A stretch of 64,000 nucleotides of DNA from Dethiosulfovibrio faecalis (GTDB lineage Bacteria; Synergistota; Synergistia; Synergistales; Dethiosulfovibrionaceae): positions 124,001 to 188,000 of the forward strand of contig NZ_JAKGUE010000002.1 of assembly GCF_021568795.1 (NCBI RefSeq), written 5' to 3'. Shown one piece after another: positions 1-64,000 of this stretch. The notes below the pieces were generated by a model that was not told the DNA's origin, searched no databases, and saw only the letters and a list, made by a program, of their open reading frames with translations. How positions within the stretch are numbered: position 1 is the first letter of the stretch; each line of letters opens with the position of its first letter. The position numbers and the translations under genes were made by a program.

Positions 1-666
1 TACCACGCCGGGATACACAACGACGTAAGGATCGATCTTTTACCGATAGAGGCCGAAGAGATAGAGACCAAAGGAGCCGAGGTGGTCTTGGAGGGGGTCG
101 ATGCGGTGTTGGTCCCCGGTGGTTTCGGATCCAGAGGTATAGAGGGAAAGATAGCTGCGGCCAGGTACGCTAGGGAGAACGGAATACCCTATCTGGGGCT
201 CTGTCTGGGTCTACAGGTGGCGGTTATGGAATTTGCCAGAAACGTCTGTTCTCTGTCCGGAGCGAACAGCACCGAGATGGATCCGGGGACGCTGAATCCG
301 GTGATTCACCTTATGGAGGATCAGAAGGGTGTCTCCGACATGGGCGGGACCATGCGTCTTGGAGCTTATAGGTGCGATCTGATCTCCGGGACCAAGTCTC
401 GGGAGGCATACGGATCCGATTTTGTCATGGAGCGCCATCGCCATCGTTATGAGTTCAACAATCAGTATAGAGAGCGTCTGGAGGCCGCGGGACTCAAGGT
501 AGCCGGGGTCTATTCGGAAAAAAATCTGGTGGAGATAATAGAGCTGACCGGTCATCCCTGGTACGTGGGGGTTCAGTTCCATCCCGAATTCCGCTCCCGA
601 CCGGTTCGTCCTCACCCTCTTTTCATGGGGTTGGTAGGTGCCGCCTTGGAGCGAAAGGGCGACTAA
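1..666 (+). CDS. pyrG: CTP synthase, C-terminal glutaminase part (5' truncated by window edge)
   Basis: CTP synthase aminates UTP to CTP using ammonia released from glutamine. Only the last 221 residues are present; the frame is open from base 1, so the synthase domain lies upstream of the window. What remains is the class I glutamine amidotransferase domain: the oxyanion strand motif VLVPGGFGSRG, the nucleophile elbow GLCLGLQ with Cys at local residue 68, and the C-terminal QFHPEF motif that supplies the catalytic His and Glu. The stop lies about 20 bases before the next gene, with a Shine-Dalgarno in the gap, so it probably heads the envelope operon that follows. Identification is secure. 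Confidence 0.96.
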   Translation, partial: YHAGIHNDVRIDLLPIEAEEIETKGAEVVLEGVDAVLVPGGFGSRGIEGKIAAARYARENGIPYLGLCLGLQVAVMEFARNVCSLSGANSTEMDPGTLNPVIHLMEDQKGVSDMGGTMRLGAYRCDLISGTKSREAYGSDFVMERHRHRYEFNNQYRERLEAAGLKVAGVYSEKNLVEIIELTGHPWYVGVQFHPEFRSRPVRPHPLFMGLVGAALERKGD

Positions 667-685
667 TTTTTTTGAGGAGGTTGTC

Positions 686-1702
686 TTGAACATGAACGAG
701 CGAATTAAGGTATTTCTCGCTGTTGCGGCGATTTTTCTTATCTGTTCCGTGGCCTGGGCTTCCGACGAAGCTCCGGTTTTCAAACAGTTGGACGATATGG
801 AAAAGATCGTATATGGGGAGGTCGGAACCGGAGGTCTGATAGATCGATTGAACCGTGTGGAGAAAACCCTCTTCGGAAGGGAGTTGCCGGGAACCGTGGC
901 GGAGCGTCAGGCCGCATTGGCTCGTTTCGTAAGAGAGGGAACCGACACTCAGCCCTCGCTGTTGTTCAAGATGTCCATAGCGGAGTGGATAACCGAACAG
1001 GTTTCCACGCCGGAAAAACCGATAGTGGATAGAATAGGAGCTCTCGAGAGGAAGCTGGAGGGACAGCCCATGGAGGATGGCCCCTTGGCCATGAGGCTTG
1101 AGAGGATGCTGGGACTGCTGGTTTCCGAACCGGTACTGTGGTCCTCCGTGCCCGTTCCGGCAGGAACGGTAGTCAGGGTCTCTCTGTTGGATACGATATC
1201 CCCCTCTTCTGTCTCGGTCGGCGATACGGTGAAGGGCAAGCTAACTAGAGATTTGGTGGTTGGAAACGTTCTTGTAGCCCCGAAGGGCTCTTTGGTCGAA
1301 GGAGCGGTTTCGAGCGTGTCGAAGCCTAGGAGTTTCGGCCGTCCCGCCGAGGTGCGTTTTCTATTCGAGAGGCTTATTACTCCCTCGCCGAATTGGATCT
1401 CCCTATCGGTAGGAGAGGCTGCCAACGAGGCAGCCAAGGCCGAAAAGGCCCAGATAGCCGCGGTAGGAAGCTCCCTAGCAGGTGCCATCTTGCTAGGTCC
1501 TCTTGGTTTGGCCGGAGGTTTTCTGGTAAGGGGGGACGTTAAGGAGATTCCTGCCGGTTCCATCTTTCACATGGAGGTATCGGAGGAGACCCCGGTGTTG
1601 TCCTATCCCGTACCGGAAGGTCTGGTCAGTCTAATACAGGTACCGGTCGATCGATTGTCTCAGGATATAGAGCCGGCTGCCAGCGAGGTGGATAACCTGT
1701 GA
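686..1702 (+). CDS. Unrecognised exported protein
   Basis: Function not recognised. The TTG start at 686 has GAGGAGG 5 bases upstream; an ATG at 692 in the same frame is the alternative. It encodes about 338 residues with a classical signal peptide (hydrophobic KVFLAVAAIFLICSVAWA, cleavage near Ala-Ser-Asp). The mature N-terminal third holds repeated leucine-rich short segments of the form RLxRVExxLFG and RIGALERKLEG, suggesting an alpha-helical repeat. The C-terminal half is beta-rich, with a Gly/Ala-rich hydrophobic stretch (SSLAGAILLGPLGLAGGF) that could insert in a membrane. It overlaps the next gene by one codon and sits two genes before the lptCD pair, so a cell-envelope role is an inference from position only. 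Confidence 0.8.
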   Translation: MNMNERIKVFLAVAAIFLICSVAWASDEAPVFKQLDDMEKIVYGEVGTGGLIDRLNRVEKTLFGRELPGTVAERQAALARFVREGTDTQPSLLFKMSIAEWITEQVSTPEKPIVDRIGALERKLEGQPMEDGPLAMRLERMLGLLVSEPVLWSSVPVPAGTVVRVSLLDTISPSSVSVGDTVKGKLTRDLVVGNVLVAPKGSLVEGAVSSVSKPRSFGRPAEVRFLFERLITPSPNWISLSVGEAANEAAKAEKAQIAAVGSSLAGAILLGPLGLAGGFLVRGDVKEIPAGSIFHMEVSEETPVLSYPVPEGLVSLIQVPVDRLSQDIEPAASEVDNL

Positions 1703-2154
1703 TGGCTAAGGCGAGAGGTTTTTGTGCCGTCTTGGCCGCCGGGTGGATCACTGTGGCCCTGTGGACGACTCCGGCGTTGGCCGTAGACCTGGGAGACATT
1801 CTGAAAGACGTGGCAGGCGTGGCCGTCGGAGGATTCGTCATAGATAAGGTGGCGGGGCCGATAAACGACTTTATCAACACCGTTACCTTCAATAAGGGGG
1901 CCAAGGTGGAGGGGCATACCAAGGTCGTTCCCATAGTGTCTCTCGGTAGCGGAACCAGGATAGGTGCGGCCCAGGTCGCAGGTCCCAAAAAGGACGGCGT
2001 TTCCAGGGTCAAGGCCGTGGCCAGTCTAGAGACGTCCTTTCAGGGTAGGTTCAGGATCAAGATTTTGGTGCCGGTGGATTCGGTAAACCCCCTTCAGAGA
2101 TTTGTCAGGGTCCAGGGGGTAGGGGTGTCGGCCATAATCGATTACAAGCTCTGA
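1702..2154 (+). CDS. Small unrecognised exported protein
   Basis: Function not recognised. ATG 1702 overlaps the preceding stop; a GTG directly in front (1699) is equally possible. The product is 150 residues with a signal peptide (basic MAKARG, hydrophobic core, cleavage near PALA-VDLGD). The mature part begins with a Gly-rich amphipathic segment (VAGVAVGGFVIDKVAGP) followed by an all-beta C-terminal half ending in IIDYKL. There is no lipobox, so it is probably periplasmic or outer-membrane associated. It is translationally coupled between two other exported proteins of unknown function, and the three look like one unit. Confidence 0.78.
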   Translation: MAKARGFCAVLAAGWITVALWTTPALAVDLGDILKDVAGVAVGGFVIDKVAGPINDFINTVTFNKGAKVEGHTKVVPIVSLGSGTRIGAAQVAGPKKDGVSRVKAVASLETSFQGRFRIKILVPVDSVNPLQRFVRVQGVGVSAIIDYKL

Positions 2155-2173
2155 CGAAAGGGAGGTAAACGTT

Positions 2174-3334
2174 TTGCCCTTGAGAAAACTGGGTTCGGCT
2201 TGTCTTTTGTTGGTGTTTTTTGCCTCCGCTTGTTGGGGGGCGTCCCCTCTGGAGGATGCCACGAGGATTCTCGAGAACAGTACGTCCTTCCACTGGGGTA
2301 AGGACTGTCTTGTATGGGTCGTTCACTATCCCGAGGCACTAGTGGGACCGTGGGTCGAGGCGGACGCTATCTCCAGAGGCTATACTCCGGCTCAGAAAGA
2401 GGAGTATCTCCGGTCGTTCAGGGAACAGCTGAGGATAGGACAGTCCGAGCCCTTTCTTGTCACGGTATATCATTTCGGGCCCAAGCCTTTGAGCTTGAGT
2501 CCTATGTCGGAAAACCTCCTGATGATAGCCGAAGGAGGGGATGTTATACCCCCCCTTTCCTACGAGGATAAGTTGGATCAGCCCATCACGGGGGTGGTCC
2601 AGGGATTGGTGTTTTTTCCCAAACAGAAGGACGGTTTCGTCCTTTCCCTCAAGGGGCTAGGGGTCTATAGAGAACAGAGATTCGCCTTTAAGGGGTTTTC
2701 CTCCGTTGGAGAGCCTTCGTCGAACGACGTAGGTGAGGCGAAACAGAGGATCGTGGAGCTTCCCCCTGTGGAGACAGAGACGGTCTTAACCTCTTCGGGG
2801 GGTAAGGTGGATGTTCCGGTAGCGAAGCCGAAACCGGAAAAGGCGGAAAAGGAATCGAAGAGAGTCGAGGAACCGACGGTGGATACCGAGCCTCCTGCCT
2901 GGCTTGGACCCGGACCGGTTCTGACGAAGAAACCCGAACCGGTGGAGATACCGAAAGTGTCCTCAGGTGACTCGATGGCGTTGTCGGCGGATCTCTCGGA
3001 GGCGATAATGTCCGAAGACGATCCGAACCCTGCGGGGTTGGAGATGTCCCGTGATTCTCTGGTGGAGGCTTTTCTGGCTCTATGGGCCAAAGGCGATACC
3101 TCGACGATGTACGAGATGTTGTCTCCGTCCTCTAGAGGGGATAAAGATACTTTTTCAAAAAGGGCGAACGGTTCCCCTCTGCGCTGGTGTCTGGAAGACG
3201 GTTACAAGCTGAAGTGGCTCGATGGGGACAAGGTCAAGGTGTCGGTGGCCCAAAAATTGGTTTTGATAAGGGTTCTTCAGAGCGAGGTTCTGACCGTGGT
3301 ATCGGAGGAAGGTCGTCTCTGGATTGTCTGGTAG
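2174..3334 (+). CDS. Unrecognised exported protein with Lys/Pro/Glu linker
   Basis: The TTG start at 2174 is preceded by GGGAGG. The 386-residue product starts with a signal peptide (LGSACLLLVFFASACWG). Residues about 25-185 form a beta-rich globular domain with no family I can name. Residues about 190-285 form a low-complexity linker rich in Lys, Pro and Glu (KPKPEKAEKESKRVEEP) of the kind that spans the periplasm. Residues about 290-386 form a small C-terminal domain with an NTF2-like appearance (DSLVEAFLALWAKGDTSTMYE followed by beta strands, ending RLWIVW). The stop overlaps the start of lptC, so co-translation is likely and a role next to LPS transport is plausible but unproven. Confidence 0.8.
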   Translation: MPLRKLGSACLLLVFFASACWGASPLEDATRILENSTSFHWGKDCLVWVVHYPEALVGPWVEADAISRGYTPAQKEEYLRSFREQLRIGQSEPFLVTVYHFGPKPLSLSPMSENLLMIAEGGDVIPPLSYEDKLDQPITGVVQGLVFFPKQKDGFVLSLKGLGVYREQRFAFKGFSSVGEPSSNDVGEAKQRIVELPPVETETVLTSSGGKVDVPVAKPKPEKAEKESKRVEEPTVDTEPPAWLGPGPVLTKKPEPVEIPKVSSGDSMALSADLSEAIMSEDDPNPAGLEMSRDSLVEAFLALWAKGDTSTMYEMLSPSSRGDKDTFSKRANGSPLRWCLEDGYKLKWLDGDKVKVSVAQKLVLIRVLQSEVLTVVSEEGRLWIVW

Positions 3335-3878
3335 ATTTTTATGGTTTTCGACGATAATAGCGGTTATTTTAGGTTTTTCCTATATGCTCTATAGTGATCT
3401 CAATCTCGATTATCTTGAGGTTGAAGAGCCTGCCGGAGGTGTTGGAGCTGTCGAGCTCAAGGACGTGACTCTCAGGAGAAGCCTATCCGGAGATCTCTGG
3501 ACTTTTCTGGTCCGTTCGGTGAGCAAGAAAGGCGGAATAGGGGACTTAAAGGACGTTGCCGGTAACCGTATAGGGCCGAACGGTTCCGTGTGGACCTTGA
3601 CATCTCCCGAAGGAGAGTACGATAGCTCCGGAGATCGATTGGTGTTGCGGAACGGTAGCGGGGTTTTCGAGGAAAAAAAGGAGAATTTCGATTGGGTCGC
3701 TCCCGTCATCTTTTGGGGTGGAGCGTCTTCTGATCGTTGGTCCTTTCCGGATGGCTTGACCATATCGGGGGATCGTTACAGTCTGACGGGAAAAAGCGCA
3801 GAGGCGTCTCCCTCCGAAGGGGTCGTCGTCCAGGAGGGGGTTATGGTATGGTGGCACGAAGGTGGATCTGGGCGATAG
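3324..3878 (+). CDS. lptC: LptC-like LPS export protein
   Basis: Probable LptC, the inner-membrane-anchored periplasmic link that receives lipopolysaccharide from the LptBFG transporter and passes it towards LptA/LptD. The TTG start overlaps the preceding gene's end. The product has 184 residues, close to the family's usual length. It has one N-terminal membrane anchor (about residues 5-22, FLWFSTIIAVILGFSYML) and then a beta-rich body with the pattern of an OstA/LptC beta-jellyroll (SPEGEYDSSGDRLVLRNGSG, then GLTISGDRYSLTG). It overlaps lptD by about 30 bases. The sequence is divergent, and the call rests on topology, size and adjacency to LptD. No LptA or LptBFG gene is in this window. Confidence 0.65.
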   Translation: MSGRFLWFSTIIAVILGFSYMLYSDLNLDYLEVEEPAGGVGAVELKDVTLRRSLSGDLWTFLVRSVSKKGGIGDLKDVAGNRIGPNGSVWTLTSPEGEYDSSGDRLVLRNGSGVFEEKKENFDWVAPVIFWGGASSDRWSFPDGLTISGDRYSLTGKSAEASPSEGVVVQEGVMVWWHEGGSGR

Positions 3879-5557
3879 TGGTCCTTATGCTTATAGCATG
3901 CCCTCTATGGGCTTTGGACGAGGACGAAGGAGCGGCCTCTCTGAACGCCGATGAGCTGTCTTTCGACGAGGCCAGTGGCGTAGCCGTTGCCGAGGGTAAC
4001 GCTGCTCTGAAGTACAAGGGTGTCAGGATGTTTGCCGATAAAATGGAGATGGATACGGTTGGAAACGTGGTCAAGGCCTATTCCATGGAGGGCAAGGGAG
4101 TTACCTTGATCTCTGGAGGCAAGGTCTTGAGAGGGCAGAGGGCCGAGTTCGACTTGACCACCAGGGAAGGGGCTCTTTATGAGACCTCGTCGGCAGTACC
4201 TCTGTCCGAGTCTGATCAGTTCGTCTACATAAAAGGAGAGAAGATGGAGGTCTCCACCGTGGCGGCCGCACGTCGAAAGGGTTGGTTGCCCAAGAAGACC
4301 AGAGCCTTGTCGGACGACGAGGCCATAGGACGTTGGGAGGGGGTCTCCGTGACAACCTGTTCGGCCCCCCATCCCCATTATCGTCTCAAGGCCAAGAGGT
4401 TGATCCTCATCCCGGACGAGAGGGTTGTGGTGAATTCTCCTCAGGTGTATATAGGTGAATCTCTGTTGTTTACCTATCCCTTTGACTACAGGGTAGATCT
4501 TCAGGAGCACGGCGAGGGCAATTCGTTTATGCCAAAGTTGGGATACGACTCTGACAAGGGAGTTGGTCTGGGACTTTCCGGCCCCTTCTACTGGGATCGC
4601 GGTCAACTGTCACTCTCGGTTATGGGATGGTCCGACGAGGGGCTGGAGTGGTCCGGAAGGATAGACCAGGAGCTTGCTCCCTGGTTGAGGATATACGGCG
4701 AGACCGCATGGGAATACGAATCTACCTCGGACAGAAAGGAATATCGCCCTTCCTGGGGCTTCGTGGCGGAGAACGACGGTTGGACTCTGGACGGCCGATG
4801 GACCCAGAGAGAGGCTCTGAAGGAGGAGCTGCACTCCGGTCGTACCTACAAGACCACCCTGTGGAGGATGCCCGAGTTATCCCTTCATTCTCCCTGGTGG
4901 AGGTTTTCTTCCGACGAGAGACAGTATTTTAGGATGGGAGTTCAGTGGGGAAGGTATGAAGAGACCGGCAAGGGCCTTCCTGAGATGGAACGTTTCGGAT
5001 GGGGCGGCGAGCTTTACGGAAAAATAGGTCGTGACACCGGCAGATGGGAACCTTTCTGGAGGTTGGCCTACAGGGATTTCAGCTATGACGCAGATGTAAA
5101 CGATAGCCAGAAGGTGACCGATGCATCGGTAGGGGCGGTCTACAGGTCGGAATCCGGCTTCGAGGCCGGTACCGCTTACGTCAGGAGATGGGTTGACGGT
5201 CGCTCTCCTTTCGCGTTGGTGGAGACCGACGACGATTCGGACAGCTGGGACGACTACGACGAGGAGGAGCTTATATACCAGCGTTTCGGGTTCTCCCTTT
5301 CGGATACATTCAGGCTTAGGCTGACCGGAGCCTACGATCTGGACCGGAGCCGGATGGACGAGATCGCCTATCAGCTGACCTATCAGAACAACTGTTGTTT
5401 TAAGTGGATATTGACATACAGGGACAATCGGCATGACGATGACGATTGGGCTTCGCTGAGTTTCCAGCTTACGGCCTTTCCTGACAATACCGTGAGGTTC
5501 GGCGATAACGAGTTGGACGATCCTTTCGAGGAACCTCGGGATTTACCGAAAGACTGA
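3848..5557 (+). CDS. lptD: LPS-assembly outer membrane protein LptD (OstA)
   Basis: LptD forms the outer-membrane translocon that inserts lipopolysaccharide into the outer leaflet. I chose ATG 3848, about 10 bases after GGAGG; an upstream in-frame ATG at 3737 lies inside lptC. The 569-residue product starts with a signal peptide (RWIWAIVVLMLIACPLWA). An OstA jellyroll follows at about residues 28-110 (LNADELSFDEASGVAVAEG), then the LptD signature region with the Cys of VTTCSAPHPHYRLKAKRL, then a beta-barrel of alternating aromatic strands. It is shorter than the about 780-residue enterobacterial protein. A strongly acidic loop (DDDSDSWDDYDEEE) and an acidic, non-aromatic C-terminal tail are unusual. 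It ends its operon at a strong terminator. Confidence 0.85.
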   Translation: MVARRWIWAIVVLMLIACPLWALDEDEGAASLNADELSFDEASGVAVAEGNAALKYKGVRMFADKMEMDTVGNVVKAYSMEGKGVTLISGGKVLRGQRAEFDLTTREGALYETSSAVPLSESDQFVYIKGEKMEVSTVAAARRKGWLPKKTRALSDDEAIGRWEGVSVTTCSAPHPHYRLKAKRLILIPDERVVVNSPQVYIGESLLFTYPFDYRVDLQEHGEGNSFMPKLGYDSDKGVGLGLSGPFYWDRGQLSLSVMGWSDEGLEWSGRIDQELAPWLRIYGETAWEYESTSDRKEYRPSWGFVAENDGWTLDGRWTQREALKEELHSGRTYKTTLWRMPELSLHSPWWRFSSDERQYFRMGVQWGRYEETGKGLPEMERFGWGGELYGKIGRDTGRWEPFWRLAYRDFSYDADVNDSQKVTDASVGAVYRSESGFEAGTAYVRRWVDGRSPFALVETDDDSDSWDDYDEEELIYQRFGFSLSDTFRLRLTGAYDLDRSRMDEIAYQLTYQNNCCFKWILTYRDNRHDDDDWASLSFQLTAFPDNTVRFGDNELDDPFEEPRDLPKD

Positions 5558-5561
5558 GAGA

Positions 5562-5589
5562 AAAAGACCTGCCTCTCGGCAGGTCTTTT
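5562..5589. terminator. Bidirectional rho-independent terminator between lptD and greA
   Basis: A 12-bp stem AAAAGACCTGCC / GGCAGGTCTTTT with a 4-base loop has A-tracts and T-tracts on both flanks. It lies between convergent genes and can serve both strands. Confidence 0.93.
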
Positions 5590-5619
5590 GTCTCTGTAGT
5601 CGTATCATTTTTCGGTGGA

Positions 5620-6114
5620 TCAGTTTACCTGGATCTCCAATACGCGGAGTTTCCTCATGCCATTTGGAACTTTTACGCTGATCTCTTCTCCGGGGTGTTT
5701 GCCCATGAGAGCCTGTCCTACCGGACTTACCGAGGAGATCTTGCTCTTTTTAGGGTCTGCTTCCTCTGAGCCCACTATGGAGTAGCTGAAGGTCTTCTTG
5801 TTGCCGATGTCCTCGATGGTTACGGTAGTCCCGAGGGCTACATGGCTTCCGTCCAGGCTCGACGAATCTATTACCTGAGCCTTGCTGAGATGGTACTCGA
5901 GTCTCTGTATGCGGCTTTCCAGTTTTGCCTGTTCGTCCTTGGCCGCGGCGTATTCGGCGTTTTCGCTGAGATCTCCGAAAGACCGGGCCTCCTCTATCCT
6001 CTGGGCGACGACGTATCGCTCCTCGCTCCTGAGGCGTTTGAGTTCCTCGTAGAGTTGATCGTATCCCTCTTTTGTCATCTCGATTCTGTCGCTGACGGCA
6101 GTTTTGTCGCTCAA
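5620..6114 (-). CDS. greA: Transcription elongation factor GreA
   Basis: GreA rescues backtracked RNA polymerase by stimulating cleavage of the nascent transcript in the secondary channel. The open frame extends further upstream, but a TTG at the chosen start has GAGGAGGT about 7 bases before it, which gives 164 residues, normal for the family. The N-terminal coiled coil (about residues 10-80) carries the conserved acidic tip in ARSFGDLSENAEYAAAKDEQ, and the C-terminal FKBP-like domain includes SPVGQALMGKHPGEE. The gene is a single transcription unit with its own promoter, divergent from rnj. Confidence 0.96.
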   Translation of the reverse strand: MSDKTAVSDRIEMTKEGYDQLYEELKRLRSEERYVVAQRIEEARSFGDLSENAEYAAAKDEQAKLESRIQRLEYHLSKAQVIDSSSLDGSHVALGTTVTIEDIGNKKTFSYSIVGSEEADPKKSKISSVSPVGQALMGKHPGEEISVKVPNGMRKLRVLEIQVN

Positions 6115-6154
6115 GGCTGAAACCTCCTCGATAGGCTGTTGTCGTTGAAAGGCA

Positions 6155-6183
6155 ATTTTATCAGATACTCGGGAATGAGACAA
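6155..6183 (-). promoter_or_regulatory. Sigma-70-type promoter of greA
   Basis: Read on the minus strand, TTGTCT, a 17-base spacer and TAAAAT precede greA, placing the transcription start about 30-35 bases before the TTG start codon and allowing room for the GAGGAGGT ribosome site. Confidence 0.7.
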
Positions 6184-6228
6184 TCTCGACAGGGCTGCAA
6201 TAACCAAAAAAAGAAGGGAATAACAAGG

Positions 6229-6245
6229 GGTCGGATTGTCCGACC
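6229..6245. repeat. Perfect inverted repeat between greA and rnj
   Basis: GGTCGGA-TTG-TCCGACC is a perfect 7-3-7 inverted repeat, about 40 bases before the rnj start. No T-tract follows on either strand, so it does not look like a terminator. It could be a protein-binding operator or a hairpin in the rnj leader. Confidence 0.6.
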
Positions 6246-6283
6246 ATGGTTTATTTTACTGAATATGGAGGTCGTGATTCGAC

Positions 6284-8089
6284 GTGACTACACAGGATAA
6301 AGCACAGAACGATAACCAGTTAGAAAAAGGACAGGCGGGCCGTGGAGACGGTGGAAGAGGCGGCACGAGCCGAGGTAAGGGACGTCCCAGAAGGAGAAAA
6401 AGGCCCGGGAAGGGGACGAGGCCGAAGGACGGTACGCTGAGGTTTATACCCCTGGGTGGAATAGGAGAGATCGGGAAGAATATGTACCTCCTGGAGTTCG
6501 GGGAGGATATGATCGTGATCGACTGCGGTCTTATGTTCCCGGAGGAGGAGATGTTGGGAATAGATTTCGTGATTCCCGACACTACCTATCTGGAGGCCAA
6601 CAAGGAGAGGGTTAAGGGTATTCTCCTTACCCATGGACACGAGGATCACGTAGGTGCTCTTCCCTTCGTGCTACCCGGTCTGGACGTTCCGGTTTACGGC
6701 ACCAAGTTGACCTTGGGCATGGCTTCTCACCGTTTGGAAGAGGCCAGACCGGATTACAAACCTAAGTTTAAGGAGATCAAGGCTGGAGATAAGATCAAAC
6801 TCGGTCGTTTCTCCATTTCGTTTATTCCGGTGTGTCATTCAATTCCCGATGGAGTAGCTTTGGCTATAGAGACCCCTATAGGGACAGTCATCCATACGGG
6901 AGACTTCAAGCTGGACCCGACTCCGGTGGACGGAAGGATCACCGATTACAGCGCCTTCGCCGAGTTGGGGAAGAAAGGCGTATTGGCCTTGATGTCCGAC
7001 TCCACCAACGTGGAGAAGGAGGGGTTTACCCAGTCGGAGAGCGTTATATCCGGCACTTTGGAGAGGCTTTTCAGAGAGCAGCGGAACAGAAGGGTGATAA
7101 TATCCTCTTTTTCCAGCAACCTGCACAGGGTGCAGCAGGTCGCGGACGTAGCTGCTCGGTTCAACCGTAAGATAGCCTTTGCCGGAAGGAGCATGATAAA
7201 CAACGTCGACCTGGCCCGTAGGCTGGGGTATCTTCAGATATCCGACGATATGATGGTCCCTTTGCAGGATATCGACAAAGTTCCCCATAATAGGCTGGTC
7301 TTGGTTACCACCGGCAGTCAGGGTGAGCCTTTTTCAGGGTTGATGCTTATGAGCAAGGGGGAGCATCACAGGGTCAAGCTCGGCCCCAAGGACGTGGTGG
7401 CCGTTTTCGCCACCCCGGTTCCAGGTAACGAGAAGATGGTGAGCAACATGGTGAACCGGCTTTTTCGGTGTCGCTGTGAGGTTATCTACGAGAAAAGCTG
7501 GGGCACCCACGTGTCGGGTCATGCCTCCAGGGAAGAGTTGAAGATGATGCTGAGCATGGTGAGGCCCAAGTATTTCGTCCCGATTCACGGAGAGTACCGG
7601 ATGTTGGTTCGCCATGCTCAGCTGGCCAATCAGGTGGGTGTTCCGGTCAAGAATACTTTTGTTATGGATAACGGCGACGTGCTCTCCATAACGGATAAAT
7701 CGGCTCAGGCCAAGAGCAAGGTGCAGGCTGGCGCCGTGCTGGTCGACGGTCTCGCCTTCGGCGAGTTGGAGAGCAGCGTCATGAGAGAGAGAAAAGATCT
7801 GGCCGAGGACGGCGTTTTGGTTGTCTCTATGACGCTCGATCGCAGGTTCAAGCTTTTGTCCGACCCGATGTTCGAGAGCTGTGGTTTTATGCACCTCCAC
7901 GATGCGGAGCACATGAGAAAAGAGTTTTCCGATGCTATAAGGCACACGGTCAAAAAAGCCTCTTCCCAGAGAGGAGTTACCGTAGAGGTTTTGGAGAACA
8001 AGGTCAGGGGACGCTGTCGTGAGCTGCTTCGAAAGTATGCCGGCACCAGTCCCAGGGTTATACCTTTGATCACGGTTCTCGATAGATGA
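6284..8089 (+). CDS. rnj: Ribonuclease J
   Basis: RNase J is a metallo-beta-lactamase/beta-CASP nuclease with endonuclease and 5'-3' exonuclease activity in mRNA decay and rRNA maturation. The GTG start is about 12 bases after GGAGG. The 601-residue product begins with a Lys/Arg/Gly-rich extension of about 45 residues (TSRGKGRPRRRKRPGKG) that may bind RNA and is not part of the catalytic core. The metal-binding motif LTHGHEDHVGALP is near residue 116, further ligands lie in HTGDFKLDPTPVDG, and the beta-CASP motif HVSGHASREE is followed by PIHGEYRM. The C-terminal domain continues to the end. The stop overlaps the uppP ATG by 4 bases. Confidence 0.95.
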   Translation: MTTQDKAQNDNQLEKGQAGRGDGGRGGTSRGKGRPRRRKRPGKGTRPKDGTLRFIPLGGIGEIGKNMYLLEFGEDMIVIDCGLMFPEEEMLGIDFVIPDTTYLEANKERVKGILLTHGHEDHVGALPFVLPGLDVPVYGTKLTLGMASHRLEEARPDYKPKFKEIKAGDKIKLGRFSISFIPVCHSIPDGVALAIETPIGTVIHTGDFKLDPTPVDGRITDYSAFAELGKKGVLALMSDSTNVEKEGFTQSESVISGTLERLFREQRNRRVIISSFSSNLHRVQQVADVAARFNRKIAFAGRSMINNVDLARRLGYLQISDDMMVPLQDIDKVPHNRLVLVTTGSQGEPFSGLMLMSKGEHHRVKLGPKDVVAVFATPVPGNEKMVSNMVNRLFRCRCEVIYEKSWGTHVSGHASREELKMMLSMVRPKYFVPIHGEYRMLVRHAQLANQVGVPVKNTFVMDNGDVLSITDKSAQAKSKVQAGAVLVDGLAFGELESSVMRERKDLAEDGVLVVSMTLDRRFKLLSDPMFESCGFMHLHDAEHMRKEFSDAIRHTVKKASSQRGVTVEVLENKVRGRCRELLRKYAGTSPRVIPLITVLDR

Positions 8090-8865
8090 TCCATTCGCTG
8101 TTGCTCGGTCTGATCCAGGGACTCACCGAGTTCCTTCCGGTCAGCAGCTCGGGGCATCTCGCCTTGGCCCAGAACTTTCTCGGTTGGAAGGAGCCAGTTC
8201 TGGCGTTCGATATAGCTCTTCACTGTGCCACGATGTTGGCGACAGTCGTGTATTTCAGAAAAGACGTTCTGGAGCTTGGGGGACAGTGGTTTTCCGGTCT
8301 TGTCAATACGGAAAGCCGAGGTAAACCGGGATGGATCGTAGGATGGGCGATGATAGCCGGTACCGTCCTGACCGTTGTCCTCGGTTTGCCTCTCAAGCCT
8401 CTGGTGGAGAGACTTTCCACCTCCGTTTTTGCTGTTGGGGTGGCTCTCGTCTTCACCGGAGGGTTACTCTGGGTGGCCTCTCTCCTTCCCCGGGGAACCG
8501 GTCGGGTGACGGTGTTGGGCGGAGCTACGATAGGCCTGGCCCAGGGACTGGCCGTGATCCCCGGGATCTCCAGGTCCGGTTCGACCATAGTGGCGGGGCT
8601 GGGGCTGAAACTGTCCTCCGAGGAGGCTTTTCGCTTTTCCTTTTTGCTGTCCCTCCCTGCTATATTGGGTGCGTCTATACTGGAATTGGCGGATTTCACT
8701 ACGTCTTCCATGCCCAGCGGCTGGTTCTTGGGGGTCTTGGTCGCCGGGCTGTCCGGTTACGGGGCTCTTTCTCTGCTTCGTAAGGTGGTGACCCTGGGGC
8801 GCTGGAGAGGTTTCTCCGTCTATTGCGTTATCCTGGGGCTCGTCTCCGTGTTTTTGGGGAGGTGA
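8086..8865 (+). CDS. uppP: Undecaprenyl-diphosphatase
   Basis: UppP (BacA) dephosphorylates undecaprenyl pyrophosphate so the lipid carrier for peptidoglycan and other envelope polymers can be reused. The ATG overlaps the rnj stop (ATGA). The 259-residue protein is a polytopic membrane protein of normal length. The two family signatures are present: LIQGLTEFLPVSSSGHLAL near the N-terminus and the PGISRSGSTIVAGL motif around residues 160-175, which together build the active site at the periplasmic face. The following Maf-like gene starts 4 bases downstream, so both belong to one envelope-biogenesis operon. Confidence 0.96.
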   Translation: MIHSLLLGLIQGLTEFLPVSSSGHLALAQNFLGWKEPVLAFDIALHCATMLATVVYFRKDVLELGGQWFSGLVNTESRGKPGWIVGWAMIAGTVLTVVLGLPLKPLVERLSTSVFAVGVALVFTGGLLWVASLLPRGTGRVTVLGGATIGLAQGLAVIPGISRSGSTIVAGLGLKLSSEEAFRFSFLLSLPAILGASILELADFTTSSMPSGWFLGVLVAGLSGYGALSLLRKVVTLGRWRGFSVYCVILGLVSVFLGR

Positions 8866-8869
8866 GGCC

Positions 8870-9457
8870 GTGGATAAAATCATCCTGGCTTCCGGAAGCC
8901 CTAGGAGAAGGGAGTTGCTCTCCATGTTGGGCTGGCCCTTTATCGTGGAGGTCCCATCCGTGGAGGAGGTATCCCTCCAGGGCGAGGCTCCGGAGGATAT
9001 GGTCCGTAGGCTGGCTCTGAAGAAGGCCGATGCCGTTGCCTGTCACAATGAAGGAAAGCTTGTTCTGGCCGCCGATACAGTGGTTGTATTGGACGGAAGG
9101 GTGATGGGGAAGCCCGAGTCCGTCTCACACGGTATCGAGATGGTCGAGTCGTTGTCGGGAAGGGAGCACCAGGTTATTACCGGTGTCGCCCTGGTTTCCC
9201 CCGTGGGGCGGATATCCCGGTTCGAAAGGTCCTACGTTCTTTTCAGGTCTCTTTCCAGAGATGAAATAGAGGCCTATCAGGCTACCGGAGAGGGAGCGGA
9301 TAAGGCCGGGGCCTATGCGATACAGGGGGTGGGTGCCCTTATGGTGGAGGGGATAAGAGGCGATTTCTTCAACGTGATGGGACTGCCTCTCTATCTGGTG
9401 TCGAAGATGTTGGATGATCTTGGATTTCCCCTGGTTGAGCAATGGAAGGTGATGTGA
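8870..9457 (+). CDS. maf: Maf-family nucleoside triphosphate pyrophosphatase
   Basis: Maf proteins hydrolyse (modified) nucleotides such as dTTP/UTP to the monophosphate; some affect septum formation when overproduced. The GTG start follows GGTGAGG. The 195-residue product has the family start IILASGSPRRRELLSMLG (substrate/phosphate binding), the acidic DTVVVLDG motif and the YAIQGVGALMVEGIRGD C-terminal motif. The exact base preference cannot be read from sequence alone. It sits between uppP and the DUF5693 gene and overlaps the latter by one base. Confidence 0.93.
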   Translation: MDKIILASGSPRRRELLSMLGWPFIVEVPSVEEVSLQGEAPEDMVRRLALKKADAVACHNEGKLVLAADTVVVLDGRVMGKPESVSHGIEMVESLSGREHQVITGVALVSPVGRISRFERSYVLFRSLSRDEIEAYQATGEGADKAGAYAIQGVGALMVEGIRGDFFNVMGLPLYLVSKMLDDLGFPLVEQWKVM

Positions 9458-11370
9458 TGCGTTTTTCATGGCGCCGTTTCTTCGCGTTGATCTGTGTGGT
9501 CGTTTTCGGACTCAGTCTTCCAGGTCTTTTGTCCCGTTGGAACGTGGAGAAGAACAGGCGTTCTTCGGTGATTCTGGTGGATTGGGTACAGATTCCATCC
9601 CTTGCGGTTGAGTCGGGTAATTCCGTCGAGAAGACACTTAAGATGTTGGTGGATTCCGGTTCCAGAGGGATAATGATAGGGGAGTTTACCGGAGACGAGC
9701 TGGAAAACGGTGAACTCCCCCTGTGGTACGGTCCCTTGGAGGATCTGCCAGTCAAGGCCCTTACCTCTTTGCCCGAAGGCCTTGCGGGAACGGCCCTGAT
9801 GTTCGACTCTAAAGGGGCTTATGCCGACACCTGGAGGGATTTTTTATCCCTTCGTTTTCCCCACGGAAGCTCTTCGTCGGTGGATGACAAGTCGGTTTTC
9901 GTTGTCCCCTTTTCCAGACAGACCCTTTCCGCCAGAGGAATATTGCCGGATCTGAGAGGCCTGGAGATGGCGGCGAAGCTCTCTCTGCCGGTGATATATC
10001 GTCCCGCTCCGGTCGGAACCCAATCCTCCGAAACAGTGGTGAATCCTTTAAAGCTGATATGCGAGAGGTTTCCCAACGTGGTGGGGATTTCGCCTTCCGG
10101 GGAGATCGTGGCGGGTTACCCTGACATAAAGGGGGTGGCCGCCCTCGTTAGGGAGAGAAATCTCTTCGTGACCCAGGTGGAATTTTCCCGCCAGATAGGA
10201 GATAAGCCGCTACAGTGGTCAGTGTGGCCGAGGATACTATCGCTGCATAGCGTGACCGACGAGGAGGTCATGTCTCGGCGAATCGATAGAAAGACCATGG
10301 TCGATCGTATGGTTCGAGCCGCCGTGGAGAGATCGGTTTCGCTTTTGCTCTTCAGGGTGGATCCTCTCGGAGGAGGTATAGACCCTCTTAAACGCTATTG
10401 TTCCGACATATCGAAGCTGAGGAGTCGGCTTGCCGGTAGGGGAATAGACGACAGATGGCCGTCTCCCATGCCCGATTGGGGATCCTCTCCTACCGGGGCT
10501 TTGTCCATGGTGCTCATATGTCTTTTGACGTTATGGGGTTTGGTTAGAAGGTTCAACGGCGTCGAGGACGAGGTATCTATAAAGGCGGTCCTGTCGTTTA
10601 CGTTGTTGTCGGTCTTCATCGCTTTGATCTCGTTGAGGATGCCTGTGGCGGCCAAGCTGATCGGAGGATTTACCACCGCTTTCGTAGCGTCCGAGGCGGT
10701 TCTCATAGCTTTGGAGGGCTGGAAAAAACCGGGGCGAGCCTTGATCGCCGGGCCTCTAGTGGCTATATTGGGCGGGATGGCGGTGGGATCGTTCCACAGC
10801 GCTCCTCTTTATATGATGAGGCTGATGCCTTTTTCCGGGGTTAAACTGACCCTTTTCCTTCCCATTCTGGTGGTCCTGTTCCACGATCTTCACAGAAAGG
10901 TCCATCCTGAGAATCTCGGAGAGCTTATGGGACGTCCTCCCATATGGGGGGAGATCTTTATAGCCGGTTTCCTCGTCGCCGCGGCGGGGCTGATGGTATT
11001 CAGAAGCGGCAACGTGAGCTCCGTTCCTGGATGGGAGATAGCCATGAGGGACGCCTTGGAGGATCTGTTGGTGGCCCGCCCCAGGACCAAGGAGGCATTT
11101 CTGGGGTATCCCTGTCTGATGCTGTGGTTTTACGTTCGAAGGCACGATTGGATCCCCAGATACAGGGAGGTCCTGAGGCTGGGAGCCACGGTGGCTTTCT
11201 CCTCTTTGGTGAACACTTTCTGTCATTTCCATACCGCTCTTTACATCACTTTCCTCCGGGTGTTCAACGGTTGGTGGACCGGTATTTTGCTGGGATTGGC
11301 GGCGATAGTGGTCCTTAGGTTCTGTTTCCTGCCGTTTATCATGAAGTTTGGAAGAGGTGTCGAGGCGTGA
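9457..11370 (+). CDS. DUF5693-like polytopic membrane protein
   Basis: I chose ATG 9457, which overlaps the maf stop and has GGAAGGTG before it. The 637-residue protein has one N-terminal membrane segment (ALICVVVFGLSLPGLLS), then an extracytoplasmic domain of about 300 residues with no catalytic motif I can name, then about eight to ten membrane helices from residue ~350 to the end. From memory, proteins of this layout (DUF5693) regularly sit directly before csaB in Synergistota and some Firmicutes, as here, with a 4-base overlap. A role in making or exporting a pyruvylated wall polymer is therefore an inference from context. Confidence 0.75.
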   Translation: MRFSWRRFFALICVVVFGLSLPGLLSRWNVEKNRRSSVILVDWVQIPSLAVESGNSVEKTLKMLVDSGSRGIMIGEFTGDELENGELPLWYGPLEDLPVKALTSLPEGLAGTALMFDSKGAYADTWRDFLSLRFPHGSSSSVDDKSVFVVPFSRQTLSARGILPDLRGLEMAAKLSLPVIYRPAPVGTQSSETVVNPLKLICERFPNVVGISPSGEIVAGYPDIKGVAALVRERNLFVTQVEFSRQIGDKPLQWSVWPRILSLHSVTDEEVMSRRIDRKTMVDRMVRAAVERSVSLLLFRVDPLGGGIDPLKRYCSDISKLRSRLAGRGIDDRWPSPMPDWGSSPTGALSMVLICLLTLWGLVRRFNGVEDEVSIKAVLSFTLLSVFIALISLRMPVAAKLIGGFTTAFVASEAVLIALEGWKKPGRALIAGPLVAILGGMAVGSFHSAPLYMMRLMPFSGVKLTLFLPILVVLFHDLHRKVHPENLGELMGRPPIWGEIFIAGFLVAAAGLMVFRSGNVSSVPGWEIAMRDALEDLLVARPRTKEAFLGYPCLMLWFYVRRHDWIPRYREVLRLGATVAFSSLVNTFCHFHTALYITFLRVFNGWWTGILLGLAAIVVLRFCFLPFIMKFGRGVEA

Positions 11371-12359
11371 GAAGACGGTTCGTCTCCCTGATATGCGGTT
11401 ACTATGGAATGGGGAACCTGGGAGACGAGCTTTTGCTGGCCGCCGTTCTGAAGGAGCTCGAGTCGGTAGGAGTCGATAGAGACCGTGTAGCGGTGTTGTC
11501 CGGCGATACGGAGGGCACATCCTCGTTCCACGGGGTCACTGCTTTCGACAGGTGGTCTTTGACCGAGGTCTGGAGGGCTTGTCGCTCGTCTCATAACTGT
11601 CTGTTTGGCGGTGGAGGTTTGTTTCAGGACGTCACGAGCCTCCGTTCCGTACTTTATTACGGAGGGGTGGTCGCGATCTCCAGAGCGGCAGGGTGTGCCC
11701 CTTGGCTGTTCGGCAATTCTCTGGGACCTTTCCGGTCTTCCTTGGGGCGAAGGATAAGCTCTTTTGCCTTGATGGCCTGTTCCGTAGTGGCCTTGAGGGA
11801 CGATCACTCCATGGCCGAGGCTGCAAGAATGGGCATACCGGCGAAGAGATGCCCCGATCCGGTGATGTCTTTGAACGTACCCCAAGGACGAGGCAATTCT
11901 CTTTTGGTGAACCTGAGGCCCTGGAATGGTGATCTGGAGTTCCGGGCCGCCGGAGCTATCGCCGATTATGCCGAACGCAAGGGGCTTCCCGTCGTAGGAG
12001 TGGCCATGTGTGGACAGGATAGGGATCTCTTGGAGCGTCTCGATAAAGACGGGGTTTTGCCAGTCTCCGACGTGGTGGAGCCAAAGGGGGCGGACGATCC
12101 AGTGTGGGGCTCCGGCTTCGCTTCAATCGGCATGAGGCTGCATTTCTGTCTGTTATCGTCTCTGGCCGGGCTTCCCGGAACGGCGGTCCCCTACGATCCC
12201 AAGGTGGTGGACTTCGGACGCTCCGTCGGCTACCCTCTTTGGGACGGTGTCGGTCCTTTCCCCGATACCGTGGTCCCTAATCGAGCCTGGATAGATCGTT
12301 GCCGAAAAGGCGTGTCGGAGACTTTCAGGGATTCCTGGCAGGAGGTGTTTAGAGGATGA
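11367..12359 (+). CDS. csaB: Polysaccharide pyruvyl transferase CsaB
   Basis: CsaB adds pyruvate ketals from phosphoenolpyruvate to a secondary cell-wall polysaccharide, creating the ligand for SLH (S-layer homology) domains. The GTG start overlaps the preceding stop. The 330-residue protein matches the PS_pyruv_trans family: ICGYYGMGNLGDELLLAAVL at the N-terminus, FGGGGLFQDVTSLRSVLYYG around residue 75, and the C-terminal GMRLHFCLLSSLAGLPG substrate-binding motif. Finding it next to LPS transport genes suggests that this diderm anchors SLH proteins to its wall through a pyruvylated polymer. The next gene overlaps by 4 bases. Confidence 0.92.
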   Translation: MRRRFVSLICGYYGMGNLGDELLLAAVLKELESVGVDRDRVAVLSGDTEGTSSFHGVTAFDRWSLTEVWRACRSSHNCLFGGGGLFQDVTSLRSVLYYGGVVAISRAAGCAPWLFGNSLGPFRSSLGRRISSFALMACSVVALRDDHSMAEAARMGIPAKRCPDPVMSLNVPQGRGNSLLVNLRPWNGDLEFRAAGAIADYAERKGLPVVGVAMCGQDRDLLERLDKDGVLPVSDVVEPKGADDPVWGSGFASIGMRLHFCLLSSLAGLPGTAVPYDPKVVDFGRSVGYPLWDGVGPFPDTVVPNRAWIDRCRKGVSETFRDSWQEVFRG

Positions 12360-13180
12360 TCTCTAGTCTGGAAGCTCTTGCGATGTCCATAAGAAAGGAC
12401 GTCGTAAGGATGGTGGGTAACGCCAGATCGGGCTACGTCGCCTCCGCTCTGTCGGTGTTGGATATATTGGTGTATCTTTACGAAATGGAGCTCGATGTGG
12501 ACCCAAAGAACCCCAAGACCAGAGACAGAGATCGTCTTATCATGGGCAAGGGACATGGTTGTCCCGGGTTATACGCCGTGCTTGCCCATAGGGGGTTTTT
12601 CGAGAGAGAGGCTCTTTGGAATTTCAGGAGACTCGGAGCCCTGCTTCAGGGACGTCCCGACGGATCCAGGACTCCCGGGGTGGACGTGTCGTCCGGAGCG
12701 CCCGGACTGGCCCTGGGTATAGCAAACGGAGTAGCCCTGTCCATGAGGATGGATGGTTTAAAGGGCAGGGTCTTCTGTGTGATCGGTGACGGCGAACTTC
12801 AGGAGGGATCTCTGTGGGAGTCGGCGATGACGTCCTCTCATATGGCCTTGGACTCTGTCACTCTGGTGGTCGATAAAAACGGCGACCAGATGGGGGGGCC
12901 GGTCGACTCGATAAAGAGGTTGGAGCCGCTGGAGGATAAATTTCGCTCCTTCGGATGGAACGTTGCGTCGGCGGATGGCCACGATTTTTCCAGTTTGGAC
13001 GCCGCTTTTTCCTCGATAAGAGATAAAAACGGTCGTCCCTCGGTGATCATAGCGAAGACCATGCGCGGCAAGGGAGTATCCTTTTTCGAAGAGGGACGTA
13101 AAAAAGATTCGGGCCTTTCGAGGATGGAGACGGAAAGGGCTCTGGAGGAGCTTGGAAACGGAGATAGAGATGAGCGATAG
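12356..13180 (+). CDS. Transketolase, N-terminal subunit
   Basis: Transketolase moves two-carbon units between sugar phosphates in the non-oxidative pentose phosphate pathway; here the enzyme is split over two genes, as in many anaerobes. This 274-residue subunit carries the thiamine-diphosphate-binding part: the KGHGCPGLYAVLAHRGFF region, SSGAPGLALGIANGVALS, and the GDGELQEGSLWESA motif followed by KNGDQ that binds the cofactor and magnesium. It overlaps csaB by 4 bases and the C-terminal subunit start lies just inside its end. The physical link to envelope genes may simply reflect operon packing. Confidence 0.93.
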   Translation: MISSLEALAMSIRKDVVRMVGNARSGYVASALSVLDILVYLYEMELDVDPKNPKTRDRDRLIMGKGHGCPGLYAVLAHRGFFEREALWNFRRLGALLQGRPDGSRTPGVDVSSGAPGLALGIANGVALSMRMDGLKGRVFCVIGDGELQEGSLWESAMTSSHMALDSVTLVVDKNGDQMGGPVDSIKRLEPLEDKFRSFGWNVASADGHDFSSLDAAFSSIRDKNGRPSVIIAKTMRGKGVSFFEEGRKKDSGLSRMETERALEELGNGDRDER

Positions 13181-14111
13181 AATTATGATGGATCTTCTGG
13201 ACGAAGTCTTCGTCTCTCTGGGGTCCGACGACGCAGATCTCGTCATTCTGGATGCCGATGTGGCCTCCAACTGGCTTACCCGTTTTTCCGGGTCCTTTCC
13301 CGACAGGTACATCAACCTGGGCATGGCCGAGTTGGACGCTGTAGCCACAGCCGCCGGGATGGCCTCGGCGGGAAAGCACGTGTGGTTGTTCTCTACCGCT
13401 GCCAGGCTGCTTGGACGAGGATACGACGCTTTACGTACCGCTGTTGCCATTCCGGGACTTAACGTCAAGATGGTAGTCTCACACGGGGGGGTGTCGGCCG
13501 GAGAGGACGGCGCCGTCGCTCAGATGCTGGAGGACCTGGCCCTCACGAGGTCTTTGCCGGGAGTCTCGGTGGAGGTCCCGTCGGACTGCGTCTCGGCGGA
13601 GGCCATATTGCGAAGGATAGCCGCGACCTCCAAACCGGCCTATGTTAGATTGACCGGGGAGCCGATGGAGTACCTGTACGACGATTCGACTGTGAAGGAC
13701 GCCATAAACGTATCTATCCCTCTGGTTGAGGGGACAGGCGTGACCATATGCGCCTGTGGTATCATGGTTCACGAATCTCTCAAGGCAGCCGCCATCCTTA
13801 AACAGCAGGACATATCGGCGGAGGTTATAGATTGTCATTCGGTGGCTCCTCTACCGGAGAGGTCCATTCTGGGTTCGGTCCATCGTACGGGATGCTGCGT
13901 GGTGGCGGAGGAGCACTCCTCCAGAGGGGGATTGGGCGAGGCCGTCGCCTCGATGCTGTGTCGCCTTTATCCCGTCTCCGTCCGTTTTGTGTCCGTAGAC
14001 GATAGACCGGGGCAAAGCGGCTCTCCCAATGAGCTTCTGGAGTATTACGGCCTTACGTATCAGCAGATAGTGGGGGCTGCCGTGGAGGCGTGGACGATGA
14101 GGAGGCGATAG
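13170..14111 (+). CDS. Transketolase, C-terminal subunit
   Basis: This partner of the preceding gene supplies the pyrimidine-binding and C-terminal domains of transketolase. I chose ATG 13170, with GGAG 6 bases upstream; an upstream TTG at 13152 has its Shine-Dalgarno too close. The 313-residue protein contains ASNWLTRFSGSFPDRYINLGMAELDAVATAAG cut over two motifs: PDRYINLGMAELD with the catalytic-type Glu, and the substrate loop VVSHGGVSAGEDGAVAQ. The C-terminal domain includes AEEHSSRGGLGEAVAS. Together the two subunits add to about 587 residues, slightly shorter than single-chain transketolases. Confidence 0.92.
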   Translation: MSDRIMMDLLDEVFVSLGSDDADLVILDADVASNWLTRFSGSFPDRYINLGMAELDAVATAAGMASAGKHVWLFSTAARLLGRGYDALRTAVAIPGLNVKMVVSHGGVSAGEDGAVAQMLEDLALTRSLPGVSVEVPSDCVSAEAILRRIAATSKPAYVRLTGEPMEYLYDDSTVKDAINVSIPLVEGTGVTICACGIMVHESLKAAAILKQQDISAEVIDCHSVAPLPERSILGSVHRTGCCVVAEEHSSRGGLGEAVASMLCRLYPVSVRFVSVDDRPGQSGSPNELLEYYGLTYQQIVGAAVEAWTMRRR

Positions 14112-14112
14112 T

Positions 14113-14808
14113 ATGGACGTAAGGATGGCCGGCGTTACCAAGGTGTTCAAACCGGACATAATGGCCATAAGCGACCTCTATCTCTCGATTCCCAAAGGGG
14201 ATTTCGTGTATCTCATAGGGGAGACCGGCTCGGGCAAGAGCACCCTGTTGAGGATGATAACCAGGGAGGTCCGTCCCAGCAGAGGGCAGATCTCCGTTGG
14301 TGGCGTGAACGTAAGGAGGTTGAGACGAGGCCGGTTGCCCCATTACAGGAGGGACATAGGAGTCGTCTTTCAGGATTTCAAGCTTCTGCCCCACCTCACC
14401 GCCAGGGAAAACGTGGCCTTTACTCTAGAGGCAATGGGGTTACCCCCCAGAGTGGTGAAGACCCGGGCGGACGAGGCCGTGGACCGAGTTGGGATGTGGC
14501 ATAGACGTAATCTCAGGCCCCCCCAACTTTCCGGTGGGGAGCAGCAGAGGGTTGCCATAGCCAGGGCGATAGTCGGCTCTCCCGCTCTTTTCCTGGCCGA
14601 CGAGCCCACCGGCAACCTGGATGCCCATACCGCCGAATACGTCATGAAGCTGCTGCTTTCCATTCATGCCGCTGGGACCACCGTGATAGTCGCTACCCAC
14701 GACGGTTCTTTGGTGGACTCCTATAGACAGAGGGTCGTGGAGCTTCACGAAGGCCGTCTCGTCAGAGACGAGAGAGGGGGTAAATATCGAAACGATGGCG
14801 ACCTTTAG
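14113..14808 (+). CDS. ftsE: Cell division ATP-binding protein FtsE
   Basis: FtsE is the cytoplasmic ATPase of the FtsEX complex, which transmits ATP hydrolysis at the divisome to a periplasmic peptidoglycan hydrolase. The 231-residue protein has all ABC motifs: Walker [10 protein letters not shown] near residue 38, the Q-loop in [17 protein letters not shown], signature [14 protein letters not shown], Walker [13 protein letters not shown], and the switch His in VATHDG. It follows the transketolase gene by one base and overlaps ftsX by 14 bases, so FtsE and FtsX are translationally coupled. Confidence 0.95.
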
Positions 14809-15679
14809 ATATGCTCTCAGGGACACGTTCAGGACGATGGGTTCCCATTGGGGGGTCAGCTTTCTTACCCTCTTGACCGCCTCCGCCGTTTTCTTTCTGG
14901 TCGGAGCGACCGCGTTATTTTCCTTGAACATAAAACAGGTGACCTCGTCGATAGAGGGTGACCTCACCATCCAGGCTTTCGTGGATTCGGTGGAGGAGTG
15001 CCGGGCGGTGGCGGATGCCATGAGGGGACTCCCCTGGGTGTCTTCCATCAAGGTGATCTCGCCGGACGACGCCCTCTTGAAGCTTAAGGCCAAGCTCGGG
15101 AATCAGGCCAAGGCCGTCACTTTGCTCGGCAAGAACCCCCTGCCTTGGACTGTCGATATAGGGGCCAAAAAGGCCCAGGATGTTCCCTCTATCGTTCGGG
15201 AACTTCTCTCTCAGCCCTCGGTTGATGACGTCGTCTATGCTGGCGCTCTGGCGGAACGACTCGCCAGGGTCTCCGAGCTGTCTGGAAGGGTCGCGGTGGT
15301 GGTGCTGATCATAGCCGTTGTCGTCAGCGCTTTGGTGCTGTTCAACACTATCCGCATAGCGGTTTATTCCAGAAAGCAGGAGATATCGGTTATGCTGTTA
15401 GTCGGTGCGACTAGACTCTATGTGGCTCTTCCTTTCGTCCTCCAGGGAGTTTTTCTCGGATTGGGCGGGTCCTTAGTGGCCATAGGAATCATACATCTTT
15501 TTTACGGAGATGTAATAACTTCGATCTCTACCGCCCTTCCCCTGCTTCGATTCGTAACCGATTGGGACGTACTGTACAGGCTCTATGGAATCTTGTTGGG
15601 AACCGGTGTAGTGGTGGGATGGCTTTGCAGTTGGATGGCGGTGAGCCGTTTCATCCGTCAGGCCATGAGGCCTATGTAA
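14795..15679 (+). CDS. ftsX: Cell division membrane protein FtsX
   Basis: FtsX is the membrane partner of FtsE. The 294-residue product has the family topology: a first membrane helix near residues 20-45 (VSFLTLLTASAVFFLVGATALF), a periplasmic domain of about 110 residues carrying SSIEGDLTIQAFVDSVEEC, then three more helices around residues 168-190, 205-235 and 265-285. The periplasmic loop is the part that contacts the hydrolase in characterised systems. The next gene, 14 bases downstream, encodes exactly such a coiled-coil LytM protein, which supports a functional trio. Confidence 0.94.
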   Translation: MATFRYALRDTFRTMGSHWGVSFLTLLTASAVFFLVGATALFSLNIKQVTSSIEGDLTIQAFVDSVEECRAVADAMRGLPWVSSIKVISPDDALLKLKAKLGNQAKAVTLLGKNPLPWTVDIGAKKAQDVPSIVRELLSQPSVDDVVYAGALAERLARVSELSGRVAVVVLIIAVVVSALVLFNTIRIAVYSRKQEISVMLLVGATRLYVALPFVLQGVFLGLGGSLVAIGIIHLFYGDVITSISTALPLLRFVTDWDVLYRLYGILLGTGVVVGWLCSWMAVSRFIRQAMRPM

Positions 15680-15693
15680 ACAGAGGTTTGATC

Positions 15694-16884
15694 ATGAAAA
15701 AAACGTTGAGTGTCTTTTATTTACTCCTTCTGGTCTTGCTCGCCACATCAACGTCGTCCTGGGCCGCCATGACGGCGGAGGAACTTGATCGTCGGATAAG
15801 GGAAGAGGAGAACCATATGGCGATATTGGAGCGCCAGGTAAAACACCAGCAGGAACTTATAAATGCGTCCAAGAAGAGGGAGGCCGCCTACCTTCAGGAG
15901 TTAGCTCGCTTCGATCAGAAGAGGCAGGTGGCGGAACAGAGCATATCCCTTCTGGAACTGAAGAGGAAAAAAATCCTGAGGGAGATATCCGAGATGGAGA
16001 AGGAGATCTCTCGACTGGAAAAAGAGATAGAGAAGATCAAAGGTTTTCTCGCCGAGAGGTTGGTTACAATATATAAATTCGGAGGTACGGCGGAGTTGAA
16101 TCTTCTGTTGTCCTCTCAGAACGTGGCCGATGCGATGAATACCGGTCATCTGCTTCGGAAGCTGGCGGCTCAGGACGAGGAGTTGATCGGCGAGGTGGAG
16201 AGGGAAAACCTGAGGATCCAGGAGTTGGTGGAGGGCTTGTCCTCCAGGGAGAGGGACCTTCAGGCCAAGAAGAAGGATCTGGCGGTCCAGAAACGGCGTC
16301 TGGAGTCGGCGATCGCCGAGAGAAACGGGCTCTTGAAGAAGTTGAGGGAAAATCGCTCCGCCTATCAACAGAGCGTCAAGGAGGCGGAGGAGGACCAGAG
16401 AGAGATCAGGGCAAAGATCAAGTCCTATATAAGAGCGAAACAGGAACTTGCCCGATCCGACAAAGACGGAGACGGTGGGCAGGCTCCGTTGCCGCCCCAT
16501 AAGGGCAAGTTTCGCTGGCCCGTTAAGGGCAAGCTTACCAGCCGTTTCGGAACCAGGGTTCATCCGGTATTCAAGACCAAGACGGTCCATACCGGAATAG
16601 ATATAGCCGCTCCCAAGGGAACTACGGTCAGAGCCGCGGGGAAGGGAGATGTCCTGTACGCCGGATGGCTGAGGGGGTACGGACAGATAGTTATACTGGA
16701 TAACGGAGGGAATTTTTCAACCGTCTACGCCCATCTCAGCAGGATTCTAGTCTCCGAAGGACAGAGGGTCTCGGACGGTCAGCCCATAGGAAACGTCGGC
16801 GATACCGGGGTGGCTACCGGTCCTCACCTTCACTTCGAGGTCAGGGTCAACGGAGATGCCAGGGATCCCTTGAAGTATCTGTAG
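15694..16884 (+). CDS. EnvC-like coiled-coil murein hydrolase with M23 (LytM) domain
   Basis: I chose ATG 15694; a TTG two codons upstream is possible. The 396-residue protein has a signal peptide (SVFYLLLLVLLATSTSSWA), a long coiled coil at about residues 28-250 rich in Glu/Lys/Arg/Leu heptads, and a C-terminal M23 LytM domain from about residue 275. The zinc and catalytic residues appear intact: HTGID (first His and Asp), YAHLS and HLHFEV (HxH). E. coli EnvC has lost these and only activates amidases, so this protein may cut peptide cross-links itself. Its position right after ftsEX fits regulation by FtsX at the septum. Substrate is inferred. Confidence 0.92.
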   Translation: MKKTLSVFYLLLLVLLATSTSSWAAMTAEELDRRIREEENHMAILERQVKHQQELINASKKREAAYLQELARFDQKRQVAEQSISLLELKRKKILREISEMEKEISRLEKEIEKIKGFLAERLVTIYKFGGTAELNLLLSSQNVADAMNTGHLLRKLAAQDEELIGEVERENLRIQELVEGLSSRERDLQAKKKDLAVQKRRLESAIAERNGLLKKLRENRSAYQQSVKEAEEDQREIRAKIKSYIRAKQELARSDKDGDGGQAPLPPHKGKFRWPVKGKLTSRFGTRVHPVFKTKTVHTGIDIAAPKGTTVRAAGKGDVLYAGWLRGYGQIVILDNGGNFSTVYAHLSRILVSEGQRVSDGQPIGNVGDTGVATGPHLHFEVRVNGDARDPLKYL

Positions 16885-16898
16885 TTTGAACGGAGGAC

Positions 16899-18128
16899 AT
16901 GATTATGTGGAAAAACTCTAGAAAGATATTGTTGGGGATTCTGATAGGAGCCGCCTTGGTCTCGGGCATAGTCGCCGCTCAAGCTCGAGACGGAGGAGAT
17001 CTCGACAGGGTGGCACCTTTCGACCTTGATTCCCTTTGGCTGATGAAGCAGGCCAGAGCCATCATAGAGGCCTATCAGGTAGATGCGGCGAGCGACGACG
17101 TCATGGAGAAGGATCTCCTTTATGGTGCCATGGACGGTATGGTCTCTGCCTGGGGTGATCCCTATACGAGGTTCGTAGATCCCGAACAGCTCGAACAGGA
17201 GCAGACGGATCTTCGGGGCAAATACGGCGGTCTTGGCATATATATAGGCCAGAGGGATGGGGCCATCCTGGTCATAAGTCCTATAGAGGATACCCCGGCG
17301 GATAGAGCCGGACTGAAGCCCCAGGATCAGATAGTGAAAATAGGGGATGAGATGGTAATAGGCTGGGATCTACACGAGGTGGTGGATTCACTTAGAGGAG
17401 AGCCCGGTACACCCGTCACGGTCTGGATACGTAGAGAGGGAGAGTCGGATCTTCTGAAGAAGGAGATGGTCCGAGAGGAGATAAAGCTCAAGTCCGTCCG
17501 TTTTGAAATGCTCAGCGACGATATTGGCTATGTCCGCCTGTCCCAGTTCAAAGACACGAGCCCTTCGGATTTGGGTAAGGCCGTGATAGATCTGAAGAAC
17601 GAAGGAGCCAGAGGTCTGATTCTGGATCTTCGAAACAACGGCGGTGGCCTTTTGAACGCTGCGGTGGAGATCTCCGATATGTTCTTGGATGGCGGTCTTG
17701 TGGTCGGAACAAAGGGAAGGGTCGAGCGGGCCAACGAGGAGCTTTACGCCACAGACGGGGTTTTGACAGATCTTCCCCTGGTGGTGTTGGTCAACGAGGG
17801 AAGCGCCAGCGCGTCGGAGATAGTGGCCGGAGCCGTAAGGGACAGAGGCAGGGCCGTCTTGGTCGGCAAGAAGACCTTCGGCAAGGGTTCGGTCCAGACT
17901 CTGTTCAACCTGATAGACGGCTCCGCCATATACGTTACCATCGCCCGATATCATACCCCTAACGGCACGGTCATAGACCATATCGGCATATCTCCCGACA
18001 TAGAGGTCGACGGGGAGTGGTCCAGAGAGCACGACAAGGACGACCAGCTCAAAAAGGGAATAGAGACCCTGGAAGCCCTTATCAGGGGAGCTTCTATACC
18101 CGCTCTTTCGGGGGATGTCGCTGGTTAG
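16899..18128 (+). CDS. ctpA: S41-family C-terminal processing protease
   Basis: This is a periplasmic serine protease of the CtpA/Prc family that trims or degrades envelope proteins, including peptidoglycan hydrolases in several bacteria. The 409-residue product starts with a signal anchor (KILLGILIGAALVSGIVAAQA), followed by a PDZ domain at about residues 100-190 (GLGIYIGQRDGAILVISPI, PADRAGLKPQDQIVKIGD) and the S41 protease domain. The catalytic Ser lies in GSASASEIVAGAV and the catalytic Lys in GKKTFGKGSVQTL. It follows the LytM hydrolase by 14 bases, so control of that hydrolase's level is a reasonable inference. It is probably the last gene of the block that starts at rnj. Confidence 0.94.
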   Translation: MIMWKNSRKILLGILIGAALVSGIVAAQARDGGDLDRVAPFDLDSLWLMKQARAIIEAYQVDAASDDVMEKDLLYGAMDGMVSAWGDPYTRFVDPEQLEQEQTDLRGKYGGLGIYIGQRDGAILVISPIEDTPADRAGLKPQDQIVKIGDEMVIGWDLHEVVDSLRGEPGTPVTVWIRREGESDLLKKEMVREEIKLKSVRFEMLSDDIGYVRLSQFKDTSPSDLGKAVIDLKNEGARGLILDLRNNGGGLLNAAVEISDMFLDGGLVVGTKGRVERANEELYATDGVLTDLPLVVLVNEGSASASEIVAGAVRDRGRAVLVGKKTFGKGSVQTLFNLIDGSAIYVTIARYHTPNGTVIDHIGISPDIEVDGEWSREHDKDDQLKKGIETLEALIRGASIPALSGDVAG

Positions 18129-18155
18129 TTAAGTCGCGGTAGCAGGAGGTTAAGG

Positions 18156-18184
18156 TTGCGCCGATCGATGGGAGAGGTTATTAT
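18156..18184 (+). promoter_or_regulatory. Probable sigma-70 promoter of purA with short structured leader
   Basis: TTGCGC, a 17-base spacer and TATTAT precede purA. Transcription would start near 18191 and give a leader of about 55 bases containing two small hairpins, GTCCG/CGGAC (18193-18211) and GGAGT/ACTCC (18215-18228), before the TAGGAGG ribosome site. No known riboswitch is recognised. Confidence 0.55.
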
Positions 18185-18246
18185 AGCTCGGTTGTCCGGT
18201 GAAGAGTCGGACCAGGAGTTATCACTCCAGTTAGGAGGCAATTGCC

Positions 18247-19533
18247 TTGAAGGGAAAAGTAGAAGCCATCATAGGTGCCCAGTGGGGCGACGAGGGAAAG
18301 GGACGAGTCGTCGACTCTCTGGGAGACCGGGTGGACGTGTTCGCCCGGTATCAGGGAGGCGCCAACGCCGGACACACGGTGATCGTGGAGGGCGAGAAAC
18401 ACGTCTTTCACCTGCTTCCCTCGGGAATGCTGTATTCGGGTAAGACCTGCGTCATAGGCAACGGAGTGGTGCTGGATCCCGAGCAGCTTTTAAACGAGCT
18501 ATCCGAGCTTCAGGAAAAGGGAGAGGACCGTTCCCGATTAGTCATAAGCGGTTCCGCCCACGTGGTGATGCCCTACCATAAGAAGCTTGATCAGGCTCAG
18601 GAGGCAAGTAGGGATCAGGGTAGCAAGATAGGCACGACCGGCAGGGGGATCGGTCCCTGCTATGTGGACAAATACAACCGTTGCGGGATAAGGGTCGAGG
18701 ACCTGCTGGACCCCGAGGCTCTGAGGGAGAAGCTGGAGTCCAATCTGGACGAGAAAAACCTTCTTTTCACCAAGATATACGACGAGACTCCCCTCTCTTT
18801 CGACGAAATATACCGTCAGGCCCTGAGCTGGGGTAAATCTCTGGCGCCTTACGTGGATGACGCTTCTCTGGTCATAAACGATGCCCTGAACAAGGGACAG
18901 ACCGTTTTGCTTGAGGGTGCTCAGGGTACCCTTCTGGACGTGGACCACGGGACCTATCCTATGGTGACCAGTTCCAGCCCCACCTCAGCCGGAGGTTGCG
19001 TAGGCCTGGGAGTGGCTCCCCATTACGTGGAGAAGGTCTATGGCGTGGTGAAGGCCTATCTCACCAGGGTAGGAGAGGGGCCGTTCCCCTCGGAGGATAA
19101 AGGAGACACCGGACAGTATCTGAGGGATAGAGGCGGAGAGTACGGCGCTACTACCGGACGTCCCAGAAAATGCGGCTGGCTCGATATGGTCGCCCTGCGC
19201 TATGCCGTAAGGATCAACGGTATGACCCACATTACCCTGACCAAACTGGATGTACTGACCGGGCTCAGAGAGGTTAAGGTCTGCGTGGCCTATCGATCGA
19301 ACGGGAAGGACAGGACCGAATTCAACGGGAACGTCCGTTATCTCAACGGAGTCGAGCCGGTATACCGCTCTTTCCCGGGCTGGGACGAGGATATCTCCTC
19401 GGTCAGGGATTTCGACGATCTGCCCGAGGCGGCTAGAGCTTACGTCCGCTACATCGAGGAGGAAACCGGCGTCCCCGTCTCCATTATAGGGGTAGGTCCC
19501 GAGAGGGATCAGATGATAGTCAGGGATCTTTAG
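18247..19533 (+). CDS. purA: Adenylosuccinate synthase
   Basis: PurA condenses IMP with aspartate using GTP, the first committed step to AMP. The TTG start has TAGGAGG 8 bases upstream. The 428-residue product is of normal length. Visible motifs are the N-terminal GTP/IMP loop IIGAQWGDEGKGRVVDSL with the catalytic Asp, the NAGHTV motif with the catalytic His, GTTGRGIGPCYVDKYNR, the aspartate/IMP region around TSSSPTSAGG, and C-terminal VGPERDQMI. It has its own promoter and ends with a hairpin terminator, so it is transcribed separately from the envelope block. Confidence 0.97.
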   Translation: MKGKVEAIIGAQWGDEGKGRVVDSLGDRVDVFARYQGGANAGHTVIVEGEKHVFHLLPSGMLYSGKTCVIGNGVVLDPEQLLNELSELQEKGEDRSRLVISGSAHVVMPYHKKLDQAQEASRDQGSKIGTTGRGIGPCYVDKYNRCGIRVEDLLDPEALREKLESNLDEKNLLFTKIYDETPLSFDEIYRQALSWGKSLAPYVDDASLVINDALNKGQTVLLEGAQGTLLDVDHGTYPMVTSSSPTSAGGCVGLGVAPHYVEKVYGVVKAYLTRVGEGPFPSEDKGDTGQYLRDRGGEYGATTGRPRKCGWLDMVALRYAVRINGMTHITLTKLDVLTGLREVKVCVAYRSNGKDRTEFNGNVRYLNGVEPVYRSFPGWDEDISSVRDFDDLPEAARAYVRYIEEETGVPVSIIGVGPERDQMIVRDL

Positions 19534-19551
19534 GTTATTTTAGTTGGACGC

Positions 19552-19585
19552 AAAGGGCGGGCCTTCGGGGTCTCGCCCTTTTTCT
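19552..19585 (+). terminator. Rho-independent terminator after purA
   Basis: Outer stem AAAGGGCG / CGCCCTTT and inner pairing GGCC/GGTC around a TTCGG loop, followed by TTTCTTTT. It lies 18 bases after the purA stop and just before the ribosome site of rimI, so some read-through into rimI is possible. Confidence 0.85.
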
Positions 19586-19605
19586 TTTCCGTTAGGAGGA
19601 GTTTT

Positions 19606-20061
19606 ATGATCCTTTTCGACATCGATTTTTGTGGACCGGAAGACGGCCCAGCTATAGTCGATATAGACCTTCGTTCCAATCGGAATCCCTGGCCTTTGCC
19701 CTCTGTTATGGACGATCTCAGAAACCGTTCGGGAGAGATGGTGTACATGGGTGCTTTCAAAAAAGATATCCTTCTGGGCTTTATCGCCCTCGAGCGAAGA
19801 AGAAAACTGGTATGGATCATGCAACTGGCGGTCTCGCCCGATTGGCGAAGGTTCGGTATAGGAGAGCAGCTTCTCTGTTCCGCCTACGCCATAGGGGAGG
19901 AGTGGGGATGCCGTGGGGTCGGCCTTACCGTGAGAGTCTCCAATTCAGGGGCCAGAGCTCTTTACCAAAAAAACGGTTTCGTCCAAGGAGCCATCTTGCC
20001 GGGATATTACGGCGACGGCGAGGATGGAATCAGGATGCAGAGGAATTCGTTAATTACATGA
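19606..20061 (+). CDS. rimI: GNAT acetyltransferase, RimI-like
   Basis: Probable ribosomal-protein-S18 alanine N-acetyltransferase or a related protein N-terminal acetyltransferase. The ATG is preceded by TAGGAGGAG. The 151-residue protein has the GNAT fold: the acetyl-CoA motif A in LAVSPDWRRFGIGEQLL with the R/Q-x-x-G-x-G/A loop (RRFGIG), and the RimI-like C-terminal VRVSNSGARALYQKNGFVQGA with the conserved Asn and Tyr. The substrate cannot be proven from sequence; rpsR, the classic target gene, is elsewhere in this window. It lies after purA with a terminator between. Confidence 0.82.
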   Translation: MILFDIDFCGPEDGPAIVDIDLRSNRNPWPLPSVMDDLRNRSGEMVYMGAFKKDILLGFIALERRRKLVWIMQLAVSPDWRRFGIGEQLLCSAYAIGEEWGCRGVGLTVRVSNSGARALYQKNGFVQGAILPGYYGDGEDGIRMQRNSLIT

Positions 20062-20195
20062 CAACATCGAAGCTTTATTCGCCTTTTCTCTCATGGTTTA
20101 AGTTTTTTTTGCCGAAAATAAAAGGAGTTGACTCACACTAGAGGGTAGTTATCTATTCTTAGTTCCCTTTTTCTCAGGGTCTTTCGGACCATTCA

Positions 20196-20222
20196 TTTAG
20201 GACTTATTCAAGTAGTCGAAAA
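20196..20222 (+). promoter_or_regulatory. Candidate flagellar sigma-28 (FliA) promoter for flagellin
   Basis: TTTAGGAC-N11-GTCGAAAA resembles the sigma-28 pattern TAAAGTTT-N11-GCCGATAA (6 of 8 in the -10 part, only 2 of 4 in the TAAA core) with exact spacing. It lies about 100 bases before the flagellin start. A lone TATAAT at 20268-20273 without a good -35 is an alternative. The rest of the 263-base gap 20062-20324 is AT-rich and holds nothing else I recognise. Confidence 0.35.
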
Positions 20223-20324
20223 ACTGATGGGATGATACAAATATATCGTATCCGTTTTATCTAGTCTTATAATTTTTCTACGAGACAGGGAAGTCTTGTG
20301 TCCTTTTGCATGGAGGTGTGGAGG

Positions 20325-23300
20325 TTGCGTATCTATTCGAACATAGCTTCTTTGATTTCACACAACGCGCTATCTAAGGTCAACGGCCGTCTTGAAAAGA
20401 CCACCAGACGGTTATCCACGGGGCTGAGGATCAACTCGTCCTCCGACGACGCAGCGGGACTGGCCATCTCGGAGAAGATGCGGGCTCAGATAAAGGGGCT
20501 GGATCGGGCCGCAATGAACTCTCAGGACGGAATATCGTTGCTTCAGACCGCCGAGGGCGGACTGAACGAGATCCATTCCATGATCCAGAGGATGAGGGAA
20601 CTGTCGGTCCAGGCGGCCAACGACGTCCTCACGTCCGGAGACAGGGGGCACATTCAGGACGAGATAGAGCAGTTGGTGCAGCAGGTCAACGATATAGCGA
20701 ACCAGACCCAATTCAACAGAAAAAAACTTCTCAACGGCAGTATGGCGGCTCTGTGGAGCACCTCCACGTCGGACATAAGCGTGGTAGTATCCGACAACCT
20801 GCTTACCAAGGACGTGATGAACAACGTCAAGTCCGCTGCTGGAAACTACAAGCTCACCTTCAGCACCGTTTCGAACGGTATGGAGAACATTCAAAAGAGC
20901 AACATAATGTACCTTAAGCACGGAACTCACGAGGCCAGCGTGGTCAACAACGCAGAGGGGTCCGGTCTCGTCGGTATGACGGCACTAAACATGGTCGAGG
21001 GTATATGGAATTTGGAAACTAGAGAACACCCTTTCGGTGGTATCCGCTACTATGTGGGAAATGCGAACTCCGATCCCCCCACCGTCGGAGGATCTCTCGA
21101 GGTTTCACCTACTCCAAACATAGTTTCTCCCGGCACTTACGATGTCAGACTATCCGACAGGGTCCCCATGATGGCCGACTTCGACGCGGCCCTCGCCGCC
21201 GGAGTGGTTGAGGGGGTCAACATGAGCAGTCGGGCGGCCGGTTCCAACTTCGACGCCGAGATCGCCGTGACGGCCAATGGTGGTGGTACGCCTTCCTCCT
21301 CTCAGGTTTACCGAAGCGATTTGAGCGGGGGAGGAACGGTAAACGCATCGGGTGCTGCTGGCGATGTATCCGTCGGAACCAACGCCAACAACGGGGTGAA
21401 CCTCTTCACTCATTACGCCGTCACCGGCACCGACCGTAGAGACCTCATGGCGGGCGACATAAACCTGACCGAGAGGTACGTCACACACCAAAACGCCGCC
21501 ATGACGGTCAACCTGGACTATCAGTCCAGCACCGATACCGACGCTACAATAACTTACTACACCTCGACGGCGGGAAATTCGATAAACGTTACCTCCCACT
21601 ATAGGACCCTCGCTGGAGCCAACCTCGACATAGGGGGAACCATAGTAAACATCGGCGGCATGGACATGGACGGCATAGCGGGAGCGATCAACGGAGCGGG
21701 GATAGCCGGATTTTCAGCGTCGGTCCAGGGAGCGGGAGATACCAGGTACATAAGGCTACAAAATTCCACAGGAGGAGCTCTGACCGTGACCGAAAACGGG
21801 GTCGGAACCCATGGCCTGGGACTTAACGGTAATATCAATAACGGTGCGATCCGCAACGGAACCGCCAGGGACTACAACAGGACCTTCACGAGCAACCTCA
21901 ACAATATGACCCTGTCTAACATAGCGACAACCATAACGGGAGCTCCATCCAGCGCCTTCTCCGCCGCGGTTGCAGGAGGAGGAGCGGTCCAGGGCAATGT
22001 CGTCGTGACAGGACACCAGAACTACGACGTCACAGTAACCACGGCGGGCAACGTTGCCGGAGAGCTGTCCCTGGACTCCGGCATAAACGGAGGAGGAAGC
22101 CACACGTCCACCGGCGTATGGGACGGCAGGACGACGACCATAGGGACATCGGGAGATAACCTGAGTACCATGGCCACTAACCTCCAAAACGGGGTAAACG
22201 CCGTCATAGGTGGAGGCTTTACCGTAGCCACCACCACGGCAGGAGCTCTCCACGGTCTCACAATGGCGAACGGCACCAACTATCGGGTGGTACTGGACGG
22301 GACGTCCATAAACGAGCTAGTCACGGGCAACTACGCTCCAGGTACGATGTCGATAAACAGAGGCAACCTTCTCGCCAACACCGGTAACAAGGTCTACGTG
22401 AATCACGACGTGGTCATAAACGTCGGGGATCGAGATGCCCTAGGAATTGTCTCGGCCCTGAATACCGGGATCAACACGGCATTGGGTTCCGACGTGCTGA
22501 GCGGTAACAACGGTCTGAACCCGTTCTCCACCGTGGCTGGTGCTCAAAACAGGACGGTTCGCCTCTCCAACGGCTTAAATTCGGGATACAAGATAGACAT
22601 AACAGCCGGTTCCGACGGCTCATTGGCGGAGGTATGGGGGGGAGCCATAACCACCGACAGAGGCGTCAACGACGACGGAAACTTCCTTGATTACGATAGG
22701 ACGTCGACCATAGCTGTTACGGGCATGAACATGGAGGAGGCCTACGCCGCCATAGACGGCGACGCCAGATTCTCCACCGCCTGGCTGACCGAGCCGGAGC
22801 ACGCCGCTCCGCAGCATTACGGGCGTATGTCCATAACAAACGTCACCACAGGCGCCGACCGACGCAGGATATCGATGACCCAGGCTGGAGTCGACCAAGG
22901 TGACGTGGTGGACTCCAACAGAAAACTGTTTGAGTCAGCCGGTCCTATATGGTCCTCCAGCGAGAGCAGTGGAGCAGCGGTCGCCAACTCCCAGACCCTT
23001 CAGGCTCACGATAGAATGACAGTTCAGATGACATGGGACGGGAACAGGGCCTCCAACGCATCGAGGGTAAACGGTACAGCCTCCGCGACGATATGGGAGG
23101 GTGGCTTCGGCAGCGGAACCTCGGCTGAGAACGCCGCAGCGGTGACAGCAGCCATGGGTATCGCCGGGTTTTCCTACGATAGTTTTTCCATAGACGACGG
23201 AGATATCCATGGTTCGGATTTGGCTACTAACGATTCTTGGATGACCTACACCAAGGCGGAAGTAGTCGGTGTCAGCGATAATCTGGGGCTTAGTCTCTAC

Positions 23301-26156
23301 GATGGTCTTTACACCGATGCAGGGAATAATTTGGGTGTGACCAACGGAATAACATATTCGTTCAACGACGGAGTTTTAGACAACAGTTCGATAGCCATAA
23401 ACCAGTTGGTCCGCAGTGCCGCCGGTATCGGAGGTTCCGCCAGCCTGACCCATAACGTCGATTTCGGAACGGTCGACAGCAATACATCTTTTACCTACGG
23501 GGAGAGATCTGGAGCTGGTACGTACTGGGGAAACACCGCCGGTGTCGATTCCTGGTATTCTCATTCCTATTATGCCGGGGACAGTACGTATTATTTCGGT
23601 AACGGAGGAACTCCGGCCAGCATGATATCCAGCGCCGAGGTCTACAGACAGAACGACATCAATGCGTCTATGATGTTCGAGTTCGATAACGGCGTGTTAT
23701 CGGTGAGGGCAAAGGGGTTCGACCGAAACGGCACGGAGCTTCCTGCCACCGCCGACACGGTGGCCTACGAGCTGACAGCGGCGGAGTTTGCTAGCCTCTC
23801 GGCCGGAGCTGACATAACTCTGCACGGCGTTCATTTCACCGATCTTCAGATAGACACGGCCAATCTGAAAGCGGGGGACAAGTTCGTCATAAACGTGGCG
23901 GCGGCGGCCAAATTGGATGCCGTCAACACCGGACCGGCCATCGCGGGAAACTTTCAGTCCACTGCCAACATCGCCATAGACGGAGACCCATTTCGTCAGA
24001 ATAGCCCCGGAAACTGGGGGGCTCTGGCGCAATATCGTCTGGCCGACGGAGCTGAAAACGGAAAGAACCTGAACCTCCTGGGCTACTATATCGATCCTCT
24101 CAACGGTAGCAGCGATATCCCCGGACTGGGATACTACAACGGTACCCTCATCCTTCAGGCCGAGGCAGGGGGTTTTAACGCCGGGAGTACCGTAGGCGTG
24201 CCTGGAAACGACGATGGTGGCTCTCATAGGATAACGGCGGAGATAAACTATCAGGGCGACACGAAGCCATCCGCCGGGGCCTTGGTCACCAGTTGTTATT
24301 TCGGGAAGATGGAAAAAGGCGAGACCAAGGATATAAAGAGTTTCCTCGGGGGAGTGGGGTACTCAAACTATGTCTACGGTACCAGGTCTGACGGTACCTA
24401 CGGTCCTTTGAACGAGGCCGGATCGGAGGAATACAACAAATACAACGGTTCCCTGATCTTCGACGTCATAGAGACGGAAAATCAGGTCGTGAAGTTCAGA
24501 ATACAGGGACACGTAATAGATCGTGAGGGCAATGAGTGGTACGTACAGGAGGACGAATACGGAATGAACTGCGGGCCTAACACGGCCCAGGACTCTTCCG
24601 TTCAGCCCCCCATCATCCCTGCGGAGGTAACGAATCCGTTGGTTCTTTTCAGAGATTCAGAGTTCGGAGGCCTCTTCTTCGATGAGTTCACCCTGGGGGA
24701 TTTCGAGAACTGGACCGATGGGGACAGATTCACCCTATCCTTGACTGCCAGTGGCTTTGAGGACGGTTTTAGCGAGAACGACCAACAGACCGATCCGGCG
24801 CTTCAGCCCGATATAGATGAGATAGACCTGTTCTCCGACAACAGGGGTACCAATATGCCCCACGCATTCCGCTTCGACGAGGGAGTGTTGGATAATTCCA
24901 AGGTAGATTTGGGGATATACCAGCTGGCCAACAACATAGCTAACCCTTCTGGGGGTAACTTCCATAAGAATCAGGTGATGGATGGCACCTTGTCCCTGAT
25001 GTTCGATGATTATCATCCCGACGGAGACGATGTCATCGATGACGCGTTGTCCTTCGATGTTATATACGAGGAAGGTATGGATGCCGGTAAGGCCCATTAC
25101 TACAGTCGTGTCGAGGATATCGCTCAGTTCTACGATGCCAACGGAAGGTATATCCTAGACGGTAATATGGAATCCCTTACCGTTCGGCAGGATGATCGAG
25201 AGATATCCGTGTCTCTTGGCTCCACGGCGGAGATCGGCAAGCTAGCGGAGGATATTTCCGAGCAGATATGGTTGAAGTTGATGATGCAAAACGACGGACA
25301 GCTGAGGGACGAGGATGACACGGTGCCCTATGGCTATAGTCCTGGCCTGATGGACGAGAGGGATAAAAACGAGATACTCCAGTTCGTCAACAAAGTCCCA
25401 GGAGAGAGCGCGAACGAGTCGGTGGTCTCGACTCTTTTGGCCCATTCGGTGATATCCGGAAAGGACAAACAGCTTCATTTTTACGGAAGCGAGGATCTGA
25501 TGAAGGCTCTGGGTTTTGCCACAATACAGGAGGCCGAGGAAGCGCAGTTCCGATTGACCGTATCGGATGCTCACAACGGGAAGACCGTCTCCAGCGGTAC
25601 GAAAGTTCAGGCTGGCGACAGAATCTCCGCTGTGATAGCCGATGGCATCTCCCTGGATATATCAGGCGATATAGGGTTGAACCGGGTGGTCTACAACGAT
25701 GGAAGGGGAACCTTCGAGGGCGATCGTAACTCGGTATTCGAGCATTACGTTCATCTGGCGGATAATTCTGCCTTCCTTCAGATAGGAGCCAACGAGGGGG
25801 AGGACGTCGATCTTCATCTGGGAGATATGTCCTCAGAAGCCCTTGGAATAGACGGTCTGGACGTGAGGACCAGGGAAGAGGCAGCAAGGAGCATAACGGT
25901 GTTGGACAGCGCTCTCGATTCTGTCTCGTCTCAAAGAGCGATAATAGGAGCCCAGATAAACCGTCTGGAGCACACCATAACCAACCTGGACACGGCGTCT
26001 TTGAACCTGACCGCCTCCAGATCAAGGATCGTGGACGCCGACCTAGCGAAAGAAATGATGGAGTTCACAAAACTTAATATACTGGTCCAGTCGGGCATGT
26101 CGGTTTTGGCGCACTCGAACCAAACCCACGAGAACGTGTTGAAGCTTTTGAGCTAA
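20325..26156 (+). CDS. Giant flagellin (about 1,943 residues)
   Basis: Structural subunit of the flagellar filament. I chose TTG 20325, 6 bases after GGAGGTG; the frame is open a little further upstream but flagellin homology starts here (IYSNIASLISHNALSKVNG). Residues about 1-150 are the conserved D0/D1 helices, including IQRMRELSVQAAND, the segment recognised by TLR5 in other flagellins. The last about 110 residues are the C-terminal D1/D0 helices, ending NILVQSGMSVLAHSNQTHENVLKLLS in part. Between them lie about 1,600 extra residues. Residues ~430-855 hold about five repeats like the flagellin hook IN motif. Residues ~1000-1570 hold duplicated beta modules (DGVLDNS copies). The only two cysteines are in the outer region (TSCYFG, GMNCGP). 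No HExxH protease motif is seen. Typical flagellins have 250-600 residues. Confidence 0.95.
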   Translation: MRIYSNIASLISHNALSKVNGRLEKTTRRLSTGLRINSSSDDAAGLAISEKMRAQIKGLDRAAMNSQDGISLLQTAEGGLNEIHSMIQRMRELSVQAANDVLTSGDRGHIQDEIEQLVQQVNDIANQTQFNRKKLLNGSMAALWSTSTSDISVVVSDNLLTKDVMNNVKSAAGNYKLTFSTVSNGMENIQKSNIMYLKHGTHEASVVNNAEGSGLVGMTALNMVEGIWNLETREHPFGGIRYYVGNANSDPPTVGGSLEVSPTPNIVSPGTYDVRLSDRVPMMADFDAALAAGVVEGVNMSSRAAGSNFDAEIAVTANGGGTPSSSQVYRSDLSGGGTVNASGAAGDVSVGTNANNGVNLFTHYAVTGTDRRDLMAGDINLTERYVTHQNAAMTVNLDYQSSTDTDATITYYTSTAGNSINVTSHYRTLAGANLDIGGTIVNIGGMDMDGIAGAINGAGIAGFSASVQGAGDTRYIRLQNSTGGALTVTENGVGTHGLGLNGNINNGAIRNGTARDYNRTFTSNLNNMTLSNIATTITGAPSSAFSAAVAGGGAVQGNVVVTGHQNYDVTVTTAGNVAGELSLDSGINGGGSHTSTGVWDGRTTTIGTSGDNLSTMATNLQNGVNAVIGGGFTVATTTAGALHGLTMANGTNYRVVLDGTSINELVTGNYAPGTMSINRGNLLANTGNKVYVNHDVVINVGDRDALGIVSALNTGINTALGSDVLSGNNGLNPFSTVAGAQNRTVRLSNGLNSGYKIDITAGSDGSLAEVWGGAITTDRGVNDDGNFLDYDRTSTIAVTGMNMEEAYAAIDGDARFSTAWLTEPEHAAPQHYGRMSITNVTTGADRRRISMTQAGVDQGDVVDSNRKLFESAGPIWSSSESSGAAVANSQTLQAHDRMTVQMTWDGNRASNASRVNGTASATIWEGGFGSGTSAENAAAVTAAMGIAGFSYDSFSIDDGDIHGSDLATNDSWMTYTKAEVVGVSDNLGLSLYDGLYTDAGNNLGVTNGITYSFNDGVLDNSSIAINQLVRSAAGIGGSASLTHNVDFGTVDSNTSFTYGERSGAGTYWGNTAGVDSWYSHSYYAGDSTYYFGNGGTPASMISSAEVYRQNDINASMMFEFDNGVLSVRAKGFDRNGTELPATADTVAYELTAAEFASLSAGADITLHGVHFTDLQIDTANLKAGDKFVINVAAAAKLDAVNTGPAIAGNFQSTANIAIDGDPFRQNSPGNWGALAQYRLADGAENGKNLNLLGYYIDPLNGSSDIPGLGYYNGTLILQAEAGGFNAGSTVGVPGNDDGGSHRITAEINYQGDTKPSAGALVTSCYFGKMEKGETKDIKSFLGGVGYSNYVYGTRSDGTYGPLNEAGSEEYNKYNGSLIFDVIETENQVVKFRIQGHVIDREGNEWYVQEDEYGMNCGPNTAQDSSVQPPIIPAEVTNPLVLFRDSEFGGLFFDEFTLGDFENWTDGDRFTLSLTASGFEDGFSENDQQTDPALQPDIDEIDLFSDNRGTNMPHAFRFDEGVLDNSKVDLGIYQLANNIANPSGGNFHKNQVMDGTLSLMFDDYHPDGDDVIDDALSFDVIYEEGMDAGKAHYYSRVEDIAQFYDANGRYILDGNMESLTVRQDDREISVSLGSTAEIGKLAEDISEQIWLKLMMQNDGQLRDEDDTVPYGYSPGLMDERDKNEILQFVNKVPGESANESVVSTLLAHSVISGKDKQLHFYGSEDLMKALGFATIQEAEEAQFRLTVSDAHNGKTVSSGTKVQAGDRISAVIADGISLDISGDIGLNRVVYNDGRGTFEGDRNSVFEHYVHLADNSAFLQIGANEGEDVDLHLGDMSSEALGIDGLDVRTREEAARSITVLDSALDSVSSQRAIIGAQINRLEHTITNLDTASLNLTASRSRIVDADLAKEMMEFTKLNILVQSGMSVLAHSNQTHENVLKLLS

Positions 26157-26190
26157 CGTCGTCTTTTTCATTCTACTTGGCGTCTTCTCT

Positions 26191-26730
26191 ATGAAGATAT
26201 CGACTTTTAGGACCGACAAATTATCCTCCGAAATTCGTGGAGACATTCTAGAGCTTTGCTCCCTTGCCTTTGGAAGCCCTTTTGATGAATTATTCGACTT
26301 TGTGGGGACCTCCGGAGTTCACGTTATATTGCACGATAACTCGGGAGGTCTCTCATCACATTGCGTGGTTACCGAGAGGACTTTTTGGATTGGAGATCGT
26401 TCTCCGATGAGGGCGGGATATATAGATGCCGTTGCTACCCGTCCTAATAAACAGGGATTGGGATATGGCCGTGCCGTTATGGCCGAATCTTGCCGTGTTT
26501 GTAAGTCTATGGGTATGAATATTATGGGGCTGTCTACTTTTATTCCTGAATGGTACGGGTCTATGGGGTGGAGGGTCTGGCGTGGGGAACTCGGGCTCAA
26601 AAAAGGGAGCGAGATTATCCCGGTGTCTGATGTAGACGGAGTAGTTATGCTCTACGGACTCGATAATTCGTTCTCTTTGAACCTGTCTCAGCGGTTGATA
26701 GCCACATGGCGTCCTAACGGTGGATGGTAG
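26191..26730 (+). CDS. GNAT acetyltransferase resembling AAC(2')
   Basis: A 179-residue acetyltransferase starting 34 bases after flagellin; no clear Shine-Dalgarno is visible before ATG 26191. The acetyl-CoA motif is AVATRPNKQGLGYGRAVMAE (Q-x-x-G-x-G-like loop QGLGYG). The overall plan resembles the aminoglycoside 2'-N-acetyltransferase/Eis group: MRAGYIDAVATRP, then STFIPEWYGSMGWRVWRG, then a C-terminal DVDGVVMLYG strand. The real substrate is unknown, and I do not claim resistance. Codons are more AT-rich than in neighbouring genes (many ATT, TCT, TTT), which may mean recent acquisition. It is followed by a terminator. Confidence 0.78.
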   Translation: MKISTFRTDKLSSEIRGDILELCSLAFGSPFDELFDFVGTSGVHVILHDNSGGLSSHCVVTERTFWIGDRSPMRAGYIDAVATRPNKQGLGYGRAVMAESCRVCKSMGMNIMGLSTFIPEWYGSMGWRVWRGELGLKKGSEIIPVSDVDGVVMLYGLDNSFSLNLSQRLIATWRPNGGW

Positions 26731-26749
26731 ATGGTAATTCAATTTGAAA

Positions 26750-26779
26750 AAGGGCTCCGGCGATTTCGCCGGAGCCCTT
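26750..26779. terminator. Bidirectional terminator between GNAT gene and tRNA-Val
   Basis: A 13-bp perfect stem AAGGGCTCCGGCG / CGCCGGAGCCCTT with a 4-base loop. A-rich sequence on the left gives a T-tract for the minus-strand tRNA transcript; for the plus strand the T-run is weak. Confidence 0.88.
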
Positions 26780-26787
26780 GCTGTTGT

Positions 26788-26862
26788 TGGTGGGCGACAC
26801 TGGGTTCGAACCAGTGACCCCTTCCGTGTGAGGGAAGTGCTCTTCCGCTGAGCTAGCCGCCC
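26788..26862 (-). tRNA. tRNA-Val (anticodon CAC)
   Basis: On the minus strand a full cloverleaf is readable: acceptor GGGCGGC/GTCGCCC, D-arm with TAGCTCAGCGG, anticodon stem CTTCC/GGAAG around loop CTCACAC (anticodon CAC, valine GUG codons), T-arm with GGTTCGAACC, discriminator A and an encoded CCA. It has its own promoter and terminator. Confidence 0.97.
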
Positions 26863-26880
26863 AATAGCATGACGAGTTGC

Positions 26881-26909
26881 ATTATATAACCCAAGCTCCG
26901 ATAAATCAA
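26881..26909 (-). promoter_or_regulatory. Sigma-70 promoter of tRNA-Val
   Basis: Read on the minus strand: TTGATT, 17-base spacer, TATAAT, with the -10 ending 18 bases before the tRNA 5' end. Near-consensus, as expected for a tRNA gene. Confidence 0.85.
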
Positions 26910-26953
26910 CCCCTCGTAAAAAGTCTTCTCCGGCGTTTGTATCCATCTTTTAC

Positions 26954-26968
26954 GCTTCACTGTGAAGC
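26954..26968. repeat. 15-base palindrome GCTTCAC-T-GTGAAGC
   Basis: A perfect 7-1-7 dyad in the gap between the tRNA promoter and the orphan-gene promoter (the 238-base gene-free stretch 26863-27100). The one-base centre makes it a better candidate operator than an RNA hairpin. Nothing else is recognised here apart from the two promoters. Confidence 0.5.
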
Positions 26969-27015
26969 ATTTGAGTCGTATACTTGGAACGTAAGAAAAG
27001 TATATCTTTTTCGCT

Positions 27016-27044
27016 TTGATGAAACAGCGGGATGGTGATATAGT
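27016..27044 (+). promoter_or_regulatory. Sigma-70 promoter of the orphan gene at 27101
   Basis: TTGATG, 17-base spacer, TATAGT, placing transcription start near 27051, about 50 bases before the chosen ATG. Confidence 0.7.
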
Positions 27045-27100
27045 TCACCTGTAACGTGTGTATGATGTATAAAATGTGCAGCTTGAGAGGGGTGAATGGG

Positions 27101-27559
27101 ATGGTTGATCTCTCAGTTTTGGCCGAAGCCTCCGATGTGTGGGATTGCTGGCGATTCGAGCCTTGGTCCTGCGACGGGCTGTCTGGGGTATATAGAAGGG
27201 TCGCCTTTATAAAGGCTGGATTGATGGGTGAGGTGGCTCGTTACTATGCCGACGATTACATCCTCTGGAAATACGACGAAAAGTCTATGGATCTTGTTAG
27301 ATCAAGCTGGATGCCTATAAAGGACGTTATGATACAGAGGGTTCTGTTCGTCTCCGCCGAGGATCGTTTCGAGAAAAAGATCAAGGCTTTCTCCATGGGA
27401 TTTAGGGGATATCTGGAGACCTATCGTTATTCTCCCATGGGAGAGGGATACAGGAAGATAAAGGATCTCACGCCTTTGGTCGATAAGGCGTGGGAGTTGG
27501 TGAATCAGGACGTCGAAGAAGGAGGTGAGTTGCAGGGAAACGATTCTTTTGCCGTGTGA
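27101..27559 (+). CDS. Unrecognised cytoplasmic protein
   Basis: Function not recognised. I chose ATG 27101, 7 bases after GAGAGGGGTG; the frame is open upstream to a GTG at 27056. The 152-residue product has no signal peptide or membrane segment. It is mixed alpha/beta, with aromatic-rich stretches (VWDCWRFEPWSCDG, YYADDYILWKYDE) and a C-terminal Glu-rich tail. It has its own promoter and lies 46 bases before cstA; no terminator separates them, so the two may be co-transcribed, and a link to peptide or carbon-starvation uptake is only a positional guess. Confidence 0.7.
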   Translation: MVDLSVLAEASDVWDCWRFEPWSCDGLSGVYRRVAFIKAGLMGEVARYYADDYILWKYDEKSMDLVRSSWMPIKDVMIQRVLFVSAEDRFEKKIKAFSMGFRGYLETYRYSPMGEGYRKIKDLTPLVDKAWELVNQDVEEGGELQGNDSFAV

Positions 27560-27605
27560 CGTCATTTTTTAGGTTTATACTTATTTGGATAGTGGGGGTG
27601 TGACA

Positions 27606-29234
27606 ATGAATTTTGCGTTTATGTTCATAGTGTCAGCTGTTGTTTTTGTAATGGGTTACAGAGTTTACGGGTCTTTCATGGCCAAGGTCTACGACCTTAA
27701 CGACGATAACAAGACTCCTGCGGAGTGCATGTTCGACGGTATCGACTATTGTCCGGCCCATCCGGCGGTTCTTCTGGGACACCACTTCGCCTCCATCGCA
27801 GGTGCCGGTCCCATAACCGGTCCCATAGTTGCGGCTTCCATGTTCGGATGGCTTCCGACCCTTATATGGTGCATCATCGGATCTACCTTCCTCGGTGGAC
27901 CTCACGATATGGGAGCGTTGGTCTCCTCCATGCGCCACGACGGTAAGTCGGTTGGAGAGGTCGTCGAGCGCTGGATAGGCCATAAGGGGAAGGTCCTCTT
28001 CCTCTGGTTCACCATCCTGGCCCTCATCCTGGTCGTAGCGGTTTTCCTGGTTCTCTCGGCCAACACCTTCGCAGCCGATCCTATAGTAGCTTTTGTTGGA
28101 TGCCTCTACATAGCCATGGCCGTTATCTCAGGTATGCTCATCTACAAGTTCCACGCACCTCTTTGGATGGTGACCGTGGTCATGTTGGCTATCGTTGCGG
28201 TGGCATGTGTCAAGGGTTCGGACAGTCAGACCATAGTGGAGATGTTCAAGCTTCCCAATACGACCTGGAACTACATTCTCGCTCTCTATATCCTGGCAGC
28301 CTCGGTTCTGCCGGTTTGGCTTCTGCTCCAGCCCAGAGACTATCTTGCTTCCTATTTCCTGTATTTCGCGGTTATAATCGGCGCCGTCGGTATGCTTTTG
28401 GGCAGCAAGTTCGACAGCGGTGCGATCCCGATGATGAAGTCCGGCGTCGATTACTTCGGCATAAAGGGACAGCCCATGTGGCCCATGATGTTCGTCATAG
28501 TGGCCTGCGGAGCTATCTCCGGCTTCCACTCTCTGGTCGGAAGCGGAACCACCTCCAAACAGCTTCGTAAGGAGACCGACGCCGTCGTGGTGGGATACGG
28601 CTCCATGCTCATGGAGGGCCTGGTCGCCTGTATCGCCATCGGAACTCTTATGGTAGCCGGTTCCATAGTGAAGGGCGGCCCGGTGGTCACCTTCGCCGAG
28701 GGCTTCGGTAAGTTCGCCTCTTTGGTGGGGATCGATCCGGTTCTCGGAACCCGTCTCGGTGCTATCGCCATAAACAGCTTCCTGCTTACCTCTCTGGATA
28801 CGGCAACCCGTCTGGCCCGTTATCAGATCCAGGAGCTTTCCGGGATGAAGATCAACAAGTACGTCGCCACCATAATAGCTGTGGTAGCGGCTCTGGCCCT
28901 CGTGATGGTCAAGACCCACGATGCGGCAGGCAACCCCATTCCGGCCTGGAAGGCTATATGGCCCATCTTCGGAGCGGCCAACCAGATGGTTGCGGCTCTG
29001 GCCCTGCTCTCCATCGGCGTCTGGGTGGTAAGAGGACTGAAGAAGAACGCCAATTTCCTTATGGCCCCCTTCTGGTTCATGCTTGTCACCACCATGATGG
29101 CCCTCTTCATCCTCATCAAGGGATGGCTTGGATTGGCACAGCCCAACTATCTCCTTGCCGGGGTGGCGTCGATACTCTTCCTCCTGGCGGTGTTGCTGGT
29201 GGTAGAGGCCTTTAAGGCGCTTAAATCGGAATAA
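27606..29234 (+). CDS. cstA: Carbon starvation protein CstA family transporter
   Basis: CstA proteins are polytopic inner-membrane transporters linked to peptide (and in some bacteria pyruvate) uptake during starvation. ATG 27606 follows AGTGGGGGTG. The 542-residue protein shows about 14-16 membrane helices. It matches the family at PAHPAVLLGHHFASIAGAGP, HDMGALVSSMRHDGKSVGE, LLQPRDYLASYFLY and the C-terminal FGAANQMVAALALL. In a presumed amino-acid-fermenting anaerobe, peptide uptake would be the likely role. It ends at a very strong bidirectional terminator. Confidence 0.94.
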   Translation: MNFAFMFIVSAVVFVMGYRVYGSFMAKVYDLNDDNKTPAECMFDGIDYCPAHPAVLLGHHFASIAGAGPITGPIVAASMFGWLPTLIWCIIGSTFLGGPHDMGALVSSMRHDGKSVGEVVERWIGHKGKVLFLWFTILALILVVAVFLVLSANTFAADPIVAFVGCLYIAMAVISGMLIYKFHAPLWMVTVVMLAIVAVACVKGSDSQTIVEMFKLPNTTWNYILALYILAASVLPVWLLLQPRDYLASYFLYFAVIIGAVGMLLGSKFDSGAIPMMKSGVDYFGIKGQPMWPMMFVIVACGAISGFHSLVGSGTTSKQLRKETDAVVVGYGSMLMEGLVACIAIGTLMVAGSIVKGGPVVTFAEGFGKFASLVGIDPVLGTRLGAIAINSFLLTSLDTATRLARYQIQELSGMKINKYVATIIAVVAALALVMVKTHDAAGNPIPAWKAIWPIFGAANQMVAALALLSIGVWVVRGLKKNANFLMAPFWFMLVTTMMALFILIKGWLGLAQPNYLLAGVASILFLLAVLLVVEAFKALKSE

Positions 29235-29251
29235 AGTTAGCTTCACTGACT

Positions 29252-29295
29252 AAAAAGCGCGACGCCGTCACTTAAGTGGCGGCGTCGCGCTTTTT
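29252..29295. terminator. Bidirectional terminator between cstA and the antiporter gene
   Basis: A 16-bp stem AAAAAGCGCGACGCCG / CGGCGTCGCGCTTTTT, extended by CACT/AGTG at the loop, lies between convergent genes. Confidence 0.95.
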
Positions 29296-29313
29296 AAGGG
29301 TGGTAGGCTTTTG

Positions 29314-30921
29314 TTATGTTATCTCCTGCCCCATTCTGACCATCGCCATGGCTGCCTCTCGTCTGGAGAGAACGGCCTTGGTGGCTCCCAGGGAGATCAG
29401 CTTCTCAACCTCCAGATCGTCCTCTCCTCTGGCCACTATCGGGAGGTTGGGAGACAGCTTTCTCGCCGTCTCCACCACGGTTCTGGCCGTCCTGGGATCC
29501 TCGGATGCCACTATGAGAAGAGAAGCCTTATCCAGTTTGGAGACCTCGAGGATCGATACCATAGAGGGGTCCCCGTAGATCAGAGAGAGACCTTTTTTCT
29601 TCATAGACTCGAACGTTCGATATTGGGGCTCTATCGTGACGATCGGGGTGTCTGTGTTTTTCCTTAATATGTCCACCACGTAGGGAGAGATGGTTCCTCC
29701 TCCTGTGACGACGATGTGACCCGATTGCTCCTTCGGCAGGTTGACCGCGGTTATCTTGCCCTCGGGAATTCCACGTTTTACCGTTTTGTATATGGTGTCG
29801 GTGAAACCCGATATGATCGATCCTCCCAGCATGGAGAGTATGACCACGTTCAGGGTTAGCGAGTATACCTCCTCTCCCAGGACGCCCATGGAGTTGCCTG
29901 TCTGTATGAGGACGAAGGCCATCTCCGATATAGGTAGCATTCCCAGGAACAAGGCCAGAGGGATCACCCTGCGATAACCCATTATCCACGATATTCCGCT
30001 CAGTATGGCGCCTTTTCCAATCGTCACGGCCAGGGTAAGCAATAGGACCGTTTGAATATGATCGATAAGGAAAGACGGGTCCATAAGCATCCCTACCGAG
30101 ACGAAGAAAAGAAGTCCGAAAAGATCTCTAAGAGGGATCAGCTCCGACAGGGCTTTGTGTCCGTAGTCCGATTCGCTCAGCACGATTCCCGCTACGAAGG
30201 CGCCGAAGGCAGACGAGAGGCCTATGGTCGCGGAGAGAGTGCCGATTCCCAGTCCCATGGCCATGACGAAGAGCAAAAAGAGTTCTCTAGATTCCCATTG
30301 GGAAACTTTTCGAAGGGCCCAGGGGACGGCCTTGGTTCCCATGATCGCCATTGTAGCCAGAAAGGCCGCTGCATATCCGGCGGACTTTGCCAGAGGAGCC
30401 AATCCGCCACCCTGACTTCCGTGAATGAGGAATATCATTATGGGAATCACACAGAGGTCCTGTACTATGGACATCCCCAGCATGATCCTTCCCGAAAGGG
30501 TTCTCTCGTATCCTCTGGAGGTCAGGGTCTTGAGTATGACGGCGGTGCTGGAGGATACCATGGCGGCGGCGAACCAAAGGGCCTGACCTCCCCATCCCTG
30601 GACGTCGGCGATGAAGGTGACGTACCCCATGGTTAAGGCCACCTGTATAAGGGTTCCCCCGAAGGCTATGCGGCCTATGGGGCGAAGGTCTTTGAGAGAG
30701 AACTCCAGCCCCAGGGAGAACAAAAGCAAGGTCGCACCTATATCGGCCAGTTTTTCGATGTTGCCCACTTCCGATACCGTGGCTCCTCCGGTATAGGGGC
30801 CTATCAGGATCCCAGCCACAATGTATCCCAATATGAGGGGCTGACGGAGGAACCTTGCTAACGAGCCTCCCAGTAACCCCGCCAGTATTACCAGACTGAG
30901 GTCGCCGGCGATTCCGCTCAC
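29314..30921 (-). CDS. Kef-type monovalent cation:proton antiporter with TrkA-N domain
   Basis: A CPA2-family antiporter exchanging K+ or Na+ for H+, expected in the inner membrane. The 535-residue protein has about 12 helices in the first ~380 residues, including LGYIVAGILIGPYTGG, and a C-terminal cytoplasmic RCK/TrkA-N domain from about residue 400: GHIVVTGGGTISPYVVDIL (the variant GxGxxS/G nucleotide loop), then VTIEPQ and VYGDPS-type strand (LIYGDPSMVSIL). The domain likely gates transport in response to a nucleotide. Ion specificity cannot be read from the sequence. It follows the histidine phosphatase gene by 1 base, so the two are an operon. Confidence 0.92.
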   Translation of the reverse strand: MSGIAGDLSLVILAGLLGGSLARFLRQPLILGYIVAGILIGPYTGGATVSEVGNIEKLADIGATLLLFSLGLEFSLKDLRPIGRIAFGGTLIQVALTMGYVTFIADVQGWGGQALWFAAAMVSSSTAVILKTLTSRGYERTLSGRIMLGMSIVQDLCVIPIMIFLIHGSQGGGLAPLAKSAGYAAAFLATMAIMGTKAVPWALRKVSQWESRELFLLFVMAMGLGIGTLSATIGLSSAFGAFVAGIVLSESDYGHKALSELIPLRDLFGLLFFVSVGMLMDPSFLIDHIQTVLLLTLAVTIGKGAILSGISWIMGYRRVIPLALFLGMLPISEMAFVLIQTGNSMGVLGEEVYSLTLNVVILSMLGGSIISGFTDTIYKTVKRGIPEGKITAVNLPKEQSGHIVVTGGGTISPYVVDILRKNTDTPIVTIEPQYRTFESMKKKGLSLIYGDPSMVSILEVSKLDKASLLIVASEDPRTARTVVETARKLSPNLPIVARGEDDLEVEKLISLGATKAVLSRREAAMAMVRMGQEIT

Positions 30922-30922
30922 A

Positions 30923-31561
30923 TCAGTTCCACTCCGATTCGTAGTCGCTCAGATGGTCGGTCCTGTTCAAAGCCATCAGAGAGTAGCCTCTGCCGTCGTG
31001 GACCATCATGGAGATGGAAGCCGTGTCGAAGTGGAGCTTCCAGAACCAGGGATCGCCTATTCCTATACATGAGGAGACAAGGGGTTTCAGAACGGTCCTG
31101 TGGCTTACCAGAACTATGGTTTTTCCTCTGTGAAGATCTACCAGGCTGTCCAGCTTTGCCCTGGATCTTTTCATCACGTCCGTGAGGGGTTCCATACCGG
31201 AAAAAATCAGTTTCTCCGGAGCGTTTAGCCAAAGGTTCCACAGCTCCGGCTCTTCCTCTGCTATCTCGTCTTTTCTCCTGCCCTCCCATGAGCCAAGGGA
31301 TATGTTGTTTATCTCGGGGCATTCCACGACGGGGAGGCCGACCTTTCCCGCTATGGCTTGAGCTGTCTGTTTGGCCCTTAGAAGAGGGCTGGAGTAGATG
31401 CGATCGATCGTCAGGTTCTCGACGGCTTTGCCGACCTCCTCTGCCTGTTTCATCCCCCGGGAGTTCAGAGGGAAGTCCTTGTTGCCTCTGAACATGCCCT
31501 CTTTGTTGCCGTCGCATTCACCGTGTCTGACCAGTATCAAAGTGGTTTTTTCGTGGTCCAT
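30923..31561 (-). CDS. Histidine phosphatase family protein (phosphoglycerate mutase-like)
   Basis: The 212-residue protein has the family signature ILVRHGECDGNKEGMFRG with the phosphorylated His, SPLLRAKQTAQAI, the acidic NNISLGSWEGRRKDE region with the proton-donor Glu, and the second catalytic His in VLVSHRTVLKPL. Such proteins act as broad phosphatases (sugar phosphates, alpha-ribazole phosphate) or as cofactor-dependent mutases; GpmB/CobC-like function cannot be distinguished here. It is the first gene of a two-gene minus-strand operon with the cation antiporter. Confidence 0.9.
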   Translation of the reverse strand: MDHEKTTLILVRHGECDGNKEGMFRGNKDFPLNSRGMKQAEEVGKAVENLTIDRIYSSPLLRAKQTAQAIAGKVGLPVVECPEINNISLGSWEGRRKDEIAEEEPELWNLWLNAPEKLIFSGMEPLTDVMKRSRAKLDSLVDLHRGKTIVLVSHRTVLKPLVSSCIGIGDPWFWKLHFDTASISMMVHDGRGYSLMALNRTDHLSDYESEWN

Positions 31562-31599
31562 ACATATCCCTCCAGTGATATTGTCTTTAATCCCCGTAG

Positions 31600-31605
31600 A
31601 TTATA
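31600..31605 (-). promoter_or_regulatory. Candidate -10 box for the phosphatase/antiporter operon
   Basis: On the minus strand a perfect TATAAT lies about 38 bases before the start codon; the matching -35 region is weak, so only the -10 is proposed. Confidence 0.45.
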
Positions 31606-31647
31606 GTCGCCCTAGAGTAAAAATACGTGGTTTTAGTCTGACCAGTA

Positions 31648-31676
31648 TTGACAATCAGGCGTTGGGTTGGTACTCT
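31648..31676 (+). promoter_or_regulatory. Sigma-70 promoter of the hrcA heat-shock operon
   Basis: Perfect TTGACA, 17-base spacer, TACTCT. The CIRCE operator starts about 20 bases after the -10, overlapping the expected start of transcription. Confidence 0.85.
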
Positions 31677-31695
31677 ACTGCTTGTGAATCGTCGA

Positions 31696-31722
31696 TTAGC
31701 ACTCACCTGCATAGAGTGCTAG
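31696..31722 (+). promoter_or_regulatory. CIRCE operator (HrcA binding site)
   Basis: TTAGCACTC-N9-GAGTGCTAG matches the CIRCE consensus TTAGCACTC-N9-GAGTGCTAA at all but the last base. HrcA, encoded immediately downstream, represses through this site, and GroEL is known to promote HrcA activity in other bacteria. Confidence 0.96.
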
Positions 31723-31741
31723 TATCCTTGGAGGGGATGCC

Positions 31742-32779
31742 ATGCTCACGGAACGCCAGCTGGAGATAGTCCTATCCGTCGTGTACGAGTATATCTCGAC
31801 TGGGGAGCCTGTCGGATCCAGGACTATATCCAAAAAGTACATCAAGGGATGTAGCGCCGCTACCGTGAGAAACGAGATGGCGGACCTTGAGGACATGGGG
31901 TATCTATTTCAACCCCATACCTCGGCGGGAAGGATACCGACCCCCTCTTCCTATAGGATCTACGTGAACTCGATAATGCACAGAAGGAGGATGGCCCCTC
32001 CGGGACTGGAATCCTGGGTGAGGACGGTCAAGAGACAGAGAAACAGCGTTGAGGCGGCTTTGTCCAAGGTGTCCCGTCTTCTGGGGCAGGTCACCAGCTA
32101 TATCGGGGTGGCTGCGATCACCGTCGTGGACGAACAGAAACTTCATAAAGTGGACTTCGTCCGTCTGGAGGACGGATCGGTCCTGTTCCTGGTGGTCCTG
32201 GAGGGGGGAGCCATCCGCCACAGGAGGATCGCCCTTGGAGGCGACCTGGATCAGAAGGCGCTGGACGAGCTTGCCCTGGTTGTAAACAGGGCGGCGTCGG
32301 GAAAATCCTGGAGCAAGGTAAGAGACGCTCTTTACGGTTATATATCGGCACAGCTGGAGGAGTACTGGGGAGCCTGCCGGTCGGCTTTGGAACGGCTGGA
32401 CTCCATGTTGGCTCAGGAGTCCTACCACATGAGCACCGGGGGAATGAGCCAGATTTTCAACGTTCCCGATTTTGCCGATCTCGGAAGGCTTCAGGCTCTT
32501 CTGGCTCTGGTGGAGGAGGAGAGCGAGCTGGTCGGCATGATCAAAGCCTGTTCTACCGATGAGGGAGTCCGGGTGATCATAGGAAACGAAAATGCCCTCG
32601 AGCCCATGAGGGATTGCTCAGTGGTGATGGCTTCGGCCAACAGCGGTTCAGGCAGGTCCGTGGTGGGGCTAATCGGACCTATGAGGATGAACTACGAGCA
32701 TTCCATCGCCGTTTTAGAGGCCGTCCTGGACGGACTTGGCGACGATGATTTCGGTATAGACGATATGGAGGAGGAATGA
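31742..32779 (+). CDS. hrcA: Heat-inducible transcription repressor HrcA
   Basis: HrcA binds CIRCE and represses chaperone operons under normal conditions; loss of folding at high temperature relieves repression. The ATG follows GGAGGGG. The 345-residue product has the N-terminal winged helix (LTERQLEIVLSVVYEYISTG, GSRTISKKY, SAATVRNEMADLEDMGYL) and the expected GAF-like and dimerisation domains, with the SAGRIPT motif. It autoregulates through the operator just upstream. It overlaps grpE by 4 bases. Confidence 0.96.
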   Translation: MLTERQLEIVLSVVYEYISTGEPVGSRTISKKYIKGCSAATVRNEMADLEDMGYLFQPHTSAGRIPTPSSYRIYVNSIMHRRRMAPPGLESWVRTVKRQRNSVEAALSKVSRLLGQVTSYIGVAAITVVDEQKLHKVDFVRLEDGSVLFLVVLEGGAIRHRRIALGGDLDQKALDELALVVNRAASGKSWSKVRDALYGYISAQLEEYWGACRSALERLDSMLAQESYHMSTGGMSQIFNVPDFADLGRLQALLALVEEESELVGMIKACSTDEGVRVIIGNENALEPMRDCSVVMASANSGSGRSVVGLIGPMRMNYEHSIAVLEAVLDGLGDDDFGIDDMEEE

Positions 32780-33354
32780 CCGCCATGGAAGAGATTAAAG
32801 ATCTTCATGACGAGGAAAGCCGAGAGATTCATGACGAGGCGGCCTGCGAGGTTGAGCTGGAAGGCGAGGATCCTTCGACCGAGATAACCGATCTGGAATC
32901 CAGGATAGAGGAACTGGAGGAGGATAGGGATCGATTCAAGGAGCTGGCCGCCAGAGCCCAGGCGGATCTCATCAACTATCGCACCAGGATGGAACGGGAG
33001 ATGAACAGGACCAAGGAACTGGCCTGCGAGAGAAGCGCTCTCGAGATGTTTCCCGTTTTGGACAATCTGGACAGGGTCCTTCAGGTGAAGGACGGATCCG
33101 ATCTAGCCACGGTGGTCGAGGGTATCCGGATGGTTCGCAAGCAGTTCTTAAGTGCCCTCGATGCGTTGGGTGTCGAGACAGTAGAGTCCGTCGGGAAGCC
33201 CTTCTCTCCACAGTATCATGAGGCCATCGGAATGGTGGAGGTCGAGAACGAGGACCAGGACGGGGTTGTTATGGACGAGTTTCAGACCGGTTACGTCCTG
33301 GCGGGAAAGGTCATTCGTCCCGCCAAGGTAAGAGTAGGATCCCACAAAGGATAA
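32776..33354 (+). CDS. grpE: Nucleotide exchange factor GrpE
   Basis: GrpE releases ADP from DnaK and acts as a thermosensor. The 192-residue protein has an acidic N-terminal region (about residues 1-40), a long coiled coil (IEELEEDRDRFKELAARAQAD), the conserved helix NYRTRMEREM and FPVLDNLDRVL, and the C-terminal beta domain ending VLAGKVIRPAKVRVG. It is co-transcribed with hrcA, dnaK and dnaJ. Confidence 0.95.
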   Translation: MTAMEEIKDLHDEESREIHDEAACEVELEGEDPSTEITDLESRIEELEEDRDRFKELAARAQADLINYRTRMEREMNRTKELACERSALEMFPVLDNLDRVLQVKDGSDLATVVEGIRMVRKQFLSALDALGVETVESVGKPFSPQYHEAIGMVEVENEDQDGVVMDEFQTGYVLAGKVIRPAKVRVGSHKG

Positions 33355-33360
33355 ACAAGC

Positions 33361-33374
33361 CCCCGAAAACGGGG
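33361..33374 (+). other. Small hairpin in the grpE-dnaK spacer
   Basis: CCCCG-AAAA-CGGGG forms a short stem without a T-tract. It is not a terminator; it might mark an mRNA processing or stability site between grpE and dnaK. Confidence 0.3.
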
Positions 33375-33404
33375 AATTCCAAGTATCGATAGAGGTGACT
33401 TGTT

Positions 33405-35222
33405 ATGGCAAAAGTAGTAGGAATAGACCTGGGAACGACCAACAGCTGTATCGCGGTTAAGGAAGGCGACAACGTAACGATCATCCCCAACTCGGAGGGA
33501 GCCAGGACCACCCCTTCCGTGGTGGCTTTCACCAAAGAGGGAGAGAGACTGGTCGGTCAGCTCGCCAAGAGGCAGGCCATCGTCAACTCGGACAACACGG
33601 TGATGTCCATCAAGAGGCATATGGGGACCGACTACACCGTTTCCGCCGGAGGGAAAAAATACACCCCTCAGGAGATCTCCGCGATGATCCTTCAGAAGAT
33701 GAAGAGGGACGCCGAGGAGTATCTTGGAGAGGACGTCAAGCAGGCGGTCATAACCGTGCCTGCCTATTTCACCGATGCTCAGAGACAGGCCACCAAGGAT
33801 GCCGGAGCCATCGCCGGTCTTGAGGTGCTTCGTATCATCAACGAACCCACCGCCGCGAGCCTGGCCTATGGCATGAACAAACAGGGAGAGGCCAAGCTTC
33901 TGGTGTTTGATCTCGGGGGAGGAACCTTCGACGTATCCGTCCTTGACGTTGGAGACGGCGTGTTCGAGGTGTTGGCAACCCACGGGGATAATCAGCTCGG
34001 AGGAGACGACTGGGATATGGCAGTAGTCGACTGGATGGTAGCCGAGTTCAAGAAGTCCGAGGGGATCGACCTTTCCTCCGACAAGATGGCCCTCCAGAGG
34101 CTTCGCGAGGCAGCGGAGAAGGCGAAGATAGAGCTTTCCTCCATGCCGGAGACCTCCATATCGCTGCCCTTCATCACTGCCAATGAGACGGGGCCCAAAC
34201 ACATGGAGCTCTCTCTATCCAGGGCGAAGTTCGAGGAGATAACCTCCGATCTTCTGTCTCGAGTTGTAGGGCCGGTCAAGAGGGCTTTGGAAGACAGCGA
34301 TCTCGACGCTGCGTCCATAGACAAGGTCCTTCTTGTCGGAGGTTCCACCAGGATGCCTATGGTTCAGAGGAAGATAAAAGAGCTTCTCGACAAGGATCCT
34401 ACCAAGGGGATAAACCCCGACGAGTGCGTCGCCGCCGGTGCCGCCATTCAGGGATCGATCATGAGCGGCGACTCGGACAAGAACATAGTTCTCGTCGACG
34501 TTACCCCTCTTTCCCTCGGCATCGAGACTTTAGGTGGCGTCTGCACCAGGATAATAGAGAGGAACACCGCTATCCCCGTGACCAAGAGCCAGATATTCAC
34601 CACCGCCGCGGACGGGCAGACCCAGGTGGAGATAAAGGTACTTCAGGGGGAAAGATCTATGGCGGCGGACAACGTGGTTCTGGGAACCTTCGTCCTGGAC
34701 GGGATTCCCTCCTCTCCCAGAGGTGTTCCTCAGGTGGAGGTGTCCTTCAACATAGACGTCAACGGCATACTCAACGTCAAGGCCACCGACAAGGGAACGG
34801 GCAAGGAACAGCACATAACCATACAGTCCTCCAATCTCAGCAAGGACGACATCGACAGGATGAAAAAAGAGGCTGAGGCCAACGAGAGCGCCGACGCCAA
34901 GAAAAAGGCTTACATAGAGGCGAAGAACGAGGCGGATACCCTGGTCTACAGGACCGAAAAACTCATCTCCGACCTAGGCGATAAGATAACCGCCGAGGAA
35001 AAGGGGGCCATTCAGTCCAAGATAGACGACGTCAAGAAGGCCCTGGAGGGAGAGGATCCCTCCGCTATAGAGTCGGCCTGTTCAGCTCTCAACGAAGAGG
35101 TCCAGAAGTTCTCCACCAGGCTCTACCAGCAGGCGGGTGAACAGCCCGGCGAGGGACAGCAGGCCGAGGGTGGACCGTCCGGAGCTTCGGACGAGACGGT
35201 GGACGCAGAGTTCACCGAATAG
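33405..35222 (+). CDS. dnaK: Chaperone protein DnaK
   Basis: The main Hsp70, using ATP cycles to bind and release unfolded segments. The 605-residue product carries the full set: [15 protein letters not shown], the [20 protein letters not shown] region with [39 protein letters not shown], the linker [11 protein letters not shown]-type ([18 protein letters not shown]), a beta substrate domain and the alpha lid. The C-terminal tail is Gly/Gln/Glu-rich and ends DAEFTE. It is the housekeeping Hsp70; a second, divergent one is encoded at 38670-40241. Confidence 0.97.
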
Positions 35223-35241
35223 TCCGGAGGAGAGGAAGTAG

Positions 35242-36375
35242 ATGGCGGCCGGAACGGGACGCGATTACTACGAGATCCTCGGCGTCTCCCGGGAGGCCTC
35301 GGCGGATGAGATAAAGAAGGCCTACCGCCGTCTGGTCAGGCAGTACCATCCCGACGCCAACCCGGGAAACTCGGAGGCGGAGGCCAAGTTCAAGGAGGTC
35401 AGCGAGGCCTACGAGGTTCTCAGCGACTCCAAGAAGAGGGCCCAGTACGACCAATTCGGCCACGTAGGCGAGGGAGGCAATCCCTTCGGAGACATGGGCG
35501 GAATGGGGGATATCTTCGGCGACCTTTTCGACAATATGTTCGGCGGAGGTTTCGGAAGAGGAGGAGCCCGCAGGGACGGTCCCAGAAGGGGGGCGGACCT
35601 AGAGATGGAGCTTGTGATCACCCTGGAGGAGGCGGCCTTGGGAATCACCAAGGATGTCTCGATCCCCAGATGGGAGACCTGTAGCCACTGCGACGGAAAG
35701 GGAGCCGAGCCCGGGTCGGAGGTCCGTACCTGCGAGACCTGTCATGGATCTGGACAGGTCCGAAGGAAAACCCAGACCCTGTTCGGTCAGGCCGTTACCG
35801 TGGGGACCTGTCCCGACTGCGGCGGTTCCGGCAAGGTCTTCGAGAAAAAATGCCACGAGTGCGGCGGTCAGGGCCGTGTCCGTAAAAAGAGGGATCTAAA
35901 GGTCAACGTCCAGGCCGGGGTGGACAGAGGCACGAGGCTCAGGGTCCCCGGTTCCGGGGAGGCCGGTCAGAACGGTGGTCCCCCCGGAGATCTGTATCTG
36001 GTGATAGACGTCCTGCCTCACGAGGATTTTGAGCGTGACGGAATGGACCTTCATCGCAGGCTTCCTCTGCCCTTCCCCCTTGCGGCTTTGGGAGGAGACG
36101 TTACCGTCTCGACCTTGATAGACGGAGATAAAAAAGTTACGGTCTTCCCCGGAACGGAGCCAGGAGAGGTGTTGAGGGTAAGGGGTTGCGGTATGCCCAG
36201 CCTTCGTAATACATCCAGAAGAGGGGACCTCTTCCTCCACACGACCGTGGAGGTTCCGAAGAAACTCACCGATCGCCAGAGAGGTCTGATAGAGGCTCTT
36301 GCATCGGAGATGGAAGTCGATGTCGAGACCGACGGCGGAGGCGTTTTCGAAAAATTGAAAGGGCTATTCAGTTAG
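35242..36375 (+). CDS. dnaJ: Chaperone protein DnaJ
   Basis: The 377-residue co-chaperone of DnaK has a J-domain with HPD ([11 protein letters not shown]), a Gly/Phe-rich segment ([16 protein letters not shown]), four zinc-binding CxxCxGxG-type repeats ([32 protein letters not shown]) and the C-terminal substrate domains. It follows dnaK by 19 bases and ends at a hairpin terminator, closing the HrcA-controlled operon. Confidence 0.97.
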
Positions 36376-36383
36376 CCTGTTCT

Positions 36384-36415
36384 AACGAGGAGGATATCCC
36401 TCCTCGTTTTTTTTG
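36384..36415 (+). terminator. Rho-independent terminator of the heat-shock operon
   Basis: Stem AACGAGGAGG / CCTCCTCGTT followed by TTTTTTTT, 8 bases after the dnaJ stop. Confidence 0.93.
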
Positions 36416-36425
36416 GCGCTCTTGT

Positions 36426-36511
36426 TATAATAGATGGCGACGGTGCCGAAGGGCACTGATCTTGTGGCTGACGGAGCCTGGCCGTTCCAGAGGCACTGCG
36501 GAGGGATTTTT
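36426..36511 (+). promoter_or_regulatory. Candidate -10 and structured leader of prmA
   Basis: A perfect TATAAT at 36426-36431 has a weak -35, which would fall in the preceding terminator's T-run. If used, transcription starts near 36438 and gives a leader of about 75 bases with several hairpins, including GTGCC-GAAG-GGCAC (36443-36456) and GGCT/AGCC around GACGG (36466-36478). No known riboswitch is recognised with confidence. Confidence 0.4.
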
Positions 36512-37378
36512 ATGACTGAGACCGATAGCTACTGGTGGTATATAACCCTGAAAGGACCTGCTGGGCAGGGAGAGGTTCTTCAATCTCTTGCCGAGGCCTC
36601 CGGCTGTATCGGATCGGAAGAGGACGATAAACCTTCTGCCGTCGAGCTTCGAGCCTATTACAGGAGTAACTACGATCTGGGACACTGGATGGAACAGTTG
36701 ACTCCCTTGATGTCCGAGTGGCCCGAGGTCTCCGTCTACGATATGGGAAGACTGGAGAACCGTCAGTGGCACGCCCTCTCGCTGGAGGCGTTCCCCCCTC
36801 TCAACATAGGGGAGAGGTTCGTCGTACTGGCTCCCTGGCACAGGGGCAAGGAGCCGGAGGGAAGGATACCTCTGTACATAAACCCCGGAAGCGCCTTCGG
36901 AACCGGCTATCACGAGAGTACCCAGAACGTTCTGTCACTGATGGAGAAATACCTCTCCCACGAGGCCGCTGTGGCCGATATCGGCTGCGGTTCTGGCATA
37001 CTTTCCATCGCGGCGGCCAAGCTGGGAGCCGGGGTTGTTTACGCCAGAGATCTCGATCCTGCCGTCATGGATGAAGTTCGCTCCAACCTCGAACTTAACG
37101 ATCTCGGCGACGTGCCGGTTTACGTGGAGGAAGGCGATCTGCTAAACGGTTTCGATAAGGTGGTGGACCTGCTCGTCGCCAATATCCTTCTTGAACCTCT
37201 GCTCAAGATGGTCCCTCAGGTTCCGGAGGCGATAGGCGATGCCGGGATCGCCATATTCTCGGGGCTTACTGTCAGGGAGAGGGATACCTTCGTATCCGCT
37301 TTGTCCCGTTCGGGGCTGACTGTTGTCGAGGAGGTCTCCAGCGACGACTGGCTGGGGTTGGCGGTGAAGAAGAGGTGA
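36512..37378 (+). CDS. prmA: Ribosomal protein L11 methyltransferase
   Basis: PrmA trimethylates ribosomal protein L11 with S-adenosylmethionine. I chose ATG 36512 with GGAGGG upstream, giving 288 residues, normal for the family; the frame is open upstream to 36434 but that segment would lie in the leader. The SAM-binding core is VADIGCGSGILSIAAAKLGA, with LDPAVMDEVRSNLELND and the catalytic-region motif VANILLEPL. The preceding PGSAFGTGYHESTQ segment is also typical. It overlaps mtaB by 4 bases. Confidence 0.94.
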   Translation: MTETDSYWWYITLKGPAGQGEVLQSLAEASGCIGSEEDDKPSAVELRAYYRSNYDLGHWMEQLTPLMSEWPEVSVYDMGRLENRQWHALSLEAFPPLNIGERFVVLAPWHRGKEPEGRIPLYINPGSAFGTGYHESTQNVLSLMEKYLSHEAAVADIGCGSGILSIAAAKLGAGVVYARDLDPAVMDEVRSNLELNDLGDVPVYVEEGDLLNGFDKVVDLLVANILLEPLLKMVPQVPEAIGDAGIAIFSGLTVRERDTFVSALSRSGLTVVEEVSSDDWLGLAVKKR

Positions 37379-38673
37379 CGGCTTTTTCCGTTCGAATAAA
37401 GGCACTGGGCTGTCGGACGAACCTCTACGAGGCCGATGCCATAGCCTCGGCCTTCACGAGAGCGGGATGCAGTATCACGGAAGGAAACGATTGGGATGCC
37501 GCCGTGCTGGTGTCCTGCTCCGTAACGGCCGAGGCGGACAGAAAATCGAGACAGATCGTCCGGAGGTTCAGGCGGGCTTCTCCGGAAGGACTGGTCGTTG
37601 CCACCGGCTGCTGGGCCCAGGGAATCTCGGACGATGAGGCAAAGGCTCTTGGGGTGGATCTGCTGGTGGGGAACAGGAGAAAGGACGAGGTCGTTCCTTT
37701 GGTGATGGAGACCTTGAGAGGCGGAGTTCCCCATGGAATCATGGAGACGGTCGCAACCTCGTCTCGTTGGGAGTCTCTCTTTCTTGACAGGCCCAGCTTG
37801 ACTACAAGGGCGTTCCTGAAGGTTCAGGATGGCTGTGATCACTTTTGCAGTTACTGCATAATCCCATTCTTGAGGGGGAGGCCCGTAAGTCGTCCTCTGG
37901 ACGATCTGGAAAGGGAGGTCCGATCGGTGGTCGGATCCGGATGTCCGGAGATCGTCCTGACCGGGGTTCATCTCGGCCTTTATGGCAGGGAAGGAGGTCC
38001 AGGGCTGGCGGATCTGCTGAGAGCGGTCGGAGCGATAGACGGGGTTAAACGTATCCGTTTCGGATCTCTCGAGCCATTTTCCGTGGGAGACGACCTGTTG
38101 GACGCCATGGCCGAGATCGAATCCTTCTGTCCTCATCTCCATCTGCCCCTCCAGAGCGGGGACGATAGGGTCCTAAACGCCATGGGAAGAGGGCACACAG
38201 CAGGTGAATACCTGAGTCTGCTAGACAGAATAAGGTCCGCCATGGGAGAGGATGTCCACATATCGACGGATATTCTGGTGGGTTTCCCCGGAGAGGACGA
38301 TCGAGCCTTTGCCAACACCCTATCGGTTCTGGACCTGGGCGGTATAGGGCGTATCCACAGCTTCCCCTATTCTCCCAGGAAGGGAACGAAGGCGGCCTCT
38401 TTGCAGGACAGACCTCCCAGATCGATCGCAGAGGAAAGATGCAAAACGGTGATAGAAAAAGGCAGGGAACTGCTAGGCCGTTACGTATCCCGCTGGATAG
38501 GCAGGGAGGAGTCTCTGTTGGTGGAGGAGGTCTCCGAGGGTAGGATCTCGGGCTATACGTCCCATTTCATAAGGTTGTCCGCCCTGGGATACGGGGAGGT
38601 AGATGATATAGTTCGGTGCAGGATCACTGGTATGGCCGATGGAGAGCTCCGAGGAGAGGTGATCTTTCCGTGA
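37375..38673 (+). CDS. mtaB: tRNA t6A37 methylthiotransferase MtaB
   Basis: A radical-SAM enzyme that adds a methylthio group to N6-threonylcarbamoyladenosine at tRNA position 37. The GTG start overlaps the prmA stop. The 432-residue product has the N-terminal UPF0004 domain with three cluster cysteines (ALGCRTNLYEAD, VSCSVTAEADRKSRQ, ATGCWAQ), the radical-SAM motif CDHFCSYCIIPFLRGR, and a C-terminal TRAM-like domain. The adjacent prmA means two translation-apparatus modification enzymes are co-expressed. Confidence 0.93.
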   Translation: MTAFSVRIKALGCRTNLYEADAIASAFTRAGCSITEGNDWDAAVLVSCSVTAEADRKSRQIVRRFRRASPEGLVVATGCWAQGISDDEAKALGVDLLVGNRRKDEVVPLVMETLRGGVPHGIMETVATSSRWESLFLDRPSLTTRAFLKVQDGCDHFCSYCIIPFLRGRPVSRPLDDLEREVRSVVGSGCPEIVLTGVHLGLYGREGGPGLADLLRAVGAIDGVKRIRFGSLEPFSVGDDLLDAMAEIESFCPHLHLPLQSGDDRVLNAMGRGHTAGEYLSLLDRIRSAMGEDVHISTDILVGFPGEDDRAFANTLSVLDLGGIGRIHSFPYSPRKGTKAASLQDRPPRSIAEERCKTVIEKGRELLGRYVSRWIGREESLLVEEVSEGRISGYTSHFIRLSALGYGEVDDIVRCRITGMADGELRGEVIFP

Positions 38674-40241
38674 GATCCGGGAGCATCGTATTGGGAATAG
38701 ACCTGGGAACTCGCTATGCCCTTGCGGCGGTATATAGAGACCTGGAAGGTGCCGTCTTGATTCCTAACCGATGGGGAGAGATCAAGACCCCCTCGGTGGT
38801 GTGTTTCGACCGTGGGAAATGGCTGGTGGGGGAGGAGGCACGGCGTATGGTCTCCCGGCCGGATCGTCGTTGTTGGTGGGATGTCAAGCGGCATCTCGGC
38901 TCCGACTGGTATCCCTCCGTAGGTGGCCGGAACCGCTCTGCCCAGGAGATGCTGGTTCCCCTTATCGCTGAGATAAGGGAGGACTGCGAGGCTTTCTTAG
39001 GTCACGTTGTGACCGACTGCGTGCTGACCGTACCTGCTCAGTTCAGTTTTCTCGAGCGCTCCGCCGCCGCTCGTGCCGCCAGAGAGGCGGGATTCGAGGA
39101 GATCCGCATATTGAACGAGCCTACCGCGGCTGCCCTGTTCTGCGAGAGTTCCGGGAGGATACTGGTCTTCGACTTCGGAGGGGGAACCGTAGATCTGTCC
39201 GTGGTGGAGAGAGACGGAGACACCTGGCAGGTCTTGGAGAGCCTGGGTGATTCCTCCGTCGGAGGGGTCGAGTTGGATAAGGTTCTCGTACGGTATTTGG
39301 CCGAGAGACTGGGGATCTCTTTCGAGGAGGACGAACCCATATACGGTCTTCTCTTGGAGGAGGCGGAAAGGCTGAAATGTGAGCTGTCCTTCAGGGAAAA
39401 ACTGACCTGGAATCCGCCTATCCCTCTGGTTGGGGGCCAAAGGGAGCTGTCCCTGTCCAGGGTGGACCTGGAGCGCTTGTTCATGCCCTTGATAAGAAAG
39501 GCGATCGACCTGGCGGTGCTGCTTTGCCGTCGGCACGAACCTCAGAGCGTAGTTATGGTGGGAGGGAGCAGCCGCATCCCGGTTCTCAGGCGTATCTTGT
39601 CGGAGGAGATAACCATACCGGTGAGGATGGGCCGTTGTCCCGACGAGGCGGTGGCACTAGGTGCTGCCATGTACGGGGTCAACGGGGAGAAGCGTCTTCT
39701 GTTGGACGTCCTTTCCGAGAGTCTCGGCGTTATCGCCTTCGACGGTACCCCTGTCCCCATTCTCGGCAAGGGACATCCCCTTCCAGCCAGGGCCGATCGG
39801 GCCTTCCTCAGCGTTTCCGACGGAGACTTTCGAATCAGACTGTATCAGGGTGACCATCTTTCCAAGAGAAGATGCAGGGAGATAGCCCGGCTGGATCTCA
39901 GGGACATGAAGGAGGGCGAGAGGGTGGATCTGAACTTCCGCATAGATTCGGGGGGGCTTTTGAACGTGGTCCTCTCCAGGGAGTTCGGCGATTCCATCCA
40001 TATCGTCCCGATGGAGTTGGGGGTGACCTCTCGCAAAGGCGACGATAAGCTCTCCTTAAGCTCTCTGGAGATGCGCATCGCCAGACTCTCTCCCGGATTG
40101 TCGTCAGCACAGCAGGATAAGATAAACGAGGTTTTCCGAAAGGTCTCCCTGATGCGTGACTTGGAGCCCCTTTTATACGAGGACGGCATTGGCGAGTTGG
40201 CCAGGATGACCTCGGCCTTGGAGGATGTGATCATGGGATGA
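38670..40241 (+). CDS. Divergent Hsp70-family protein
   Basis: A second Hsp70, distinct from DnaK. GTG 38670 overlaps the mtaB stop. The 523-residue protein has an intact-looking ATPase domain: VLGIDLGTRYALAAVYRD, TVPAQFSFLERSAAARAA, EPTAAALF, FDFGGGTVDLSVVERDGD and VVMVGGSSRIPVLRRIL. The substrate part is shorter than in DnaK: a beta domain with SESLGVIAFDG and GGLLNVVLS, then a reduced helical lid of about 65 residues, with no long acidic tail. It overlaps the following J-domain gene by 4 bases, so it probably works with that dedicated partner. It has no CIRCE site, so heat control is not indicated. Clients are unknown. Confidence 0.9.
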   Translation: MRSGSIVLGIDLGTRYALAAVYRDLEGAVLIPNRWGEIKTPSVVCFDRGKWLVGEEARRMVSRPDRRCWWDVKRHLGSDWYPSVGGRNRSAQEMLVPLIAEIREDCEAFLGHVVTDCVLTVPAQFSFLERSAAARAAREAGFEEIRILNEPTAAALFCESSGRILVFDFGGGTVDLSVVERDGDTWQVLESLGDSSVGGVELDKVLVRYLAERLGISFEEDEPIYGLLLEEAERLKCELSFREKLTWNPPIPLVGGQRELSLSRVDLERLFMPLIRKAIDLAVLLCRRHEPQSVVMVGGSSRIPVLRRILSEEITIPVRMGRCPDEAVALGAAMYGVNGEKRLLLDVLSESLGVIAFDGTPVPILGKGHPLPARADRAFLSVSDGDFRIRLYQGDHLSKRRCREIARLDLRDMKEGERVDLNFRIDSGGLLNVVLSREFGDSIHIVPMELGVTSRKGDDKLSLSSLEMRIARLSPGLSSAQQDKINEVFRKVSLMRDLEPLLYEDGIGELARMTSALEDVIMG

Positions 40242-41263
40242 CGAGGCTTACAGCCAGCGAGTGTTACTCCGTGCTTGGGCTTCCTGCCGGGGCTCCCTGG
40301 TCGGAGGTCAAGTCGGCTTTTAGAAAGCTCGCCCGTCGTACTCACCCGGACGTAGGAAAAGGCGTAGAAGAGGGCGATTTCGAGCGGATCTCCGAGGCCT
40401 ACATGGTTCTCAGGGATATGTTCCGTTCCGAAGGGACCTTCAAAGAGGATCCGGCGGATAGAGGGAAGGCAGTGGATTTCAGGAAGTTTATGGATCCCCT
40501 GGTGAGGGCTTCTTCCTGGGTTTCGAGGACCGTCGGCGATATCTCCAGAAAAAGACGGGAAAAGAGGGAAAAAAAGGAACGCCTTATCAGGGAAGATCGG
40601 CTGAGGAGAGCTAAAAAGATAGATGACATACTATCAGGGACGGAGATCCAGATAGATTCGTTGCTCACCAGGGTCGACAGATCGGGGGGAGTATCGGAAA
40701 GACAGAGGTTGCTTAGAAGACTTAAGAGTGCCTTGCCCGAGGTCAGAGGACTGGCTCTCCAGGGGTTGAAGGACTCTCTGTCCTCTCAGGAGGTCCTGAC
40801 AGCACTGGAGGAGAGCATCTCCCTCTATGGCCTGGTCGAGGACGGTGTCGATGTTGTCGTCTCCATTTCCGATCCTATGAGTTCTCTGAGGCTGGCAATG
40901 GCGGCGGCTCCTCATTTTGGGGATATGACGTTGGGAACGGCGCGGAAATACCTTCGATGGCTGAGAGCTCTTCCCGGTGGCCCCGCGATATACGTTGGAC
41001 TTCAGGACCCGGTCTCCTCTCAGGTAGCTGGATTGCTCGTCTCTCACTGGCCGCAGGATCAGTCCTTTCTTTCTGAGTCTCGGGTGTCTTCGCTTTTGGA
41101 GAGGGATCAGGAGGATCTATTGATCCCCTTGCTCAGACAGCTATATCGGAGAGGGTGTCCCAGGGGGTTTCTGCCCCGAATAGAGGAAATTTCCCAAAAT
41201 TCCCCTTCTCCTGCGGTAAAAGCTTGGTCTCGTGCTATTGTATGTCGGAGCACAGTAGTATAA
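40238..41263 (+). CDS. J-domain protein with C-terminal helical-repeat region
   Basis: The 341-residue protein begins with a J-domain (TASECYSVLGLPAGAPWSEV, RKLARRTHPDVGKG with the essential HPD, ISEAYMVLRD). A highly charged helical linker follows at about residues 105-135 (KRREKREKKERLIREDRLRR). The rest (about residues 150-341) is alpha-helical with a HEAT-like look (LPEVRGLALQGLKDSL, DPMSSLRLAMAAAP). There are no Cys-rich zinc repeats or Gly/Phe region, so it is not a DnaJ paralogue of the usual type. The overlap with the divergent Hsp70 gene suggests they form a specialised pair. Confidence 0.85.
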   Translation: MTRLTASECYSVLGLPAGAPWSEVKSAFRKLARRTHPDVGKGVEEGDFERISEAYMVLRDMFRSEGTFKEDPADRGKAVDFRKFMDPLVRASSWVSRTVGDISRKRREKREKKERLIREDRLRRAKKIDDILSGTEIQIDSLLTRVDRSGGVSERQRLLRRLKSALPEVRGLALQGLKDSLSSQEVLTALEESISLYGLVEDGVDVVVSISDPMSSLRLAMAAAPHFGDMTLGTARKYLRWLRALPGGPAIYVGLQDPVSSQVAGLLVSHWPQDQSFLSESRVSSLLERDQEDLLIPLLRQLYRRGCPRGFLPRIEEISQNSPSPAVKAWSRAIVCRSTVV

Positions 41264-41325
41264 AATGATCTTTAGTTCTTTCGATCTGTTCGTTCGATCG
41301 ACGAGACGAGTCAGAGAGGCGAGAG

Positions 41326-41673
41326 GTGAGGTCTTTGGGTCATGATTGTCCCTTTTGTGCGATAGTAGCAGGAGAATCGAAGGCGGAGGTCGTCTGTGAA
41401 AACGATCGTTGTCTCGCTTTCTGGGATATATCCCCCCAAGCCCCCCGTCATGTCCTGATCGTTCCGAAGGAGCACGTGCCTTCTGTCGATCAAGTGGAGG
41501 ACCCGACCCTCTGGATTTCCATCATGGCTGCGGTCCGGGAAGTCGTTAACCGAATCTCTCCGGATTCAGGATACCGGCTCGTCGTCAATTGCGGCGAGGA
41601 TGCCGGTCAGACAGTCCCCCACCTTCACGTCCACCTGCTGTCTGGTCGTCCAATGGGATGGCCTCCGGGATAG
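41326..41673 (+). CDS. HIT (histidine triad) family hydrolase
   Basis: HIT proteins hydrolyse AMP-lysine or other nucleoside phosphoramidates. GTG 41326 follows GAGAGG; a TTG at 41335 is an alternative. The 115-residue product has the family start [20 protein letters not shown], the middle [12 protein letters not shown], and the catalytic H-x-H-x-H triad in [17 protein letters not shown]-like element at 41259 lies upstream at the end of the J-protein gene. The next gene, rpsU, starts about 30 bases later and is likely in the same transcript. Confidence 0.94.
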
Positions 41674-41704
41674 GCGTCGGTGGAGAAGAAAGGAGGGAAC
41701 GGAT

Positions 41705-41884
41705 ATGACGACGATTGTACGACGTGACAACGAGTCCCTTGAGGACGCCCTCAGGCGGTTTAAGAGGGACGTCTCCAAGACGGGAGTCCTTAGGGAGGCT
41801 CGCCAGAGGGAGCATTACGAAAAACCCAGCGAGGCCAAGAAGCGTAAGCGCCAGGAATTGGCCAAGAAACGCCGTAGAAAGTAA
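41705..41884 (+). CDS. rpsU: Small ribosomal subunit protein bS21
   Basis: S21 helps mRNA engagement in 30S initiation. The frame is open upstream, but ATG 41705 (with AGGAGG about 13 bases upstream and GGAACGG nearer) gives the normal 59 residues: [20 protein letters not shown] and a very basic tail ending KKRRRK. It is followed by a strong terminator. Confidence 0.96.
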
Positions 41885-41892
41885 GAATCGCC

Positions 41893-41926
41893 AGAGGGCC
41901 CGGAGATCCTTTCCGGGCCCTCTTTT
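41893..41926 (+). terminator. Terminator between rpsU and nrdR
   Basis: A 12-bp stem AGAGGGCCCGGA / TCCGGGCCCTCT and TTTT. The nrdR ribosome site follows directly, so some read-through must occur or nrdR has a promoter I cannot see. Confidence 0.92.
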
Positions 41927-41941
41927 CGAGGAGGAATGACC

Positions 41942-42409
41942 GTGAGATGTCCTAAATGCAAGGCTTCGGAGACCAGGGTTATAGAGACCAGGACCGCCGA
42001 CGAAGGGCGTATCGTGAGGCGCAGAAGAGAATGTCCTCAGTGTTCCTCCAGGTTTACCACCTACGAGAGAGTCGAGGAGAAAAAGGTCATATGGATCTCC
42101 AAAAAAGACGGTCGTAGGGAGGCCTTCGACAGGGAGAAGATCTTTCGCGGAGTGAGGAAAGCCTGCGAGAAGCGCTCGATTTCCCTGGAAAAAATGGAGG
42201 AGGTCGTCTGCAAGGTGGAGGACGGGCTTTTGGCCGCCGGAGCCGGCGAGATACCTAGTTCAATAATCGGAGAACTTGTCATGGAGGAGCTGGCCGAACT
42301 TGATAAGGTCGCTTACGTCCGTTTCGCCTCGGTCTACAGGGAATTCTCAGACTTGGCCAGTTTTCAGAGGGAGATATCCGATATTCTGGATAGGAAGCGA
42401 AATATATAA
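41942..42409 (+). CDS. nrdR: Transcriptional repressor NrdR
   Basis: NrdR senses ATP/dATP and represses ribonucleotide reductase genes. I chose GTG 41942, 7 bases after GAGGAGG, because NrdR proteins start with the zinc ribbon (RCPKCKASETRVIETR, then RRECPQCSSRFTTYERVE); the in-frame ATG 41936 is too close to the Shine-Dalgarno. The 155-residue product has the ATP-cone domain (KKDGRREAFDREKIFRG) and typical C-terminus. It is followed by a terminator. No ribonucleotide reductase gene or clear NrdR box is in this window. Confidence 0.96.
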   Translation: MRCPKCKASETRVIETRTADEGRIVRRRRECPQCSSRFTTYERVEEKKVIWISKKDGRREAFDREKIFRGVRKACEKRSISLEKMEEVVCKVEDGLLAAGAGEIPSSIIGELVMEELAELDKVAYVRFASVYREFSDLASFQREISDILDRKRNI

Positions 42410-42436
42410 TATTAGATGTGTCTCTAAAAACTTCAG

Positions 42437-42468
42437 ACCCCCGATCTTTAAACTAGATCGGGGGTTTT
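42437..42468 (+). terminator. Terminator after nrdR
   Basis: An 11-bp stem ACCCCCGATCT / AGATCGGGGGT followed by TTTGTTTTTG. Confidence 0.92.
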
Positions 42469-42495
42469 GTTTTTGTAGGGCTCCTAGTATATAAT
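42467..42495 (+). promoter_or_regulatory. Sigma-70 promoter of the liv operon
   Basis: TTGTTT, 17-base spacer, TATAAT, immediately after the nrdR terminator and about 45 bases before livJ. Confidence 0.7.
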
Positions 42496-42542
42496 AGATT
42501 CGTACTGTTCACACAATATCTCAGTAGGGAGGGACTTCTAAG

Positions 42543-43685
42543 TTGAAAGCACTCAAGGTTTTTTCAGCGGTATTGTTGGTCTTCATCCTTGTAGGGTCCG
42601 CCTTCGCTGCGGACGAAATCCGCATAGGTGTCTACGAGCCCATGACGGGACAGAACGCCTTCGGCGGTCAATTGACCGTAGAGGGTATCAAGCTGGCCCA
42701 CGAGCAGGCTCCAGAGGTTCTCGGGCGTCCTGTCAAGTTATTCATAGTGGATAACAAGTCCGATAAGGTCGAGGCGGCCAATGCTGTCAAGCGACTTATC
42801 GACAAGGAGAAGGTCGTCGCCATAATAGGGAGCTACGGTTCTTCCCTATCCATGGCGGGAGGAGAGGTCGCGGAGAAGTCCGGAATCCCCTGCATCACCG
42901 ACTCCGCCACCAACCCCCTAGTGACTCAGGGCAAGAAATATTATTTCCGTATGTGTTTTATCGATCCCTACCAGGGAGCCGCCGCGGCCACCTACGCCTA
43001 TAACGATCTCGAGGCCAGAAACGCCGCCTTGCTTCTGGACGTAGCCCAGGACTACTCGGTAGGACTCGGGAACTTTTTCAAGAAGGCTTTCGTCAAGATG
43101 GGTGGAAATATAGCCGGAACCTACAAGTATCAGTCCGGTGACCAGGATTTCACGGCCCAGTTGACCGATGCCATTTCCAAAGGAGCCGACTTCCTCTACA
43201 TTCCCTCCTACTTCGCCGAGGGGGCCATCATCATGAAGCAGGCCAGGGAGCTTGGAGCCGGCTTCTACATCATGGGCGGAGACGCTATGGACAATCCCGA
43301 TCTGGTCAAGATCGGCGGAGACGCCGCCGAGGGATTCTCCTACACCACCTTCCCCTATGCCCCCGAGATGCCCGACATGACCAAAGAGGCCGAGACCTTC
43401 ACCAAGCTCTGGAGGGAGAAGTACGCCGGAACCGACATGGCCGAGCCCAACGCCAACTCGGCTCTTGGATATGATTGCTATATGTTCGTCATAGACGCCA
43501 TCAAGAGGGCGAACAGTGCCGATCCCGAGAAGATCACCGAGGCTTTCGCCAGTGCCAAGAACTGGCCCGGAGTTACCGGATCCACCACGATCAACGAGAC
43601 CCACGACGCGGAGAAACCTGTCGGAATTAAGGTCATCGTGAGTGGAGCTCAGGTCTACACCGCTTCCGTTCAGCCGGAGATGTAG
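42543..43685 (+). CDS. livJ: Branched-chain amino acid ABC transporter substrate-binding protein
   Basis: The periplasmic receptor of a LIV-I type importer. The TTG start follows GGGAGGG. The 380-residue protein has a signal peptide (KVFSAVLLVFILVGSAFA, no lipobox) and the Leu/Ile/Val-binding fold: IRIGVYEPMTGQNAFGGQ, the hinge and substrate segment IGSYGSSLSMAGGEVAEKSGIPC. The ligand may be Leu/Ile/Val or another amino acid. A partial terminator follows before livH, which would give this receptor more mRNA than the membrane parts. Confidence 0.95.
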   Translation: MKALKVFSAVLLVFILVGSAFAADEIRIGVYEPMTGQNAFGGQLTVEGIKLAHEQAPEVLGRPVKLFIVDNKSDKVEAANAVKRLIDKEKVVAIIGSYGSSLSMAGGEVAEKSGIPCITDSATNPLVTQGKKYYFRMCFIDPYQGAAAATYAYNDLEARNAALLLDVAQDYSVGLGNFFKKAFVKMGGNIAGTYKYQSGDQDFTAQLTDAISKGADFLYIPSYFAEGAIIMKQARELGAGFYIMGGDAMDNPDLVKIGGDAAEGFSYTTFPYAPEMPDMTKEAETFTKLWREKYAGTDMAEPNANSALGYDCYMFVIDAIKRANSADPEKITEAFASAKNWPGVTGSTTINETHDAEKPVGIKVIVSGAQVYTASVQPEM

Positions 43686-43706
43686 TCTCCGTTAGATAAA
43701 GACCCA

Positions 43707-43734
43707 GGGGGGAGCCCAGTCTCCCCCCTTTTTT
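43707..43734 (+). terminator. Intra-operon terminator (attenuator) between livJ and livH
   Basis: An 8-bp GC stem GGGGGGAG / CTCCCCCC with a 6-base loop and TTTTTT. Placed after the receptor gene, it fits partial termination that raises receptor expression relative to the permease genes. Confidence 0.88.
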
Positions 43735-43748
43735 CGGGGGGTGCCTAG

Positions 43749-44642
43749 ATGACAGGTCAGATGTTCGTTCAACACTTCTTCAACGCCCTTACCCTAGGGA
43801 GTCTTTATGCCCTTATAGCCATAGGATATACCATGGTCTACGGCATATTGAGATTGATCAACTTCGCCCACGGCGAGATATTCATGCTGGGGGCCTACTT
43901 TATCTTTTTCGCCGGTTCGCTTTTTAACCTACCTTGGGCTGTCGGTGCGGTTATATCCATCGTTTTATGTGCTCTCTGTGGAATTATGGTCGACAAGGTG
44001 GCCTACAAGCCCCTCAGGGACGCTCCAAGAATCTCCGCTCTGATAAGTTCCATCGGGATGTCGTTTCTGATACAGAATCTGGCTATAGTGGTGTTCTCCG
44101 GAATTCCAAGACCGGTGGTCCGGCCGGATTTCTTCGTCAAGATCGTGGTGATTAAGGGAGTACGGATACTTCCTCTCGCCGTGATCGTCCCCGTGGTTTG
44201 CTTCGTCCTGGTGCTGGGGCTTCTTTTTATCGTCTACAAGACAAAACCGGGATTGGCGATGAGGGCTATCTCTAAGGATATCGAGACGACCAGACTGATG
44301 GGTGTGTCGGTCAACCGGATAATAGCCTTGACCTTCGGGCTCGGTTCCGCTCTTGCCGCCGCATCGGGGATAATGTGGGCTCTCAGATACCCTCAGATAC
44401 AGCCTCTAATGGGCTTCATGCCCGGAATAAAGGCCTTTATCGCCGCCGTCGTGGGAGGAATCGGGTCCATCCAGGGCGCGGTCATAGGAGGTCTGATACT
44501 CGGTTTCGTGGAGATCATGACAGTGGCCTTTTTCCCTGAGCTGTCGGGATTCAAGGATGCCTTCGCCTTTATTCTTTTGATCGTTATCCTGCTGGCCAAG
44601 CCCACCGGGCTGATGGGTGAGAAGATCGAGGAGAAAGTATGA
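43749..44642 (+). CDS. livH: Branched-chain amino acid ABC transporter permease LivH
   Basis: One of two membrane subunits. The 297-residue protein has about eight helices and the LivH signatures LGSLYALIAIGYTMVYGIL, INFAHGEIFMLGAY and AVVGGIGSIQGAVIGGL. The ATG lies just after the attenuator. It overlaps livM by 4 bases, so the two permeases are coupled. Confidence 0.95.
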   Translation: MTGQMFVQHFFNALTLGSLYALIAIGYTMVYGILRLINFAHGEIFMLGAYFIFFAGSLFNLPWAVGAVISIVLCALCGIMVDKVAYKPLRDAPRISALISSIGMSFLIQNLAIVVFSGIPRPVVRPDFFVKIVVIKGVRILPLAVIVPVVCFVLVLGLLFIVYKTKPGLAMRAISKDIETTRLMGVSVNRIIALTFGLGSALAAASGIMWALRYPQIQPLMGFMPGIKAFIAAVVGGIGSIQGAVIGGLILGFVEIMTVAFFPELSGFKDAFAFILLIVILLAKPTGLMGEKIEEKV

Positions 44643-45691
44643 TGGAGAGCAAAAAGACGAAAAAACTATTCCTCAACGCGTTGCTTCTCGTGGCGGTGGT
44701 CGGCCTCTTGTGGTGGGCACCGGAGAACCTGGACGGATATAAGATACAGATACTCAACCTCATAGCCATTTATTCCATACTTGGGCTGAGCCTCAACCTG
44801 ATATACGGCTTCACAGGGATGTTCTCGCTGGGAACCGCGGGGTTCATGTGTATCGGCGCTTACGTGTCTTCCTTGTTGATTCTCCCGGAGATGCAGAAGG
44901 ACATGATCTTCATCCTGGAGCCTTTGAACCCGATTCTGTACGGGGCTCACGCTCCCTTCGTAGTGGCGGTGTTAGCCGGAGGAGTCGCGGCAGCCATCGC
45001 GGGACTGGTAATTGGCATACCGGTCCTTCGTCTGGGAGGAGACTACCTGGGCATAGCGACCCTTGGATTCGCCGAGATAATCCGGGTGGTGGCCAACAAC
45101 ATTCCGACCATCACCAACGGGGCTCTCGGGCTGAAGGGGATACCGGCCTACGCGAACCTTTGGTGGAACTACGGCTGGATGTTCTTCACCCTGTACGTCA
45201 TGTATCGTTTGGTCAACAGCAATTTCGGCAACGCCCTCAAGGCCATAAGGGACGACGAGTTGGCCGCCAAGGCCATGGGTATAAACACCTTTCGCTACAG
45301 GGTCATCTCTTTCACCGTAGGGTCCTTTTTCGCCGGAATTGGCGGAGCCCTCATGGCCAGTTTGTTGACCACCATAGACCCCAAGATGTTCATGGTCATA
45401 ATGACCTACAACGTTCTGATGGTCGTGGTCGCAGGTGGACTTGGCTCTCTTTCCGGCAGCGTCATAGGAGCGGTGGTCGTGACGGTTCTGCTCGAGTGGC
45501 TCCGGTTCGTCGAGAACCCCATAACCCTCGGTAGTTTCGAGATTCCCGGTGTTCCCGGGATGAGAATGGTCATATTTGCCCTGTCCCTTATAATGATAAT
45601 CCTCTACAGACCGGAAGGGGTCATGGGTACCAAGGAACTCAGCTGGGACGGGCTTTTCGGCCTCGGGAAAGGAGGCAAAGACCATGAGTGA
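44639..45691 (+). CDS. livM: Branched-chain amino acid ABC transporter permease LivM
   Basis: The second membrane subunit. The 350-residue product starts with two adjacent ATG codons (44639 or 44642), has about ten helices, and carries LNLIYGFTGMFSLGTAGFMCIGAY, LRLGGDYLGIATLGFAEIIR, the EAA-like cytoplasmic loop KAIRDDELAAKAMGIN and GGLGSLSGSVIGAVVV. It overlaps livG by 8 bases. Confidence 0.95.
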   Translation: MMESKKTKKLFLNALLLVAVVGLLWWAPENLDGYKIQILNLIAIYSILGLSLNLIYGFTGMFSLGTAGFMCIGAYVSSLLILPEMQKDMIFILEPLNPILYGAHAPFVVAVLAGGVAAAIAGLVIGIPVLRLGGDYLGIATLGFAEIIRVVANNIPTITNGALGLKGIPAYANLWWNYGWMFFTLYVMYRLVNSNFGNALKAIRDDELAAKAMGINTFRYRVISFTVGSFFAGIGGALMASLLTTIDPKMFMVIMTYNVLMVVVAGGLGSLSGSVIGAVVVTVLLEWLRFVENPITLGSFEIPGVPGMRMVIFALSLIMIILYRPEGVMGTKELSWDGLFGLGKGGKDHE

Positions 45692-46472
45692 TCGCGAGAT
45701 AGTGCTTGATGCCAAAAACCTCACCATGAGGTTCGGAGGGGTAACGGCGGTCAGCGATTTCAGCATGGCGATCCAGAAGAATCGCATAGTCGGGTTAATA
45801 GGTCCCAACGGAGCCGGTAAGACCACCTCCTTCAACATGATTACCGGTTACTATAGGCCTACCGAGGGCAGCGTCCTTTTCGAGGGAGAGGATATCACCG
45901 GAACCCGTCCTCACGAGGTCTGTCGTCTGGGAATAGCCAGGACCTTCCAGAACATAAGGCTCTTCAAGAACGAGACGGTTCTTCAGAACGTGATGATAGG
46001 GGCCCATCTGAGACAGAAGAGCCGTTGGTGGCAGGCTCCTCTAAATTTGCCCTCCTTCAACAGGGAGGAGCGCCAGATAAGGGATAAATCGATGGAGTTT
46101 CTCGAGAGGGTCGATCTACATAAGGTCGCCGACGAGAGGTCCGACTCCCTGCCCTACGGCCAACAGAGACGGCTGGAGATCGCCAGAGCTCTTGCGACGG
46201 AGCCCCGCTTTCTGCTCCTCGACGAGCCTGCGGCGGGGATGAATCCCGAGGAGTCTCAGGTTCTGATGAACTTCGTAAGGAGGCTCAGGGACGAATTCGA
46301 CCTTACCATACTTCTGATAGAGCACGACATGAAGGTGGTCATGGGAGTCTGTGAGCATATCTGGGTTCTGGACTACGGCAAGCTTATAGCCGAGGGCAAC
46401 CCGGCGGAGATCCAGGGTAACCCGAGGGTCATAGAGGCCTATCTTGGAGAGGAGTACCTCGCCGATGCTTAA
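45684..46472 (+). CDS. livG: Branched-chain amino acid ABC transporter ATPase LivG
   Basis: The first ATPase of the transporter. The 262-residue protein has Walker A GPNGAGKTT, the Q-loop in RTFQNIRLFKNE, signature LPYGQQRRLEIARA (the degenerate form typical of LivG), Walker B FLLLDEPAAGMNP and the switch His in LLIEHDM. Overlap with livM and livF keeps the stoichiometry coupled. Confidence 0.95.
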   Translation: MSDREIVLDAKNLTMRFGGVTAVSDFSMAIQKNRIVGLIGPNGAGKTTSFNMITGYYRPTEGSVLFEGEDITGTRPHEVCRLGIARTFQNIRLFKNETVLQNVMIGAHLRQKSRWWQAPLNLPSFNREERQIRDKSMEFLERVDLHKVADERSDSLPYGQQRRLEIARALATEPRFLLLDEPAAGMNPEESQVLMNFVRRLRDEFDLTILLIEHDMKVVMGVCEHIWVLDYGKLIAEGNPAEIQGNPRVIEAYLGEEYLADA

Positions 46473-47178
46473 GATAAAGAATCTCAACGTCCATTACGGA
46501 GGGATCCACGCAGTCAAGGACGTCTCCATACACGTCCCGGAGGGCAAGATAGTAACCCTCATAGGGGCCAACGGAGCTGGTAAAAGCAGCACCATTAGGG
46601 CCATATCGGGACTTCTGAAACAGACGTCCGGCGAGGTCGTCTACAATGGGGCCGGCAACGTGAATCTGCTCAAAAAGACCCCGGAGGAGGTAGTCAGAGC
46701 CGGAGTGGTGATGTGTCCCGAGGGAAGGCGTATTCTGCCTCACCTTACGGTGGAGGAGAACCTTCACCTAGGAGCCTATATAAGGACCGATAAAGACGGT
46801 GTGGAAAAGGACATAGAATGGGTTTACGAGCTTTTCCCCAGGCTGAAGGAGAGATCCTGGCAGAAGGGAGGTACCCTCTCAGGAGGTGAACAGCAGATGT
46901 TGGCGGTCGGAAGGGCTTTGATGAGTCGGCCCAACGTGATAATGTTGGACGAGCCCTCTCTGGGACTTGCTCCCCTCTTGGTCAAGGAGGTCTTCGAAAT
47001 CATCGAGGAGATAAATGCCCAAGGGAAGACCGTGCTTCTGGTGGAGCAGAACGCTTTCGCTGCTCTTAAGATAGCTCATTACGCCTACGTCCTGGAGGTA
47101 GGCGCAGTCTCTCTTGAGGGGCCAGGGCAGGAGCTTCTGGCCGACCCGAGGGTCAAGGAGGCCTATCTGGGAGGTTAA
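46465..47178 (+). CDS. livF: Branched-chain amino acid ABC transporter ATPase LivF
   Basis: The second ATPase. I chose ATG 46465, which overlaps the livG end; an upstream TTG (46444) would add seven residues. The 237-residue product shows Walker A GANGAGKSS, LSGGEQQMLAVGRALMSRP, Walker B IMLDEPSLGLAP and LLVEQNAF (Gln in place of the switch His, as usual for LivF). It closes the operon at a very strong terminator. Confidence 0.95.
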   Translation: MLKIKNLNVHYGGIHAVKDVSIHVPEGKIVTLIGANGAGKSSTIRAISGLLKQTSGEVVYNGAGNVNLLKKTPEEVVRAGVVMCPEGRRILPHLTVEENLHLGAYIRTDKDGVEKDIEWVYELFPRLKERSWQKGGTLSGGEQQMLAVGRALMSRPNVIMLDEPSLGLAPLLVKEVFEIIEEINAQGKTVLLVEQNAFAALKIAHYAYVLEVGAVSLEGPGQELLADPRVKEAYLGG

Positions 47179-47201
47179 GAGTTATCTTCTAATTTATAAG
47201 A

Positions 47202-47242
47202 TAAAGCAGAAAGCCGGGGGATTCCCCCGGCTTTCTGCTTTA
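47202..47242 (+). terminator. Terminator of the liv operon
   Basis: A 19-bp perfect stem starting TAAAGCAGAAAGCCGGGGG with a 3-base loop; the T-run is interrupted (TTTATA), but stem strength is exceptional. Confidence 0.92.
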
Positions 47243-47350
47243 TACCCTCGGCTAGGTCCGTTCACCCCCTTTGCGTATGTACAGTCTCGTCTTTTGTGTC
47301 ATAATATACGGGCCCTTTTGGGGCTCACCACTTATTAAGGAGGCAGTTCT

Positions 47351-47923
47351 ATGTCCTCGTCTTTGAACGTCCCTAACCTTTTGAGCCTGTCCAGGATCTT
47401 TCTGGCTCCGTTGGTGGTATTCCTTCTCACTGTGAGGATCGACCTCGACATACCTTATCTGGTAAACCTCGGACTTAACATAACCTACGGGGATATCTTT
47501 GCCGGAATCGTCTTCATAATAGCCGCTCTCACCGATACCGCCGACGGCTACATAGCCAGGAAAAAGGGGATAGTGACCAACTTCGGAAAGTTTATAGATC
47601 CTCTGTCCGACAAGGTCCTGGTCGTGGCGGCCCTGATCTCACTGGTTGAACTCGGGCGGCTTCCTGCCTGGATGGTCGTGGTGATAGTCTCCAGGGATTT
47701 TGTCGTAAGCGGTCTGAGGATGGTAGCGGCGGTGGAGGGAGTCGTGATCGCCGCCTCCTGGGCCGGAAAGGCCAAGACGGTAGTGCAGATCGTAGCGATA
47801 AGCATGATGATATTCAACGTTCCCTTCGCTTTTCCTGCCATGTGGTTGGCCCTCGTGCTGACCGTATGGTCCGGTGCCGTGTATCTCGCTAACGGATGGG
47901 AACTTATAGTCGATATCGACTGA
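47351..47923 (+). CDS. pgsA: CDP-diacylglycerol-glycerol-3-phosphate 3-phosphatidyltransferase
   Basis: PgsA makes phosphatidylglycerol phosphate, the precursor of phosphatidylglycerol. The ATG follows AAGGAGGCAG. The 190-residue membrane protein has the CDP-alcohol phosphotransferase motif DTADGYIARKKGIVTNFGKF with IDPLSDK (the D-x2-DG-x2-AR-x8-G-x3-D-x3-D pattern) and about five membrane helices. It precedes secA by 24 bases. Confidence 0.93.
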   Translation: MSSSLNVPNLLSLSRIFLAPLVVFLLTVRIDLDIPYLVNLGLNITYGDIFAGIVFIIAALTDTADGYIARKKGIVTNFGKFIDPLSDKVLVVAALISLVELGRLPAWMVVVIVSRDFVVSGLRMVAAVEGVVIAASWAGKAKTVVQIVAISMMIFNVPFAFPAMWLALVLTVWSGAVYLANGWELIVDID

Positions 47924-47947
47924 TATTATTGGATTGAGGTGGATGTA

Positions 47948-50704
47948 TTGTTAGGCAAGTTAAAGAAGGCCCTCGGTTTGGATCCCAACGAGAGGGCCCT
48001 GAAGCGCTACGGTAAGATGGCGGAAGAGATAAGCGGTCTGGAAACCTCCGTTCAGAAATTATCCGACCAAGAGATCCTCGGAGCGGTAGAGGAGATCAAG
48101 TCCGATCTGTCTTCTCTGGACGGTCAGGATCTTCGAGATGCTATGGATCGCCATCTTCCTCGGGTGTTCGCCATGGTCAGGGAGGCCTCCGTAAGGAATC
48201 TGGGACTTCGCCACTTCGACGTGCAGCTCATGGGAGGCGTAGCCCTTCACGAGGGTAACATCGCCGAGATGAAGACCGGAGAGGGAAAGACCCTTGTGGC
48301 TCCTCTTGCGGTGGTCCTCAATGCCCTGACCGGCCGGGGTGTCCACGTCATAACGGTGAACGACTATCTGGCGAAGAGGGACGCCTCCTGGATGGAGCCC
48401 CTCTATAACGCCTTGGGGCTGTCCGTAGGGGTCATCTATTCCTTCATGGATCCCGAGGAACGTCGAAAGGCCTACGAGGCGGACATCACCTACGGTACCA
48501 ACAGCGAGTTCGGCTTCGACTACCTTCGAGACAACATGGTGCTCTCCAAGACCCAGATGGTTCAAAGAGGCCATAACTTCTGCATCGTCGACGAGGTGGA
48601 TTCGATCCTCATCGACGAGGCCAGGACGCCTCTAATAATATCCGGACCATCGGAGGACAGCGAGGAGCCCTACAGCAGGGCGGACCAGATAGCCTCCAGG
48701 CTCTCCGGGGTGGCGAAGGATCCCAACGAGGTCAGACCCTCTGTTCTGGACGGTCAGGATAGACCGGAGCCGGACGGAGATTTCGAGTACGACGAAAAAG
48801 AGCGTTCCGTGGCCCTGACCTCCCGAGGAATAGCCAAATGCGAGGAGATGCTGGGGACCCCCGATCTTTTTACCGACATGGCCCACGCCGACATGGCCCA
48901 TAAGATTCTCCAGGCTATCAAGGCCAGAACCCTCTTCCAGAGGGACACCCACTACGTGGTTAAAGACGGCGAGATCGTCATAGTCGACGAGTTCACCGGT
49001 CGTCTGATGTTCGGTCGTCGCTATTCCGACGGCCTGCACCAGGCCATAGAGGCCAAGGAAGGGGTCAAGATAGGCAAGGAAAGCCAGACCCTGGCCACCA
49101 TAACCCTTCAGAACTACTTCCGTATGTACAGAAAACTCGCTGGTATGACCGGTACCGCCGCCACCGAGGCGGAGGAGTTCAAGGAGATATACGGTCTCGG
49201 GGTCGTGGTGATACCGACGAACCGTCCTGTGGTCAGGGACGATATGGCCGATCAGGTCTATCGAACCAAGACCGAGAAATTCGCCGCCGTCGCCGACGAG
49301 ATACAGAGTATATCGTCGGAAGGACGACCGATCCTCGTAGGGACCACGTCGGTGGAGCAGTCCGAGAGGCTGGCGAAAATGCTCAAGGCCAGAAAGGTGC
49401 CTCATCAGGTTCTGAACGCGAAGTACCACGAGAGGGAGTCTCTCATAGTGGCTCAGGCGGGGAGGCTGGGAGCCGTTACGGTGGCTACCAACATGGCCGG
49501 TAGAGGGACCGACATATTGTTGGGAGGTAATCCGGAGTATCTTGCCCAGGAGGAGCTTCGCAAAGAAGGATCCGACCCCAACTCGTCTCCGGAACGTTAC
49601 GAGGAGCTTCTGGAAAGCTACAAGAAAGCCTGTAACGAAGAAAAGGCGAAGGTCCTGGAGCTGGGAGGTCTATGTATACTCGGCACGGAGCGTCACGAGG
49701 CCAGGCGCATAGACAACCAGCTGAGAGGTCGTGCCGGTCGTCAGGGAGACCCCGGCAGCTCTCGATTCTTCCTCTCTCTGGAGGACGATCTTCTCAGACT
49801 CTTTGGGTCGGAGAGAATCCAGGGAATAATGGGCAAGCTGGGGCTGGAGGAGGGGGAGGCCATAGAACATAGCCTCCTGACCAGGGCCATCGAGTCGGCC
49901 CAGAAAAAGGTGGAGCAGCTTCATTACGATATACGTCGCCAGCTCCTCATGTACGACAACGTGATGAATCGTCAGAGGGAGGCTGTCTACGACGAGAGAC
50001 AGAGGATACTCTCCGACGAGGACGTCGTCCTTCATGGATGGGAGATAGTCGGCGGAGTGGTCGAGGACGTCCTGGACCGGGCCTTTCCGGAGAACGGCGA
50101 GGTGGATCCTGAGAGCGCAAAAAGTCGTCTGAAAGCTATATTCTGGCCCGGGGTGGAAGCTCCCTTGGACGGGGTGGACAGCCTACAGGGACTCCCGGAA
50201 GCCAGGGAAGCCATACTGGACGATATGAAATCCCGTTACTATGATAGGGTGGAGAAGTTGGGCGAGGACGTATGCAAAGATCTGTTCCGTTTCATCTCTC
50301 TCCACGTGCTGGACGGCAGCTGGAAGGAACATCTTTTGGCCATGGACGCTCTGAGACAGGGCATAGGGCTCCGGGCGGTCGGTCAGAAGGATCCTTTGTT
50401 GGAGTATCAATTCGAGTCTTATTCTTTGTTTCAGGAGTCCATGTCCCAGGTTAGAGAGTCCATAGCCCAGCTACTGTTCCGCGTCGCGGTCGTCTCGGAG
50501 GAGAGGGTACCTAGACGTAATCAGGTCAAGGAGAGCAGAGACCTTTTCCTGCCGACCCCGGGAGGAACTCCCGTCCCGGGAGCCGATGCAGGCGACGGTC
50601 GTCACGAACCCTTCCGTCGCCAGGGCAGAAAGATAGGGCGAAACGAGCCATGCCCCTGTGGCAGCGGTAAAAAATACAAAAATTGCTGTGGCAGGAACGC
50701 TTGA
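47948..50704 (+). CDS. secA: Preprotein translocase ATPase SecA
   Basis: SecA drives export of unfolded preproteins through SecYEG. I chose TTG 47948, 5 bases after GAGGTGG; a GTG three codons upstream (47939) overlaps that Shine-Dalgarno. The 918-residue protein has Walker A MKTGEGKTL, the DEVDSILIDEARTPL Walker B/DEAD-type motif, TNMAGRGTDILLGGN, GTERHEARRIDNQLRGRAGRQGD split across motifs, and a C-terminal zinc SEC-C motif (PCPCGSGKKYKNCCG). Normal family length. Confidence 0.97.
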   Translation: MLGKLKKALGLDPNERALKRYGKMAEEISGLETSVQKLSDQEILGAVEEIKSDLSSLDGQDLRDAMDRHLPRVFAMVREASVRNLGLRHFDVQLMGGVALHEGNIAEMKTGEGKTLVAPLAVVLNALTGRGVHVITVNDYLAKRDASWMEPLYNALGLSVGVIYSFMDPEERRKAYEADITYGTNSEFGFDYLRDNMVLSKTQMVQRGHNFCIVDEVDSILIDEARTPLIISGPSEDSEEPYSRADQIASRLSGVAKDPNEVRPSVLDGQDRPEPDGDFEYDEKERSVALTSRGIAKCEEMLGTPDLFTDMAHADMAHKILQAIKARTLFQRDTHYVVKDGEIVIVDEFTGRLMFGRRYSDGLHQAIEAKEGVKIGKESQTLATITLQNYFRMYRKLAGMTGTAATEAEEFKEIYGLGVVVIPTNRPVVRDDMADQVYRTKTEKFAAVADEIQSISSEGRPILVGTTSVEQSERLAKMLKARKVPHQVLNAKYHERESLIVAQAGRLGAVTVATNMAGRGTDILLGGNPEYLAQEELRKEGSDPNSSPERYEELLESYKKACNEEKAKVLELGGLCILGTERHEARRIDNQLRGRAGRQGDPGSSRFFLSLEDDLLRLFGSERIQGIMGKLGLEEGEAIEHSLLTRAIESAQKKVEQLHYDIRRQLLMYDNVMNRQREAVYDERQRILSDEDVVLHGWEIVGGVVEDVLDRAFPENGEVDPESAKSRLKAIFWPGVEAPLDGVDSLQGLPEAREAILDDMKSRYYDRVEKLGEDVCKDLFRFISLHVLDGSWKEHLLAMDALRQGIGLRAVGQKDPLLEYQFESYSLFQESMSQVRESIAQLLFRVAVVSEERVPRRNQVKESRDLFLPTPGGTPVPGADAGDGRHEPFRRQGRKIGRNEPCPCGSGKKYKNCCGRNA

Positions 50705-50729
50705 AATCCACGCCGTTAGGAGGATGTCC

Positions 50730-52520
50730 GTGAGAAAAAAGACTTTTCCGTCCCTGTGTTTTATGGTAATAGGGCTTTTGTGGGTGCTTTCACTGGAGGC
50801 CTCGGCGGAGATTGATATCTCCCGGCTGGTCCAGGAGGCTCCTCCTCTCGAGACCTACGGAGATGTCCCGGCGGTGATCTGGCAGCGTCACGAAGACTAC
50901 GGTCTCCTCCCGGATGGGGCCATGTTCAGAGATAGTCTCTGGGTCGTCATGGTTACGGATAAACTGAGAAGAGACTGGCCCGAGACGATCCTGTCGGTTC
51001 CTGCCGCAGGAGAGCTCAAGATACGGAGGGCCGACCTGTTCGATCCCGTGTCTGGAGAGAGGATAAGGTCCGTTCCCTACAGGCTGGAGGACGAAAAGGG
51101 TTATCCGGTCTGCCGGATGGACCTGGGCGACGCCGACGAGGCCGTCCTCGTCCTGAGGTTCAGACAGACCTATGCCCGCAGGTTCTCCGTAGACGGCATA
51201 GTCGAGCTCGCCTCGGATCTTCCCATGTGGGAGGGGCGTTTTTCGGTGTCCGTGCCTCAGGGGTCGGAGCTATATGTCCAGAGCAATCGGCTAGATCCCC
51301 CTAAAAAGACGGACCGAGCCGGAGCGACCAAGTATCTTTGGACTGTCTACAATCTATCTGCTCACAAGAGGGTCTCCTTGGTGGAGATGGGAGAGCCCTA
51401 TCTCGCCTTCGGTCTCAGGTCCGGAAAGGTGCCTTTTCTCCAGTATATGGGTGCCCTCGAGGCCCTGGATCTTTCTCCTCTCCCATCTCAGCTGGAGGGG
51501 TTGAAGAGGATCGGCGACAAGGTGAAGGCCGGGAAGAGGCTTCTTCGTTCCGTCGAGGGGATGACCATACCTCACAGTGCCGGTTTCATAAGGGAGGAAA
51601 TCCCCCCCGAAGGGCCTTGGACTCAATGGGAAAGGACGCTGCTTCTCGGACGTTGGCTCGAGGATTTCGGTTGGCGATCCGAACTGGTATGGCTTACCTT
51701 TCTCCCCATAGGTTCGAACGAACCGGCCACCCTTGATAACTTTGCCTCTCCCGCCTTGAGGTTGGCTCCTCCGGGGTCCAACCCGTGGTTCTATCTGCCG
51801 GGACAGACGGTCGAGCCAGGAGAGATCCCGGCGGCCTTGACCGGGAAGACTCTTTACGGCGGATCTCCGGAGGCGGGGCTCTCGGTTTACTCTGTCGACA
51901 AGGGAAAGACCGGAGACCATCGACTGACCATGGAGTGGCTGGTATCCCTTGGTTCCGATGGACTGCTCTCCGGCGAGCTTCGTCTTTGGGTGAGAAACGG
52001 TTGGCTGTGGCTCTTTCCAGATGGAGGAGACGTCACGTGGGAATCTCTGGAGACCGTAATACCTGGAATCTCCAACTGGGGCGACGGTAGACCCAAGGTT
52101 CATCCCATGGATTACGGTTACAGGATAGACCTTCCAGTAAGAAAGATAACCGGCATTCCCGGAGGTCCGGGGATGCTGCTGCGTCTACCCTGTCTTCTCC
52201 CGGGGGCTCTAGAGGATCTGGCGTCCACCGTTCCTCCCAAAAAACTAAAATTCCCCTTCGTGGTGGAGCAGAAATACTCGGTTTCGTTGCCCGAGGGCTC
52301 GAGGCTTCTCTCCGTTCCTCCCATGAACGATAGGAAGGAAGGAGAGCTTCGTTTCTCCGAGTCCATGCGGTTCAACAGAAAACGTCGAACTCTGGAGGGA
52401 GAGGAAAAGATAATAACCTGGTCTTCCGACTACGACGACGGATTCAACGTCGCTCTCGGTCGTATGTTAGGGGCTTGGTTGCGTTGGAAAGATCTGTCCG
52501 CGCCCATATCCTACAGATGA
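50730..52520 (+). CDS. Exported DUF3857-like / transglutaminase-like protein
   Basis: GTG 50730 has GGAGG 6 bases upstream; an ATG two codons before lies right on the Shine-Dalgarno. The 596-residue protein has a signal peptide (LCFMVIGLLWVLSLEASA). The first half resembles a DUF3857 domain (beta-rich, with the DLPMWEGRFSVSVPQGSELY region). The middle, after WERTLLLGRWLEDFGWRSEL, aligns loosely with a transglutaminase-like fold (FLPIGSNEPATLDNFASPAL, PWFYLPGQ), but I see no convincing catalytic Cys there, so it may be non-enzymatic. The C-terminal part is beta-rich. Exact function is unknown. It lies between secA and argS without obvious link to either. Confidence 0.65.
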   Translation: MRKKTFPSLCFMVIGLLWVLSLEASAEIDISRLVQEAPPLETYGDVPAVIWQRHEDYGLLPDGAMFRDSLWVVMVTDKLRRDWPETILSVPAAGELKIRRADLFDPVSGERIRSVPYRLEDEKGYPVCRMDLGDADEAVLVLRFRQTYARRFSVDGIVELASDLPMWEGRFSVSVPQGSELYVQSNRLDPPKKTDRAGATKYLWTVYNLSAHKRVSLVEMGEPYLAFGLRSGKVPFLQYMGALEALDLSPLPSQLEGLKRIGDKVKAGKRLLRSVEGMTIPHSAGFIREEIPPEGPWTQWERTLLLGRWLEDFGWRSELVWLTFLPIGSNEPATLDNFASPALRLAPPGSNPWFYLPGQTVEPGEIPAALTGKTLYGGSPEAGLSVYSVDKGKTGDHRLTMEWLVSLGSDGLLSGELRLWVRNGWLWLFPDGGDVTWESLETVIPGISNWGDGRPKVHPMDYGYRIDLPVRKITGIPGGPGMLLRLPCLLPGALEDLASTVPPKKLKFPFVVEQKYSVSLPEGSRLLSVPPMNDRKEGELRFSESMRFNRKRRTLEGEEKIITWSSDYDDGFNVALGRMLGAWLRWKDLSAPISYR

Positions 52521-52561
52521 GGGCCGGGCCGAAAACGGTATAAAAAAGGAGTATGAGATTT

Positions 52562-54238
52562 ATGGCAGATGTTACCACCATCTTGAGGGATCTTATCGGA
52601 GAGGCTCTTTCCGATATGGCTCGGCAAAAGGAGGTGTCCTCCGACCTTCTGCCGGAGGTTCACCTGGAGCGTCCGAAGAGAGAGGACCAGGGAGACTGGG
52701 CCACCAACGTGGCCATGCAGGCCTGCAAACTTCTGGGGGAAAGGCCCAGGGATCTGGCTGCCATGGTGGTGGACAGGCTGAAGGACGACGAGCATATCCG
52801 TTCCGTCGAGGTGGCCGGTCCGGGCTTTATCAACTTTTTTCTGGCCGATCGGTGGATCGGCAACGTCATATCCTCGGTTCTGGCCTCGGGGGACGATTAC
52901 GGAAGATGCGACCTGGGCAAGGGAAGAAAGGTTCAGGTCGAGTTCGTCAGCGCCAACCCGACAGGTCCTCTTCACGTAGGACATGGCAGGGGAGCTGCCG
53001 TCGGCGATATAGTCGGAAATATACTCGCTTTTTCCGGTTGGAAGGTCGAGAAGGAGTACTACGTTAACGACGCCGGTCTACAGATGTCCAATCTGGGAAA
53101 ATCCACCCAATCCAGGTACTTTGAACTATTGGGGCAGGCCGATAAGGCTCCCTTTCCGGAGGACGGATACAAAGGGGACTACATATACGATCTGGCCCGT
53201 CAGGTTATGGACGATCACGGAGACGAATACCTTTCCGTCGACCTAGAGGAGAGTCTTCCCTTTTTCAGAGACTTTTCCAGCAAGGTCATTCTGGACGGTA
53301 TCAAGGCGGACCTGAAGCGTTTCGGAGTGACCTTCGACTGTTGGTTTTCCGAGAAGAGCCTTTACGAGAACGACCAGGTACCGGATACGGTAGAGGCTCT
53401 CAGAAAGAGAGGCTACACCTACGAGGAAGACGGGGCCATCTGGTTTCGTTCCACCGACTTCGGAGACGATAAGGACAGGGTCCTTTTCCGCTCTAACGGA
53501 GTTCCTACCTACTTTGCCTCTGACGTGGCCTACCATAAAAACAAGTTCGATCGGGGTTTCGATTTGGCCATAGACGTATGGGGAGCGGATCATCACGGTT
53601 ATGTTCCCCGTATGAGAGCTGCGGTGGAGGCCCTGGGCAAGTCGTCGGACGATAATTTCGCCGTCACATTGATTCAGTTCGTCAATTTGCTTCGGGACGG
53701 CGAGCAGGTGTCTATGTCGACTAGATCGGGACAGTTCGTAACCCTTTCCGACGTCATAGACGAGGTCGGAGTCGATGCTACCAGGTTCTACTTCGTTATG
53801 CGTCGTTCCGACAGCCACCTGGATTTCGACCTGGAGCTAGCCAAGAGGGAGTCCTCGGACAATCCGGTGTTCTACGTCCAGTATGCCAACGCCAGGATCG
53901 CCAGCATAACCAGAAACCTCAGGGACAAGGGGATCGCCATTCCAGCTATGAATGAACTGGATGAGTCTCTGATCTCAAGCTCGGAGGAGAAAAAACTGAT
54001 CACCCGTCTGTCCATGTTCCCCGAGGAGGTGGAGAAGGCTGCGATCGAGATGGCTCCCCACAGGATCGTAAACTACGTTCACGATCTGGCCGGAGATTTC
54101 CATTCCTTCTACAACGCTCACAGGGTGTTAGACGAGGATCCGAGTCGTCCCTCCAGGATCCTGCTGGTTAAGGCCACCTATGTAGTTCTGACAAACGCCC
54201 TGAGGATATTGGGCATATCGGCCCCCGAAAGGATGTAG
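52562..54238 (+). CDS. argS: Arginyl-tRNA synthetase
   Basis: ArgRS charges tRNA-Arg. I chose ATG 52562, 10 bases after AAGGAG; ATG 52553 is only one base from it. The 558-residue protein has the N-terminal Add1 domain (EVHLERPKREDQGDWATNVA), the HIGH motif in SANPTGPLHVGHGRGAA, the KMSKS-equivalent VSMSTRSG, and the DALR anticodon-binding C-terminus ending LRILGISAPERM. Normal class I enzyme. Confidence 0.97.
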   Translation: MADVTTILRDLIGEALSDMARQKEVSSDLLPEVHLERPKREDQGDWATNVAMQACKLLGERPRDLAAMVVDRLKDDEHIRSVEVAGPGFINFFLADRWIGNVISSVLASGDDYGRCDLGKGRKVQVEFVSANPTGPLHVGHGRGAAVGDIVGNILAFSGWKVEKEYYVNDAGLQMSNLGKSTQSRYFELLGQADKAPFPEDGYKGDYIYDLARQVMDDHGDEYLSVDLEESLPFFRDFSSKVILDGIKADLKRFGVTFDCWFSEKSLYENDQVPDTVEALRKRGYTYEEDGAIWFRSTDFGDDKDRVLFRSNGVPTYFASDVAYHKNKFDRGFDLAIDVWGADHHGYVPRMRAAVEALGKSSDDNFAVTLIQFVNLLRDGEQVSMSTRSGQFVTLSDVIDEVGVDATRFYFVMRRSDSHLDFDLELAKRESSDNPVFYVQYANARIASITRNLRDKGIAIPAMNELDESLISSSEEKKLITRLSMFPEEVEKAAIEMAPHRIVNYVHDLAGDFHSFYNAHRVLDEDPSRPSRILLVKATYVVLTNALRILGISAPERM

Positions 54239-54244
54239 TTAAAG

Positions 54245-54550
54245 GTGCCTCGGCTCAGATGGGTTCTTTTCTGGGCCATGGTCGTTTTGTTTTTCGCGGT
54301 GTTTTCCACGGCTATGATAAGGGAGAGGCGCAGGATAGACGAGCTCTCCCAGGCGGTCAATCTCAAGGAGGGAAAACTTCGAAAACTGAGCGACGATCTG
54401 GAGAGGTCCAGGGAAAAGCTGAAGTTTTACGGCACAGACAAGGGCAAGGCCAGACTGGCTAGAGATCAGTTCAATCTAGCGTTCCCCGGCGAGAGGATAT
54501 ATCGTCTCTCGGTGGATTCCGGTGATGTCTTGCCTGAAAGCGATCGTTAG
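54245..54550 (+). CDS. FtsB/DivIC-like septum formation initiator
   Basis: A 101-residue bitopic membrane protein. The GTG start lies 6 bases after argS. A short cytoplasmic N-terminus, one membrane helix (VLFWAMVVLFFAVFSTAMI), then a coiled coil at about residues 30-70 (ERRRIDELSQAVNLKEGKL) match the FtsB/DivIC plan; such proteins link FtsL and FtsQ/DivIB in the divisome. Very short families like this are hard to assign by sequence, so function is inferred from topology. The promoter for rpsF begins inside its last codons. Confidence 0.7.
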   Translation: MPRLRWVLFWAMVVLFFAVFSTAMIRERRRIDELSQAVNLKEGKLRKLSDDLERSREKLKFYGTDKGKARLARDQFNLAFPGERIYRLSVDSGDVLPESDR

Positions 54551-54558
54551 GGTATAAT
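54530..54558 (+). promoter_or_regulatory. Sigma-70 promoter of rpsF-ssb-rpsR
   Basis: TTGCCT, 17-base spacer, TATAAT; the -10 starts three bases after the preceding stop codon. Confidence 0.8.
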
Positions 54559-54620
54559 TCCTTTTTGCAATCCCTGCCCCCCTGGGGGGGCCTAACGTCC
54601 AAAGGGAGGAGGTGTAGCTC
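54559..54620 (+). promoter_or_regulatory. Candidate autoregulatory leader of rpsF
   Basis: The leader contains a GC hairpin CCCCCC-T-GGGGGG (54579-54591; realistic stem about 5 bp) flanked by CCCT and AAAGGG, which could extend pairing, before GGGAGGAGG. Several bacteria control rpsF operons through S6:S18 binding to a leader. I cannot confirm the motif's characteristic CCG bulge. Confidence 0.35.
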
Positions 54621-54905
54621 ATGCGTCCATATGAGATGATGGTGCTTCTCGAGGCCGACCTCGAGGACCACAGCGCAGAGCTTGATGGAATCAAGGAGGT
54701 CATCGCCAAACTTGGCGGCGACGTCGACAAGGTCGATATCTGGGGAAAAAGGCGTCTCGCCTATCCTATCGATAAGCGTACCGAGGGGTATTACGCCCTG
54801 GTCTACTTCAAGCTGGATCCTTCTCAGCAGAAGGAGATGGCTAGGCTTTTCAGCCTGCGTACCGCTATCGTTCGTAACCTGGTGATCCGACTGGACCAGG
54901 AGTAG
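54621..54905 (+). CDS. rpsF: Small ribosomal subunit protein bS6
   Basis: The 94-residue protein is the normal bS6 (RPYEMMVLLEADLED, KRRLAYPIDKRTEGYY, VRNLVIRLDQE). It is first in the conserved rpsF-ssb-rpsR order and has a GGAGGAGG ribosome site. Confidence 0.97.
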   Translation: MRPYEMMVLLEADLEDHSAELDGIKEVIAKLGGDVDKVDIWGKRRLAYPIDKRTEGYYALVYFKLDPSQQKEMARLFSLRTAIVRNLVIRLDQE

Positions 54906-54923
54906 TCGAGGGAGGTTTTCGGC

Positions 54924-55433
54924 ATGGCTCGTGGATTCAACAAGGTTATACTTATGGGGAATTTGGCCAAGGATCCTCAGATTCGCTACACCGCCAGTAA
55001 ACAGGCCGTGGCTACCTTTTCCGTTGCGGTGAACCGCAGCTGGAAGGGTAAAAACGGCGAACTTCAGGAATCGGTGGATTTCATCCCTGTCGTGGTATGG
55101 GGCGCTCAGGCTGAAAACTGTGAGCGTTATCTTTCCAAAGGACGTCCCGTCCTGGTGGAGGGACGCATACAGGTCCGAAACTACGACGATAAATCGGGAC
55201 AGAGACGATGGGTAACCGAGGTCGTGGCAAACGATATAACCTTCCTGCCGTCCGGCGGGAGGAGGGACGACCGTCCGTCCTCTCAGGGCGATTACGACGG
55301 AGGATATCGGAATGACGGTGATCAAGGTCAGCCTCGCAGTTTCCGTGACGATTTCGGCGGCGGCGATTTTCCCATGGATATATCGGAGATGGGTCCCACA
55401 GCCGACGAAGACGAGGCAGATATACCCTTTTAA
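54924..55433 (+). CDS. ssb: Single-stranded DNA-binding protein
   Basis: The 169-residue SSB has the OB-fold start GFNKVILMGNLAKDPQIRYT and VDFIPVVVWGAQAENCERYL, a Gly/Asp/Arg-rich linker from about residue 110, and the acidic tip DEDEADIPF that recruits replication and repair partners. It lies between rpsF and rpsR as in many bacteria. Confidence 0.97.
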   Translation: MARGFNKVILMGNLAKDPQIRYTASKQAVATFSVAVNRSWKGKNGELQESVDFIPVVVWGAQAENCERYLSKGRPVLVEGRIQVRNYDDKSGQRRWVTEVVANDITFLPSGGRRDDRPSSQGDYDGGYRNDGDQGQPRSFRDDFGGGDFPMDISEMGPTADEDEADIPF

Positions 55434-55454
55434 ACCAGAGAAAGGAGGATGGAC

Positions 55455-55694
55455 ATGGCTTTTGGAGGAAACAAAAGACGTGGCAAGCGCCGTCCTAAGG
55501 TCTGTTTCTACTGTGTAGACAAGATCGACTCTGTCGACTACAAAGACGTCGACAGACTTCGCAAATACATCAGCGAGAGGGGCAAGATAGTTCCTCGTCG
55601 TGTTACCGGCAACTGTGCCAATCATCAGCGCCAGTTGACAGTGGCTCTCAAGAGAGCCCGTTATATGGCTCTTCTTCCCTACAGCGCCGAGTAA
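55455..55694 (+). CDS. rpsR: Small ribosomal subunit protein bS18
   Basis: I chose ATG 55455, 6 bases after AAAGGAGG; an ATG two codons earlier touches the Shine-Dalgarno. The 79-residue product has the S18 core [20 protein letters not shown] and [19 protein letters not shown]. It keeps a Cys pair (CFYC) near the N-terminus and a second single Cys, so a zinc-binding (C+) type is possible. It ends at a strong terminator. Confidence 0.97.
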
Positions 55695-55721
55695 TTCGGG
55701 ACGGGAGTGCCTTGAGATTTC

Positions 55722-55756
55722 AAAAGGGGGAGAAGCGTAGCTTCTTCCCCTTTTTT
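55722..55756 (+). terminator. Terminator after rpsR
   Basis: A 15-bp stem AAAAGGGGGAGAAGC / GCTTCTTCCCCTTTT (one G-U pair), 3-base loop, then TT. Confidence 0.94.
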
Positions 55757-55783
55757 GTGTAGGCTCCGTCGGTCGTATATAAT
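55755..55783 (+). promoter_or_regulatory. Sigma-70 promoter of the DUF2232-rplI-dnaB-parB operon
   Basis: TTGTGT, 17-base spacer, TATAAT, directly after the rpsR terminator and 45 bases before the next start codon. Confidence 0.7.
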
Positions 55784-55828
55784 GGTCCCGTTTTGGACTA
55801 TCCAAGGGATTAAGAAAGGAAGAAGCTC

Positions 55829-56770
55829 ATGAACGGAACCAAAAGCCTGGTGGAATCCTCCCTCTTGACGGGATTGGCGGTGGTCTTGTTCCTGGCTGCT
55901 CGATTTATACCGGTGGCTGGGATCGTCCTGTCTTTGCTGTGTCCCGCCCCTCTCGTCGTGCTGGGATTGAGACACCGGCCCCAGAGAGCGGCTCTGGCCC
56001 TTTGCGTGGCTACCGCCATCGTCGGTTTACTGGGAGGCCCTATCTCCTCCGTATCATTCTTCCTGGGTTTCGGGATATTGGGAGTTGGACTCGGGATTCT
56101 GGCCGCTCGCTTTGACAAGGCGGTCGATATAATGCTCTACGGTATCGTTCTTTCTTTGGTGAGCAAACTGCTTCTCATGTCCGTCCTTACCTGGATAACC
56201 GGGGTCAATCCCTTCGATCCCGATGTGGAGGAGCTCAGGGCGACTATGACGAAGGTGTTCTCCCTCTATGGAGGAGGAGACATAGATTCCCTCGAGGGGG
56301 TAAAGGGACAGATGGAGATGACCCTGAAGGCCATTCCCCTTATGTTCCCCGCTATGATAACCATGGCTAGTGCGTTGGACTGTCTTCTCAGCTACGTCGT
56401 TTCCCGTAGGATACTTCTCAGGATAGGGGGGGGCTCTCTGCCTCCCGTCCCATCCTTCGGAAGCTGGCGTTTTCCCAAAAGTCTATTCTGGGCCTTCGCC
56501 CTCTCCGCGTTGCTGTTGGTGTTCGAATCGTCGATAAAGGATCCTCTTTTGTCGAGGGTCGGGTTGAACCTGAGATTGCTGGTCAGCATGTTGTTCATGA
56601 TCCAGGGAATGGCCGTCGGATGGGACTACATGGATTTTCGTGGTGTAGGAAAGGGATGGAGGTATGCCTTGGTGACACTGGCAGTCCTGATCCCCTTGCT
56701 ATCCCAGGTAGCGGTTATCGCCGGTCTGTTGGATATTTGGATAGATCTGAGAAAAAGATACAGGAGGTGA
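55829..56770 (+). CDS. DUF2232 (YybS-like) membrane protein
   Basis: A 313-residue polytopic membrane protein with about eight helices, starting LVESSLLTGLAVVLFLAARF and containing LSLLCPAPLVVLGLRHRPQRAAL. This is the layout of DUF2232/YybS, which in many bacteria sits just before rplI and dnaB, as here. Its biochemical role is unknown; an S-component-like transport role has been suggested for related folds, but nothing in this sequence proves it. The ATG follows AAAGGAAG. Confidence 0.82.
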   Translation: MNGTKSLVESSLLTGLAVVLFLAARFIPVAGIVLSLLCPAPLVVLGLRHRPQRAALALCVATAIVGLLGGPISSVSFFLGFGILGVGLGILAARFDKAVDIMLYGIVLSLVSKLLLMSVLTWITGVNPFDPDVEELRATMTKVFSLYGGGDIDSLEGVKGQMEMTLKAIPLMFPAMITMASALDCLLSYVVSRRILLRIGGGSLPPVPSFGSWRFPKSLFWAFALSALLLVFESSIKDPLLSRVGLNLRLLVSMLFMIQGMAVGWDYMDFRGVGKGWRYALVTLAVLIPLLSQVAVIAGLLDIWIDLRKRYRR

Positions 56771-56776
56771 CCTGAG

Positions 56777-57223
56777 TTGAAGGTTATATTGCTGGAAGAC
56801 GTGAAAAAACTTGGTAGAAAAAACGAGATAGTCGAGGTATCCGACGGTTACGGGAGGAATTTTCTGTTTCCAAGAAAACTGGCCGTCGAGGCCGACGGGG
56901 CGAACCTCAAAAAACTCGAGGAGAAGAGGGAGTCGTCCAAGAGAAAGGACCAGCAGGCGAGATCCGAGGCGGAGGAACAGAGAAAACACCTTCAGGATCG
57001 ACAGGTGGTTCTGGCCGTGACGACCGGAGAAGGAGGCCGTCTCTTCGGCAGCGTGACCACCGCACAGATCGTCGACGGAATATCGGATCAGTTCGGGATC
57101 TCGGTGGACAAGAAAAACGTTAAAATGGCTGATGCGGTAAAGGCTCTGGGGAGCTATTCTTTTACCGTGAAGCTCTATCAGGGAGTAGAGGCTTCCATGA
57201 CTCTAAAGGTGGAGGCCCAGTGA
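56777..57223 (+). CDS. rplI: Large ribosomal subunit protein bL9
   Basis: The 148-residue protein has the L9 N-terminal motif [20 protein letters not shown] and [16 protein letters not shown], the long connecting helix and the C-terminal domain ([16 protein letters not shown]). The TTG start follows AGGAGGTGACC. Confidence 0.97.
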
Positions 57224-57227
57224 CCCT

Positions 57228-58583
57228 GTGAGTTCGTCTATATACGATAGAGTTCCGCCTCAGAACCTGGAGGCCGAGAGGGCTGTCATAGGCTCCTGTC
57301 TGATGGATAAAGACGTCCTCATCCAGATATCGGAGATACTGTCCCCTGAGGACTTCAGGGACAAAAATTATCAGGTCGCGTTCGACGTTTTGACCGACAT
57401 GGTTCATCAAGATCGTCCGGTGGACTCTCTGACCTTTCTCGAGGAGCTCTCCCGCAGAGGGTTGTCCGAAAGTCTGGGAGGGCAAGCCTTCATCGTGGCG
57501 GTCATGGACAGCGTCCCCACAGCTGCCAACGCCGAATATCATGCCAGGATAGTCAGAGATAAGGCGGTGCTTCGCCGCCTCATCTCTACCGGTACGTCCA
57601 TAGCCAGGATGGGATATTCGGAGGACCGAGAGATCGATGAGCTTCTGGAGGAGGCGGAGAGGGCTATCTTCGAGGTCTCTCGTCACAGGAACGAGTCCAA
57701 CTTCAAGAAGGTCGCAGATGTCATAGGTCCGACCTTCCATCAGATAGAGGAGCAGTTCTATCGTTCCGAACAGACGGTAACGGGGGTCATGACCGGATTC
57801 GACGACCTTGACCGACTAACCGGCGGTCTTCAGCCCGGGAGTCTCAATATCCTGGCGGCCAGGCCCTCCATGGGGAAGACCGCTCTGGCCCTCAACCTGG
57901 CCAGAAACGTGGCGGTCAAGTCCAATCTGCCCGTCCTCGTGTTCAGTCTCGAGATGGGAGCAGATCAGTTGGTTCAGAGGCTGCTGGGGTCGGAGGCGCG
58001 GGTAAACATACAGGACCTGAGGACGGGCAATTTCGCCAGGGAGGACTGGGAGAAGCTGACCACCGCCGCAGGTCGCCTGACCAAGGCCCCGATGTATATA
58101 GATGACAGCTCCATGCTCACCACCACGGAGATGAGGGCCAGATGCCGCCGTTTCAAGGCTCAACATGCGTCTTTGGGACTTATAGTGGTGGACTATCTCC
58201 AGTTGATGAGTATGTCCAGGAAAATAGAGAGCAAACAACAGGAAGTGGCGGAGATCTCCAGAGGGCTGAAGGCCATCGCCAGGGAGCTGGAGGTTCCGGT
58301 GTTGTCCCTCTCGCAGCTTTCCAGGGCCGTTGAGAGCAGAAACGACAAACGCCCACAGCTCTCGGACCTGCGGGACAGCGGAGCCATAGAGCAGGACGCT
58401 GACTTGGTGGCGCTCCTCTACAGGGAAGCCTATTACGCCAAGGATGTTCCCCAGGACCAACAGGACGACAGCGCCATACTGGATATAGCTAAGCATCGTA
58501 ACGGACCTACCGGGGTGGTCCATTTGATGTTTATGAAGCAACATACTCGTTTCGAGAGCAAGAGTTCCATCGACGGATTCTAG
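57228..58583 (+). CDS. dnaB: Replicative DNA helicase DnaB
   Basis: The hexameric fork helicase. The 451-residue protein has the N-terminal DnaB domain (PQNLEAERAVIGSCLMDKDV), the RecA-like ATPase with Walker A ARPSMGKTALALN, Walker B LIVVDYLQLM and the arginine-finger region SRAVESRNDKRPQLSDLRDSG cut to its core SDLRDSGAIEQDAD. The GTG start is 4 bases after rplI. Confidence 0.97.
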   Translation: MSSSIYDRVPPQNLEAERAVIGSCLMDKDVLIQISEILSPEDFRDKNYQVAFDVLTDMVHQDRPVDSLTFLEELSRRGLSESLGGQAFIVAVMDSVPTAANAEYHARIVRDKAVLRRLISTGTSIARMGYSEDREIDELLEEAERAIFEVSRHRNESNFKKVADVIGPTFHQIEEQFYRSEQTVTGVMTGFDDLDRLTGGLQPGSLNILAARPSMGKTALALNLARNVAVKSNLPVLVFSLEMGADQLVQRLLGSEARVNIQDLRTGNFAREDWEKLTTAAGRLTKAPMYIDDSSMLTTTEMRARCRRFKAQHASLGLIVVDYLQLMSMSRKIESKQQEVAEISRGLKAIARELEVPVLSLSQLSRAVESRNDKRPQLSDLRDSGAIEQDADLVALLYREAYYAKDVPQDQQDDSAILDIAKHRNGPTGVVHLMFMKQHTRFESKSSIDGF

Positions 58584-58595
58584 GAGGCGATTGTC

Positions 58596-59540
58596 TTGAA
58601 AGACAGCAGACTGGCGGAGATAGAGCTATCCCGTATTCGTACCAACCCTTATCAGCCGAGAAAACACTTCGACGAGGATGATATCCTGGAGTTGGCCGAA
58701 TCCATAGGCGAGGTCGGTCTGATACAGCCATTGGTGGTAAGACCCAGCGGCGAATTTTTCGAGTTGATAGCGGGAGAGCGGCGACTTCGGGCCTGCCACG
58801 TGGCGGGAATTGAGGCCGTCTCCGCTATAGTTCTGGAAGTGGACTCGGCGGACCAGCAGATAATGGCGCTCGTCGAGAACATACACAGAAAGGACCTTTC
58901 CTCCATCGAAGAGGCCGGTAGCCTGAAGGATATATTGGATAGAACCGGGTGGGGACAGTCAGAACTTGCCAGGAGGCTTGGCAGGTCACAGGCATCGGTG
59001 GCCAACAAACTCAGGCTTTTGAAATTGGAGGATCCGGTTCAGAAAATGGTGTTGGAGGGGCTGCTGGGAGAGCGTTCTGCAAGGGCCCTTCTCCGTCTAC
59101 CTCCTGCGCTTCAGATAGCCGCGTCCAAAAAAGTCGTCGAGCGGGAGTTGACCTCGAAGGAGGTCGAGGAACTGGTAAACGATCTCAAGGAAGGCAAACC
59201 CCTCGATCCCAAGATGTCTTTAAGTGACGAGCCCCATGTGGAGGTCGAAATCGGAGATGTCGGGGAAGTCCTTCTCGAAACTATTGACGAGACCGATGAA
59301 GGTAGGTTGGACGAGGACTCTATCCGTCGTCGAAACGCGAAAAGAGACGCTCTGTCCTTCAATGGACCGGAAGGTCCGACGGGAGAGTTGCTACACCAAT
59401 TGGCGGATCTCGTAGAGAAACAGAGAAAAAAGGGGATTCCCGTCATATGGAAGGTTAGAGAGCTGGCTCAGAGCGAGCTGGTGGTGGAGATAATCGTCGA
59501 CCTTAAAAAACAGCTTCTCATGGAGGACGAAGAGATATGA
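58596..59540 (+). CDS. ParB/Noc-family DNA-binding protein
   Basis: A ParB-type CTP-binding clamp. The TTG start has TAGGAGGCG about 8 bases upstream. The 314-residue protein has the N-terminal CTP-binding motifs NPYQPRKHF, LIAGERRLRA and ENIHRKDLSSIEEA, and a central helix-turn-helix for a parS-like site (QSELARRLGRSQASVANKLR). About residues 195-314 form an acidic linker and a C-terminal domain unlike the usual short ParB dimerisation tail. No parA lies beside it, so it may be a second ParB or a Noc-type protein rather than the chromosome partition ParB; location next to dnaB is notable. Confidence 0.88.
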   Translation: MKDSRLAEIELSRIRTNPYQPRKHFDEDDILELAESIGEVGLIQPLVVRPSGEFFELIAGERRLRACHVAGIEAVSAIVLEVDSADQQIMALVENIHRKDLSSIEEAGSLKDILDRTGWGQSELARRLGRSQASVANKLRLLKLEDPVQKMVLEGLLGERSARALLRLPPALQIAASKKVVERELTSKEVEELVNDLKEGKPLDPKMSLSDEPHVEVEIGDVGEVLLETIDETDEGRLDEDSIRRRNAKRDALSFNGPEGPTGELLHQLADLVEKQRKKGIPVIWKVRELAQSELVVEIIVDLKKQLLMEDEEI

Positions 59541-61297
59541 TGGAACGATCCAAAGCCCTAGACGGACTTTTTCTGGTCTCCGCCGCCATTTCGTTGGCGT
59601 TGCCCAACTTGGTATACTCGGGGGTTTTCTTCTTCCAGACCCTTCACATAATGAAGTGGACCGTCGCGTTGGTCCCGGTGGCGACCATGGCCATACTGAC
59701 CGGAATAGTGGTGGCCTGGCGAGGATCAGAGAGGACCGGGTTCAAGGTGGACCTCTTCGGCTGGATATGGTTTGCCCTTTTGGTCTACGTGACGGTTCAG
59801 CCCATATGGGCTCCGATAAAATCGGTGCCGACCTTTTATCGAGAGTGGTTTTTCTTCGCATCCCTTTGGGGATTCTACGTTCTCTGTCTCAACCTGTTCA
59901 GGGAGAACTGGCTCAGACCGATTCTTTGGCTGGCCTCCTTGAACGGTGCGATAAACGTTTTCTTCGCAGAGTTTCAGGTCGCCAATAACGTAAACATATT
60001 CGCCCCTCTTAAACTGATACTTCCGACCCCGGGAAACTACATCGGCAACACAGGACAGCAGAACATGCTTGGGCTTTGGCTAGCGATAACGTCTTTAGGC
60101 TCGATATTCCTGTATCTTTGTCACGGTGTCAGGAATACCAGAGGGTCAGGACGCTTTTTTGCCGTAACCAATCTGATGTTGTTGCCCGTATTGTTGTGGG
60201 GCTTGTGGAACAGTACCAGTCGATCGGCCATTCTGTCTCTTCTGGTTGGACTAGCCGTCCTGGCTTTAATGATAGCGATAGGTAGGGATAGAGCCAGACT
60301 TCGAAGGTTGGGTTTTTCCGTCGTTTTAATAGCGGTAGTTTTAGGAGCTTCGATTTTATTGAACCAAGGGCGCTCCGGGTCTCTGATATCTAAAGGACTG
60401 GACCTGGTAAAAAATGCCGACACATTAGGGGGAAGGGACGGCATATGGAAAACCTCGTGGGCCATGGCCATGGGGGAGCCCATAAAGGGGATGGGATTAG
60501 GACAGTATAAATGGAACTATCTCGATGCCCAAAAGAAGGCTTTCTCTCTTTATCCCGATATGAAATGGCAATACACTAACTGGGCCCATAACGAATATCT
60601 CCAATGGTATTGTGAGTCCGGTTTGTTGGGATTTATAGTTCTTATAGGTTTAGCCGTCTGGTGGCTTTTTTCCTTTTTTGTGTATCTAAAAAGGCATAAG
60701 GGAGCTGCTTTCCCTAATGCGGTTTTGTGGAGCGCCGCGTTCCTTTTCCTCATCTGGTTCGATGCTCTGTGGACGAGGCCCTTCCACAGAATAGAGAACT
60801 CCCTATGGATGCCTTTGGCCTTTGCCTTGGCTAACAGAGAGATATTTGTCGAGATGGGGCTTTACAGGGCTCGTTTTCTCGGTAACTCCAGAGGATATCG
60901 GGTGGTAGGGATAATAATGGCTTCCGTTTCCCTGTGGGGATTGGTATATCTCGGACAAGGCTTAGCAGGGGACGTCACGATTCGCAGAGCCGTTTACAGT
61001 AGAACCGCTCCGGTACAGAGAGGGCTGATGGAAAAAGCCCATGGCGCTTTGATGGTAAGGGATATTGCCGAACGTCAGCTGGCCTATCACTACATAGCTT
61101 ATGGAGAAGCTGCTAAGGATCCGGAAGCCCTGGCCAAGGGGTTAAACATGCTCTTAACTGCTTTTAGGCAGCAACCTACGGCAGAGGATCTCAGACGTCT
61201 CTTGGACTGGTCCGGGAAACTCAAGAAACAGGAACTGTTGAAATATCTAGTAACCTATCTCAAGCCGGGAACCTATCGGATAGAGCAGAGAAAATGA
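59537..61297 (+). CDS. O-antigen ligase (Wzy_C)-family membrane protein
   Basis: A 586-residue polytopic membrane protein starting 4 bases inside the parB end. About 12 helices are visible, with the large periplasmic loop and the Wzy_C-type motif WNSTSRSAILSLLVGL and AHNEYLQWYCESGLLGF (conserved His and Glu). This superfamily joins lipid-linked glycans to lipid A-core (WaaL), to each other (Wzy), or to pilin and other proteins (PglL/TfpO). The final about 110 residues are a soluble TPR-like tail. Immediately downstream are type II secretion pseudopilin genes overlapping by 4 bases, which favours protein O-glycosylation of a secretion or pilus part, but the substrate is inferred. Confidence 0.85.
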   Translation: MMERSKALDGLFLVSAAISLALPNLVYSGVFFFQTLHIMKWTVALVPVATMAILTGIVVAWRGSERTGFKVDLFGWIWFALLVYVTVQPIWAPIKSVPTFYREWFFFASLWGFYVLCLNLFRENWLRPILWLASLNGAINVFFAEFQVANNVNIFAPLKLILPTPGNYIGNTGQQNMLGLWLAITSLGSIFLYLCHGVRNTRGSGRFFAVTNLMLLPVLLWGLWNSTSRSAILSLLVGLAVLALMIAIGRDRARLRRLGFSVVLIAVVLGASILLNQGRSGSLISKGLDLVKNADTLGGRDGIWKTSWAMAMGEPIKGMGLGQYKWNYLDAQKKAFSLYPDMKWQYTNWAHNEYLQWYCESGLLGFIVLIGLAVWWLFSFFVYLKRHKGAAFPNAVLWSAAFLFLIWFDALWTRPFHRIENSLWMPLAFALANREIFVEMGLYRARFLGNSRGYRVVGIIMASVSLWGLVYLGQGLAGDVTIRRAVYSRTAPVQRGLMEKAHGALMVRDIAERQLAYHYIAYGEAAKDPEALAKGLNMLLTAFRQQPTAEDLRRLLDWSGKLKKQELLKYLVTYLKPGTYRIEQRK

Positions 61298-61896
61298 GGC
61301 GTGGAGGGTTCACACTTGTTGAAATACTGGTCGTTATCGCACTCATTGGGGTAATGGCAACCTGTGCGATTGCTCCAATGACTCATATGGTAAAAAATAT
61401 CAGAGATGCTAGATCTTATTTTGGAGATCTTGCCGCCATTGAGGATGCACTGGAACTGATTCAGCGAGATATAGGAAACGTGCTGGTGGTTCCACGAAAA
61501 AACTATATGGCTATACGTAAGCACGATCTTTTTGGCGATAGTGCCGACGACGTTCTGGCGATCGCATCGGGAAGCGTCATACGAACCACGATGGCTCCCG
61601 GTGTCGTAGTCTATAAATTGCTTAGAGAAGATTCCCTCGGAATGGACAGGGTTATTCCCGGTCTTTACCGCTGGATATTTCCCGTAAAAGGCATAGAGGA
61701 TCTGGATTTAAAGTCGAGTTTCCCTCCAGAAAAGGCGGCCCTGGTCTTGCCTTACGTAAGCTCATTTCGGGTTGAGGTTTATGTCGGAAAATCTTGGATA
61801 GGAGATTATTCCGGAGCACAGCCGCCTGCGGCTAGAATAACCCTAAAACGAGGAGAGACGGTTTATGGTTCGACCGAATGGTTTCCTGCATTTTGA
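61294..61896 (+). CDS. Type II secretion pseudopilin, GspJ-like
   Basis: A 200-residue prepilin-like protein. The N-terminus RRGG-FTLVEILVVIALIGV contains the prepilin peptidase site (Gly before Phe, Glu at +5) and the hydrophobic assembly helix. The rest is a beta-rich minor-pseudopilin head. Its position just before a GspK-like gene, in the order J-K-L, suggests GspJ, a minor pseudopilin at the tip of the type II pseudopilus. Sequence alone would only support 'minor pseudopilin'. It overlaps gspK by 32 bases. Confidence 0.8.
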   Translation: MRRGGFTLVEILVVIALIGVMATCAIAPMTHMVKNIRDARSYFGDLAAIEDALELIQRDIGNVLVVPRKNYMAIRKHDLFGDSADDVLAIASGSVIRTTMAPGVVVYKLLREDSLGMDRVIPGLYRWIFPVKGIEDLDLKSSFPPEKAALVLPYVSSFRVEVYVGKSWIGDYSGAQPPAARITLKRGETVYGSTEWFPAF

Positions 61897-62788
61897 AGTT
61901 CGTCGACGTAGGGGGTTTATCCTCGTCTCTGTTCTGTTGGTCTCTCTCTTTTTGGTCTCTTCCGCTGTGGGATATGGCTGGTTTGTCAGAAGTCAAGTTA
62001 AGAGGATCGACCGGAGAAAGTTCGATATCGAGAGCAAGGGAATTGCCTTGCTTGCAGTTAAAAATGTGGTGAGAGGGCTTGCCTCGGATAAAAGCAGCTA
62101 CGACAGCGAGCATGAGGTATGGTTCAAAGATCAATTGATCCCCCTGGGAGATAAGTTTTTGGTGTCGGTTAAAATAACTCCCCTTAATGACAAGCTCCCT
62201 CTTAGACACCTATTCCTCCCCGATGGGGTAACCGTAAGAGGGGAAATCTCCGAGCCTTGGAACGAGGTTTGGAAGATAATCGATTTACCGAATTTAGCCG
62301 CTCCCGCTCTGGATTTTATCGATAAGGACAGAGCCCCCAGGATCGGCGGTTATGAGAAAGCCTTTTTCCCTAATACTCTTCCCGGTGATGTAGGTGCCTT
62401 CTATCTTCTGCCTGGAGTTTCTTTATCTAAGATAATCGGAACTAGAGAGAGTCTCGGTTTGAACGATTTGTTGACGTTGTGGTGTGGTCCTAAGATAAAC
62501 GTAAATACCGCTTCGGCGGAGGTTCTCTCTCTTTTGGATAAGATAGACGATGTTACAGCGAAAGAAATAGTCGCCCTGAGAAGGGAAAAACCCTTTAAAA
62601 ATATAGTTCGAGTGGCGGAATTGCCCGTCTTTTCCGGAAGTTTGGGTCCTAAACTGTCCAATATTTTAGGGACTACTAGCGATTATTTTATGATAGAGAT
62701 TGACGTATCCTCTCTTGAGGGCGATAAGGGGAAACATTACAACGTCGTGGTGGATAAAAAATCGGTCCTATCGTGGGAGGAACGGTAA
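61865..62788 (+). CDS. gspK: Type II secretion minor pseudopilin GspK
   Basis: GspK caps the pseudopilus tip. The 307-residue protein starts with RRRRG-FILVSVLLVSLF: a prepilin site with no Glu at +5, which is the hallmark of GspK. The large head includes KINVNTASAEVLSLL and VTAKEIVALRRE, the helix-hairpin-helix-like motif typical of the family. Start ATG 61865 lies inside gspJ (about 10 codons of overlap); no better start with a Shine-Dalgarno was seen. The TAA stop overlaps the next ATG. Confidence 0.88.
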   Translation: MVRPNGFLHFEVRRRRGFILVSVLLVSLFLVSSAVGYGWFVRSQVKRIDRRKFDIESKGIALLAVKNVVRGLASDKSSYDSEHEVWFKDQLIPLGDKFLVSVKITPLNDKLPLRHLFLPDGVTVRGEISEPWNEVWKIIDLPNLAAPALDFIDKDRAPRIGGYEKAFFPNTLPGDVGAFYLLPGVSLSKIIGTRESLGLNDLLTLWCGPKINVNTASAEVLSLLDKIDDVTAKEIVALRREKPFKNIVRVAELPVFSGSLGPKLSNILGTTSDYFMIEIDVSSLEGDKGKHYNVVVDKKSVLSWEER

Positions 62789-63954
62789 TGATGCAGTTCA
62801 GAGAGGTATATATTCGCGATACAAAAGGAGAGGTCTCCTTTCTTGGGGGGTCTGGAGGTGCTAAGCTAAAGAAAGGGAAGCGGCTTATTCTAGTGCCGTA
62901 CAAGGGGCTTTCCGTGCGATCCTTCGATTTTCCCTTCGGTTCCGTTTCTTCCATTAGAGAGGCTATAAAAATACAGTATATTCCCATCTCTGGCGGTAAA
63001 GACGTGGAGATATTCCCCGTGGTGCATGGCAAAGAAGGTCGACGTTTCTTAGGTTCCGCCTTGGTCCTGCCATTCGAGGAGCGGGCATCCGTAGAGGAGG
63101 ATCTCGCCGATATGGGGCGCTCTGTCATATGGGCTCTTCCCTTTGCTTTGGCCGGAGAGATCGATGGAAATGGATCTATTGTATGTATAGATGACGATGG
63201 GATTTCCTCCTCCATATTTATAGAGGGTGTCCCGGTTCTTTACAGATGGCAGCCTAAATCCCGTCGATCTGTGGAGAACGAGATAGATTGGTTAAAAAAC
63301 TATTCCGAGCGGTTTTCCCCTCTCCCCTCCAACTTGACAGTGGTAGATGTCTCTGAAGAAAAGGTTCGTCTTGTAAACGGAGCATCTGAAACTCTATCGA
63401 AGTTTCCTGAGCTTGGACATTATTCTCTTTCAAGAAAGGTATTGGACAGCGCGATAGTATGGGAAAGTTTGATCAAATCTTTGGAGGGCTTTTCCCGTTG
63501 GATGGTGTTGGCTGGCTGTCTTTTTCTCGCAGCGGCTGTTATTCGAGTAGAGGCGGAGAAAAATAAAATCACTCTCATTCAAGAGAAGGCGGAATCCCTC
63601 TACGTAGAGACTTTTGGATCTGGCAGGATAAGAGATCCTCTGAGCCAGGCAAAAGGGAAGCTTTTGGAATTTTCCGAGACCCCCGATTTTGTGAGCATAG
63701 AGAGGGGGCTGAACGTTTTAGCTAGGTCGTGGGAGTCGATCGATAAAGAGAACGAGGATATAGTGCTTGATTCCCTTCGCTATAGTACGGATGGTATGGA
63801 ATTGATAGGAACAGCTCAAGGGGTGTCGTCGGTGCAATCTCTCCAGAAAAGGTTAAAAGAGGAGGGAGATGGATCGGTGCGTCTCGGCGATATACAACAG
63901 ATCCCGGGCGGAGGATTGCGTTATTCTCTAGAGGTGAGGTGGAGTTCCAGATGA
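62788..63954 (+). CDS. Type II secretion protein GspL-like
   Basis: GspL is a bitopic inner-membrane protein tying the secretion ATPase to the membrane platform. I chose ATG 62788, 7 bases after GGGAGG. The 388-residue protein has a large cytoplasmic domain of ASKHA/actin-like appearance (residues 1-235), one membrane helix near residue 240 (MVLAGCLFLAAAVI), a coiled region, and a C-terminal ferredoxin-like domain. Sequence similarity is weak; the call rests on architecture and on its place after gspK and before another small gene that overlaps by 4 bases. PilM/PilN-like fusion is an alternative reading. Confidence 0.7.
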   Translation: MMQFREVYIRDTKGEVSFLGGSGGAKLKKGKRLILVPYKGLSVRSFDFPFGSVSSIREAIKIQYIPISGGKDVEIFPVVHGKEGRRFLGSALVLPFEERASVEEDLADMGRSVIWALPFALAGEIDGNGSIVCIDDDGISSSIFIEGVPVLYRWQPKSRRSVENEIDWLKNYSERFSPLPSNLTVVDVSEEKVRLVNGASETLSKFPELGHYSLSRKVLDSAIVWESLIKSLEGFSRWMVLAGCLFLAAAVIRVEAEKNKITLIQEKAESLYVETFGSGRIRDPLSQAKGKLLEFSETPDFVSIERGLNVLARSWESIDKENEDIVLDSLRYSTDGMELIGTAQGVSSVQSLQKRLKEEGDGSVRLGDIQQIPGGGLRYSLEVRWSSR

Positions 63955-64000
63955 AGATATCTTTGCTGCCTGATATATCGGGTATCTCGAGAGACTCTGT
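63951..64000 (+). CDS. Start of next gene in the secretion cluster (3' truncated by window edge)
   Basis: ATG 63951 overlaps the GspL-like stop by 4 bases and opens 16 codons (KISLLPDISGISRDS) to the window edge. By gene order it would be GspM-like, but too little is visible to identify it. Confidence 0.55.
   Translation, partial: MKISLLPDISGISRDS

Follow-up and report, generated by a model that had tools for sequence, protein, structure and literature searches.

A giant second flagellin with repeated outer modules in Dethiosulfovibrio faecalis

What is a protein of 1,943 residues that begins and ends as a flagellin, and what might so large a subunit do for the cell? We studied these questions for a gene of Dethiosulfovibrio faecalis within a 64,000-nucleotide stretch of DNA (the window; coordinates below refer to its forward strand, +, unless another locus is named). 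The genome holding the window (G000; 2.67 Mb, 43 contigs, 99.7% complete) was compared with other Synergistota genomes, denoted by G-numbers, among which G001 is probably D. peptidovorans and G059 probably Aminomonas paucivorans. The gene spans 20325-26156. Its reading frame is unbroken over 20298-26156, a ribosome-binding site (GGAGGTG, 20312-20318) can be read 5' of the TTG start codon at 20325, and the product is computed to be an acidic protein of 205 kDa with a net charge of -117 and a pI of 4.5. Pfam matches above cut-off to Flagellin_N, the N side of D0/D1, at residues 3-139 (20331-20741; 1.5e-41, 142.2 bits) and to Flagellin_C at residues 1858-1942 (25896-26150; 3.8e-23, 82.1 bits) confirmed the original prediction of a giant with ordinary flagellin ends, and a Pfam scan of the whole protein revealed no family beyond these two. 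Flagellin models score higher than FlgL models, identifying the protein as a flagellin rather than FlgL, and a separate FlgL-like gene sits on contig C21 of the same genome. With its 1,943 residues, the protein belongs to the giant flagellins as defined by more than 1,000 residues and a large outer region (Thomson et al. 2018).

The gene is located away from the flagellar cluster. Within the genus it is flanked by a GNAT gene and a gene for tRNA-Val (window 20061-26862); outside the genus the neighbours differ and no partner is conserved. The slot itself is variable, holding the giant in three genomes of the genus and other genes in G003 and G004 (L117, L118), those of G003 resembling by eye a membrane-bound hydrogenase operon. 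Elsewhere in the window, two long frames of 606 and 620 aa (window:3737-5557 and window:50658-52520) matched no Pfam family at E 0.001.

Full-length orthologues of 1,941-1,975 aa and 57-97% identity were found in other Synergistota (G001 97%, G005 84%, G017 and G041 65% each, and G059, with 1,941 aa, 58%), and G002 of the same genus has a partial orthologue of 82% identity. A profile search with the middle region, a search of the kind proposed in the original prediction, detected relatives in 26 of the 188 Synergistota genomes, representing 13 of 63 genera, and the region resembled no Pfam family and, in a profile search, no solved structure (best E 2.4). The 18 complete family members range from 1,577 to 2,137 aa. 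The same middle-region search found no giant in three genomes of the genus, G003, G004 and G006, and the protein is thus not required for flagellation in general.

Where present, the gene is under purifying selection. The dN/dS ratio was 0.08 between G000 and G001 and 0.15 between G000 and G005, with each 200-codon block at or below 0.23 in the latter comparison. The insert is included in this pattern (0.06-0.23 in 200-codon blocks over residues 201-1800, against G005), constraint being strongest at both ends of the protein and weakest at residues 401-600. As synonymous changes greatly exceed amino-acid changes along the whole gene, the giant protein is maintained. A fusion, an assembly error or a decaying gene might be suspected from the variability of the slot, where in sister species the same neighbours enclose other genes, but the frame and length are the same in independent assemblies of other species and, together with the dN/dS values, exclude both chance and sequencing error; for practical purposes, conservation and selection refute such an origin, and we give it almost no credence. 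The unbroken frame and orderly modules that the original prediction had taken as evidence against a chance fusion are thereby upheld.

The giant is a second flagellin of these bacteria. In the giant-bearing genomes that we examined in detail, an ordinary flagellin of about 775 aa is encoded as well, close to FlgL, and G059 has two in tandem beside the giant. In G000, only the first 53 codons of the ordinary gene are found, at the end of contig C21 and 98% identical to those of G001; as the remainder is missing from the assembly, the gene should not be taken as absent from the strain. The giant is about 2.5 times the size of the ordinary protein and has in common with it residues 1-230 (20325-21014; 49-54% identity) and 1595-1942 (25107-26150), with residues 1590-1860 matching at E 2.7e-50. 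The excess over the ordinary flagellin is thus about 1,170 residues, and 1,718 residues lie between the Pfam ends; the large insert foreseen by the original prediction is real, and its figure of about 1,600 residues is corrected by these values.

The neighbourhood of the ordinary gene on contig C21 has features of its own. Between FlgL and the ordinary flagellin lies a gene for a 904-aa MptE-like/Maf-type protein (PF01973; L036:263-2977, -), for which an identity as FliD was rejected, the protein being Maf-like. Maf proteins glycosylate flagellins in other bacteria, and the flagellins here may by analogy be glycosylated. FlgL (1,029 aa, L036:3713-6802) and FlgK (857 aa, L036:6816-9389) are far larger than those of E. 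coli, and the open frame of FlgE has 670 aa (L120). Genomes of the order that lack the giant can also have a large FlgL, whose size therefore does not track the giant.

The middle of the giant consists of several distinct parts. Residues 231-431 (21015-21617) are specific to the giant family, with no homologue detected outside it. Residues 434-862 form a tandem array of five repeats, each ~87 residues long (pairwise E 4e-10 to 2e-4), located at 434-520 (21624-21884), 521-603 (21885-22133), 604-686 (22134-22382), 690-786 (22392-22682) and 788-862 (22686-22910). The repeat domain is found in G000 at E 9e-17 or better, although these sequences helped to build the repeat model. Four repeats are present in members of 1,806-1,868 aa, five in the core group and up to seven weak ones in the longest, and a search with the repeat model found none in three members of 1,577-1,713 aa; protein length thus changes with the number of repeats, but not with the repeats alone. 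Pfam Flagellin_IN gave no match to the repeats, and a lead that they may represent the flagellin/FlgL "IN" motif comes from a weak similarity to FlgL (E 3e-4 to 3e-3).

Profile comparison of the giant with 23 ordinary flagellins identified two modules homologous to the ordinary outer domain: module A (residues 1112-1303; 23658-24233) corresponds to ordinary residues 261-451 (E 2.1e-7) and module B (1373-1619; 24441-25181) to residues 261-470 (E 2.8e-20). An independent self-comparison of the giant shows the same pair. A partial outer module (947-1060; 23163-23504) resembles a portion of module B (residues 1448-1562; E 3.9e-6) and had no direct match to ordinary flagellin; as a further lead, residues ~1130-1222 show a similarity to FlgK D3 that falls below the cut-off (E 0.005). 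Whereas the ordinary flagellin, for example that of G001, has one outer domain and no tandem repeats, the giant has two and the repeats. The giant probably grew from an ordinary flagellin of the ~775-aa type whose outer domain was duplicated and into which the five-copy tandem repeat was inserted; the homologies are a sequence-level result, from which we infer the direction of change from ordinary to giant. In a tree with FlgL as outgroup, which is effectively unrooted (outgroup branch length 10), a single branch (85/83) separates the giants from other flagellins, and this fits one ancient split. The fold prediction advised in the original prediction was less rewarding: AlphaFold2, applied to two halves (7 and 5 alignment rows), gave no usable fold (pLDDT 49.4 and 37.8, pTM <0.3).

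A sigma28-like promoter, TCATG followed by GCCGAAAA (20091-20118), starts 234 bases upstream of the giant's start codon, with a spacing equal to that of ordinary flagellin promoters. Similar sites of equal spacing are found upstream of most giant orthologues and ordinary flagellin genes, the best site reaching p <=0.01 in five of seven giants, 0.03 in G067 and a nonsignificant ~0.1 in G001. The scoring matrix was written after inspection of these sequences, and the promoter is therefore considered supporting evidence only.

The reading that we favour, and regard as fairly likely, is that of a second, giant flagellin transcribed by sigma28 that forms a thick outer shell on the filament or part of it and has a mechanical or surface use. 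The protein would probably be transcribed by sigma28 together with the other flagellin, be exported via the flagellar secretion system and polymerise by its standard D0/D1 ends; these are complete and constrained, which makes polymerisation likely. By analogy, the giant would assemble into a thick filament, the ~1,170 extra residues per subunit over the ordinary flagellin giving a thick acidic outer shell on the filament or part of one. The Salmonella filament is 24 nm wide, and outer-volume scaling from it and from Bermanella suggests, as a rough estimate, that a filament made only of the giant would be ~35-55 nm wide. The likeliest use, and the weakest step of the proposal, would lie in the mechanics or surface of the filament, which would be stiffer, thicker or different in its interactions and would serve alongside the ordinary one or replace it; outer-domain contacts of other flagellins have been linked to swimming in viscous media (PMC10256154). 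Against this stand the position of the gene away from the flagellar cluster with no conserved partner outside the genus, the lack of the giant in G003, G004 and G006, the weak promoter score in G001, and A. paucivorans, probably G059, which has an orthologue although the species is reported to lack both motility and flagella (PMC3035310). D. peptidovorans, probably G001, is motile with lateral flagella (PMC3035263).

The presence of an ordinary flagellin in the same genomes would also suit a minor or positional role, the giant being made in small amounts, restricted to a short part of the filament at the base or tip or sprinkled among ordinary subunits, and acting mainly in adhesion to surfaces, particles or hosts, a function served by outer domains of other flagellins (PMC10256154). 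The insert contains no known adhesin domain, however, and the sigma28-like promoter is much like the ordinary gene's and gives no hint of weak expression, although a promoter is no measure of expression; we consider this role possible but rather unlikely. Flagellinolysin (NF033876), like the giant, is a flagellin with a large inserted middle, and one is probably present in the sister species G003 and G004, raising the idea of a hydrolase within the insert. The HExxH motif was nevertheless found in none of the 18 giants, NF033876 scored 68 bits, best in the C-terminal part and far under its cut-off of 205, and the insert has neither a Pfam enzyme domain nor, by sequence, a relative among solved structures. 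These results rule out the giant as a flagellinolysin and make an enzymatic flagellin highly improbable. The sister-species proteins, in two genomes without the giant, are flagellins of 911-912 aa with an HEMVH motif (G004, L044:6995-9733; G003, L045:10272-13007); that of G004 scores 249.9 bits with NF033876, above the cut-off, and both are probable proteolytic flagellins.

In a more far-reaching version of the favoured reading, a system of two flagellins would extend across the phylum: the giant, as an ancient paralogue enlarged step by step through copies of the outer domain and tandem repeats, would form a functionally distinct and very thick filament (~35-55 nm) next to the ordinary one; we regard this version as doubtful. 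Both flagellins are found in a genus that has motile species in culture, and the giant is missing from close relatives, so that comparing them can test what the giant does to filament width, stiffness and swimming; as relatives differ in repeat number, they also form a natural series of sizes. The case would also show the duplication-then-insertion route in a phylum distant from the gamma-proteobacteria, for which this route has been published.

Giant flagellins as such are already known. The original prediction placed them in a few marine gamma-proteobacteria and regarded this one as longer and in a different lineage, but they have been listed from many phyla, including Synergistetes with Aminomonas paucivorans (Thomson et al. 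2018, PMC6248924). The protein is indeed longer than the 120 kDa one of Bermanella marisrubri, although relatives reach 2,137 aa; the lineage is not new, as G059 carries an orthologue and the D. faecalis giant is thus probably orthologous to one already listed. The identity of G059 as A. paucivorans is our inference; its protein is 58% identical over the full length, and the genome, which would be that of a species reported as non-motile, has the two tandem ordinary flagellins. The Oceanospirillales giants of B. marisrubri and Oleibacter marinus share with ours the ordinary D0/D1 ends, a large outer insert and growth in which an outer region was first duplicated and another insert then added (PMC6248924), the likeness to their DE/DX type being in the duplication pattern only. 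The B. marisrubri giant is the filament protein by mass spectrometry, and the two giant-flagellin species measured had thick filaments of at least 30 nm (Thomson et al. 2018, PMC6248924). B. marisrubri and O. marinus each have a single flagellin, seen as a 120 kDa band in the former, whereas the giant studied here has 205 kDa, a five-fold repeat and a separate ordinary flagellin. Our analysis adds to this knowledge the ordinary flagellin that accompanies the giant, an outer domain in two copies together with tandem repeats, the distribution of the giant across the phylum, and evidence that it is under selection.

Follow-up and report, generated by a model that had tools for sequence, protein, structure and literature searches.

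The Synergistota, a group of anaerobes, carry a divergent, fast-evolving and shortened Hsp70 whose gene overlaps that of a class C J-domain protein, and the pair is no local oddity of the Dethiosulfovibrio faecalis genome in which it was noticed; it is phylum-wide. In a raw tally of 185 Synergistota genomes that ignores kinship, 107 have both genes, 64 have neither, 8 have a protein of the Hsp70 line only and 6 have the J-protein only. A further, new observation is that 45 of the 185 genomes encode a truncated Hsp70-line protein, one without the interdomain linker and the peptide-binding SBD-beta that nevertheless retains the C-terminal helix bundle. We consider it moderately probable that the pair is a phylum-specific two-gene machine, with client binding left to the solenoid of the J-protein.

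The locus and its control region

The first-pass annotation had placed the overlapping pair in a prmA-mtaB operon, outside HrcA control, with neither CIRCE nor grpE beside it and with the heat-shock operon 2.3 kb upstream; the layout of the window (the whole 64,000-nucleotide stretch that was analysed) bears out this placement. The two ORFs share four bases (ATGA), the 3′ end of mtaB overlaps the Hsp70 start by four bases too, and 2295 bases separate the dnaJ stop (36375) from the Hsp70 start. The features of the locus are as follows.

31696..31722, no strand assigned: CIRCE (HrcA operator) with 1 mismatch, upstream of hrcA
33405..35222, + strand: canonical dnaK, in the hrcA-grpE-dnaK-dnaJ operon
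35242..36375, + strand: canonical dnaJ, in the same operon
36384..36408, + strand: terminator-like hairpin and T-run, directly 3′ of dnaJ
36426..36431, + strand: TATAAT within TGTTATAAT, a possible extended -10 promoter of prmA-mtaB-Hsp70-J
36512..37378, + strand: prmA, upstream in the Hsp70/J-protein unit (start at ATG 36512, chosen by eye)
37375..38673, + strand: mtaB, upstream in the Hsp70/J-protein unit
38670..40241, + strand: divergent Hsp70 gene (GTG start, 523 aa; ORF and Pfam)
40238..41263, + strand: J-protein gene (ATG start, 341 aa; ORF and Pfam)
41326..41673, + strand: HIT protein, downstream neighbour of the J-protein gene
41696..41884, + strand: rpsU, downstream neighbour
41936..42409, + strand: nrdR, downstream neighbour

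The CIRCE ahead of hrcA is the only one in the window; a genome-wide search for the CIRCE consensus, allowing up to 3 mismatches, finds two sites (the second on contig C16), and the genome has a single grpE gene. The terminator-like hairpin and the promoter-like site set the prmA-mtaB operon apart from the heat-shock operon, with read-through possible. Hairpins ahead of a T-run occur in the same dnaJ-prmA gap in most relatives compared, and TGNTATAAT recurs in G109, G111 and G113, three relatives from within the family.

Further, the position of the pair between mtaB and HIT-rpsU is conserved, and the HIT-rpsU-nrdR order downstream is kept in many relatives. With prmA, rsmE-like, mtaB and rpsU as neighbours, the pair could be a translation or ribosome assembly factor serving ribosome-linked clients; we regard this as improbable, because the same prmA/mtaB/rpsU cluster is present in genomes that have no pair (G016, G113 and G179), because a prmA-mtaB cluster lies behind dnaJ in Bacillus as well, and because the J-protein gene has been relocated among other neighbours in g19 and g20. 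The pair-less clusters and the Bacillus arrangement indicate that the neighbourhood is old and therefore says little about function. Reading function off the neighbouring genes was accordingly dropped, as the cluster stands without the pair and names no client.

Architecture of the two proteins

The Hsp70 matches the Pfam HSP70 family (7.8e-68) and, by Pfam, residues and predicted model, has the nucleotide-binding domain, linker, SBD-beta and catalytic residues of the superfamily. It was described at first as divergent and shortened, and both words hold: its scores lie below the cut-offs of two NCBIfam DnaK equivalogs (219.9 versus 648 bits; 215.6 versus 822.55 bits) and of the HscA equivalog (197.2 versus 708.55 bits), and only 67-79 residues follow DnaK position 502 in the Hsp70 line, versus 127-140 in DnaKs. 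The J-protein matches Pfam DnaJ (1.1e-11) and has a J-domain with HPD; as claimed earlier, it is without zinc repeats, with Pfam finding a DnaJ zinc domain in the window's dnaJ and none in the J-protein, which places it in class C. The two proteins divide as follows.

38679..39689, + strand: nucleotide-binding domain of the Hsp70 (about aa 4-340), with intact catalytic residues and without the GrpE-signature segment
39690..39716, + strand: interdomain linker (RLLLDVLS region; aa 341-349)
39720..40004, + strand: SBD-beta (about aa 351-445; from the model), missing from truncated relatives
40056..40235, + strand: C-terminal three-helix bundle (aa 463-522; from the model), retained by relatives without SBD-beta
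40256..40423, + strand: J-domain of the J-protein (aa 7-62), HPD at aa 36-38
40502..40681, + strand: predicted long single helix (aa 89-148; AlphaFold2 model)
40688..41254, + strand: predicted HEAT/ARM-type alpha-solenoid (aa 151-339; model and fold alignment)

Residue conservation was read from an alignment drawn from 47 collected Hsp70s, leaving out 8 short or odd copies; the window's own cut copy was among these 8 and was replaced by the sequence from the window itself. In DnaK numbering, the catalytic residues D8, K70, E171, D194 and D201 are present in all 38 full-length Hsp70s outside family f9, and T199 in 37 of them; the J-docking residues are kept in 33 (R167), 34 (N170) and 38 (D393) of the 38. 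Conversely, T12 is replaced by R (37 proteins) or K (1), D148 is F or L in 38/38, and the tail is missing from the line, as are helix A of the lid and the start of helix B. The GrpE-signature segment (DnaK 290-295) is gone in 37/38, the window's protein included, suggesting that the line may work independently of GrpE.

The helical-repeat C-terminal region that had been noted in the J-protein agrees with its AlphaFold2 model (mean pLDDT 87.8), which predicts the long helix followed by the solenoid. Pfam gives no HEAT match in the window's J-protein; among 26 members at E <=0.1, HEAT_2 is matched in 4 and HEAT in 5, and HEAT_2 reaches 3.3e-24 and 2e-26 in two J-proteins of the outlying family f11. 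With the J-protein model as query, Foldseek returned no match at E <=0.001, and VIA-align aligned it to ARM solenoids with Z of about 11-12.6 (at Z 12.6, rmsd 5.9 over 186 aligned residues), values which by the program's own notes may reflect only a common arrangement.

Distribution and linkage

Hsp70-line members occur in seven families with a largely conserved gene order, and a motif search across 84,980 species detected the line in no other phylum. In these counts, a full-length Hsp70 is a match to alignment A4 that outranks every DnaK (G038 does so only narrowly, and was kept because it adjoins a J-protein), and J-proteins are the A2 matches that extend past the J-domain, to which two short f9 genes adjoining the Hsp70 were added. 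Of the 66 genomes initially scored with both genes, 63 have them on one strand and no more than 800 bases apart; in G020 and G171 they sit on different contigs at contig ends, and in G103 the Hsp70 is truncated and unlinked. Of 27 named loci, 25 have the two genes in order, and the remaining two end inside the Hsp70.

Sites can also be jointly empty, as between mtaB and HIT in G113 and between bpsA and HIT in G016 and G179. Single genes occur in G099 (97% complete; Hsp70 present, full J-protein match absent) and in G104 and G105 (80% and 77% complete; J-protein present, Hsp70 absent). In family f9 (G173 and G174), the J-protein has shed its solenoid and catalytic residues have gone from the Hsp70, so a client-binding solenoid would be dispensable there. 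Overall, the pair is conserved together across the phylum, an outcome on which the first-pass annotation had staked its reading.

Evolution and truncated relatives

Trees were built on subsets hand-picked for spread (43, 35 and 31 rows, the last for the truncated-origin test). In the 43-row tree, which included E. coli HscA and HscC, the Hsp70 line forms its own clade with 100/100 support; a long-branch warning applies to both this and the 35-row tree. Descent from an f11-type DnaK copy was considered and set aside, the trees being at odds: in the 35-row tree a branch with 98/98 support keeps the two together, and the 43-row tree has no such grouping. Within the line, branches exceed those of same-genome DnaKs in length several-fold. 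Such fast evolution, together with the 64 genomes that have neither gene and the decay in f9, is what would be left by a redundant paralogue of DnaK that has no specific role and is on its way to being lost. We find this very improbable, as dN/dS is 0.07-0.22 in the 14 pairs tested (purifying selection), no internal stops occur in 39 g19 matches, members of the line are spread over seven families with gene order largely kept, and the genes are present or absent jointly.

The truncated forms came to light through 47 genomes that had a J-protein and no Hsp70 match. Taking these as true Hsp70 losses was abandoned when a truncated gene was found at one prmA-mtaB locus; a search with that gene re-classed most of the 47 and moved G103 from full-length to truncated. 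The catalytic residues of these proteins are mostly gone, K70 is absent from the aligned g19 and g20 forms, the linker is absent in all 15 forms aligned, and most have lost the J-docking residues, making it unlikely that the J-domain drives the Hsp70 there. A single origin is rejected by the tree test (AU p 0.008); SBD-beta was lost more than once, a hint that the gripping of clients falls to the J-protein. The HPD motif was inspected in 97 of the J-proteins found and is kept in 60/60, plus 37/37 further ones from truncated-Hsp70 genomes, where by these residues the J-protein probably works with DnaK. The pair had been called a private machine: its joint conservation fits that description, which in the truncated lineages is not the whole story.

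The same observations bear on an alternative in which the main role of the Hsp70-line protein is structural or regulatory: as a subunit it would hold the J-protein through its C-terminal bundle, and the J-protein would deliver the client to ordinary DnaK, with an ancestral ATPase and clamp being shed. The recurrent truncation, the purifying selection on truncated pairs (dN/dS 0.11-0.22, n=4) and the persistence of HPD beside partners that mostly lack the J-docking residues and, in all 15 aligned, the linker all suit it. However, the five invariant catalytic residues of the full-length proteins indicate that selection for the use of ATP persists in the lineage to which the window belongs, and as a general account we judge it rather unlikely.

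A proposed mechanism

In the two-gene machine that we favour, the HEAT-type solenoid would bind a particular client or assembly, and the J-domain would dock on the Hsp70, in a physical complex of the two proteins, and trigger ATP hydrolysis. The Hsp70, with no GrpE and a reduced lid, would act on the client and then reset through rapid exchange of nucleotide, in much the way of HscA/HscB and, probably, HscC/DjlC; its C-terminal bundle would be not a lid but a conserved element for interaction. A bolder proposal, possible and put forward tentatively, makes these proteins a fourth line of bacterial Hsp70s, restricted to the Synergistota, in which the clamp is dispensable, the solenoid carries the client and the bundle ties in the Hsp70; within a J-protein complex passing clients to DnaK, the g19 form would then be a pseudo-ATPase subunit. 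Repeated clamp loss with the J-protein kept would offer a natural series for studying Hsp70 roles besides peptide clamping, and would bear on whether client choice sits with J-proteins rather than Hsp70s.

Comparison with known systems

A search of the open-access literature found no paper on the Synergistota pair, from which we do not claim its absence from print. Compared with DnaK/DnaJ/GrpE, the predicted Hsp70 shares the fold (Z of about 42, rmsd 2.3 and 441 residues aligned to ATP-state DnaK), yet it scores 219.9 of 648 bits, and its line has neither the GPKH segment nor the tail and has lost the lid from helix A to the start of B. HscA/HscB is likewise a specialised Hsp70 with a dedicated J-protein and a lost GrpE-signature segment; however, HscA has 616 aa versus 523, the HscA model gives 197.2 of 708.55 bits, and the listed stretch around the pair has no isc genes. 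E. coli HscC with DjlC/DjlB is similar in that the Hsp70 is short (550-580 aa would be expected of an HscC) and the gene of its dedicated class C J-protein lies nearby. The window's Hsp70 is 28% identical to HscC, no nearer than to DnaK or HscA, its line has the lid deletion elsewhere, and the tree held one HscC, on a long branch.

A review (PMC8215388) names DnaK, HscA and HscC as the three types of prokaryotic Hsp70, against which a line that fits neither the DnaK nor the HscA model stands out. The same review reports the GrpE signature absent from HscC, as in the Synergistota line, and DjlC/DjlB as tail-anchored, in contrast to the predicted solenoid of the window's J-protein. Finally, animal HSPA13/STCH is reported to be an Hsp70 without a substrate-binding domain and an active ATPase (PMC9691929); the truncated relatives resemble it in the missing domain, and differ in that the aligned g19 and g20 forms are without K70 and that the bacterial forms occur together with a J-protein and have retained the C-terminal bundle.

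Gene pair and its neighbourhood

The divergent Hsp70 and its J-protein are encoded by consecutive genes:

38670-40241 (+), Hsp70, 523 aa, Pfam HSP70 (7.8e-68)
40238-41263 (+), J-protein, 341 aa, Pfam DnaJ (1.1e-11)

The coordinates bear out the 4-base overlap between the two genes claimed by the first-pass annotation, and mtaB overlaps the Hsp70 gene by 4 bases as well; the J-protein indeed lacks zinc repeats, as a Pfam search found no zinc domain in it. The same genome has one other clear Hsp70 (dnaK), weaker Hsp70 matches in longer or shorter reading frames (355, 406 and 673 aa), four J-domains and one GrpE.

In the fetched regions carrying a full-length pair, the usual gene order is hrcA-grpE-dnaK-dnaJ-prmA-(rsmE-like)-mtaB-Hsp70-J-HIT-rpsU-nrdR; several of these regions lack HIT, or more, beside the pair. 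The bpsA gene (Pfam PF01861) lies 5′ of Hsp70 in two families, f9 and f11; the same placement is probable in f3. At two loci of genus g29 (L109:8387-9421, minus strand, and L110:7771-8835), J-HIT-rpsU-nrdR is kept beside a different upstream gene; a profile search found no Hsp70 of the window's line in this genus.

Transcriptional control

Allowing up to three mismatches, the window contains a single CIRCE, 5′ of hrcA, and the rest of the genome contains one more. A hairpin and T-run stand directly 3′ of dnaJ, followed by TGTTATAAT ahead of prmA. By a scripted, loose criterion, a hairpin precedes a T-run in 16 of 19 dnaJ-prmA gaps and in none of the other three (genomes G017, G173 and G179); TGNTATAAT occurs in 4 of the 19, every one from the window's family. 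These sequence features make it likely that the pair's operon is transcribed apart from the dnaJ operon in that family, and less surely so elsewhere. The proposal that the pair escapes HrcA control is in keeping with the placement of the CIRCE sites, though some read-through may occur.

Distribution across Synergistota

Profile searches, a search for truncated forms (without linker and SBD-beta) and tallies covered 185 Synergistota genomes. The full-length Hsp70 of the window's line occurs in 70, a truncated form in 45 and the J-protein in 113. The pair's co-occurrence, which the first-pass annotation had left for checking, holds across the phylum: 107 genomes have both, 8 only the Hsp70 line, 6 only the J-protein and 64 neither (Fisher test, 2.6e-33, a figure that overstates the evidence through kinship of the genomes). 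Several single-gene genomes have the Hsp70 or J gene cut at a contig end (G036, G098, G110, G155); genome G099 has an Hsp70 without a full J-protein match and no such cut, with other genes continuing 3′. Among the 66 genomes that had both genes by the profile searches, before truncated forms were counted, the two are adjacent in 63.

Further, scanning 84,980 species for [LIV]GIDLGTRY, a narrow pattern that may miss distant relatives outside Synergistota, gave 31 matches, 27 encoding relatives, all in Synergistota-titled records; the J-protein was searched for within Synergistota. Hsp70 and J-protein follow in order at 25 of these 27 loci, and the other two break off within Hsp70.

Hsp70 and J-protein features

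The Hsp70 line forms one clade with long branches (100/100 support). Among 38 full-length proteins, excluding f9 (DnaK numbering), D8, K70, E171, D194, D201 and D393 are invariant, and T199, R167 and N170 occur in 37, 33 and 34. In all 38, T12 is replaced by R or K and D148 by F or L; by position, GPK (292-294) is lost in 36 or 37. The alignment confirms that the Hsp70 is shortened: lid helix A and the beginning of helix B, some 25 residues at DnaK 508-534, are missing, as is the tail. The window Hsp70 model aligns to ATP-state DnaK across residues 5-450, and a low-confidence stretch precedes its last three helices (463-522).

HPD is present in 60/60 J-proteins and in 37/37 further ones (34 by script, three read directly). 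The long helical-repeat C-terminal region noticed earlier appears in the model, after the J-domain, as one helix of 60 residues followed by about twelve that form a solenoid; ARM-type proteins are its fold matches, which fits a predicted solenoid and carries no functional meaning. J-proteins of the outlying family f11 carry plain HEAT repeats, and the adjoining Hsp70 is more DnaK-like (55-56% to DnaK). At the f11 loci L094 (8560-10272, minus strand), L095 and L096, this second, DnaK-like Hsp70 has 570 aa and retains the GrpE signature; Hsp70, HEAT J-protein and HIT follow the pair's order, 3′ of bpsA in L094. Three f10 loci (L097, L098, L099) have an extra DnaK-like gene beside a DnaJ-like protein of ~300-320 aa, at a different site.

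Reduced forms

In genera g19 (43 genomes), g20, g26 and g28, a truncated gene 3′ of mtaB has a product of 312-436 aa, in which what is left of the NBD is fused to the C-terminal bundle, with linker and SBD-beta absent. All 29 distinct truncated genes examined lie directly 3′ of mtaB (for example, L149:2127-3095, minus strand). Across 15 aligned forms, D194 is universal and K70 is retained in g28 alone. They do not group together in the NBD tree, and an AU test rejects a single origin (p 0.008, to be read with caution given two long rows). Four truncated pairs have dN/dS of 0.11-0.22, and eight pairs of intact genes 0.07-0.20. The f9 Hsp70 (L093:7741-9318; L092:3061-4638, minus strand) is full-length, yet has lost K70, E171, D194 and D201; its J-protein, at 140 aa, has lost the solenoid, and dN/dS for this pair of genes is 0.22 and 0.15. 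The J-protein is relocated but retained in g19 and g20. At three g19 loci (L100-L102), it is followed by a small gene whose start resembles a signal peptide and in which a PPYVVI stretch is common to the loci.

Overall, the pattern is consistent with a machine of two components in which the J-protein and the Hsp70 C-terminal bundle persist best, the ATPase and the peptide clamp being dispensable in some lineages. We would guess that the bundle binds the J-protein. For the window's genus, where the catalytic residues are intact, we lean modestly towards a dedicated pair powered by ATP, in which the solenoid would recognise the client.

Comparison with known systems

The pair is a new form of specialised Hsp70/J-protein systems; at the level of search listings, the open-access literature yielded no published account of it. 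In a survey of DnaK-type (PRK00290) genes, 17.4% of 23 Synergistetes genomes are reported to have two dnaK genes (PMC11019930); the window Hsp70 scores below the cut-off of that model. Hsp70s without an SBD are described in animals, as HSPA13 (PMC9691929). The window Hsp70 is 27-29% identical to each of DnaK, HscA and HscC, with none closer. According to PMC8215388, D148 is among the residues coupling substrate to hydrolysis, and HscA has a deletion of the GrpE signature (residues 290-295), a likeness to the loss of GPK in nearly all of the Hsp70 line.
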